Source: Pirellulaceae bacterium
GTDB lineage: Bacteria; Planctomycetota; Planctomycetia; Pirellulales; Pirellulaceae
Length of the DNA: 41,855 nucleotides
NCBI GenBank assembly: GCA_028281725.1
Contig: JANQJJ010000027.1
Coordinates: 1 to 41,855, forward strand
Direction: 5' to 3'
The notes beneath the pieces are model-generated. The model was given only the letters and a program-made list of their open reading frames with translations, ran no database searches and was not told the DNA's origin. Positions 1 through 41,855 of this stretch are shown in pieces. Made by a program: the position numbers and the translations under genes. The first letter of the stretch is position 1, and each line of letters starts with the position of its first letter.

Positions 1-1628
1 TGCACTGTCGGCGCGTGAAGGAGATTGTTCCGCGTGGATGCTCCGCTGAATTTCCAGACCGATTCCTTTGGGTTGCAGTCAAATTTCCAAATCAGCTCGC
101 CCTTGCCGTCCGAAGTTCCCCACGGGTCAAAACTGTACAGCCAGCCATCGCCGCCAGGAAAGATCACCTGAGTCTTGCCAGCCAACTCGGCAACCACAGG
201 TGATCCCCACTGCCCATGCAGAACGTTTTGTCCCGGCGAATCGTCTTGCCACAGAAGTTTGCCGGTCTTTTTATCAACGGCAATAAAGCTGGGTGCGTCG
301 GCCAATGGAGGCGTATGCGTTTCGTCGACACCGTTTCCGGTGACGGCGAAAATGCGGTCTCTCCAGACGGCAATCGTGCAGGTGCTGAGGTTGTGAGGAC
401 GTACGCCAAGTGCCGACATCATATCCAGCCGCCAAACGACATCCGCTTCCTTGTCATCGGTAAAGGCTTCGTTTTGTTCCGGTCCATCGTTCCGATCATC
501 GTGGAATCCCATCGTATCCAGGCAGACGATTTCGCAGCGATTGGTCACATACCACAATCGATCACCTTCGACGCATGGACGACTGGTCACACCCTGCAAC
601 GGCCAATCGTGGACTCGTCCCGTCGACAATTTTTCGTTGGAATGTTGCCATAGAAATTTGCCGTCGGGCTTTCGGAAGCACAGCAACACGCCCAGATCAA
701 CATGGCTGGGGTATCGTGCGAGGTAACCGTGAGCATTGTTGGTTCCGATATAGACGTGCTTATCATCAACGACCGCTGCCCGCATCGTTTGCGATCCCAG
801 CGGCATCCGCCATCGAACGTTTTGCCCCGACTCAGCATCCCATGTCAAAACGGTCTTCGAGTCATCAGCCAATTCCGGGTTCACCTGTTTGGCCGGCGCG
901 TCAAGCTTAGGTGCAGGGCTCGCTGATGTTGGGTTCGCTGATGTCGCCCACTTCGGCGGCTTGTTTTGAACCTCGATTTTAGCCAGCCAAGTTGCTCCGC
1001 GTTTCAAGGTCACTCGGTCGCCCAAGATTTCGATGCTTGCCGATTCATCATCGACCTCGATATGATACGTGCCGGCGCGCAGCCGAGTCGTGATCCCTTC
1101 CTTCGACACGGTCAGCTCTTCGACGCACCTTTCTCCATCGACAATCCGGATAGGCACGGACGCTTCCGAATTGCTCTCGATTCGAATCGTGCCTTTGCCT
1201 GATTCGAGAAAAATGAGGACTCCGGCAAAAAGCAGCAACGCCATCGCTGTTGCAAGGATCCGCCTCGGCCATGGCGATCGTCGGGAACCTCCGCTTCCGA
1301 TCACTCCAGCGACTTCATAACCGCCGATGCGGCCAAAAGAATTCGGATCATCCGTCGGCGCAAGATGCGCTAGCACTTGTTCGACTTGTGAATCAAACCG
1401 ACCATCGACTTCCGAGCCGAACCGATCGGAACTCGGCAAACTATCCGCGCCACCGAGCAGCTTGGTGGCTTCTTCCCAGACGGCTTCGTCGGCGACTCGA
1501 CGTTCCAGTTCTGCCCCGCAGCTGGCGCACTGATGGAGGTGTCGCGTCAATTCACGTTCGGCATCAGAGCTAAGATCGCCGTCTACAAACGCGGCCAGTC
1601 GCTTTGGATCGCAGATCAGCTGACTCAT
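1..1628 (-). CDS. Putative membrane anti-sigma factor (zf-HC2-like) fused to an extracytoplasmic PQQ-like beta-propeller; 3' end truncated by the window edge
   Basis: Absent from the ORF track because its stop lies outside the window. Manual reverse translation from ATG at 1628: MSQLICDPKRLAAFVDGDLSSDAERELTRHLHQCASCGAELERRVADEA... (HxxxCxxC zinc-finger pattern), TM helix RRILATAMALLLFAGVLIFL, then propeller-like text such as KTQVIFPGGDGWLYSFDPWGTSDGKGELIWKFDCN and FIAVDKKTGKLLWQDDSPG. Confidence 0.85.
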   Translation of the reverse strand, partial: MSQLICDPKRLAAFVDGDLSSDAERELTRHLHQCASCGAELERRVADEAVWEEATKLLGGADSLPSSDRFGSEVDGRFDSQVEQVLAHLAPTDDPNSFGRIGGYEVAGVIGSGGSRRSPWPRRILATAMALLLFAGVLIFLESGKGTIRIESNSEASVPIRIVDGERCVEELTVSKEGITTRLRAGTYHIEVDDESASIEILGDRVTLKRGATWLAKIEVQNKPPKWATSANPTSASPAPKLDAPAKQVNPELADDSKTVLTWDAESGQNVRWRMPLGSQTMRAAVVDDKHVYIGTNNAHGYLARYPSHVDLGVLLCFRKPDGKFLWQHSNEKLSTGRVHDWPLQGVTSRPCVEGDRLWYVTNRCEIVCLDTMGFHDDRNDGPEQNEAFTDDKEADVVWRLDMMSALGVRPHNLSTCTIAVWRDRIFAVTGNGVDETHTPPLADAPSFIAVDKKTGKLLWQDDSPGQNVLHGQWGSPVVAELAGKTQVIFPGGDGWLYSFDPWGTSDGKGELIWKFDCNPKESVWKFSGASTRNNLLHAPTV

Positions 1629-2224
1629 AAGTGGGATGCCTCGAATTCCGCAACTGCTTTTCGTAATCGCTGCATGACTCGGCAGCGAGCGGTGTAAATC
1701 GTTCCAAGCTCTTTGCCTAGCCTTGCAGCCGCTGCCGGGTTGCTCAGACCATCAATGACCGTCAGCTTGAAGGCCAGCCAAGTGTCCGGTTGCACGTCGC
1801 CGCTGACAATCTCCGCAGCGCGACGATATCGCTCTCGGCGAATCTCCCAATCGATCAACGACTCCGTCTCCGAGTCGGCTTGTGGATACGCAGCCAGCAA
1901 CTCCTGCATTGACGAACCGCCGGCGGCCTCATCTGCCCCGCGTCGCGAGATCGCATTGACGATCGCGTTACGAGTGACTCGCCTTAGCCAGTGACGGAAC
2001 CGCGTCGATGCGTCCTGCTTTTTCCAACGACCAATCGCGGACGCGACCGCCAGCAAGACTTGTTGCGACAGGTCCTGAGCATCGGCTTCCTGAAACCCGC
2101 GAGCTACTGCCGTTCGAAAAATGACCGGACGATACATCGAAACAAATTGTTCCCACGCCACCCGGTTTTCAGGGTCCTTGACCTGAACAATCAGGCTTTC
2201 GCGGGTCTCGGGGAACTGTGTCAT
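1625..2224 (-). CDS. ECF-family RNA polymerase sigma factor
   Basis: ORF 1625..2281; likely start MTQFPETRESLIVQVKDPENRVAWEQFVSMYRPVIFRTAVARGFQEADAQDLSQQVLLAVASAIGRWKKQDASTRFRHWLRRVTRNAIVNAISRR, a sigma region 2-like N-terminus with a region 4-like HTH near the C-terminus. Stop overlaps the downstream start as ATGA. Confidence 0.88.
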   Translation of the reverse strand: MTQFPETRESLIVQVKDPENRVAWEQFVSMYRPVIFRTAVARGFQEADAQDLSQQVLLAVASAIGRWKKQDASTRFRHWLRRVTRNAIVNAISRRGADEAAGGSSMQELLAAYPQADSETESLIDWEIRRERYRRAAEIVSGDVQPDTWLAFKLTVIDGLSNPAAAARLGKELGTIYTARCRVMQRLRKAVAEFEASHL

Positions 2225-2391
2225 GACGTGTTTCAGCTGATGGAACCAAAGACGGAATTCTACCCGACAACTGTCAAACACACGAATTCGGAATCCTTAC
2301 ACGAAAACTTTCCATATCAGCTCCCCGGTCTTCCTTGTGGAAAGAGAGCACGAGCCCCCGGAGCAATATCGGAGTTCTTTCATGGAAAGTC

Positions 2392-2427
2392 GAAAACAGG
2401 CTACACCCAAAGTAAAACTGCTCTAGG
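2392..2427 (+). repeat. Copy 1 of a dispersed intergenic repeat
   Basis: gaaaacaggctacacccaaagtaaaactgctctagg; partner at 37165-37199. Confidence 0.65.
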
Positions 2428-2509
2428 TGAATCAATCCAGCTTAGACAGGGGGCGGCGCGGCTGGGCAGTGAGAGCGACGCGGGGCGTGAGCGGGCGACG
2501 AGACGCGTG

Positions 2510-5500
2510 TTATTCCTTTTCCGCGGCGTCGATTTCGTTTTGTAGCTCTCGGTATTGCTGCAGGCAGTCATCGATCGAGTTGCGCAGACGCTCGAGCTGA
2601 GTATTGTTGATCGCTGCCGACTCCAGCACAGGGCGCAATCCGTCGTAGAGTAGCTGGAATTGGCTGCGGACCAGATCGGTCATCACGCGCGGAACGGAGT
2701 GTTGGACCAGTACCTTTTGTTCGGGTAGTTCTCGACTGGCCGACTCCATGCGCCGGGCTTCCGTGGAGATGGCATCGCTCACCTGGCCACCTAGCGAGCC
2801 CAAGCCCGCGTTGAGATGTGCCAAGCCTTCCTCAAGTGCGGCAGCGCGATCGTTCGCGTGACTGGCGGCAATGGCCTGCGACATCGTACGGCGGATGGAC
2901 TCCAGACCATCGCGAAGACCGGACAGTATCCGCAACACTTGGGCCGTGCTATCGTCGCCCTCCAAACCCTGCATGCGGACGCTCTCCACGTAGGCGTATT
3001 TGATTTGCTCCCAGCGGTCAGCCTCTTCGGTTGTTAACGTGCCCAACAGTTCCCTAAACTTCAGCAGATTCGATTCGCCATCTCGCGTTAGCGTCTGCGC
3101 GTCCTGCTCGTAGTTCGCCATAATCAAGCTCTGCAACTCTGCCTCGTTCATGACAGGTACCACGCGTTCGGCTATACGGTTCATATTGCGATAGCTGCCC
3201 TGCAACTTGAATGGAGGCTCGGTACGGTACGCATCGGCCTGAGCCGCACTGCGGATGTAAGTTCGGTTGACGCGTAAAACAATGTCACGCACCTTCAACA
3301 GCTTGGTAATCACCGAGATCATGTCCGATAGCTGGTCACCGGCCAAGTTGGATTCCAGTTCCAGCCGCTCGGTTGTGCCCAACTCGGCGGCCCGAATGAT
3401 GGCGCGTTGGTCTCGGCTGGAGCAGCGCCCCAGCTGTTGTAGCGACGAGTTGCTGGTCAGGCAGTTTTCGATGTAGCTCAACTCGAACGCTTCGCGCGCG
3501 TCCCCGATAATTTCTCCCAAGTTGTAAACGTCGGCTCGATTGGACAACATGTCGGGTATCTGAAAACGATCGCCGCTTTCGGTGTAGGGATTGCCCGCCA
3601 TAACGACGACCACCTTCCGGCCTCGCAGATCGAAGGTTTTGGGCTGGCCGCGGGAGACGCCTTCAATTCTTCGCGTCGCATCGCACAATGGAATAAACTT
3701 TTGCAGCAGTTCCGGATTGCAGTGTTGAATGTCATCCAAATACAGCATGACATTGTCGCCCATTTCGAGCGCCAAATTGATTCGACGCACCTCTTCGCGC
3801 GCCGACGCGTTCGTTGCCTCGGCGGGATCCAGCGACGTGATCTGGTGTCCCAAGGCAGGTCCGTTGACTTTGACAAACACCAGCCCTAGTCGGTTGGCAA
3901 TGTACTCCATCAACGTCGTCTTGCCGTAGCCCGGCGGACTGATCAGCAACAACAGCCCCATTCGATCGGTTCGCTTGCCTTCGCCGGCTGCGCCAATTTG
4001 TTTGGCCAGGTTGTCACCTACCAGCGGCAGATAAACTTCGTCGATCAGCCGGTTGCGTACGAAGCTGGTCAGCACCTTCGGTTTGAACTCGTCGACGCGC
4101 AGTTTTTTGCTGGCCTCCTGGATCAGTCGATGCTTCGTATGGCGCAGTGCCGTGAAGCGAGGGAGCGTCTCGCGGCGGTAGCTATCCAGCCGAGATAGAA
4201 ACTCGTGATAGTTCAGTCTGAGCGTGCCGCCGGAAATTCTGGGGTGATCACCGACCACCGAATCCAGTTGCAGCGCTACCGGTACGTCTGGACCGGGCGT
4301 ATACCCATCGCGGTCGCTGAGCAGCAACGCCGCCACCTCCAGTCGATAATTGCTTATCGGATCGGGGTCTTCCGCTGCGCCTGATTGTTCCGCGATGTAT
4401 CCATCCACGGCGTCGCAGGAGAGCGTCCAGGCGGCAACCGGGTCATCACCATTGGCCGCAATCGACTCAGCCAATCGGCCGCGCTCGTCGGATGGTAAGT
4501 GGTCTTGCAAGTGTTGCAGCACGTGGACGGCTCTGGGGCTGGCGACGACCTTGTCGCATCGGCTGGTTAGCTGCGAAAACAGGTAGCGAGCCGCCAACGA
4601 GACTTGCGGAGGCGATATGATCCCTTTGCCGCATTTCATCATCAACCTTCTAAGACGCCGCTCGTAGCCTTGGCCCGCGACGGATTTCGGCAGCATGGCA
4701 GCCACGGTTGCGAAGCCAGAAATCCATGTCTCCATCTTGGCTCGACGCTCTGCCGGCACGAGTGTGTTCCAGACAAACCAAGCCGGGCCGCGGACGTCGG
4801 GTGCAAACTTCAGCAAGCCCAGCTGCTGGTCCATTTCTAGCAGTGCGCCGAGTATTTTGGCTGCGTCACGATCGTGGACACCCCGCGAATAGCCTTCGTC
4901 GTGCCGCTGCTGCATCTGAGCGCGTACGAGCTCGACACGAGCGTCCGGCTGGAGCTTCAGGAACTGTTTCGATGACTCTCGCAATTCGTCGAATAGTTCC
5001 GCAGCCAGAAATTCGCCGCGATAGATTTCTTCAGATTCGCTCGGTAGCAACTGTTGCCACAAGTCCTGGGCTTCGTCGAGTGCCGGGTCGCTTAGGTCCT
5101 GGAAGAACTGGGTACCGGTCAAGTGCATTTGCAGCCGGCCGCTGCGCACCACCGACGTCAGCTCGATCGTCTGTCGATTGACTGAGAAACGGTGTCGCCC
5201 CAGCTGGATCAGCCCTTCTTCGCCGGTGAATAAATCTTGCCGATCTCTCAATTGCCGTAGCGAGTCGTCCGATACCGTCTTCAGGCGACTTAAGATATCG
5301 TCCATGCGTACCGTGTCACCGAGCTCTTGCAACTGGTCGGCGATCTGCCGCACCTTGTCGACCATAGGGTCGGAGGCGAAGTAAGACCGAAGAGCATCGG
5401 CATCGGACAACCGCAGAGCTCTGGAGGTGATGCCCTGCATGATGCGGTCTGCCGCCGACGCGAGCGACTGAGCTCGGCGCGAACGCGCCTCGATCAGATG

Positions 5501-7732
5501 TTGACGGCGAGCTTCGAACGCTTCGTACAGCGATTCCCGTTTTTCCGTCAGCCTCAGCAGCAATTCATCGAATTCGGCAAAGCGACCTTCCAATTCTTCC
5601 AGCTGCAGCATCATCCGAGTGAGCGCATCGTCTAGCTTTTCCGGCGTATCCGCCGTCTCCAGCGCGCCGGCGGCCGCTTGATCGAGAAGCTTCGTCTGGG
5701 ACGCAAAGTCGGCTTCCATTTCACCTGAGAGCAGGTCGCGAATGCGGGCTTTGAGTCCGGAGCGAACTCGATTCAATTCCGCCAGCAGATCGCCGGTCTG
5801 ATCGACGATCGCCGTCCTCTGCGTGAGATCTTCGATCTTGAGTTGCGAGACGGTTTCGATCAGCAACTCCAGATCGGAACCGATTTCCGCCAGTTGCTCT
5901 TCCAGGTCGCGTCCGTCGGCAGCGGACCCGACCCGGTCGACCGCCTCTTCTGCGACGGAGATCCGCTGGCCGTAAGGCGTTAGCGATTTGGGGTTCAATA
6001 AAAACTGGACACAACGGTGGCCCAATCTCTCGGCCGCTTCAGCCAGCCGGGTTTCCAGATCGACGACCGCCGCCTCGTCGATAAACCGCCGCCCGCGGAG
6101 TCCAATGGCATGGCCACGTTGCTCGCGTATGCCAGCCAACCGGACCACGAAGTCGCCTATGGAATCGAAGGGCGACCGCGCGATGGCCTTGAGCAATTCG
6201 GTTGCGCTGGTTTGTGTTTCGACCAGTGCCTGCTCGGTCTCGCGGCGAACGCGTACGACTTTGTCAAATTCCTCGACCGCCGCGGTCGCCGTGTCACGAA
6301 TCTTCGCTAGCGGCTCAGAGAGCCGCATCGTCTCCTCTCGATCTAACCAGAAATAGCTATCCAGGACATCCGTGGAGCGTTTGGCCAAGTCGAGATAGAG
6401 ATCCGCGTAGGAGTCGTCCTTATCGATCAATTGCAGCAGTTCTTGGCACTCGGCCATACCGCGCACCAACTCGCGATTGCCGATCTTGTAGAGCATGGAG
6501 TCCGTGGCGACTTCAGCACGAAAGTTAGGCCCGACATACGGCGTGTGCCAAAGCTGCAGCGCGTGGTGCTTCTGAGCATGATCTTGAGAACGAAACGAGA
6601 TCATTTGCCCGTCGTCAAAAAACGCTTGGCCATGGCAAATCAGAGGTGTGTCGACTTCCTGGCGAATCAGATTGTAACGCAGGTGCAAGTATGTCCCGGA
6701 CTCCAGGTCGGTGAAGACGTAAAGGAAGTCCTCACCGTTGGGTGCCGCGATCGTCCGCTCATACAGCAGATTCTGCATGCCGTGATCAAACAGCTTGTGG
6801 TTGCCGGTTTGCAAATAGAATCCGCCGGGGAAGATGATGCCCTGATCGTCCGGAAGCAGGACGCAAGCTTGTGCCATCGCATCCATACGCGAGACCTGCT
6901 GACGTTTGGTGCTGTAGACCAGATATCGGAAATCCTTTTCCAGATAGGGTTTCATCTTCAGCAGAACGATGTTGCCCATCACGCAGTAGTGGATCTCGGC
7001 ATCGTCTAGCGTCTGATCTACGTTGGCGACAGGCTCAGAGTAGATGCCGCTTCCATCTTCGGTATTATCTTCGATTTTGATCGTCAGATCACCGCCGACG
7101 CATTCGACGAACACCAGATCGTTAATCGAGATATGCGGGTGCAGGCCGCTACGATGCTGATCCCGGGTCGCGCGCTGCCAGCGAAACGCATGTTGCTCCG
7201 GAAAGCGGACTTCTTGATCGCTACGATTATCCACGTAGCGAAGCCGGCTCCCCTCAATGGCCCATTTGAAGGCTTTGATGTCCGTCGGAGTCTTGCCAAC
7301 TTGGAAGACAAAGTAGACCAGCGGGCCGGCGCGAAAAAACCGGGAGAAGGTCGTGTCCTTGTAGTAGCGATACAGTTCACCAAAATCTTGGCGGAAACGA
7401 TCGTCGAACAGTTCTGACAACTCGACTTGATGCGCGATTTCTCCTTCGAGCCGATACAGGCTCAAGACGTCATCGCAGTTGATTTCGGTTTTCAGCCCAA
7501 ATTGGACGTTGTAGCCCAGCAGGACCAAATCGCCAATCGCCAACAAGTCGCGCGGTATGCAATTGTGGTCCGTGGACACGTGCGCCGTGCCGCCCAATCG
7601 CGTTTCGATGTTGCCGAAGACGGCCGAGCGAGCCGCATTGAGTTTCTCAAATCGTTCACGTAGATCGGCGGCTGCATCGCGCAGTCGATTGCGAAGGACT
7701 TCGTAGGTACCAGTTGCCAGCGATTCTGCCAT
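2510..7732 (-). CDS. Giant AAA+ ATPase, resembling the 'DNA repair ATPase'/DUF3686-type proteins found near flotillin genes
   Basis: 1740 aa; Walker A-like LLLISPPGYGKTTLMEYIANRLG, Walker B-like NVMLYLDDIQHCNPELLQKF, sensor-like VVVVMAGNPYTESGDRFQIPDMLSNRADVYNLGE; long coiled-coil-like central region. Confidence 0.8.
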   Translation of the reverse strand: MAESLATGTYEVLRNRLRDAAADLRERFEKLNAARSAVFGNIETRLGGTAHVSTDHNCIPRDLLAIGDLVLLGYNVQFGLKTEINCDDVLSLYRLEGEIAHQVELSELFDDRFRQDFGELYRYYKDTTFSRFFRAGPLVYFVFQVGKTPTDIKAFKWAIEGSRLRYVDNRSDQEVRFPEQHAFRWQRATRDQHRSGLHPHISINDLVFVECVGGDLTIKIEDNTEDGSGIYSEPVANVDQTLDDAEIHYCVMGNIVLLKMKPYLEKDFRYLVYSTKRQQVSRMDAMAQACVLLPDDQGIIFPGGFYLQTGNHKLFDHGMQNLLYERTIAAPNGEDFLYVFTDLESGTYLHLRYNLIRQEVDTPLICHGQAFFDDGQMISFRSQDHAQKHHALQLWHTPYVGPNFRAEVATDSMLYKIGNRELVRGMAECQELLQLIDKDDSYADLYLDLAKRSTDVLDSYFWLDREETMRLSEPLAKIRDTATAAVEEFDKVVRVRRETEQALVETQTSATELLKAIARSPFDSIGDFVVRLAGIREQRGHAIGLRGRRFIDEAAVVDLETRLAEAAERLGHRCVQFLLNPKSLTPYGQRISVAEEAVDRVGSAADGRDLEEQLAEIGSDLELLIETVSQLKIEDLTQRTAIVDQTGDLLAELNRVRSGLKARIRDLLSGEMEADFASQTKLLDQAAAGALETADTPEKLDDALTRMMLQLEELEGRFAEFDELLLRLTEKRESLYEAFEARRQHLIEARSRRAQSLASAADRIMQGITSRALRLSDADALRSYFASDPMVDKVRQIADQLQELGDTVRMDDILSRLKTVSDDSLRQLRDRQDLFTGEEGLIQLGRHRFSVNRQTIELTSVVRSGRLQMHLTGTQFFQDLSDPALDEAQDLWQQLLPSESEEIYRGEFLAAELFDELRESSKQFLKLQPDARVELVRAQMQQRHDEGYSRGVHDRDAAKILGALLEMDQQLGLLKFAPDVRGPAWFVWNTLVPAERRAKMETWISGFATVAAMLPKSVAGQGYERRLRRLMMKCGKGIISPPQVSLAARYLFSQLTSRCDKVVASPRAVHVLQHLQDHLPSDERGRLAESIAANGDDPVAAWTLSCDAVDGYIAEQSGAAEDPDPISNYRLEVAALLLSDRDGYTPGPDVPVALQLDSVVGDHPRISGGTLRLNYHEFLSRLDSYRRETLPRFTALRHTKHRLIQEASKKLRVDEFKPKVLTSFVRNRLIDEVYLPLVGDNLAKQIGAAGEGKRTDRMGLLLLISPPGYGKTTLMEYIANRLGLVFVKVNGPALGHQITSLDPAEATNASAREEVRRINLALEMGDNVMLYLDDIQHCNPELLQKFIPLCDATRRIEGVSRGQPKTFDLRGRKVVVVMAGNPYTESGDRFQIPDMLSNRADVYNLGEIIGDAREAFELSYIENCLTSNSSLQQLGRCSSRDQRAIIRAAELGTTERLELESNLAGDQLSDMISVITKLLKVRDIVLRVNRTYIRSAAQADAYRTEPPFKLQGSYRNMNRIAERVVPVMNEAELQSLIMANYEQDAQTLTRDGESNLLKFRELLGTLTTEEADRWEQIKYAYVESVRMQGLEGDDSTAQVLRILSGLRDGLESIRRTMSQAIAASHANDRAAALEEGLAHLNAGLGSLGGQVSDAISTEARRMESASRELPEQKVLVQHSVPRVMTDLVRSQFQLLYDGLRPVLESAAINNTQLERLRNSIDDCLQQYRELQNEIDAAEKE

Positions 7733-7909
7733 GGTTACTTGTTGCTATCTTCAGAGGGCAGGGTAGAGAAACTGAAGCGAAAATCCGGCCGATGGAGCCG
7801 CTGAAACGTCGTCCCCCATTGCCACCGCGAAGTCTCAGCGAATTGGCCGTGGTGCGCCGGATACGCCAGCGCGGCCAAGTGAGGCCACGGCAGCTGACCC
7901 GAGTCTAGT

Positions 7910-9946
7910 TTAAGCCTTCCCGTTAGTCGTCTTGCGTGCGACGAGTTGGCCAATGGGCTGGTCGGCCAAGTTCAGTGTGCCAGCCATGCCTAGCAAGTCT
8001 ACAAGTTGCGAACGCATGCTGTCGGAGCCCCCGTTCGATAGCAGCTGCGCGATCAGAGCCGCAACGCTCAAATCTTTGATCTCACCGCTGCTCAAGTTGA
8101 ACTGATCTACCAGGTAGGCCAAGCTTTCTTTGAATTTCTCGGGATCGCCCGTGAAAAAAGTGTTCTTGACGTCGGTTGCCACCTGGGAATTGTAGACAAA
8201 ACGATCGATGGCCTTGCCACCCTTGACGGCGGACGATATTTGATCGAAGAACTCACCGTCACCACCGACGATGTCGATTTTAGCTGCCTTCAGCGCCTCG
8301 CCGAGAACCGAGGCTTGCTCACCGGCGATGGACTGTTGAGCTTCAATGGCTGCAATCTCGATATCCTTATCCTTTTCCAACCGCAGTTTAAACTCCTCGT
8401 GTTCCTTGCCGACGCCGTCAAGCTCCTTCATGGCGGCGGCCTTTTCGGTGATACCGTGGGCTTCACTCAAGTATTTTTCTTTCAGCACGAGCGCCTCGGC
8501 CAACCCTTGTTTCTCCGCCGCAGCCGCCTGGGCTTCGAGTACGTGGGCGCCCGCGAGCCCTTCGGCCGCATGCTCTGCTGAGGCCGCCTCGGCCAACATC
8601 TTGGTCGCTGCGCTCTGTTTCTCGGCGCGATCACGATCCGCTTCGGCCTCGATGCGGACTTGTTCGGCCAGCAATTCAGACGCGTTGCGCGCGGCCTCTG
8701 CCGCTTTGACTTCCTTGATGAGCGCCTGTTCGGCAGCCATTTCCGCGGCGGTGACTTCCACCTTCTTCTTCCGCTCTGCCTCGGCGAATGCCTCCGTATC
8801 TTGAATCCGTTGTTGCTCTTCGACCACAGCCCGTTCGACGACTACTCGTTCGCGGATCACCTCTTGAATGTTGCGACGTTCGGTCTCAATTGCCTTTTCT
8901 TTTTCAACCTCAGCGACTCCCACCACGCGCTCGCGTTCGGTGGCTTCCAGGTGCCGGTCGCGCGCCACGCGCTCCAGCTCGACTGCGTCGGTCCGCTCCT
9001 TGTTGCGTTGGGCGACGAGAATCTGCCGGCTCTTGTTTTCTTCGGCGACTCCCAGGTCCTCCTCCGTCGCAATGCGAGCTTGCTCGGCCGCCAGGCGGTT
9101 TTCCTCTTCAACTTTTCTCGCCGCCGCATGCTCGCGAGCCTCGATCTCAGCAACTTCTCGCTTCTGCTTTTCGACCGCTTCAACCCGCTGGCGTTCCAGC
9201 TCCAAAATGGCTTCCTGCGCCTCCACATCTTGTTTCTTGAGGGTCTTCTCTCGCTCCCGCGTGTAGTAGTTTTCCTTGACCTTCTCACCGGAAGTCAGCT
9301 CGGTGATCTTCTTGATACCCTCGGCGTCCAGGATGTTATTGGGATTGAGTAGTTCGAGTTTTGTCTGCTCCAGGAAATCGATAGCCGCATCGTCAAGCCG
9401 ATAGCCGTTCAGATCGGTACCAATCACCTTCAGGATTTCGTCTTTGAATTGCTCCCGTTTGTCATAGAGTTCGACAAACTCAAACTGTTTGCCAACCGTC
9501 TTGAGCGCTTCTGAGAACTTCGAGTCAAACAACTCGCGCAGCGTTTCGACTTGGCTTGCTCGTCTGCAGCCAATGGACTGGGCGACTTCTCGCATCTCTT
9601 CCTGAGTCTTGTCGATCCGAATAAAAAACGCCACGCGGATATCTGCACGGATATTGTCCTTGCAGATCAAACCCTCCGAACCCTCCCGAGCGATTTCGAA
9701 GCTCTTGAGCGTCAAATCCATCTTCTCATGGCGATGCACAACCGGAACAACAAAAACCCCGTTGGCCGTGACGACTTGCATGCCGCCCCAACCGGTGCGC
9801 ACGATGGCCTCATCAGGCCCCACCTTGACATAAAATCGGCTGGCAAGTGCGGCTAGTCCGATCAGAAACGCGATAATCGCAACGATGACGATGATTGCGT
9901 AGATCGCAACATCTGGTAGCTGACCAAGCATAAGTAGATCGTTCAT
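7910..9946 (-). CDS. Flotillin/SPFH (band 7) domain protein, YqiK-like
   Basis: 678 aa; N-terminal TM, SPFH-type sequence (FYVKVGPDEAIVRTGWGGMQVVTANGVFVVPVVHRHEKMDLTLKSFEI...LICKDNIRADIRVAFFIRI), long E/A/K/R coiled coil. Confidence 0.92.
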   Translation of the reverse strand: MNDLLMLGQLPDVAIYAIIVIVAIIAFLIGLAALASRFYVKVGPDEAIVRTGWGGMQVVTANGVFVVPVVHRHEKMDLTLKSFEIAREGSEGLICKDNIRADIRVAFFIRIDKTQEEMREVAQSIGCRRASQVETLRELFDSKFSEALKTVGKQFEFVELYDKREQFKDEILKVIGTDLNGYRLDDAAIDFLEQTKLELLNPNNILDAEGIKKITELTSGEKVKENYYTREREKTLKKQDVEAQEAILELERQRVEAVEKQKREVAEIEAREHAAARKVEEENRLAAEQARIATEEDLGVAEENKSRQILVAQRNKERTDAVELERVARDRHLEATERERVVGVAEVEKEKAIETERRNIQEVIRERVVVERAVVEEQQRIQDTEAFAEAERKKKVEVTAAEMAAEQALIKEVKAAEAARNASELLAEQVRIEAEADRDRAEKQSAATKMLAEAASAEHAAEGLAGAHVLEAQAAAAEKQGLAEALVLKEKYLSEAHGITEKAAAMKELDGVGKEHEEFKLRLEKDKDIEIAAIEAQQSIAGEQASVLGEALKAAKIDIVGGDGEFFDQISSAVKGGKAIDRFVYNSQVATDVKNTFFTGDPEKFKESLAYLVDQFNLSSGEIKDLSVAALIAQLLSNGGSDSMRSQLVDLLGMAGTLNLADQPIGQLVARKTTNGKA

Positions 9947-9955
9947 GGGTTCGGT

Positions 9956-10630
9956 TTATTCCTGGGTTACAGAATCAGTCGATGGGGCATCGGTCGTTGT
10001 GGGCGAAACAATGTAAACACGATGTTTGGCGTCGTAGTGAGTGAGCCACACTCTTGTACCTTGCACTAGGTGCGGTCCATCGGTACGCACATTGAGAAGT
10101 AGCGGCGATCCATCTGTTTTGAGTCTCACCTGCCCAAACTCGGAAGTCGCTTGTAGCGAGCTGATTTGACCTTCCTGCCCGACAATCGAACTCGAGTTGA
10201 GGCGCTCGGTGATAAACCATTTTTTCATCGGATTGGTAACGAATTTTGTAATCGGCAGAGAGATTGCCAGGTTGCGAGCAACCAGTAGCGTGGACCAGAA
10301 CCAGCCCGGCGGCGAAAAAAAATGGGCGTCTAACAAACTCCACAAGCACGCGGAGGTAAACCACCAGATGGACGCGAACGCACCCATCCAGATCACCATC
10401 GGAATCTCTTTCAGGTTTAACCAACGCAGCGTGACGATTCCCAGACCACCCACCGCCTCAGCACCGGTCGGTGTGTCCACGTCGACATCGATGTCCAAAT
10501 CCAGGTCAGCGCCCGGCATGTCCAATTCAACGGCCCCCAGCATGGCCAGGAGACTCCACCCCACCACAACGCCCAGTAAGAGCGTTGCCGGCAGTACCGG
10601 TCCTGAGAAGATTGTGATGACAATTTCCAT
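9956..10630 (-). CDS. YqiJ/NfeD-like inner-membrane protein with C-terminal OB-fold-like region
   Basis: 224 aa; several TM segments, then IVGQEGQISSLQATSEFGQVRLKTDGSPLLLNVRTDGPHLVQGTRVWLTHYDAKHRVYIVSP; directly upstream of the flotillin gene (9-nt gap), as in yqiJ-yqiK. Confidence 0.75.
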   Translation of the reverse strand: MEIVITIFSGPVLPATLLLGVVVGWSLLAMLGAVELDMPGADLDLDIDVDVDTPTGAEAVGGLGIVTLRWLNLKEIPMVIWMGAFASIWWFTSACLWSLLDAHFFSPPGWFWSTLLVARNLAISLPITKFVTNPMKKWFITERLNSSSIVGQEGQISSLQATSEFGQVRLKTDGSPLLLNVRTDGPHLVQGTRVWLTHYDAKHRVYIVSPTTTDAPSTDSVTQE

Positions 10631-10888
10631 TAACTCTCGCTCCCCCGAACATCGGACACCAAGGGCTCTCTCTCTAGGGCGTCGGATCCCAAGAACTTAG
10701 GCGCCTGTTGCCAACGAAATAGTCTAGTTACTCGCCCTACTGGCGGCGAGTTGACCAGCAGCCAGGGCAGCCGAGCACGATCTGATTTCGGCGGTCAGCT
10801 GGTCCACCGCGGCGCCGGCATGCGACCAGTCGCAGGCAGCTTGGTGAAGCAAAGGCGGAAAAGTCGACGCTGAGCCGCTTTTGGTAGT

Positions 10889-10926
10889 TTGCTTAGTTTG
10901 GTTAACTATTCCGGCTGACTAAGCAA
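10889..10926. repeat. Inverted repeat TTGCTTAGT-N20-ACTAAGCAA
   Basis: Arms 10889-10897 and 10918-10926 are perfect 9-bp complements; AT-rich loop. Confidence 0.7.
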
Positions 10927-11258
10927 TTCCAGGAATTCCGATTGTCGGGTTTCCGATGAGAGACGTAGACTTGCTTCGGGAACTACCACCCCGGATCACT
11001 TGCAAGGTGTCCTCAGGTTCAGAACGTACCATCCTTCGGAGAGGAAGCGGACGTCCAGTGCGCCCAGAGACTGCTCGGGTTACCGGCGACCTTTGTCCCG
11101 GCTGGACAGATTTGGGTAGAAACCCAGGTTGTTTGTTCGGGCAATCTGCTAGCGTTGGACCAGTCGAGTCCTCCGACCGGCGGACGTTTCGATCCGAGAG
11201 TCCAGCTCGCGCCGCTCATGCGGTGAGTTGAAGGCGGAACTACTCATCCTTGATTGGA

Positions 11259-11274
11259 GCTTGCCGAGGCAAGC
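11259..11274 (+). other. Small hairpin just upstream of the terminator (GCTTGC-CGAG-GCAAGC)
   Basis: 6-bp perfect stem with a 4-nt loop, 3 nt before the terminator stem. Confidence 0.5.
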
Positions 11275-11277
11275 CAA

Positions 11278-11310
11278 GGCGGCACCACGAGCCACGGTGC
11301 CGCCTTTTTT
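11278..11310 (+). terminator. Rho-independent terminator
   Basis: GGCGGCACC-acgagccac-GGTGCCGCC followed by TTTTTT: 9-bp perfect GC-rich stem plus U-run on the plus strand. Confidence 0.85.
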
Positions 11311-11491
11311 CGTTAATCCATCGAAGCTTGCGTTTCGGCGGTGTCGCCAACCGCATGGTCGCTGATCTTTCCCAGATTGGCCAGCTCGTACCGAGACGCA
11401 CCGGCGGGTGCGCGGCGGATTGGAAGCGTCCGGTGGTGAAGCGATGCGCACCGGCGCCGACCGGCGGAGCGGTCAGAGCGACCACGCGGTG

Positions 11492-13036
11492 CTACGATCG
11501 TTCGATTCGTGCGATGCGTTGGCGGACAGACGCCGCTTCCTCGCTGCGCTCTTCGTGCTCGAGGATCCGAGCCTCATTCTCGAGAGATTGCAGCAGCGAC
11601 TGAGAATCACTCTGCTGCACGAATTGCGTTTGGGCTGCATGCAAGGCCTCCAAACCTTGATCGGTATCGCCGATGATCAGTTGGGCCAGGGCGAGATCTG
11701 CCGTAGCCTTGCTTTTGGTCGCCCAGTCCAATCCGGGCGATTCGTTGAGCGCTTTGTTGAGCAACTGAGCGCCTTGCTGATAGGCTCCCGATTGCAACTT
11801 GGCACTTCCCATAGCGGCGGTTGCGGCGGCCGAGATACCTTCATTGGCGCTTGCCGCCGGACCGCTAAGGATTGCCGCAGCCGCTGGACTTTGCCCCAGG
11901 GCGGCCAGGCATTTGCTTTGAGCAATGCGCAACCACATCACGTCCTCCCCTTCGGCGAACGTCTCTGCCTTTTTGAAATTGATCAAGGCGAGCTGTGCCG
12001 CGCCCTCGTCGAACAGCGCGTTGGCGACCGATGTCCAAAGGACCATTTCGACGGCTCCGCTAGCAGTGCAGCCGACCGATTCGGCGTGCTTGGCCAACGC
12101 CGTTTGGATTTGCTTCGGCCAAGCGGACTTGGCTGGACGCAATTGTTCGGCTCGCAGCCAAAAGCCGGTGTCGAGAGGAAGGTTCGCGCCGGAAGCAGCC
12201 ATGTGTTGCGAAAGCGCCTGCGTCCAAGCTTCGTTGGCTTGCGGCAATCGACCGCTACGGCTGGCGGTCGCGGCAACCATCAACCACAAATCGGCCGCCA
12301 GCAAGTCTTCGTGTGCGTTTTCGGCGATGCCGATCGCCTGCCGATAGAGAGACTCGGCCCACGCGGACCGGTCTGACAGCAGTTCTCTCAGAGCCAGCAA
12401 GCGTAGGCAATCGACCAGGACCAACGGGTGATCGAGCGCCTGCGCCGCGTCTTGCAGTTGGTCCGCAGTCTCAGCGGCGGGCTCTGTCGTCAGGAGCGTC
12501 TCCGCAAACGCATTTCTCTGTCGCAGGTAGGATCTAGCCAGGTTAGGCTTTTCGCCGGCCAGCGTCAGGAGCGAGTTCCAAGAGCCGTTCTGGGGATGAG
12601 ACGACCTCTGCGTGAGTACGCTCGCCACCAATCTTACCAGCGGATCTTCCGCGGAACTCGCCCAGCGTTCCGATAGAAACCGCGCGGACACATCGGGGTT
12701 CTGAAGAACGATGGTCGCCGCTGAGCGCATCTTTTGCTGCTGCAGCAAGGGGCTGATCAAGGTGACAAACGCGTCGACTTCCAACGTCGTTGCGTCGGCA
12801 GTTCCCAGGACGACCTCGTGGCCATCGAACCGGATGGTTCTGGCCGGCGGATTAGCCACCTCCTTGCCCGAAGTGCCGGCCGACCCCGCGCGCGAGTCGG
12901 ATAGATCGCCGTGAAATATCTTGTCCAGTTCCGTACTGATGCCCGAGAGCGACTGATTGCTCTGGTCGAACAGGCGGCATCCCGATAGTAGCATCGTGAG
13001 CGCCAGGCACATTGATAAAAATAACCGAGTATTCAT
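11492..13036 (-). CDS. TPR-like lipoprotein
   Basis: ORF 11492..13087; likely start MNTRLFLSMCLALTMLLSGCRLF with lipobox LLSGC and an upstream AAGGA-like SD; alanine-rich helical-repeat-like body. Follows the secretin gene. Confidence 0.72.
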   Translation of the reverse strand: MNTRLFLSMCLALTMLLSGCRLFDQSNQSLSGISTELDKIFHGDLSDSRAGSAGTSGKEVANPPARTIRFDGHEVVLGTADATTLEVDAFVTLISPLLQQQKMRSAATIVLQNPDVSARFLSERWASSAEDPLVRLVASVLTQRSSHPQNGSWNSLLTLAGEKPNLARSYLRQRNAFAETLLTTEPAAETADQLQDAAQALDHPLVLVDCLRLLALRELLSDRSAWAESLYRQAIGIAENAHEDLLAADLWLMVAATASRSGRLPQANEAWTQALSQHMAASGANLPLDTGFWLRAEQLRPAKSAWPKQIQTALAKHAESVGCTASGAVEMVLWTSVANALFDEGAAQLALINFKKAETFAEGEDVMWLRIAQSKCLAALGQSPAAAAILSGPAASANEGISAAATAAMGSAKLQSGAYQQGAQLLNKALNESPGLDWATKSKATADLALAQLIIGDTDQGLEALHAAQTQFVQQSDSQSLLQSLENEARILEHEERSEEAASVRQRIARIERS

Positions 13037-13096
13037 TACGATCCTTCGCCTGTGGCCCGACGTCTCAGCGGTCATCCCTGGTAGCAAGACGGAACT

Positions 13097-15256
13097 TCAA
13101 TATGCAGCGGAGCTTACATTGTGTAAACGGAACAAACTGGCACGCTCGGTACACTCGGGGTCCGAGCGGATGACTTTGCAGGGCAAGTAGGTATCCATTG
13201 TTCCCGCAGCGTCAGGACTGTTGGGATGGAGACTCAGATCGCCGAGCATCTGCTGACTGGTCGCAGCGGATTCCGATGGCGTGTTGAATACATAGGGACG
13301 AATGACCACGACCAACTCGCTACGCGTACGACTGGAGGCTTGGCGTTTGAAGAAAAAGCCTAATCCAGGAATGTTGCCGAGTACCGGCACCTGATCCTTG
13401 GAATCGCTGACCTGCTCTTCGATCAAACCACCGAGCGCTACCGCCATACCATCCTGGGCGACCACCGTGCCACTGACCGTTCTCCGCCTGACCGTGTCGA
13501 CATTGACGCTGGTCACTCCGGCGCCTCCGGCGTCGGGCACCGGGATCGACGCGCCCCCCAAAATGCGCTCGGAATTCTCTTCGACGACTCGCAAAGTCAC
13601 GGTTCTATCCGCATTGATATTGGGAGTAATCAGCAGAGACTGCCCGACATCTCGCAGTTCGGTAATTGGCGTAGCCGCGACGGCTCCGTTGACTGCATTG
13701 AATCCTCCCACGACCTGAGATGGCGTAAAGCCAACAGTAAAGGGCAAGGTATCGCCGACAAAGATACGGCTGACTTCGTTGTTGGCCGTCAGGATCAGCG
13801 GCGTGGCCAAGGCCGTCACGCGGCTTTGGCTCTCAAGCAACTGCATACGAAACTGAAAATTGTTGTCGACCACCTGAAACGTCAGAGAGCCGGGAACGTT
13901 GCCGGACAGGCCCAACCCGGCAGGTAGCGTTCGCGCCGCGGCGTTGGCACCAGGAAACGCCGGAGCTAGATTGCCATCGCTGAAGGTTACTGCCTCGTCG
14001 TCGCCACCGGAAAAGTACTCAAAGGCTGAGTTGATTCCGTCAGCCAGACCGATGCGTAGCACTTTGACTTCCAGCAAGACCGTCGGCGTGGGCACGTCCA
14101 GCTGCTGGACCAGACGTTCAATCTGCTGCATCGATTGCGCGTCGCTCGAGCGGACGATGACCTGATTGTTTCGGCGAATGGTCGACACGTAAATCGTCGC
14201 TTCATTGCGCCGCATCAAATCCGCGCGGTCCTCTTCACTGATGCGTCCGTTATCTGCCAGTTGGTTCTCTAGCCGCTGGATTTCCTCCGCCGCGAGGTTG
14301 TCCAAGCTGGTGTTCTCCGAGATGGTTGCGGCCGGGCTTACGCGACTGCGAGACCGAGCGGTCAGGCCGCCAAGCCCTGGCACACCGCCGCCGAGGGCAC
14401 CGCCAAATCCGCCCAGGAGGTTGTTGCCCAAGCCGTTGTTGAGTCCCAGCTGCCCACGGGGGCCGCCTGGTCCTCCGGTTTCAAACGTTCCCAGCCCAAG
14501 GGAGCGGCCATCGACCAGATCGAAACGGCTGAATCGCTGGGTCAGGTCAATTAAGTCGTCGGTATCGGCGTCTGCGATGTTCAGTTGCACGCGGTCCCCA
14601 AACACCTGTCCGATCACCTGAGCGACCGCCGACGGATTTGGGTACAGCAGCGTGAATACGCGAGTCTCTTCCTCACGGAAGCTGGTCAGATCCTTTTCAT
14701 ATTCTTCGGAGGTTGCGATCCGCACGATCCCCGATTTCTCGTCGATGCGATAGTAGAGCCCGTTGGCCTTGACGATCGCGTCTAGAGCATTGATGGAAGA
14801 CACGTTTCTCAGATAGACCGTGACCATCGTTTCACCCGCATCGGCGGATGTAATGACGTTCAATCCGGCCTGCTCAGAAAACAGCTTCATGGCCTCCGAT
14901 AGCTTGACTTCTTCGAACTGGACGAGCTCCAGCATCTTTCTCTGAGCCTCAATCGCCGGCGAAGCGGGAGGCGGCTGAACGGGTTCGACGATCAGCGATC
15001 CTGGCGGAGCCGGGGCCTCCTGAGCGGGGGATGGCAGGGGATGATCGTCCAAATGCAGTGAGCTGCCGTCGTTTTGATCTTCCGCGCTGCCGCCGGGCCC
15101 ATCCGCGGTCGCCGATTGGCGGCTGGAGTGGTTTGCACCTTGGGATGGATCTTGTCCCAACGGATGACGAGGTTGCAGAATCATCAACACGAAAGCTACT
15201 AGAGCAAACTTTCGAAACGATCCTTCTGCGAGAACAGTCATCTTATATGCGTCCAT
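13097..15256 (-). CDS. Type II/III secretion secretin (GspD/PilQ-like)
   Basis: 719 aa; N-domain-like sequence (VQFEEVKLSEAMKLFSEQAGLNVITSADAGETMVTVYLRNVSSINALDAIVKANGLYYRID) and secretin-like core (VLLEVKVLRIGLADG..., LILTANNEVSRIFVGDTLPFTVG, GMAVALGGLIEEQVSDSKDQVPVLGNIPGLGFFFKRQASSRTRSELVVVIRPYV). Start may be the internal ATG (MTVLAEG) at 15241. Confidence 0.93.
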   Translation of the reverse strand: MDAYKMTVLAEGSFRKFALVAFVLMILQPRHPLGQDPSQGANHSSRQSATADGPGGSAEDQNDGSSLHLDDHPLPSPAQEAPAPPGSLIVEPVQPPPASPAIEAQRKMLELVQFEEVKLSEAMKLFSEQAGLNVITSADAGETMVTVYLRNVSSINALDAIVKANGLYYRIDEKSGIVRIATSEEYEKDLTSFREEETRVFTLLYPNPSAVAQVIGQVFGDRVQLNIADADTDDLIDLTQRFSRFDLVDGRSLGLGTFETGGPGGPRGQLGLNNGLGNNLLGGFGGALGGGVPGLGGLTARSRSRVSPAATISENTSLDNLAAEEIQRLENQLADNGRISEEDRADLMRRNEATIYVSTIRRNNQVIVRSSDAQSMQQIERLVQQLDVPTPTVLLEVKVLRIGLADGINSAFEYFSGGDDEAVTFSDGNLAPAFPGANAAARTLPAGLGLSGNVPGSLTFQVVDNNFQFRMQLLESQSRVTALATPLILTANNEVSRIFVGDTLPFTVGFTPSQVVGGFNAVNGAVAATPITELRDVGQSLLITPNINADRTVTLRVVEENSERILGGASIPVPDAGGAGVTSVNVDTVRRRTVSGTVVAQDGMAVALGGLIEEQVSDSKDQVPVLGNIPGLGFFFKRQASSRTRSELVVVIRPYVFNTPSESAATSQQMLGDLSLHPNSPDAAGTMDTYLPCKVIRSDPECTERASLFRLHNVSSAAY

Positions 15257-15276
15257 TAGCCAGCATTGACAGACGT

Positions 15277-15302
15277 AGGCCTATCGATATCAAGCTTATC
15301 GA
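15277..15302. other. Cluster of four restriction-site palindromes (AGGCCT, ATCGAT, GATATC, AAGCTT)
   Basis: AGGCCTATCGATATCAAGCTTATCGA; see findings. Confidence 0.9.
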
Positions 15303-15642
15303 CTGGGTAAACTTTGCGGCTTGAATCGGATAGTGAACTTGGACCGTTTTTTAGAAGATAGCCTCACACCGCTACATATTCTCTGAGCGCTGAACTGGTA
15401 TTCCGTAAGAGTTTGCCAGATATCGCGTACTACACTTGGCCGACATGTGTTTTCTTGTATCGGCCCTGCGGAATGCGGGTCGGTTGTTGGGCTCAGCCCT
15501 ACCGACCGGCCATGGATGGTGACGCAGGTTTACGAAAATTGAAGTTTTTTTGGCTTTCGGAGATCTCCTCGCTAACGGTGTGCTAGAGTTTTTCGATTGA
15601 ACAAGAAATGTGGCAGTTTCAATTTGGACACATCAAGCCTTC

Positions 15643-15677
15643 GGAGGGAAGGTAGTGATTGTAGGACATTACCCTCC
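15643..15677 (+). promoter_or_regulatory. 5'-leader hairpin upstream of the first pseudopilin gene
   Basis: GGAGGGAAGGTAGTG-attgtagga-CATTACCCTCC; inner stem GGTAGTG/CATTACC (one G-T pair) plus outer GGAG/CTCC. Confidence 0.45.
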
Positions 15678-15698
15678 TGAAAGATAAGAGAGACGGAA

Positions 15699-16442
15699 AT
15701 GACAGCCCCACAGAGAACACGCCCGAGTCGTCGCGGTTTCACGTTAGTGGAATTGATCGTTGTCCTGATGATTCTAGTCGGATTGGCAGCCATATTGATC
15801 CCGGCGATTACGGACATGGTTGCGCGGACGAACGCTAGTTCCGCTTCCGCGAACATAACGGAGATTTCCAACGCGATTCAGCGTTATGAGGCGCAGTTCT
15901 TGGATTATCCCAACAACCTGGACTCAATCATGAGCGCGTTGAACACTTCGCCAACCGACTTGGACACCATGACAGCCCAGCTCGATGCGCTGGTCGAGGA
16001 TGTGACGCTCGCGACCGCCGTGCGTGCTCCGCTGACCGCCGCCGGTATTACCAGCGTCGGTGTTCATACCGCGGGCGACACCACCTTTGATCAGGCCACA
16101 GCCACCCCTTTGGCCGACGGTGACATAATCCAGGCTCTGACCGTCGCCGCTCAGCAGACGCTGGGGCTAGAGACGACCGGGGTCGCCGGCAAGTACGTTG
16201 TGCTTGGGGTGGGCTCGTTGTCGGACATGAATGGGAAAACGATGATCGATGCCCCCGTGTACTTCCCTGAGGATGGTACGTTGAATCCCGAAGCGGTCTA
16301 CGCCAGGTTTATCGCGGTGTTTCAGATTAGCGACGGCGTCTCCCCGCTCGACCGGGCCAGACTGGCGGCGATCCTGACACCGACCGGCGAACGGCTCGGC
16401 GACCGTCTATCCGACTACTTCGAAGTAACGACCAACAACTAA
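15699..16442 (+). CDS. Type II secretion pseudopilin-like protein
   Basis: Prepilin-type N-terminus RRG|FTLVELIVVLMILVGLAAILIPAI; N-terminal helix typical of pseudopilins. Confidence 0.88.
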   Translation: MTAPQRTRPSRRGFTLVELIVVLMILVGLAAILIPAITDMVARTNASSASANITEISNAIQRYEAQFLDYPNNLDSIMSALNTSPTDLDTMTAQLDALVEDVTLATAVRAPLTAAGITSVGVHTAGDTTFDQATATPLADGDIIQALTVAAQQTLGLETTGVAGKYVVLGVGSLSDMNGKTMIDAPVYFPEDGTLNPEAVYARFIAVFQISDGVSPLDRARLAAILTPTGERLGDRLSDYFEVTTNN

Positions 16443-16482
16443 GCTGGCGGGTCTCTTCGGAGAACTCAGTCGAACCACTTAC

Positions 16483-16519
16483 AAGCCGGCAAGGAAATCA
16501 AATCCTTCGCCGGCTTTTT
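16483..16519 (+). terminator. Terminator-like hairpin between pseudopilin genes 1 and 2
   Basis: AAGCCGGC-AAGGA...TCCTT-C-GCCGGCTTTTTC: 8-bp GC-rich stem with inner extension and a T-run. Confidence 0.75.
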
Positions 16520-16641
16520 CGTGCGGCAGCCGGCTGGGCGCGACTCCCTTAGTGACCACCGGCAGAGCGGGTGGTCTGAGGAACAAGGGCGGAGAATTGA
16601 GTTAGCTTGCGGTCAGGACCGCTGGTAGCCGGGGGTATCCA

Positions 16642-17196
16642 ATGAAACGACGAAACGCATTCACTCTTATGGAGCTGGTCGTGGTGCTACTGGTCGTAGC
16701 GGCGATGGCCGGCATTGCAGTACCGGTGTTCTCGGGCAAGATGGTCGAGGCGAATGAAACCGCGACGAAGGCGTCTCTGAGTGAGATCCGCGATGCGGTC
16801 ATGGAATACTGGAAAGACACCAAGCATGTGACGCTAGACGGCATCGGCACCGTAGCAACCGAAGCGCAGCGCTTTCAAATCGACTGGTTATTTGCCAATC
16901 CAGTCTCCGATGACACGACCGTTGATTTCGATTCCAACACGCGCATCGGCTGGAACGGTCCCTACATTGCCGAGTCCACAGGGGACATCGTTGCCCTCGG
17001 TGGGCCCGCTTTGGTGGATGCATGGAACCAGGCGATCGTGCTCCAGGATGTGAACTCCAGCGCCGACTTGCGAGACGTCCGAATTGTCTCCGGCGGACCG
17101 AACGGAACTGTCGACATACCGTCTGGCACGGCGACCAGTGCGCTAACGACTGCCAACGTGGGGGACGATATCTATGTCGCCATCGAACTACGGTAG
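16642..17196 (+). CDS. Type II secretion pseudopilin-like protein
   Basis: MKRRNAFTLMELVVVLLVVAAMAGIAVPVFSGKM prepilin signal; later RIGWNGPYIAEST. Confidence 0.88.
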   Translation: MKRRNAFTLMELVVVLLVVAAMAGIAVPVFSGKMVEANETATKASLSEIRDAVMEYWKDTKHVTLDGIGTVATEAQRFQIDWLFANPVSDDTTVDFDSNTRIGWNGPYIAESTGDIVALGGPALVDAWNQAIVLQDVNSSADLRDVRIVSGGPNGTVDIPSGTATSALTTANVGDDIYVAIELR

Positions 17197-18076
17197 TCGG
17201 CGCTGTGCCTTAACACTGCTCGAGCTGGTCATCGCACTGGGAATTCTGGCTGTTCTATCAACCGTTGCCGTACGATCGCTCGAACCGCTGGCGGATCAGG
17301 CCCGCTACGAAACGACGCAGCGCGTGCTGAATGACTTGCGTGCTGCGACGATCGGTGATGCCGGTGCCAAGCTGGCCAGTGGCCAACAAGTGCTGTCGGG
17401 CTACACGGCCGACACCGGCTTGTTACCGACCGCGCTGGATGACCTGAACACGAAACCATCGGGCATCGCCGCCTACGCGGCGCAGAGTTTCGATTCGGAC
17501 CGTGATCTGACGAACGATTTGACGCTCGGCAGCGGCTGGAACGGCCCCTACCTGCATCTGGGAGCCGGCGTGAGCACCGTCCTGGACGGTTGGGGGAATG
17601 CCCCGCTCGTCGATCCGGACGGCGGCGTGTTCGACTTCCAATCCCTAGGGTCGGACAATGACTCGACCGCGCCCGAAGATGGCTATCGCGCCGATCTATC
17701 GGCCCAGATCAACTCTCAGGATTATCAGGTCGACATTACCTTTCGGCTATTTGATATCGATGGCGGTGGACTGCGAATCGATCCGGCACCGACCGGCACC
17801 GAGCAGCTGGGAGTCCTGTTCTATGCTCCCAATGCCTCCGGCGGAACGACCGGAGCCATCCAGGAGCAGATGTTGATTGTTGCTTCAAGCGGCTCATTTG
17901 AAGTGACCCGTTCGAATACCGTCCTCGGCGCTGTGGCAGCTCGCGCGATCCAGTGGCTGGACACTGACGGCGATGACGTGTTGGACGTAGGAGAGTCGAT
18001 TCAGACCAAGAGCTACATACACTACTTCAACGCGGTCCCGTCATCGAGTCTGAGAATTGAGATGGACTTGCGTTAG
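17174..18076 (+). CDS. Type II secretion pseudopilin, GspG-like C-terminal features
   Basis: RCALTLLELVIALGILAVLSTVAVRSLEPLADQARYETTQRVL; GWNGPYLHLG...VLDGWGNAPLVDPDGGVFDFQSLGSDN. Overlaps the preceding gene by 23 nt. Confidence 0.88.
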   Translation: MSPSNYGSRRCALTLLELVIALGILAVLSTVAVRSLEPLADQARYETTQRVLNDLRAATIGDAGAKLASGQQVLSGYTADTGLLPTALDDLNTKPSGIAAYAAQSFDSDRDLTNDLTLGSGWNGPYLHLGAGVSTVLDGWGNAPLVDPDGGVFDFQSLGSDNDSTAPEDGYRADLSAQINSQDYQVDITFRLFDIDGGGLRIDPAPTGTEQLGVLFYAPNASGGTTGAIQEQMLIVASSGSFEVTRSNTVLGAVAARAIQWLDTDGDDVLDVGESIQTKSYIHYFNAVPSSSLRIEMDLR

Positions 18077-18090
18077 GTGACCGATCAATC

Positions 18091-19635
18091 ATGTTTCGAA
18101 GAAAGTACACACTCCTGCTGATCACGCCGGGCGCCATAGCACGCGTCGACGCGTGGGGTCGCGCCGCGCCGCAGGTGACGCGTTGCTGGTCGACCGCGCG
18201 CCCGGTGGAGCAGACGACGCCGGAACTGATTGAAAGTGCCTGGCGGCTTGGTCCGAACCAGGGTGGCAAAGTCTGGGTGTTGTCGACCGATTTCTGGTCC
18301 GGCGTCGTTACTTTGCCTCCGGACGTGCTCCAGATGGTCTCCGGCGATGAACGGGCGCAGGCAATTGCACTCGAAGCCGAATCGTACTCGGGCATCTCAC
18401 CGTTTGATTGCCAGATCGATTTTCAGAGGATCACGCCGGGCGATTCCCGAGAGGCTGCCTGGTGGGTCACTCAGATTCCGAAGGCCGAGTTGTCCGAAAT
18501 CGATGAGGCGGTTAGTCGCCTGGGAGCTGTCTTCGGTGGCGCCGCGCACCCCGCCCTACCAATACCTCCGCAGCCGGATGGAAAGCACCCGCGCGATGCC
18601 GAAGGGCATCCGCATGGCGACGCAAAGGTCCAGCCGTGGGAAATGATGCAGCAACTCGGCGAACTAACTATCTCCAGCGCTGGCATGGGCCCGATGCTGC
18701 AGCAACTGCGCATCGAAGGCGGAGTCTTCGGACAGTCGTCGCGCGCCGCCGATCCAGCGTCTGGAGCCGAGGCCGACAACCCACACCATGCCGGCCGCCG
18801 ATGCTATCAGATCGTCGATGGCCACTGGCAGCCACCTTCGTCCGCGGTCGATCCTGTCACCGAAAACGCAGTCGCCGACAAAACAGCAACCATCGACTTG
18901 TCGAGCGCCAGCGGTCTGGAGACCTATGCGGCAGCTTGGCTTGAAAGCCTCTTGGCAAGTCATTCAGGGACTGGGAGTGGATCGCCCAAGATTGCCGCCG
19001 AGAGGCACCCACTCACTGGCGAGCAGCAACGAACCGCAGCGGCCGTGCTGGCAATGGTGGTATTCGGAGTCTGCGCCGCGAACCACTGGATCGGCAACCG
19101 GCGTATCGCCGCCGAAGTAGCCACCGTGGAAACGCTGGAAAATGAAAGAAAGGCTCTGGAGACCACCCAATCCGAATTGCAAACGAAACAGAAGCGAATC
19201 GACTTCCTCAGGCAGGAGATCGACGAAGCGGACAGCCGGCGTGCCGCGCTACAACACAACACAGCGCTGGCTCTGCGGATGCTCGACCAGCATCGTCGTC
19301 GCCCGCTCGCACTCATCGATGCACTGGCGACTGCGGCGAGTCCCGACTGCTGGATCGTCAGAATCGAAGATCGCGACGAGCGAACCGCCATCGATGGATT
19401 TGCGATCAGTGACCAGGCGGTCTATGAGCTGGCCAGCCAGTTGGAAACACTACTTGCGCCAGGTGGATGGCGTGTCCATCCGGCTGCGGCGCAGCGGCGT
19501 AGTGATCATCTGGTGGAGTTCTCGATCGAGTTCGACCAACGACCTTGGCCGGCCGAGGCGGACGGAACCGATCCCTTGAATTCCGATCTGCTGACTCGGT
19601 CCGTTGTCAACACGAAAGCGAGGAGGGAACTGTGA
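18091..19635 (+). CDS. GspL / PilM-PilN-like fusion protein
   Basis: 514 aa; N-terminal PilM-like region (EAESYSGISPFDCQIDFQRI), then a TM segment (TAAAVLAMVVFGVCAAN), coiled coil and PilN-like end (PLALIDALATAASPDCWIVRIEDRDERTAIDGFAISDQAVYELASQLE). Confidence 0.68.
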   Translation: MFRRKYTLLLITPGAIARVDAWGRAAPQVTRCWSTARPVEQTTPELIESAWRLGPNQGGKVWVLSTDFWSGVVTLPPDVLQMVSGDERAQAIALEAESYSGISPFDCQIDFQRITPGDSREAAWWVTQIPKAELSEIDEAVSRLGAVFGGAAHPALPIPPQPDGKHPRDAEGHPHGDAKVQPWEMMQQLGELTISSAGMGPMLQQLRIEGGVFGQSSRAADPASGAEADNPHHAGRRCYQIVDGHWQPPSSAVDPVTENAVADKTATIDLSSASGLETYAAAWLESLLASHSGTGSGSPKIAAERHPLTGEQQRTAAAVLAMVVFGVCAANHWIGNRRIAAEVATVETLENERKALETTQSELQTKQKRIDFLRQEIDEADSRRAALQHNTALALRMLDQHRRRPLALIDALATAASPDCWIVRIEDRDERTAIDGFAISDQAVYELASQLETLLAPGGWRVHPAAAQRRSDHLVEFSIEFDQRPWPAEADGTDPLNSDLLTRSVVNTKARREL

Positions 19636-20276
19636 ATAGAATCGCCATATCCCAGTCCGCCTTTCGATGGATCGTTGCTCCGGCGGGATTGATCATTTTG
19701 GGTTACTACGTGCTCTGCTTTCGCCCACAGCAGCAAGAACTGGCAGGGCACATCCAGGCGCGTCAAGAGCTACTCAAATCAGCCGAGACCGTACGATCGC
19801 AGCGGGCCGCGGCGAACCAAGAACTTGAGCAGGCGCGCACCAGGGAGGAGAACGAGTCCGAGAGGCTGTTGCGGCTCGAGCAAACACACTCCCGTCTGGT
19901 GATGCACACGGACACTCGGACCAAACGCATGTTGGCCTCGTCGACGCCCGTGAGGGGGATGAGACGACTGCTAGAAGTCTTGGCTAGAAACAACTTGACC
20001 TGCGTCGACAACTCGCCGCTCCCACTCGATGGCAACGCGGACGAGCACGGCATGCGACCGCTCGGTCCGATCGCGGAATTGGTCGGCAATCCGTCGTCTG
20101 ACCTGAACTCGCGCCTAGCGCATCGCCTCACGCTGGCTGGTCGATTTGCCGACATGCAAGCGGCATTGCGCGAGATTGCAGAGTCGCACCACGAACTGAT
20201 TCCCCTGTCGCTCTCGATGGAACTCGATGATGCCACGTCTGAACAAAGGCGTTGGATTTTGAAAGTCTTACTGTAA
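19632..20276 (+). CDS. PilO/GspM-like protein
   Basis: GTG start at 19632 overlaps the upstream stop (GTGA); FRWIVAPAGLIILGYYVLCFRPQQQEL TM helix plus coiled coil, then ferredoxin-like-sized C-terminus (LAHRLTLAGRFADMQAALREIAES). Confidence 0.65.
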   Translation: MNRIAISQSAFRWIVAPAGLIILGYYVLCFRPQQQELAGHIQARQELLKSAETVRSQRAAANQELEQARTREENESERLLRLEQTHSRLVMHTDTRTKRMLASSTPVRGMRRLLEVLARNNLTCVDNSPLPLDGNADEHGMRPLGPIAELVGNPSSDLNSRLAHRLTLAGRFADMQAALREIAESHHELIPLSLSMELDDATSEQRRWILKVLL

Positions 20277-20282
20277 AGCACC

Positions 20283-21803
20283 ATGTCCCTTTCGATTACG
20301 ACAGACGACTCCAGCGCACCGGCTCGAGGTCTCGATCTGGATCAAGTCCGGATCGATCCTACTTGGGCGCGCCGTGTGCCGGCGCCCGTTGCCATGCGGC
20401 GGCGGGTCCTACCGCTATGCCGCGTCGCAGATCGGGTGGTAGTCGCGTGGGCGGGTGGTGATGCGGAATCCGTCGAGCGCCTTCTGCAGCGTTACCTGGA
20501 TGTCGGTTTCGAGATGGTGGAGGCCGAGCCGGAATCGCTACGGCGGAGCCTGCTCAAAGTGTATGACGCAGCCAGTCGCGGCGCGGCGGGCAACGCCTCG
20601 CAGGCCCTCAGAGCCGGTGGCAACCAGCCGGAAGGCGCCGAGGATGCGGTCGCCCTATGCGATGAGATGTTGTTGGCGGCGCTGCTGCGCAGGGCATCGG
20701 ACATTCATTTGATTCCGACTGAGGAACAACTATCGGTGCAACTTCGCGTGGACGGACAACTGGAGAGCTACGGCGATTTACCCCGGGAACTGCAAAGCCC
20801 CGTGGTCAGTCGGCTGAAAGTGCTGGCGGGACTGGATATCGCTGAGAAACGCGTTCCGCAAGATGGCAGGTTCACCGCCCGAATCGGCGGAAAGCAACAA
20901 AAGGTAGACATCCGGGCCGCGACCCTGCCAACGCGTCATGGCGAACGAGTCACCATGCGTCTGCTGTTGCCACTGGACGCTTCCGCCTCGCTCGAGTTGC
21001 TGGGTATGAGTGGGAGGGACTTGGCAAGTTTTCAGGCAGCGACTGGGCGGCCGCACGGTCTGGTTCTATTGACCGGCCCCACTGGCTGCGGCAAATCGAC
21101 GACCTTGTATACCGCGATCGAACAACTGAGGACGTCCCGCGGCGGCAACGTGATCACGATCGAGGATCCCGTCGAGTACGAGATGCCTGGCGTGACGCAA
21201 GTCGAGGTCGATTCGGCGGACAAAGTGAACTTCTCTAAAGCACTCCGCAGCATCCTTCGCCATGATCCGGATGTGATCATGATCGGTGAGATACGGGACT
21301 CGGAAACAGCGGAGATTGCCATCAAGGCGTCGCTGACCGGGCACTTGGTGTTCAGCACCTTGCATACCAACACGGCCGCTGGCGTCGTGACGCGCTTAGT
21401 GGATCTGGGGGTCGAACCGTTCCTGATTGCCGAAACCCTTCGTTTGTCGGTGGCTCAACGACTCGTTCGTCGGCTGTGCCCTCATTGTCGCGAGCCTCGT
21501 TTGATGTCCCGTGCCGAGGCACAAAGGCTCGACAGCAATGAATTGACAGGGCGTACGGTCTATGAACCCAAAGGCTGCGTCTACTGCGCTGGACGCGGAT
21601 ACTGCGGGCGGATTGCCCTGTTCGAAATGCTCGAGAGCAACGAAAAATGCGCGGCGATGATTTCTGCGGGTGTTACCGAGGTGGAGTTGCTTGAAGGCAT
21701 GCGAAAAGAAAACCAACCTTTGCTGGTTGACGATGGAATCGAAAAAATCCTCTCCGGGACAACCACTGTGCAGGAAGTGCTCAGTGCGGTTGCCAAGTGG
21801 TGA
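20283..21803 (+). CDS. GspE/PilB-type secretion ATPase
   Basis: Walker A LLTGPTGCGKSTTLYTAIEQL, ITIEDPVEYEMPGVTQVEV, Walker B-like DPDVIMIGEIRDSETAEIAIKASLTGHLVFSTLHTN, zinc-type CPHC...CVYC. Confidence 0.96.
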   Translation: MSLSITTDDSSAPARGLDLDQVRIDPTWARRVPAPVAMRRRVLPLCRVADRVVVAWAGGDAESVERLLQRYLDVGFEMVEAEPESLRRSLLKVYDAASRGAAGNASQALRAGGNQPEGAEDAVALCDEMLLAALLRRASDIHLIPTEEQLSVQLRVDGQLESYGDLPRELQSPVVSRLKVLAGLDIAEKRVPQDGRFTARIGGKQQKVDIRAATLPTRHGERVTMRLLLPLDASASLELLGMSGRDLASFQAATGRPHGLVLLTGPTGCGKSTTLYTAIEQLRTSRGGNVITIEDPVEYEMPGVTQVEVDSADKVNFSKALRSILRHDPDVIMIGEIRDSETAEIAIKASLTGHLVFSTLHTNTAAGVVTRLVDLGVEPFLIAETLRLSVAQRLVRRLCPHCREPRLMSRAEAQRLDSNELTGRTVYEPKGCVYCAGRGYCGRIALFEMLESNEKCAAMISAGVTEVELLEGMRKENQPLLVDDGIEKILSGTTTVQEVLSAVAKW

Positions 21804-21808
21804 GACGC

Positions 21809-23032
21809 ATGGCCCAGTTTTCATATCTAGCGCGAAACAGCTCCGGTACCATCAGCCGAGGAACGCTCCAGAGCGCGTCGGCCGACGAGTTGCGTCAGGC
21901 ACTTCGAAACCGGGGCCTTCGATTGCTTAGTGTCCAAGAGAAATTCCAGCCGCAGTCTGCCTGGTCGCAATTGCGGAAGACCTTGGACTTCGGTGCTTGG
22001 CTACCGCCCAGATCGATTCACGTCGAGGTGCTACTGGAACAACTGGCCGTCATGTTGCGTAGCGGACTAGAACTGGTGACTGCGCTTCAGACGCTCAGCA
22101 CGCAGGCCGAAACGACCGCGCTGAGGCGGATTTGCCGCGGCTTGATCGAAGAGGTCCGCGGGGGAGACTCTCTGGCCGAGGCGATGAGTCGGCACCGAGC
22201 ATTTCCGCCAATCGCCGTGCAGCTGGTTCGGGTGGGCGAAGCAACGGGCAAGCTGGATCTGGTCCTGGACCGAGCTGCGGCATACATGGCGCGGAGCCGG
22301 AAGACGCTCGTCAGCGTGCTGTCGGCCTTGGCATACCCGCTGGTAGTCGCCGCCGCCGCGATCGGCGTATCAGCCTACCTGGTGATCTGCGTCATTCCGG
22401 AGCTGGCCAAGTTTCTCCGCGCGATGGGGCGGACCTTACCGGCAATTACCCAGTCACTGCTGGACGTATCCGATGGGATCGTTGCACTGGGACCAGCCGT
22501 AGTCGCTTTATTCGCAACCGCGCTGATCGGTCTGGGACTGGTCTACTTTTGGCCTCCAGGCAGGCTGCAGATAGATCGCTGCCTGTTGCGTGTCCCCGTG
22601 CTGGGAAGACTGCTGCGGATGTCGGGTACCGTCACGTTTGCCAGTTCCCTGTCCGTGATGCTTCGCAGTGGGGTCACGCTCAAGGACTCACTCGAAACCA
22701 TCGCGCAGCTCCATCGCAATCGATTTCTGGCTTCTCGCGTGGAGCTGGCCAAGGAGTCGGTCGTGCGCGGCACAGGGCTAGCAAGCCCGTTGGCCGCTCC
22801 CCACGGTCACACTCCCATGCTTTCAAGCATGATTGCCGTGGGAGAGCAAAGTGGCGAAATGGACGAGGTCCTGGAACAGGTTGCCGGCTTTCATGAATCT
22901 CAGCTGGAATCGTCACTGAAACGCTTTAGCGCCCTGATCGAGCCGGCCATCATTGTCGTCGTTGGCGGCGTCGTGGGTTACGTCTACCTCGCGTTCTTCG
23001 TTGCCCTGATTGGCACTGGAGGGAATATCTAA
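21809..23032 (+). CDS. GspF/PilC-type inner-membrane protein
   Basis: MAQFSYLARNSSGTISRGTLQSASADELRQALRNRGLRLLSVQE; two T2SSF-like repeats; GEQSGEMDEVLEQVAGFHE; C-terminal TM. ORF may also start with GTG at 21797. Confidence 0.95.
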   Translation: MAQFSYLARNSSGTISRGTLQSASADELRQALRNRGLRLLSVQEKFQPQSAWSQLRKTLDFGAWLPPRSIHVEVLLEQLAVMLRSGLELVTALQTLSTQAETTALRRICRGLIEEVRGGDSLAEAMSRHRAFPPIAVQLVRVGEATGKLDLVLDRAAAYMARSRKTLVSVLSALAYPLVVAAAAIGVSAYLVICVIPELAKFLRAMGRTLPAITQSLLDVSDGIVALGPAVVALFATALIGLGLVYFWPPGRLQIDRCLLRVPVLGRLLRMSGTVTFASSLSVMLRSGVTLKDSLETIAQLHRNRFLASRVELAKESVVRGTGLASPLAAPHGHTPMLSSMIAVGEQSGEMDEVLEQVAGFHESQLESSLKRFSALIEPAIIVVVGGVVGYVYLAFFVALIGTGGNI

Positions 23033-23463
23033 TGGAAAAGATGAATTGCATTCTAGCGGCTTGCTGCCGGCCGCCCGCGCTGGCGGTCTTTATTCTCGCT
23101 GGGTCCGCGGGCTATGGTCCAGCGCGGGCCGAAGACCCGACCGTACCGAGCGAAGAGCTGCTGAAAAGGCTGCAGCTGGCCGGCCCTCCGCCCCAACAGG
23201 CGATCACGACTGACGCGGAGCCCATTGCGATGCCGGTGCTGAAGCTCAAGGCGCTTGTGCTCAGTCCGGATTCGAACGGCTCAGCGCTGATTGAAGCCTC
23301 CGGCCGAAGCTATTTCGTCCGTTTGCAGAAACGATCCGCGAAGGAGAAGCCCAAACTCGAGGGTTTTTCAACTGGCGAAGTCGATTTCACCGTGGAAGAC
23401 TATTCCGCTTCCGCGGTATTGCTGCGCGCTCAGCCCCAGAATAGGCTGATCATTGTCAAGTAG
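23032..23463 (+). CDS. Small secretion-system protein, PilP/GspC-like
   Basis: Signal peptide-like N-terminus; TAATG overlap with gspF; LKLKALVLSPDSNGSALIEASGRSYFVRLQKRS...FTVEDYSASAVLLRAQPQNRLIIVK. Confidence 0.5.
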   Translation: MEKMNCILAACCRPPALAVFILAGSAGYGPARAEDPTVPSEELLKRLQLAGPPPQQAITTDAEPIAMPVLKLKALVLSPDSNGSALIEASGRSYFVRLQKRSAKEKPKLEGFSTGEVDFTVEDYSASAVLLRAQPQNRLIIVK

Positions 23464-23577
23464 CGACGCGGCCCCCCATCGGTTCGCATGATTGGCGACT
23501 CCGCCGAGCCCTCACTTCTTCGAACGAAACGTGAAGACTCGGGGGGGGAGTGACTAACGCCGTGCCGGGCGACGAAT

Positions 23578-23595
23578 GGAGGCTGCGTAGCCTCC
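23578..23595. other. Perfect hairpin GGAGGCT-GCGT-AGCCTCC
   Basis: 7-bp stem with 4-nt loop in the gap between the PilP/GspC-like gene and the sulfatase; no T-run. Confidence 0.5.
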
Positions 23596-23648
23596 GCCTG
23601 GCGTGATCGGCGGTGGGGTGCTGCGACGGGGCAATCCAGGAGAACGGC

Positions 23649-25286
23649 ATGGTGCGTAAGACGTGGATCGGTTTTTGGCTCATGGGGCTCTGCTCGGTAA
23701 GCGGTGTGCGGGCCGCCGAATCGTTGCCAAACGTGATTTATGTGATGGCCGATGATCTGGGCATTGGAGATGTCGAGTGTTATGGCGGCCAGCGCTGCCA
23801 GATCGCCACGCCCAACTTCGATCGCCTAGCGCGCGAAGGCATGAAATTCACCGACGCGCATGTGACCGCCTCGGTCTGCATTCCCTCGCGGATCGCCATC
23901 ATGACCGGGCGTTACGCCTGGCGGTTTCGCCCTCCCAAACCGGACGGTCGCTGGGCATTTCTGCTGCCTCGGATAGACACCGGACGGGAAACGCTCGGTA
24001 CGTTGATGCAACGGGCCGGATACGCGACCGGATACATCGGTAAATGGCACTTGGGGACGTTGATGCAGACGACCGATGGCAAGGTCCAAGGTAGCGAGAA
24101 CACGGACTTTACCAAGCCGCTCCAAGTCGCGCCGCCTCAATACGGCTTCGATACCAGTTTCATTCTGCCGGGATCGCTGGACATGTATCCTTACGTGTTC
24201 ATTCGCAATCAGGAGTTTGTCGGCGATGTTACCGCACAGAAGGGGTGGAGTGCCTTCAACCGAATCGGACCAGCGGCCGAGGACTTCGAAGATGTCCGGG
24301 TCCTGGATACGTTGTCAACCGAGATGGAGACCTTTATCTCGCAGCACGCCCAGGACTCCAAGCAGGGAAAGCCTTTCTTTTTGTACTTCGGCCTGACCGC
24401 ACCCCACACGCCCATTAGTCCCAGCGAGGCGTTTGAAGGCAAAAGCGACTTGGGGCTGTACGGCGATTTCGTCGGCGAAGCGGACCACTGCCTGGGACGC
24501 GTACTGGCAGCACTAGATCGTCATGGGATTGCTCAGAACACACTCGTCATCGCTACCTCCGACCATGGCGCGTGTCCTTGCGCGGGGAACATTCGCAAGG
24601 CGACACGAGGACAAATCCGTCTCCTGGAGGATCAAGGACACTATTCGGCCGGCATCCACCAGGGCTACAAGTTCTCGATCTACGAAGGTGGGCTGCGCGT
24701 GCCATTTGTCGTCAGGTGGCCGCAGCAGGTCCAAGCCGGCGCTGTCTGCGACCGACTGGTCAGTACGATGGACCTCATGGGCACGCTGGCAGAACTTTGT
24801 GCTGTGTCTCTAGAGAACGATGCCGGAGAGGATTCCATCAGCTTTCTTCCCCTGCTACACGATGCTAGCGGTCCCGGCACGCGCGAAAGCTTGCTCCTGA
24901 ATTCGACGCATTCGCTGGCAATTCGCCGTGGCAAGTGGAAGCTCTGTATGTGCCCGGGTAGCGGATGCTCAGGTACTCACGGTAATCAGCCGCCGGCTGC
25001 CGAGGCGTGGCAGGCCGCCACCGACCGCTACGGCAAGCTACCCAAGTCGGCCGACGATTTCGTCTCGCCTGAATTCCTACAGTTGTTTGACCTGGAGGCT
25101 GATCCCGGGGAAACCCGCAACGTGGCGGCAGAGCACCCGGTGGTCCTCCAAGAGTTGATGATGATTGCAGTTAAGGTCGCAATCCGCGGACGCAGTACCC
25201 CCGGGGAGCAGGTTGCCAACGAGGCGGAGCGGTTTGACCTATTCACGCCACTGCCGAAATCGGTTCGGGCACCGGCGCCGAAGTAG
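23649..25286 (+). CDS. Secreted sulfatase (arylsulfatase family)
   Basis: Signal peptide MVRKTWIGFWLMGLCSVSGVRA; PNVIYVMADDLGIGDVECYGG; CxPSR motif VCIPSR (formylglycine site); YIGKWHLG; TAPHTPISPSE. Confidence 0.95.
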   Translation: MVRKTWIGFWLMGLCSVSGVRAAESLPNVIYVMADDLGIGDVECYGGQRCQIATPNFDRLAREGMKFTDAHVTASVCIPSRIAIMTGRYAWRFRPPKPDGRWAFLLPRIDTGRETLGTLMQRAGYATGYIGKWHLGTLMQTTDGKVQGSENTDFTKPLQVAPPQYGFDTSFILPGSLDMYPYVFIRNQEFVGDVTAQKGWSAFNRIGPAAEDFEDVRVLDTLSTEMETFISQHAQDSKQGKPFFLYFGLTAPHTPISPSEAFEGKSDLGLYGDFVGEADHCLGRVLAALDRHGIAQNTLVIATSDHGACPCAGNIRKATRGQIRLLEDQGHYSAGIHQGYKFSIYEGGLRVPFVVRWPQQVQAGAVCDRLVSTMDLMGTLAELCAVSLENDAGEDSISFLPLLHDASGPGTRESLLLNSTHSLAIRRGKWKLCMCPGSGCSGTHGNQPPAAEAWQAATDRYGKLPKSADDFVSPEFLQLFDLEADPGETRNVAAEHPVVLQELMMIAVKVAIRGRSTPGEQVANEAERFDLFTPLPKSVRAPAPK

Positions 25287-25347
25287 CGTTCCGAGTCAGC
25301 CGTGCGCCCCGGTCAGCAGGGCAAGTGCAGCAAAATTTGATCTATCG

Positions 25348-25359
25348 ACCTCGCGAGGT
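25348..25359. repeat. Perfect 12-bp palindrome ACCTCGCGAGGT
   Basis: Intergenic, upstream of the DUF11-repeat gene. Confidence 0.55.
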
Positions 25360-25480
25360 ATTTGCTAGGAACCACCTAAAGGCTTTATGACCGCCCAATA
25401 AATCGACGTAGTGCCACCTGGGCCGCTTTTTCGCACTCGTTAGCCAACCCCACCCTTTTGCCGACACGGATGTCGACAAC

Positions 25481-28042
25481 ATGAAGAAGACAACTACTCG
25501 CCTCGCAACCATTGGTGGAATCGTCGTTTTGGGAGCCTGTGCCATTGCTCTGGCACAGCACGATGCGCGGAATCGCCCCCGTGAACCGGTTCAACCTCAA
25601 GCGACGGCACCGGAACCGGCTGTTCCTATTTCGGTCGACGGATTTGATAAGCAATGGGAAACGGCTGGCGGCTTGTCCGAAGATTCTATCGTTCGTGCCA
25701 ACAATGCCGGTCTATCTGGCGATGGTACAGAGCATTTGACCGGATACTCGAATCCACTTCGTGGGGACGAGCCGCCGGTGACTCCTGAGCCGCAATCCAA
25801 CTCGCTAGTCGTCCCCGCGTCCGGCGAATCTCCCGCCGATCCCGAGACCGGCGAGCAGAAGTCCCCTTACAGTCCACCAGCCTGGCTCGGCGGCGGAATC
25901 TCCCAACCTCCACCGGCGACGCCTAAGGTCGCCGCACCATCGAGCGCTGCTGCGGCGGGCACACCATTTCCCGCTTCGCCTTCATCGGCGCCCGCTCCTC
26001 CCGCGGCTCTCGCCCCACCGGCGGGCCTCGCACAGCTGCCTACGTTGCCCCCGGGCAACCTTTCCTCACAGCAGGGCCCCCTTCCTGGTGTGACTCCGCC
26101 ACAGCCTTCGAGCACTGCCGGTTATCCGCCTCAGGGCACGGCTTCGCTCAGCGCTCCGGCTCCGCCCCAACCAGGCCCTGCCGCCGCCGGGCCGAGCTCC
26201 GGGACAGGGGCTCTGCCATCGACGGGCCTGCCCCCATCCGGGCTGCCAGCCCCGCCATCGACAGCAGGGGTTGCCGGAAGCCTTTCGGATAGACAGCCCG
26301 GCGTGCCCCAGGCGACCAGCAACTTCCCGAGCGTACCGATGACTGGAACTCAGCCACCTACGGGAGTGGTAGGCGACGGCGGCCAGAGCCAGCGACTGCA
26401 AGACAACTCTCCCGCGATACCGGCGGCAGGTCTGTCGGGGATCACCGCTCCGGCCGCTCCACCGACACAGGCAGCAATCAGGCAACCTGGCGTGGGAGTC
26501 TCCGGATATGGCCGCGGCGAACTGAATGCTCTGCCAGCATCCACGGCCACTGAGCCGAATCCGACGACCGGGCGCCGGTCGGCGGTTAGCCCACTGGGTG
26601 CTCCGGGAAAAACGTTGGCCTCGATGGCTAGCCTGGTAAGCAATCAACCGGGAAACCGTTACCTCGACGGATCGCAAAATCCAATCATGTTGATTCAAAA
26701 ACGGGCGCCGGAAGAAATCCAAGTCGGTAAGAGAGCCACGTTTGTCATCACGGTTCGCAATGCAGGAAACGCAGCCGCTCATGGCGTCACCGTGGTCGAC
26801 AGCGTGCCGCGTGGGGCTCGTTTTGCGGATTCGACCCCGGCCATCTCTCCAGATGCGAACGGGTTTCTCACTTGGGAGCTCGGGGAAATGGCTGCCGGCG
26901 ATGAGCGTACCATCCAAGTGCAGATTATTCCGGAAGTACAGGGGGAAGTAGGAAGTGTCGCTTCGGTGCACTTCGCGGCGCAAGCGTCGGTGCGAACCGT
27001 CGCCACGCTGCCAAAACTGGAGCTATTGCTAACGACCCAGCCGGAAGCACTCATTGGCGATCGTCAACGAATTACCGTGACGATCAAGAATGCGGGAACG
27101 GGCGTTGCTCGTGGAGTCAGGTTGGAAGCGGATATTCCACAGCAGTTGGCACACGAAAATGGCGTTTCCCAGTTGGGAGTGGACCTCGGCGACATGCGCC
27201 CCAACGAATCCAGATCCATCCCTCTGGACGTGACGGCCGTGGAGCCCGGCCAAGCGACATGTCTGGTACGGGCAATTGCCGGCGATGGCGTCCAGACCGA
27301 AGAGAATGCCCTCATCGACGTGCGCGCACCTCAACTGGCAGCCACGATTCGCGGTCCTGGGCTGCGTTATCTCGAGCGGCAGGCAACGTATCAAATTCAG
27401 GTCCAGAACGTGGGAACGGCTGCCGCCACGAATCTGGATTTTGTGGTTCACCTGCCAGTTGGACTGAAATACAACTCGTCCAATAATGGCGGCAACTATG
27501 ATCCTTCAACCCATACGGTCGACTGGGGGCTCCAAGAACTGCCAGCCGGACAACCAGCACCGGTTGAGTTGACGGTATTGCCGGTGCAGGTTGGGCCGCA
27601 ACCGATTCGTTTTTCGGTAACGGGTGATCTGGGTGTGAAAGCCGAGGCGAATGGCCAGGTCACAGTCGAGGGCCTGGCGGAGTTGGCATTTACGATCGGC
27701 CAAGACGATGGGACGGTTGAAATCGGCGCCTCATCGACCTACTCAGTCCAGGTGACCAACGTCGGCGACAAACCGGATACGGATGTGCAGCTTGCCGTGC
27801 AGCTTCCCGACGGTGCGCAGCTAGTCGCGGTGGACGCGCCTGTGAAGTACCAGGCCGAAGGAAACAAGATTATCTTCGCACCGATTCCGGCAATGCGTAA
27901 CAAGGATCAACATACCTTTCGCTTCCAAGTTCAGCACAATCGAGCGGGAACTCAGGTGGTCCGCACTCAGCTGACCAGCGCCAACTGGCCGGTCGCTGTC
28001 GTCAAAGAGAAAGGCACGCTGGTCTACAACGACCAGAATTAG
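25481..28042 (+). CDS. Secreted protein with Pro/Ala/Gly-rich linker and DUF11/CARDB-like Ig-fold repeats
   Basis: Signal peptide-like N-terminus; low-complexity P/A/S/G region (about 25860-26400); repeats such as EIQVGKRATFVITVRNAGNAAAHGVTVVDSVPRGARF and RQATYQIQVQNVGTAAATNLDFVVHLPVGLKY. Confidence 0.85.
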   Translation: MKKTTTRLATIGGIVVLGACAIALAQHDARNRPREPVQPQATAPEPAVPISVDGFDKQWETAGGLSEDSIVRANNAGLSGDGTEHLTGYSNPLRGDEPPVTPEPQSNSLVVPASGESPADPETGEQKSPYSPPAWLGGGISQPPPATPKVAAPSSAAAAGTPFPASPSSAPAPPAALAPPAGLAQLPTLPPGNLSSQQGPLPGVTPPQPSSTAGYPPQGTASLSAPAPPQPGPAAAGPSSGTGALPSTGLPPSGLPAPPSTAGVAGSLSDRQPGVPQATSNFPSVPMTGTQPPTGVVGDGGQSQRLQDNSPAIPAAGLSGITAPAAPPTQAAIRQPGVGVSGYGRGELNALPASTATEPNPTTGRRSAVSPLGAPGKTLASMASLVSNQPGNRYLDGSQNPIMLIQKRAPEEIQVGKRATFVITVRNAGNAAAHGVTVVDSVPRGARFADSTPAISPDANGFLTWELGEMAAGDERTIQVQIIPEVQGEVGSVASVHFAAQASVRTVATLPKLELLLTTQPEALIGDRQRITVTIKNAGTGVARGVRLEADIPQQLAHENGVSQLGVDLGDMRPNESRSIPLDVTAVEPGQATCLVRAIAGDGVQTEENALIDVRAPQLAATIRGPGLRYLERQATYQIQVQNVGTAAATNLDFVVHLPVGLKYNSSNNGGNYDPSTHTVDWGLQELPAGQPAPVELTVLPVQVGPQPIRFSVTGDLGVKAEANGQVTVEGLAELAFTIGQDDGTVEIGASSTYSVQVTNVGDKPDTDVQLAVQLPDGAQLVAVDAPVKYQAEGNKIIFAPIPAMRNKDQHTFRFQVQHNRAGTQVVRTQLTSANWPVAVVKEKGTLVYNDQN

Positions 28043-28063
28043 TCACTCGCCTCCTCGCCGTCA

Positions 28064-28093
28064 CTTCGCGCCGGTCGGGTCACTGGCGCGAAG
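28064..28093. terminator. Hairpin between convergent genes
   Basis: CTTCGCGCC-ggtcgggtcact-GGCGCGAAG, 9-bp perfect stem in the gap between genes ending at 28042 (+) and 28104 (-); no clear U-run. Confidence 0.5.
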
Positions 28094-28103
28094 CGCTTGA
28101 AAA

Positions 28104-28433
28104 CTAGAAGATATTGAGTTGGTCTCGCGCGTCCTCAGTCATCATATCTTGGGTCCAAGGCGGATCCATGACCACTTTGATATCCACTTTGCCTATTCCG
28201 TCCATAGCCTCAATTACCTGGCGGCTATTGCCGACCAATTGCGGGCCTGCCGGACACATGGGGCTGGTCAGGGTCATCTCGACGTTGATATCCGTCTTCC
28301 CTTCCTCTTCGCTCGGCTGCAGGTCGACCACATAGACCAACCCCAAGTCGACGATGTTAACGAACAGCTCTGGATCGATCACCTGCTTGAGCTCTTCACG
28401 TACTGAGTCTTCGCACAATGATGGGTTCGACAT
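28104..28433 (-). CDS. SufT/PaaD-like (DUF59, MIP18-family) iron-sulfur assembly protein
   Basis: 109 aa: MSNPSLCEDSVREELKQVIDPELFVNIVDLGLVYVVDLQPSE...VEMTLTSPMCPAGPQLVGNSRQVIEAM...VVMDPPWTQDMMTEDARDQL. Confidence 0.9.
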   Translation of the reverse strand: MSNPSLCEDSVREELKQVIDPELFVNIVDLGLVYVVDLQPSEEEGKTDINVEMTLTSPMCPAGPQLVGNSRQVIEAMDGIGKVDIKVVMDPPWTQDMMTEDARDQLNIF

Positions 28434-28763
28434 GGCTCTTTGAGCACTCCTGTGAAAGATAACTGGGGCCACACCAAAGCAGACTGCTTGGGACAAAAGA
28501 TCGGACAACGATTCACTAATTCCGCTATCTTCTCTTCCGCGCATTTTTCTTCCGCTCGTTGCCCTGCGGCTACGAGCTTCTATTCTAGCATCCCGCACCC
28601 AAAGCTCCACCTCGGCCGGCGCGCGCCTGCACCTTGGGAAGTGGCGTTGTCCAGGCAAGGGGTAGGAAACCAGGCAACAGGAAGAATTGCTATTCTCGGA
28701 AAGTTAACCGCAGGACTATATTCGCCGGTGGTAAATAGCGCCTTAACCCCCGAGGAGTCGGTA

Positions 28764-30029
28764 ATGCCTGGTCTACCGGAGAATGGATTTCCAGTTTTCA
28801 AACTTGAGACGACGCTGCTGGTCAGCCTGCTGGTCGTCTGTTTCTCGTCCGGCCTGCGCGGTCAAACCGGTGCCCAGCCGTCTGGGCAAGACGCCGGAGA
28901 CGAGATCGTTCGCGTGGAAACCTATCCCGTAGCGAGCATCCTGCTGCAACTGGAAGAAGAAGCCGGCAGGGTCGGCGCCGAAGCGGAGCGGTGGCTCAAG
29001 CAACGACTCGGGACGCTGTGCTCGGCAGGACAGGCTGGTGACGCCGATTCCCGCGCCGCACAGGCAGCCGAGCCCGTTCCGGGACGAGGCCCGTTCGATT
29101 CCCTTGGCAGCGTGTCCCTGGCGGGAACCGAGTTGGTCGTCAGAGGCACCTCGGAAGACCATCGAAAGGTTCGTGAGGCCCTAGAGACATTGGAGCAATT
29201 CGGTATCCGCCAGGTGATCATTCGCGCTCATGTCTTTCAGGAGGAAGTGACCGAAGGCCAGTCGGCCGCTATGGCCGCGTTGCCGATCCACTGGTCGCAT
29301 GTCGAAGCCCAGTCGCGAATTGCCGAAACCCCGGAGTCGTCTGTGCAGCCGGCGTTCTATGCTGGCGGAGCGCTGCGTTTACCGGCGGCCAACCATACCG
29401 CTTCCAGCGTTACAACGGAGAAGGATGACTTGCAGCCGCCCCAAGGCGTGACATCGGCAACCTGGACAGAGGCGACGTCGATCATCGAGCGTTCTACTCC
29501 CGTGCTCTATACGTTGCTGGCGCCACGGGAAAGCCGCGGATTACTTGCCGCACTGAAGCGTTCCGAGTCGATCGAGACGGTGATGTCCCCCACGGTGGCC
29601 GTCTTTAATGGGATGGTTGCCAAGATCAGCAACGCCTCGGAGCGACCGTTGGTAACCGGAATCAAACCGACTGTCGTCGAGCTTGAGGGGCGGCAGCAGA
29701 TCGAGTTTGTTCCGGGTATCCGCGTCTATTCTGAGGGTACTTCGATGCAGCTCCGGCCGGAATTGGTCGATGGCAAGCAAGTGCGGCTCAGCTATCAACT
29801 GAAGATCTGCAAGATCCAGAAGGTCGATACGCTGGACATCCATCGGGCCGACGGGCGCGGAGATTTTACGATCCAGATTCCCGAAGTCGCGTCAACTCAG
29901 TTCCGCGCCAGTCTCGATCTTCCGCTCGACTACTCTTTGGTCGTCCGCACGACCGATACGGATCCCGAAGGGGTCAGGCGGTCCACCTTGATTGTTTGCC
30001 AGTGTTCGGCCGGCGACGTGGCGGACTAG
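28764..30029 (+). CDS. Secretin-like domain protein (no obvious N-terminal partner domains)
   Basis: Start chosen at ATG 28764 with upstream GGAG; TM/signal LLVSLLVVCFSSGLRGQ; EALETLEQFGIRQVIIRAHVFQEEVTEG; SIETVMSPTVAVFNGMVAKISNASERPLVTGIKP...YSLVVRTTDTDPEGVRRSTLIVCQC. Confidence 0.6.
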   Translation: MPGLPENGFPVFKLETTLLVSLLVVCFSSGLRGQTGAQPSGQDAGDEIVRVETYPVASILLQLEEEAGRVGAEAERWLKQRLGTLCSAGQAGDADSRAAQAAEPVPGRGPFDSLGSVSLAGTELVVRGTSEDHRKVREALETLEQFGIRQVIIRAHVFQEEVTEGQSAAMAALPIHWSHVEAQSRIAETPESSVQPAFYAGGALRLPAANHTASSVTTEKDDLQPPQGVTSATWTEATSIIERSTPVLYTLLAPRESRGLLAALKRSESIETVMSPTVAVFNGMVAKISNASERPLVTGIKPTVVELEGRQQIEFVPGIRVYSEGTSMQLRPELVDGKQVRLSYQLKICKIQKVDTLDIHRADGRGDFTIQIPEVASTQFRASLDLPLDYSLVVRTTDTDPEGVRRSTLIVCQCSAGDVAD

Positions 30030-30123
30030 GGCGCGCAAGCGCTTCCGTGGTGCGTCGCTCTCGCTCGATTGAGCCGCGATTTCGTTGATTGGAGAGGCAC
30101 CAGGCCCTTGCTGCTGGCACGAT

Positions 30124-31680
30124 TCAATTGTTGAACGTCCGGAGTAGTTTCCGTCCGCGGTAGATGGCTAGGATCAGTTCGGGAGTGAGACTCGTCGGAT
30201 TGGTCGTCACCGGATAGCAAAGCAACTCCTGACCGTCCGTGATGGCACACAACGTCTTTTCGTCTTTGGTGACGCGTGAGAGCAAAGCGATCTCCCCAAG
30301 GAAGAACGTTAGGGCGATACCTTCGGTAACCTCCAGACCCTGTTCACCCAAGCTGTCCAGCAGGTGATCGGCCTCTCGTCGTTGAGCCGGATTGAGCAGA
30401 GCGAGCGGCACCTCGAATATCTCATCGTGCTCCACATGCCAACCGGCGAAGGCCGCGTAGATGTCGTCCACCGGCAGATTCGCCAGATCCGCGTAGAACG
30501 CGTGGGCTACCGGTCCGGCAATGCCAATGTTGCTGATCTGGTTCGCCTGCAATTGATAGGTGTAGCGAAACAAGAAACAATCCCGCGGCTCCTCGTAACT
30601 GGGCCAGTACTGGGATCGCGAATCGATCAACTCCATCTCGCTCGGAGGAAAGCCAAACTGATCGGCCCCTGCCAGCCAAGCCGCCAATTCGGCTTCGGCG
30701 AGCGCTTGCGGATAGCGAAGCGTCTCATCAATCTGCTCCGCAAAGCCCAGCTCCTCCGCGTAGGCGACCGCCCGTAGCCGCGCGACACGGTCAGAAGCCA
30801 AGTCGATCAGGCGCTGTCGGCCTGTTTCATCTCCCATTCGAGCCAATGCCCCGGCAGCCTCGGTCTGAATCCTGCGGTGAGACAGTTCCAGGGCGCGGTT
30901 GAGACTGACGTCCGCCTCTCGATTGCCGATCAGTCCGAGAGCGTCGCAGAGCGAAACGGTAAGCGAAACGCTATCGCCAAGCACGCGTTGGACTGCTTCG
31001 ACCCGGTCACCAAACTGCGAAGGATCCTCCTCTAGTTTGCCAAGCCGCTGAGTCACTTTGCCGAGGAGACTCGTCAGCTCCGAATACCGCTCGCACCAAG
31101 GGTGTTCGCGCAAGCGCCCGGTGCGGACGGAGTAATTCGCCAGATCCAACAGCGTGGCCAAAGTTGCCGGCTGGACAAATCCGTCATCCAATCGATCAAA
31201 GAACAGCTCCAGTAGATCGGCCCGCGCATTCCACAACGGACTCAGCGCCAGCCCGACCGCTTGCCAGTCATCCGGCGGCGAATCGACCAGCAGGGCAGCC
31301 AGGGCGCCGATGGATTCTTCATCCGCCTGGGTCGCTAGCATCTGCAGCGCGTGAGCGGCGGCTTGCAGGTCGACTTCGCTCAGCTGATCGTACACTCGCG
31401 CAATGGTGTCCGGAGCGATCAAAGCCACATCGCTGTCGGACTCTGCCGATAGCGCCTGAGTCCGGCTGGCCACCAACTGCATCAGGATGCGTAACCGCCT
31501 CGGACTGGTGGCCAGTTCATCGAAATTAGCGCTGACGACCTCCAGCAGGGATTCCAGCTCCAGTGCCGGAGCAGTCTTTACAGCGAGAGCCAACTCTTCG
31601 GTTGGGGCTTCTGCGGGAGACATTTTGAGCCAGCGGCAGGCAGAATGAAGCCACTGGTCGTCGCTAGTTTCCATTTCCAT
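30124..31680 (-). CDS. HEAT-repeat-like hypothetical protein
   Basis: 518 aa; helical-repeat text (ALELSHRRIQTEAAGALARMGDETGRQRLIDLASDRVARLRAVAYAEELG). Confidence 0.6.
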   Translation of the reverse strand: MEMETSDDQWLHSACRWLKMSPAEAPTEELALAVKTAPALELESLLEVVSANFDELATSPRRLRILMQLVASRTQALSAESDSDVALIAPDTIARVYDQLSEVDLQAAAHALQMLATQADEESIGALAALLVDSPPDDWQAVGLALSPLWNARADLLELFFDRLDDGFVQPATLATLLDLANYSVRTGRLREHPWCERYSELTSLLGKVTQRLGKLEEDPSQFGDRVEAVQRVLGDSVSLTVSLCDALGLIGNREADVSLNRALELSHRRIQTEAAGALARMGDETGRQRLIDLASDRVARLRAVAYAEELGFAEQIDETLRYPQALAEAELAAWLAGADQFGFPPSEMELIDSRSQYWPSYEEPRDCFLFRYTYQLQANQISNIGIAGPVAHAFYADLANLPVDDIYAAFAGWHVEHDEIFEVPLALLNPAQRREADHLLDSLGEQGLEVTEGIALTFFLGEIALLSRVTKDEKTLCAITDGQELLCYPVTTNPTSLTPELILAIYRGRKLLRTFNN

Positions 31681-32027
31681 TCCTTAAACTCGTTCTTGTC
31701 CGGAGTGAACCGGCGTTGGGCTCCGGCGGACGTGAGATTCCCGTCGATCGGATCTTGAACTGCCCTAAATTGCCATACTTGGTCGGAAATCTCCGATTTT
31801 ATTGCACACGGGACGGTCGGAAACGACAATAGGGAGTGACACCAATGCCCTGTCGTAGCTACTATTTAGGGGTCATTTTGTTCAGTTAGGTTACGCCGTA
31901 CAGGCTAGCCCGAAGCGCCAGCAAGGTCGTTCGTCCCTTTCTCGTGCGTCGGGCTAGCACAACACACGTGGCCAAGTAAACGGTCACTCAGCGCGTCTAT
32001 CCGCATCGCCGCTTTTGTAGGAAGTTC

Positions 32028-33377
32028 ATGCAATCCCAGATTTCCGCACCCGATTCGGTGCCATCCGACGGTCTTGAAACCCGAGCAAATTCTCAAGAAA
32101 TCTCCTCGTTTAAACAACTGGATCTGTCGCCCGTGATGTTGCGGGCTCTGAAAAGACTCGGTTACGAGAAACCCTCTCCGATCCAAGCTCAAGTGATTCC
32201 ACCGGCTTTGGATGGTCACGACATCATTGGTCAGGCTCGCACCGGAACCGGAAAAACAGCCGCGTTTTCTATCCCAATCCTCGAGTTGCTTGATCCGCTG
32301 CGCGAGTGCCGTAATCCTCAGGCGCTGATCTTGGTGCCGACACGCGAGTTGGCTGAGCAGGTGTTTCAGGAGATCGAGCGTTTGGCCCATGGCTGCAAAA
32401 CGGCTTGCACCGTTCTCGCCGGGGGCAAACACATGCGGCGTCAGATGCGTCAATTGCAAGAGGGAGTTCAGATCGTCGTTGGAACCCCTGGTCGGGTGTA
32501 CGATCACATCCAGCGTCGTACGTTCAAGACCCACGACCTGTGGTGTGTTGTTCTCGATGAAGCGGATCGTATGCTCGACATCGGCTTTCGCCCGGCGATT
32601 GAAAAGATCCTGCGGGCATGTCCCAAAGATCGGCAGACGATGCTCTTGAGCGCCACGTTGGCACCCGAGATCCAGCGATTGACCAAGCGATATCAGGTAG
32701 ATCCAGTCCATATCAATTGCTCCAGCAGGCAGGTCTCCGTCGAAACGATTGAGCAGCGATACTTCAGCGTCAAGAAGGAGGAGAAATTCACGACGTTGGT
32801 GGGTTTGCTGACGCGTGAGCAGCCGCGACAAGCCATTATCTTTTGCCGCACCAAGCGAGGCACGGATCGGCTTCATAGGGCCCTGCAAACCGAATTGGCG
32901 AAAATTGATTCTTTGGCCAAGACCAAGTTGGCCTGCATTCACGGAGATATGAATCAGCGCGACCGAGACCGGGTTTTTGGCGATCTTCGCAGTGGCAAAG
33001 TTGGAATCTTGGTCGCTACGGACGTCGTAGGACGCGGTATCGATGTTTCGACCGTTTCGCACATCGTCAACTACGACATCCCACTGGACTGCGATGACTA
33101 CGTGCATCGCGTTGGTCGAACCGGACGCATGGGACGTGAGGGAATTGCATTCACGTTTGTGACGGCCGATGAGGGCGATCAACTGACTTCGATTGAACTC
33201 AATATCAACCGTTTGCTCATTCGGGATTCGCTCGGTAGCGAAGTCTCCGAGGAGGCTGCCGCGACTGCCGAAACGGATGTCCAGGAAGAACCTGCCGCCC
33301 CCAAGAAAAAACGTCTCTTTCCGATCAAACGCAAAGGCAATGACCGCTTGGCTCGCGTGGGTGCCAGGCGGAGTTGA
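32028..33377 (+). CDS. DEAD-box RNA helicase
   Basis: FKQLDLSPVMLRALKRLGYEKPSPIQAQVIPPALDGHDIIGQARTGTGKTAAF, PTRELAEQ, VLDEADRMLDIGF, LLSATLAPEIQ, HRVGRTGRMGREGIAF. Confidence 0.97.
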   Translation: MQSQISAPDSVPSDGLETRANSQEISSFKQLDLSPVMLRALKRLGYEKPSPIQAQVIPPALDGHDIIGQARTGTGKTAAFSIPILELLDPLRECRNPQALILVPTRELAEQVFQEIERLAHGCKTACTVLAGGKHMRRQMRQLQEGVQIVVGTPGRVYDHIQRRTFKTHDLWCVVLDEADRMLDIGFRPAIEKILRACPKDRQTMLLSATLAPEIQRLTKRYQVDPVHINCSSRQVSVETIEQRYFSVKKEEKFTTLVGLLTREQPRQAIIFCRTKRGTDRLHRALQTELAKIDSLAKTKLACIHGDMNQRDRDRVFGDLRSGKVGILVATDVVGRGIDVSTVSHIVNYDIPLDCDDYVHRVGRTGRMGREGIAFTFVTADEGDQLTSIELNINRLLIRDSLGSEVSEEAAATAETDVQEEPAAPKKKRLFPIKRKGNDRLARVGARRS

Positions 33378-33525
33378 GCGTGAGTGCCTCGCCAGACTTG
33401 GCGAAGCTCATCCGGCGTCTAGGCTCGGCTTGATTGATTTGAGCCGCCGGGCGCCTCCTGCAGAGACGTCGATAGATTTACCAAAATCTACCTAGTTCTC
33501 CTCTGCTTCCTACTAAGCCCATTTG

Positions 33526-33550
33526 CCGAGAAAATTCTCGGATTCTTTTT
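33526..33550 (+). terminator. Rho-independent terminator downstream of the helicase gene
   Basis: CCGAGA-AAAT-TCTCGG followed by ATTCTTTTT. Confidence 0.7.
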
Positions 33551-33713
33551 GGCCCGTGCTTCTCTGCGGCCGACTTCGCAAAATCTTCACAAAGCCTTAA
33601 TCCGCTTCGAGTTAGGTCTTCACAATTCCATTTGGGGTGGAGTGCGGCCTACCGCAATCAATCGATACAAGTGCTTGCAAAACAGCCACTTACGCTTGGC
33701 TCGGAAGTAAAGT

Positions 33714-33741
33714 TTGACATGTTCTTAAGATCTTATAAACT
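33714..33741 (+). promoter_or_regulatory. Candidate sigma70-type promoter for the nrdJ leader
   Basis: TTGACA (33714-33719), 16-nt spacer containing palindrome TAAGATCTTA, then TAAACT (33736-33741). Confidence 0.5.
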
Positions 33742-33834
33742 CTGCCCAAAGTGCTAGATGTAGTGCACGCAAACCGGCGATATACTATAGGTAGTGGTTT
33801 CTGCACGGCCAGCATCTAAGTTTTAGGAGTCTTA

Positions 33835-33970
33835 ATGCGGGCGAAGAAGCTCGAAAAAAGAATCCGACGACAACCATGAAGGTGAACGTAGGTTCAGTAT
33901 TATTTCTTATCTTGATCAGCACCATGAAGAACGCCTGGAGGCACCGAAAGACCCTAGTTTGGTGAAATAA
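33835..33970 (+). other. Candidate small ORF upstream of nrdJ, interrupted by an A6 tract
   Basis: SD-like TAGGAG 5 nt or so before ATG 33835. As given it reads MRAKKLEKRIRRQP*; removing one A from GAAAAAAG gives MRAKKLEKESDDNHEGERRFSIISYLDQHHEERLEAPKDPSLVK* ending at 33970. Confidence 0.4.
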
Positions 33971-34079
33971 GCTGGTTGTATTTGTGCCGGGTTTATTTTG
34001 CCGGGGGGCAATTGGGTTCCTCATTGTTGTTAATTCGCGGAGCGAGATTCCAGATTTCAACTTGTAAGGAGATTACAGG

Positions 34080-37000
34080 ATGGCGACAGTTGAACTAGGT
34101 CGTAAAGGACGGAACGTGAAGTCGAAGCGTGCCATGACCAAGCCACAAGGTACTTCCCAAGCTGGTGCTTCTGGAGAGGGCCTGAAGATTGAGCAGCGGT
34201 TTTGCCCAGAGGGCGTCGATCCGTTTGATACGGTTAGTTGGGAGGTGCGTAGCGCGGCGATCAAGGATGAAAGTGGCCAAGTTCTATTCGAGCAAACCGA
34301 CTGCGAAATTCCTGAAAGCTGGAGCCAGCTGGCGACGAACGTCGTGGTAAGCAAATATTTTTATGGCGAGCCTGGCACAGCCAAGCGCGAGAAAAGTGTC
34401 CGCCAGCTGATTCACCGCGTGACACGTACGATCACCGACTGGGGTATCGCCGACGGCTATTTTGATTCGGCGGCAGATGGTGAGCAGTTTTACAAAGAAC
34501 TCTCCTGGTTGTGCTTGCATCAAAACGGTTCGTTTAACTCGCCTGTCTGGTTCAATGTGGGACTGTTCCATGAGTACGGTGTCACCGGCGCAAAATGCAC
34601 CTGGAATTACAACCCGGAAACTCAACAGGTGGAACAGCCGGAAAACCCCTATGAGTTTCCTCAAGGTTCGGCGTGCTTCATTCAAAGCGTCGAAGACAAT
34701 ATGGAAGACATCATGCGGCTGGCCAGCAGCGAAGCGATGCTTTTCAAGTTTGGTAGTGGTACCGGAACCGACCTGTCGACCATTCGCAGTTCTCGCGAAA
34801 AGCTTTCTGGTGGTGGCACCCCTTCAGGGCCTCTCTCGTTTATGAAGGTCTATGACTCGATCGCAGGTGTCATCAAAAGTGGCGGCAAGACGCGACGTGC
34901 GGCCAAGATGCAATCGCTCAAGGTCACGCACCCGGATGTGCTGGATTTCATTGAGTGCAAGTGGAACGAGGAGCAAAAGGCTCATGCGTTGATCCGCGAA
35001 GGCTATGAGTCGAACTTCAACGGGGAAGCCTACTCGTCCGTCTTCTTCCAGAATGCCAACCTGTCGGTACGTGTCACGGACAGTTTCATGGATGCCGTAC
35101 GCGATGGCAAACAGTGGCAGACCAGCTGGATTAGTGGGAAATCGACCGGAACGCCACCATCATACGAAGCGCGCGAAGTTCTCAACCGCATGGCCGACTG
35201 CGCTTGGCATTGTGGTGATCCAGGCGTGCAGTATGACACGACGATTAACGACTGGCACACCTGCCCGAACTCAGGGCCAATCAATGCCAGCAACCCATGT
35301 TCGGAGTACATGTTCCTGGACAACACCGCCTGCAATTTGGCCAGCATCAACTTGATGAAATTCCGTCAGGAAGATGGACGGTTCGATATTGAGGGCTTCA
35401 CCGCCGCCTGCCGGTTGTTCTTTATTGCCCAGGAAATCTTGGTCGGTCACGCTAGTTACCCAACGGAGCGGATTGCAAAAAACAGTCACCTGTTCCGCCC
35501 ACTGGGACTGGGGTACTCCAACCTCGGCAGCATCGTCATGACCGCCGGTGCGGCTTACGACTCCGATGAAGCGCGTGGCATCTGTGGTTCGATTACGAGT
35601 TTGTTGCATGGTGCGGCGAATTTGGCCAGCGCGGAAATGGCTGGTGTGGTTGGACCGTTTGAGTCGTATGAAATGAACAAGGAACCGATGCAGCGTGTCA
35701 TGCGAATGCATCGTGACGCCGTTGGGGAAATAGACGACTCGGGCCCGGATTACCTCAAGGAGGCAGCTCGCAACCTGTGGGACAAGGTGGTCGAACTCGG
35801 AGATCGTTACGGTTACCGCAATGCCCAGGCAACGGTGCTGGCTCCAACTGGTACGATCAGCTTCATGATGGACTGCGATACGACCGGTATCGAACCGGAC
35901 ATCGCCTTGGTCAAGTACAAGCAACTCGCCGGTGGCGGTGTCCTGAAGATTGTCAATCGCTCCGTGGCTCTTGGGCTCGAAACGCTCGGCTACTCCGAGG
36001 ATCAGATCAAGGCAATCATCGAGTATGTGGACAAAAACGACACCATCGAAGGGGCACCCTTCTTGGAAGACGAACACCTGTCGGTATTCGACTGTGCATT
36101 CAAACCAGCCAAGGGAACACGCAGTATTCCTTGGCAGGCTCATGTGCAGATGATGGCTGCTGCTCAACCCTTCCTATCCGGCGCGATCAGCAAGACGGTC
36201 AACATGCCCAGCGATGTCACGCCGAAGGATATCGCCGACGCCTACTTCTGGGGTTGGGAACTGGGACTCAAGGCCATTGCCATTTACAGAGACGGCTCCA
36301 AGCAAAGCCAGCCGCTCAACACGCAGAGCGAAGGCGATAAGGAAGCCGAACAACAGCAGGAAACGGTGGTCTATAAGCCACGCCGTGAACGTCTGCCCGA
36401 TACGCGGCAATCGATTACTCACAAATTCAATATCTCCGGCCACGAGGGCTATCTGAATGTGGGGCTCTATCCGGACGGACGTCCCGGCGAGCTGTTCATT
36501 ACGATGGCCAAGGAGGGATCGACCGTCGGTGGTTTGATGGACAGTTTCGGTACGGCCATCTCCATGTCACTGCAGTACGGGGTTCCACTGGAAGTGCTGG
36601 TGAACAAGTTCAGCCACACGCGCTTCGAACCAATGGGGCATACCACGAACCCGGATATTCGCATCGCGAAGAGTATGGTGGACTACATCTTCCGCTGGAT
36701 GGGAATCACCTTCCTGGCCGGTTATCGCGAAGCCGCTTCAGGGCAGCTCAAGTCTGAAACGCCGGTCGCCCCCTCCGGCAAGAAAGAAGCCAGTGACAAG
36801 AGTGACAAGGCGGTAGCCGGGCCTGCCACCAAGGCGGACGGCAACGGCGCTCTCGAAGCAAGCCACGAGACGGACACCGCGGCTTGTTACAACGGCGAAG
36901 TCGCGACTGTGGACGCGAAGAGTTTGGAGCGGGCCGGCGTGGCGCTGGCGGAGGCAGCTATCGGAAAAGTGGGCGGTAGCCGCGACTCGCAGTTTGCTGG

Positions 37001-37106
37001 CTTCCAATCGGATGCTCCCAGCTGCGATAACTGTGGCTCGATTACCGTCCGCAACGGCAACTGCTACCTATGCCACAATTGTGGTAACTCCATGGGATGC
37101 AGCTAG
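34080..37106 (+). CDS. nrdJ: Vitamin B12-dependent (class II) ribonucleoside-diphosphate reductase
   Basis: 1008 aa; QNGSFNSPVWFNVGLFHEYGV, FGSGTGTDLSTIRSSREKLSGGGTPSGPLSFMKVYDSIAGVIKSGGKTRRAAKM, NPCSEYMFLDNTACNLASINLMKF, ATVLAPTGTISFMMDCDTTGIEPDIALVKYK; Cys-rich C-terminus CDNCGSITVRNGNCYLCHNCGNSMGCS. Confidence 0.96.
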   Translation: MATVELGRKGRNVKSKRAMTKPQGTSQAGASGEGLKIEQRFCPEGVDPFDTVSWEVRSAAIKDESGQVLFEQTDCEIPESWSQLATNVVVSKYFYGEPGTAKREKSVRQLIHRVTRTITDWGIADGYFDSAADGEQFYKELSWLCLHQNGSFNSPVWFNVGLFHEYGVTGAKCTWNYNPETQQVEQPENPYEFPQGSACFIQSVEDNMEDIMRLASSEAMLFKFGSGTGTDLSTIRSSREKLSGGGTPSGPLSFMKVYDSIAGVIKSGGKTRRAAKMQSLKVTHPDVLDFIECKWNEEQKAHALIREGYESNFNGEAYSSVFFQNANLSVRVTDSFMDAVRDGKQWQTSWISGKSTGTPPSYEAREVLNRMADCAWHCGDPGVQYDTTINDWHTCPNSGPINASNPCSEYMFLDNTACNLASINLMKFRQEDGRFDIEGFTAACRLFFIAQEILVGHASYPTERIAKNSHLFRPLGLGYSNLGSIVMTAGAAYDSDEARGICGSITSLLHGAANLASAEMAGVVGPFESYEMNKEPMQRVMRMHRDAVGEIDDSGPDYLKEAARNLWDKVVELGDRYGYRNAQATVLAPTGTISFMMDCDTTGIEPDIALVKYKQLAGGGVLKIVNRSVALGLETLGYSEDQIKAIIEYVDKNDTIEGAPFLEDEHLSVFDCAFKPAKGTRSIPWQAHVQMMAAAQPFLSGAISKTVNMPSDVTPKDIADAYFWGWELGLKAIAIYRDGSKQSQPLNTQSEGDKEAEQQQETVVYKPRRERLPDTRQSITHKFNISGHEGYLNVGLYPDGRPGELFITMAKEGSTVGGLMDSFGTAISMSLQYGVPLEVLVNKFSHTRFEPMGHTTNPDIRIAKSMVDYIFRWMGITFLAGYREAASGQLKSETPVAPSGKKEASDKSDKAVAGPATKADGNGALEASHETDTAACYNGEVATVDAKSLERAGVALAEAAIGKVGGSRDSQFAGFQSDAPSCDNCGSITVRNGNCYLCHNCGNSMGCS

Positions 37107-37164
37107 TGCAGGCCCGCACACCCACATAGCTTGGTCTATCAACGATTTCCGACGTGAACTCGCT

Positions 37165-37199
37165 GCAAACCGGCTAAACCAAAGTAAAAATGCTCTAAG
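37165..37199 (+). repeat. Copy 2 of a dispersed intergenic repeat
   Basis: gcaaaccggctaaaccaaagtaaaaatgctctaag; partner at 2392-2427. Confidence 0.65.
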
Positions 37200-37225
37200 C
37201 GCGGAGGATTCATGTGGGTCCCATG

Positions 37226-37248
37226 GCCTGCCTGTCCCCAGGTAGGCT
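37226..37248 (+). other. Hairpin downstream of nrdJ (GCCTGCCT...AGGTAGGC)
   Basis: 8-bp stem with one G-T pair and a 6-nt loop; no clear U-run. Confidence 0.4.
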
Positions 37249-37267
37249 TTCCGCCCGCGCGCCCAAG

Positions 37268-37340
37268 ACACAGCGAAGCAAACGAGTTAAACACAGAAGC
37301 CTGCGGAGAAACAGCGAAGCAGACACAGAAGCCAGCGGAG
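37268..37340. repeat. Degenerate tandem repeat
   Basis: Two units share ACAGCGAAGCA...ACACAGAAGCC(T/A)GCGGAG (about 37268-37308 and 37310-37340). Confidence 0.6.
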
Positions 37341-37377
37341 TGATCGGCGACACGCAGACCACTCCGCCGGTTGGTCT

Positions 37378-38175
37378 CTACTGCTTCTGCTGGCTGCGTC
37401 GCTGGATGATACCTTCGAGCTTCTTGCGTTCCGCCTCCAACACGTCCGCTGGTATCTCAGCGGGCGTTACGGGAGTGCGATCGAGTTCGTCATCTTGAGT
37501 TAGCTTGCGCAAGCGAATGTTGCGATACCAGACAGGATCGCCGTGATCCTGCAAACTCAACTTCGCCCCGCGGGCTGCCAAATCTCCTCCACGCGCCTTG
37601 AGCAGCTCGACATTAAACCGGTACTTTTCGTCGGCATAATCAAAATCGACGACTTTCTCACCGTTGAGCCAATGTTGCACGACCGTACCTTGGCAGACGA
37701 TGCGTCCCTGGTTCCACTGACCAACCGGTTTGGTGGCATCGTGCGAAGGCGCCATGCAAAAGTAGACCGACGCGGCGCTGGTTCTCGGATTCTTTCCATC
37801 TTTGTGCACCGCGTTATCAAGAATCTGGTACTCGTACTGTCCCGGACGATAGTACACGCCACTGTTACTCCCCTTGGCTACCTTCCATTCGAATTGCAGT
37901 TCGAAGTCATCCGGGATTTTCCGGGCCTCGTAAACCAAACTCCCACCCTTGCCCCTGCGGGCAATCACGCCCTCTTCGATGCTCCAATTCCCCGAGTGCT
38001 TCCACCCGTCCAGGCTGCTGCCATCAAACAACACATCAAACGAGTTTTCTGACTTCACCGCTCCCTCGTCGGCAACTCCGGTGGCCGCATGCAGGCCAAG
38101 AACAGTCAGCAAACCGGTTAAGACAAATCGTGGGATGATCATATTTTTCATAGTCGTACCTACCCAAAAAACCAT
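37378..38175 (-). CDS. DUF1080 (3-keto-disaccharide hydrolase-type) secreted protein
   Basis: Signal peptide; FDVLFDGSSLDGWKHSGNWSIEEGVIARRGKGGSLVYEARKIPDDFELQFEWKVAKGSNSGVYYRPGQYEYQILDN; likely start MKNMIIPRF at 38151. Confidence 0.92.
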   Translation of the reverse strand: MVFWVGTTMKNMIIPRFVLTGLLTVLGLHAATGVADEGAVKSENSFDVLFDGSSLDGWKHSGNWSIEEGVIARRGKGGSLVYEARKIPDDFELQFEWKVAKGSNSGVYYRPGQYEYQILDNAVHKDGKNPRTSAASVYFCMAPSHDATKPVGQWNQGRIVCQGTVVQHWLNGEKVVDFDYADEKYRFNVELLKARGGDLAARGAKLSLQDHGDPVWYRNIRLRKLTQDDELDRTPVTPAEIPADVLEAERKKLEGIIQRRSQQKQ

Positions 38176-38449
38176 AGCGTGAAAGGAACGGTCGTCCCAT
38201 CCGCCGAATCAGGATCGTTGACCGCCCAGAGCGCTTCTCATGCCGCGAGCGGATCGATCAACGATTGACACCTAAACAACAAGCCGGTCGCCAGTATAGC
38301 GACCCGCTGTGTCCCGTGCAGATCATTCGAAGTGAGGCTTGCTAGGCTTTTGCGTGGTCGATATCCTAATCGATGCTTCGACAGGAACGGTCACCAAAGG
38401 CTCTCGTCCAATTGCCCGGCATGCGTTTGATCCTGGTTTTTCTTGATTC

Positions 38450-38534
38450 GGCTGAGTGGTGGAATGGCAGACACACAGGATTTAAAATCCTGTGAGGGGT
38501 TTCCCTCGTGCGGGTTCGAGTCCCGCCTCAGCTA
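38450..38534 (+). tRNA. tRNA-Leu(UAA), CCA not encoded
   Basis: Acceptor GGCTGAG/CTCAGCT, TGGTGGAATGGCAGACAC D-arm, anticodon stem-loop CAGGA-TTTAAAA-TCCTG (anticodon TAA), long variable arm GAGGGGTTTCCCTC, T-arm GCGGG-TTCGAGT-CCCGC. Confidence 0.96.
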
Positions 38535-38741
38535 CTTCTTTGCATCCCCTCTCCGCTATTCCCAAGCGGCCGTTCACCACCTGGCGCCACCTTTCTCCCT
38601 GCAAGCCGCTCGCGGAGAATATCCATTCCCACGTCGAGATCTACCTGAAGCGGTGCCGGGGCGGTGAACCTTATGGGCAGCCGGGGCGTCCAGACAGGAC
38701 ACGCAGCGTGCTATGTGAAAGAAAAACTGGGTAGGCGAGTT

Positions 38742-39932
38742 ATGTCAAATTGGAATGTGTCTCCGCTCCGTGACCCTCTGGACGCCTACTTCTCGATTGC
38801 CGGCGAAGCCCTGCTGTACTCTGACCGGTCCATTTGGGAAACTTATGTCAAGCGAATTGGCAGCGAGAACTTAAGAGGCGTCTGGGACGGAGAGCAGTTT
38901 GTCGGCGGCTTGGCATTCTATCGCATGGGCCAATGGTTTGGTGGTCAGGCCATTCCGACTGCTGGCATCTCCGGCGTTGCAATCGACCCCGCGGCGCGGG
39001 GCAGTGGAGCTTGCCGGGCCCTGCTGACCAGCCTGCTTCGCGAACTGCATGCCGAGGGAATCCCCCTTGCCTCACTCTACGCATCGACTCAGCGTCTATA
39101 CCGCGGTGTTGGCTTCGAGCAGAGCGGCCATCGTTTTCAATATTCGATTCCGATGAGTTCCCTTCACGGCTCGCATAACAAGGTCAGTCGCGATCTTTCG
39201 GTCACGCGTCTGGTGGACCCACCGCTGGATGTACTCGACCGAATCGCGACCGTTCGCGCTCGATCGAGCAATGGACTCTTGCAGCGAACCGCAGGGCTGT
39301 GGGAGCGAGTGACGCAGCCTATTGGAGCCACGACCACCACCTACTTGATTGGAGAACCGACTCACCCCGAAGGATTTGCGACGCTGCAACACGGAGCGCG
39401 TTCGGCAGGCTTACCGCAGCCTCTGGTAGCGATCGACTGGGTCGCCAATACCGCTGCCGCAATGCAGCGTCTGATCGCTCTGGTAACGGACCACCGTAGC
39501 CTGTGCGACCAGTTTCGTTGGTACGGCGGCCCCAATGATCCTTTGCACCTGCTAGCGAGTGAACAGTACGTTGCGGTAACCGATCACATCCGGTCGTTAA
39601 ACCGAATCATCCGCTTTCAGGATGCCTTTGAGCTACGAGGCTATCCGAGCGGCCTGAGCGGAGAGTTGCATTTCTCCGTTCGTGACGAATTGCTGCCGGA
39701 AAACCATGGAAACTGGACTTTGAAGCTCAACGGCGGTAAAGCGCAAGTCGAGCGGGGTGGCGAGGGTCACATCCAGCTGGCCATCCGTGCGGCGGCTCCG
39801 TTGTTCACCGGCCTCGTGAACTGTTCGCAACTCATCGCCGCGGACATGATTGCCTGCACCCATCCGGCACAAGTCCAACTAGCCGACCTCGTCTTTGCCG
39901 GTCCCGCTCCCTGGATGCCAGAGATTTTCTAA
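38742..39932 (+). CDS. Eis-like GNAT N-acetyltransferase with SCP2-like C-terminal domain
   Basis: FVGGLAFYRMGQWFGGQAIPTAGISGVAIDPAARGSGACRALLTSLLRELHAEGIPLASLYASTQRLYRGVGFEQSG; C-terminal FSVRDELLPENHGNWTLKLNGGKAQVERGGEGHIQLAIRAAAPLFTG. ORF extends to 38664; the internal ATG 38742 is preferred. Confidence 0.85.
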   Translation: MSNWNVSPLRDPLDAYFSIAGEALLYSDRSIWETYVKRIGSENLRGVWDGEQFVGGLAFYRMGQWFGGQAIPTAGISGVAIDPAARGSGACRALLTSLLRELHAEGIPLASLYASTQRLYRGVGFEQSGHRFQYSIPMSSLHGSHNKVSRDLSVTRLVDPPLDVLDRIATVRARSSNGLLQRTAGLWERVTQPIGATTTTYLIGEPTHPEGFATLQHGARSAGLPQPLVAIDWVANTAAAMQRLIALVTDHRSLCDQFRWYGGPNDPLHLLASEQYVAVTDHIRSLNRIIRFQDAFELRGYPSGLSGELHFSVRDELLPENHGNWTLKLNGGKAQVERGGEGHIQLAIRAAAPLFTGLVNCSQLIAADMIACTHPAQVQLADLVFAGPAPWMPEIF

Positions 39933-39988
39933 CGCCCACGAGCGTTCCAAGCCCGTTGGACACATTCTCAAGCGTCCCCGCAACACAA

Positions 39989-40009
39989 GCCAGCGACGAA
40001 TTCGCTGGC
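39989..40009. other. Hairpin after the acetyltransferase gene
   Basis: GCCAGCG-acgaatt-CGCTGGC, 7-bp perfect stem; no U-run. Confidence 0.45.
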
Positions 40010-40069
40010 CCGAGTAGGGTGATCCTGTGTAGACTTTGCCGGTGCCGGAGGCACCGCGCCACTCCTCGG

Positions 40070-40549
40070 TTACTTCGACGTCAAGGCAAAGTCGATTTGG
40101 TTTTCCGGCTCGGCGGCGACCGTCTCCTTTAAGATCGTCTGACTATTGTACTTTTCCGGAATGGCCCCCGCTCCGGCCGCGGCTCCGGCCTGATAGTCAT
40201 CCGGACTTCCACCTGCGGCTTCTTGCTCGTAGGCGGCGTTGTCAGAACTCTCGTAGGTGTCATCTGTCCCGCCACCTTCGACCACAATATTTTTCGTGAT
40301 CGAAACTCGGTAGCTGCCGGCCGGCACACCCGCCCCCCTGAGGCACCGGAGAGCGTACGAGCCATCGGCACCCGTGGTAGCCGTTCCAGTAAAGCCGCCC
40401 GGTCCCTCAGGCGAAAAAATCACCAACAGACCTTCCATCGGCTTGTTATCGAGTGTGACCACGCCGGTGACACCATAAAGTTTCAGACCGTCCCCGCAAC
40501 CAGCCAAACTCAGTAGCAGCGCCCCTAGCAACCAACCTTCGGTTTTCAT
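40070..40549 (-). CDS. Carboxypeptidase-regulatory/transthyretin-like lipoprotein
   Basis: MKTEGWLLGALLLSLAGCGDG lipobox; GVTGVVTLDNKPMEGLLVIFSPEGPGGFTGTATTGADGSYALRCLRGAGVPAGSYRVSI. Confidence 0.85.
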   Translation of the reverse strand: MKTEGWLLGALLLSLAGCGDGLKLYGVTGVVTLDNKPMEGLLVIFSPEGPGGFTGTATTGADGSYALRCLRGAGVPAGSYRVSITKNIVVEGGGTDDTYESSDNAAYEQEAAGGSPDDYQAGAAAGAGAIPEKYNSQTILKETVAAEPENQIDFALTSK

Positions 40550-40580
40550 TTAGCGAATCCTCTTTTGGTGCATGCAGGAA

Positions 40581-40608
40581 CAGCTGGGCAAAAAAGGGAG
40601 CCCAGCTG
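40581..40608 (-). other. Intercistronic hairpin between the DUF1559 and lipoprotein genes
   Basis: CAGCTGGGC-N10-GCCCAGCTG, 9-bp perfect stem. Confidence 0.65.
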
Positions 40609-40641
40609 CCCCACGCAACTTGTCTTTGCGCAAGAAACTTT

Positions 40642-41778
40642 TTACTCAGGTAGCATCGCAGCCTCTCGACCTTGCCTACTTCCAAGAGCCCCCCAAACAC
40701 CGTAGTCCGAAGGACGACTTCCCGGGTTAGCGCGGCTATTGGCTGCTTGATTGCCAGTATCTATGTTTTCTGAAACAAAATGCACGGATGCATCGGTCAT
40801 CGCGACCTGAACGCCACCTGTGTGCCAGCTCGATGGCGGGCTCATATCTTCGTTACCGTCGACACCACCCCAGTGACAGGATGGACCATTGGGTCTGACA
40901 ATCGTTGCAAAGCCTACGAAGTACGGACGCCCGTCCCAAGCGCGGCCTCCCGTTGGGCGAAAGGCTCTTCGGACATCGCCGGTCAGCCGGTTGTCGGCTC
41001 CGACTCGGGCCAGGCACGCGGCTGGGTTCCACTGCCGCACATTGAGCGCTACGCCACCAAGAATGTCTCGTTCGGAGCCACCGGCTACTCGTTCACTCAT
41101 CGCGATCGTATTGGCGGTTCCGTCCGTGACCGCCGACATCTGTATCCAGCGATTAATCTGGAAAACGCCCCGGTTGTCTCGGTTTTGAGACGGGCGGAAG
41201 TGGTTCTGATGATAGTCGTCGCCGACGCAGACTTTGTAGTTGATTAGCGACGGACTTTCATTGCGATTTGTCGGAGGCGGATCGGAAGGACAAATCAACG
41301 TCGGAATGTCAACCTGCCAGTTCACCGCCGCCCATGCTCGTTCCTCATCGTCGGCAAAGTGCCCGGGAAGGTTGTCCCATGGGTCGGGCAAGCCAACACC
41401 ATGGGGCCTGGATCGAGCCGAGATTGCATTGCTGAGAGGCCCCTGCTCGATATACGGCAGGATCGATAACACATACGAATAACGGCGCCAGCGATTACGG
41501 CCCAGGCCAGGATTATTGGTGTACCCCATCGGCGGCAATACCTTGGCCGCCGATTCGTAGTTGTGAAGCGCCAGCGCCAGCTGCCTCATATTGTTCGAAC
41601 AAGACATCCGCCGCGAGGCCTCTCGAGCTGCCTGAACGGCCGGCAACAACAGACCAACCAATATGCCGATGATAGCAATGACCACCAACAGCTCCACCAA
41701 TGTGAAGCCTTTACGCGAAGACTTTGACACAACTCTTCCCCCCCAACAAACTTGGTAATAATAAGACACATAAAGCAT
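40642..41778 (-). CDS. DUF1559 family protein with prepilin-type N-terminus
   Basis: RKGFTLVELLVVIAIIGILVGLLLPAVQAAREASRRMSCSNNMRQLALALHNYESAAKVLPP; HTGGVQVAMTDASVHFVSENID at the C-terminus. Confidence 0.95.
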   Translation of the reverse strand: MLYVSYYYQVCWGGRVVSKSSRKGFTLVELLVVIAIIGILVGLLLPAVQAAREASRRMSCSNNMRQLALALHNYESAAKVLPPMGYTNNPGLGRNRWRRYSYVLSILPYIEQGPLSNAISARSRPHGVGLPDPWDNLPGHFADDEERAWAAVNWQVDIPTLICPSDPPPTNRNESPSLINYKVCVGDDYHQNHFRPSQNRDNRGVFQINRWIQMSAVTDGTANTIAMSERVAGGSERDILGGVALNVRQWNPAACLARVGADNRLTGDVRRAFRPTGGRAWDGRPYFVGFATIVRPNGPSCHWGGVDGNEDMSPPSSWHTGGVQVAMTDASVHFVSENIDTGNQAANSRANPGSRPSDYGVWGALGSRQGREAAMLPE

Positions 41779-41855
41779 TGACTAGGTAGAGATATCACAC
41801 ACTAGGGCACCCATCAAGGCTCCCCAACTTACCACAGGCGGGGTAAAAATACACA

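Follow-up and report, generated by a model that had tools for sequence, protein, structure and literature searches.

A kinase-less zinc-finger and PQQ-propeller partner of a planctomycetal ECF sigma factor, with predicted descent from transmembrane Ser/Thr kinases and a possible direct anti-sigma role

Locus organization and domain architecture

The stretch of DNA analyzed here (the window, 41,855 nucleotides) is the whole of contig C493 within a 6.3-Mb Pirellulaceae MAG that is split over 568 contigs, with a completeness of 85.5% and a contamination of 5.7%. At the left end of the contig, both on the minus strand, lie a gene for an ECF-type sigma factor and a gene for its partner protein; the start codon of the partner and the stop codon of the sigma gene overlap in an ATGA. 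The partner-gene reading frame leaves the contig at base 1 and its propeller is therefore incomplete; a search of the whole assembly for the missing C-terminus, using the tail of the closest homologue, returned a 44% paralogue as the only match. The features discussed below are as follows, with the basis for each in brackets.

1625..2224, minus: ECF-type sigma factor, 199 aa, with region 2.2 reading D48-A-Q-D51 (Pfam; identity to relatives' sigma factors)
3..1628, minus: zinc finger/TM/stalk/PQQ protein without a kinase, 542 aa, incomplete (ORF; Pfam)
1365..1628, minus: predicted anti-sigma domain, residues 1-88 (zf-HC2; AlphaFold2 model; alignment)
1518..1541, minus: Hx3Cx2C zinc motif, H30, C34 and C37 (invariant in 32 aligned homologues)
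1287..1352, minus: kinase remnant, residues 93-114, DDPNSFGRIGGYEVAGVIGSGG (alignment; Pkinase start in L087; 89 controls)
1287..1319, minus: Pkinase model positions 1-11, corresponding to residues 104-114 (alignment; Pkinase start in L087)
1286..1287, minus: junction G114/S115 (alignments; flanking codons)
1200..1271, minus: transmembrane helix, residues 120-143 (hydropathy 2.43; AlphaFold2 model)
966..1199, minus: extracytoplasmic beta stalk, residues 144-221 (alignment with the stalk that follows the kinase in zinc-finger kinases; eight strands in the model)
3..872, minus: PQQ beta-propeller, residues 253-542, incomplete (Pfam PQQ_2; 79% identical to the G028 propeller)

Among zf-HC2, Pkinase and PQQ_2, the three domains that bear on the original prediction of a finger-propeller protein stripped of its kinase, Pfam detects the first at residues 10-37 (23.4 bits, cut-off 22.2) and the last at residues 397-502 (E 1.5e-11), and reports no kinase domain between the finger and the transmembrane helix of the 542-aa protein. 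The glycine-loop phrase that had been noted in this interval is present as quoted in ORF 3..1628 on the minus strand: residues 85-114 (VLAHLAPTDDPNSFGRIGGYEVAGVIGSGG, 1287..1376) are directly followed by SRRSPWPRR and the transmembrane helix, which the RR..RR motif preceding it orients with the N-terminus inside. An AlphaFold2 model built on 32 rows (mean pLDDT 73, pTM 0.35) places helices at residues 8-15, 21-33, 35-57 and 78-88 of the N-terminal domain and assigns the kinase remnant no secondary structure, at low confidence. In the 199-aa sigma factor, Pfam recovers Sigma70_r2 with an E value of 3.1e-9, together with a weak Sigma70_r4_2 match.

Elsewhere on the contig, the gene beside the sigma factor (2510..7732, minus) encodes a 1740-aa protein with DUF3686, DUF7902 and AAA domains, where DUF3686 is annotated as an ATPase involved in DNA repair. 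A secretin (13097..15256, minus) and a type II/IV secretion ATPase (20283..21803, plus) are encoded on opposite strands, a pair compatible with a type II secretion or pilus locus.

The segment between finger and membrane resembles a kinase N-terminus

Residues 93-114 correspond to the part of ECF-linked Ser/Thr kinases that comprises the run-up, the first strand and the glycine loop, and this likeness to kinase N-termini is far beyond chance. About a dozen zinc-finger kinases of the same genome have N-termini that align with residues 1-115, up to GxGG, and in three of these proteins the part after the kinase aligns with residues 115-221. The motif YEVAGVIGSGG is identical in a kinase from another genome (L087, G048), where the Pfam Pkinase domain begins at its Y, so that 11 of the 263 kinase-model positions are kept in the window. 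Alignment with full-length kinase homologues places the junction at residue 114|115: across 32 rows, a single clean gap from residue 115 spans the entire kinase, and H30, C34, C37, G111, G113 and G114 are invariant. Approximately 270 residues, comprising the kinase and the post-kinase linker, are thus absent between G114 and S115.

To see what follows this segment in other proteins, homologous N-segments were gathered from surveys at the family, order and class levels (up to 400 genomes each), and their downstream content was read by script. The surveys are a sample, in which up to 30 loci were opened per search and the remaining matches were judged by open-frame length, the short ones being opened as well. 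In all 89 of the distinct readable homologous N-termini from relatives the kinase starts directly after the loop, with a few of the 89 carrying frameshifts later in the kinase; beyond these, two segments are cut by contig ends and the window stands alone without a kinase. The segment is thus not a generic linker, and no homologue of the short architecture that is unrelated to kinases was found in the surveys of up to 400 genomes per level; the original prediction had named both as possible refutations, and its core claim stands against them. Neither the family, order and class surveys nor a separate contig scan yielded a second genome with the kinase-less architecture. Candidates for further kinase-less relatives, namely proteins with matches across residue 115 (G684, G244, G392 and others) and relatives in which the open frame is short, turned out without exception to contain a kinase, a frameshift or a contig end. 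Frameshifts or stops within ECF-linked kinase genes of relatives were seen at L053, L151/L176, L156/L169, L171 and L172.

Phylogeny points to kinase loss

The window sigma factor is 74-77% identical to those of genomes G139, G048 and G192, each encoded directly upstream of a zinc-finger kinase. In the sigma tree it groups with eight kinase-bearing operons (support 99/98), and in the N-segment tree the window groups with six of those eight (95/96). Because both the sigma factor and the N-terminus nest inside kinase-bearing operons, the absence of the kinase is a derived state, and we consider it very probable that the domain was lost rather than never present. Together with the lack of a Pfam kinase and the alignment gap from residue 115, this nesting upholds the proposal that the kinase was lost right after the glycine loop.

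The sigma factor itself bears no change that would mark the loss, since the DxxD of region 2.2, kept as D48AQD51, has the form DAxD in nearly all kinase-bearing relatives as well. NG86 estimates of dN/dS are 0.08-0.10 for the sigma factor and 0.06 for the propeller, values that cover the whole divergence at high dS and include time before the loss. A different configuration is seen in genome G180 (L127, G180:C1:5973000-5979500, approximately 4149-5041, minus), where a sigma factor 60% identical to that of the window is followed by a finger frame that ends in TPTDD, immediately ahead of the kinase phrase, and that has neither a kinase downstream nor a transmembrane helix; this is a second, separate truncation.

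Mosaic origin of the stalk and propeller

The closest relatives of the part before the junction are not those of the part after it, so that the history involved module exchange and not only an internal deletion. The best match of the stalk is a kinase from G155 (55-61% identical), the cognate sigma factor of which is only about 40% identical to that of the window. Grouping the window stalk with the relatives of its front is rejected in AU tests, with p values of 0.016 (three closest) and 0.0004 (eight), and of 0.0008 when the test was repeated with more rows. The first two values also reject the simplest history, in which a clade-A kinase gene underwent an internal deletion and retained the stalk it already had. 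The original prediction of a simple kinase deletion therefore stands in that the kinase-less state is derived, but has to be amended to involve module exchange.

The closest propeller, at 79% identity, belongs to a 1344-aa zinc finger-kinase-TM-stalk-PQQ protein (L126) encoded in the single-contig genome G028, from another genus; the next-best match in the whole family set is at 62%, and the two propellers pair in the tree with 100/99 support. The spacing from stalk to propeller is approximately 330 residues in G028 versus approximately 30 in the window. Taken together, the window protein is a mosaic without a kinase, joined at residue 114|115. In genome G545, a type-A front and kinase are joined to a B-like stalk, and pairing this stalk with that of the window gave an AU p value of 0.196; a two-step history in which stalk exchange came first and kinase loss later is thus not rejected and may apply here. 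The kinase may have been lost when the parts were joined or through a deletion afterwards.

For several operons, e.g. L149/L177 (G545), L054 and L055, the stalk tree conflicts with the trees of the kinase and the sigma factor. Given these conflicts and the G545 join, stalk exchange between ECF-linked kinase systems looks common. The same type of PQQ propeller is further found fused to HExxH-containing, multi-TM proteins that look like BlaR1/M56 peptidases by sequence (L084, G138:C20; L085, G126:C409).

Proposed direct control of the sigma factor and competing explanations

Several features of the partner protein and its operon are anti-sigma-like: the order of four helices, the intact zinc ligands, the transmembrane helix, the ATGA overlap and a co-encoded sigma factor with DxxD. 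In class I transmembrane anti-sigma factors, helices 1 and 4 touch sigma4 and sigma2 (PMC7406223). Compared by sequence with solved structures, the finger domain has the anti-sigma factor DdvA as its best, weak match (E 0.11); when the model was searched by fold, the stalk accounted for most of the signal, giving lectin-like matches below significance and none at E <= 0.001.

A shift from phospho-signaling to direct anti-sigma control, as originally suggested, is consistent with the sequence. We favor, with some reserve, the reading that the partner gene descends from zinc-finger transmembrane Ser/Thr kinases, has lost the kinase and now works as a direct anti-sigma system, with the direct mechanism taken by itself being put slightly ahead of even. 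In such a scheme, the zinc-finger domain would keep the co-translated sigma factor bound on the inner side of the membrane, the external propeller would sense a ligand or the state of the envelope, and a conformational change or proteolysis would free the sigma factor. Phosphorylation would not be needed, as region 2.2 is already acidic, and the retention of D48AQD51 would make direct hold and release possible without a kinase. That this represents a natural conversion of a phospho-ECF system into a direct anti-sigma one, by joining the front of one kinase to the TM-stalk-propeller part of another, is in our view an evenly balanced proposition.

Alternatively, the gene could be a decaying remnant in which, without a kinase, signaling has ceased and the sigma factor is locked in either the held or the free state. 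The kinase, probably the signaling part, is indeed gone, and similar operons contain broken copies, such as the G180 finger gene that ends at TPTDD beside an open sigma frame, as well as frameshifted kinases. The window gene, however, runs for 542 codons without a stop, with two joins in frame, its zinc ligands and sigma factor are intact, and dN/dS is low for both sigma factor and propeller, albeit as an average over long periods, all of which makes decay unlikely. Less likely still is an assembly artefact: two kinase genes would have been wrongly united in the contig, the front coming from one and the back from the other, and the true gene would still encode its kinase. The source is a contaminated draft MAG, the gene sits at a contig end and the two sides of the join have different closest relatives, and because no second genome among those surveyed shows the junction we continue to give a chimeric contig a small share of the probability; on the other hand, the join is in frame and at a domain border, the candidate relatives have no long exact stretch in common there that could mislead an assembler, composition does not shift along the gene, and the rest of the assembly contains no unaccounted-for clade-A kinase (the best match reaches 62-63% identity).

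We regard as similarly improbable that phosphorylation persists, with another cellular kinase targeting the sigma factor or the finger in trans and the leftover segment serving as a docking site. The genome has at least two dozen kinase-domain matches, and S53 lies beside the region 2.2 motif, where serine phosphorylation has been proposed for ECF59/60 (PMC8103513). Yet the site is not conserved, as its position is Ala in the three closest kinase-keeping sigma factors and Thr or Ser in others, and the leftover segment is predicted to be disordered and lacks every catalytic motif.

Direct control, if correct, would bear on a wider question: ECF-linked kinases are abundant in Planctomycetes, and there is no settled view of how they act on their sigma factors. 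Reviews class these systems as phosphorylation-regulated (PMC8999054), even though the sigma factors are acidic in region 2.2 and the kinases possess an anti-sigma-like finger. In a natural member that has no kinase, control by the finger is separated from control by phosphorylation: were the finger alone to control the sigma factor, the kinase would be a modulator and not the switch, and a true conversion would mean that the finger of planctomycetal ECF-linked kinases is a genuine anti-sigma domain that works without the kinase.

Comparison with known systems

The closest known systems are the planctomycetal ECF-linked zinc-finger transmembrane Ser/Thr kinases (e.g. ECF59, ECF61, ECF62 and ECF217), with which the window has in common a sigma factor directly upstream, a zf-HC2 N-terminus followed by the phrase DDP..LGRIG.YEV.GV.G.GG, and a transmembrane helix, stalk and variable extracytoplasmic end. 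The window protein differs from them in lacking approximately 270 residues of kinase and linker. The G028 protein, with a stalk 51% identical in addition to its closely similar propeller, retains a full kinase and approximately 330 more residues before the propeller, and its operon has a sigma factor (40%) and a finger (31%) of another branch.

Class I zinc transmembrane anti-sigma factors (ZAS/ASDI, e.g. ChrR- or RsiW-like) likewise have a helical Hx3Cx2C N-terminus (PMC7406223), a single transmembrane helix and a co-encoded ECF sigma factor; the window protein, for which sigma binding is inferred, is set apart by the kinase remnant before its transmembrane helix and by its kinase ancestry. 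With the ECF43 pairs EcfP/PknT and EcfK/PknS it has in common the pairing of an ECF sigma factor with a transmembrane sensor, here one of kinase ancestry. In ECF43 sigma factors, uncharged residues with a conserved Thr replace the acidic DxxD of region 2.2 and activation requires phosphorylation (PMC8999054, PMC13147305), whereas the remaining kinase-linked ECF groups retain motifs of the DAED kind and may function in another way (PMC8999054). The window sigma factor is not of the ECF43 kind, in that D48AQD51 is kept and no Ser/Thr beside the motif is conserved among close relatives: it retains DxxD next to a sensor that has no kinase.
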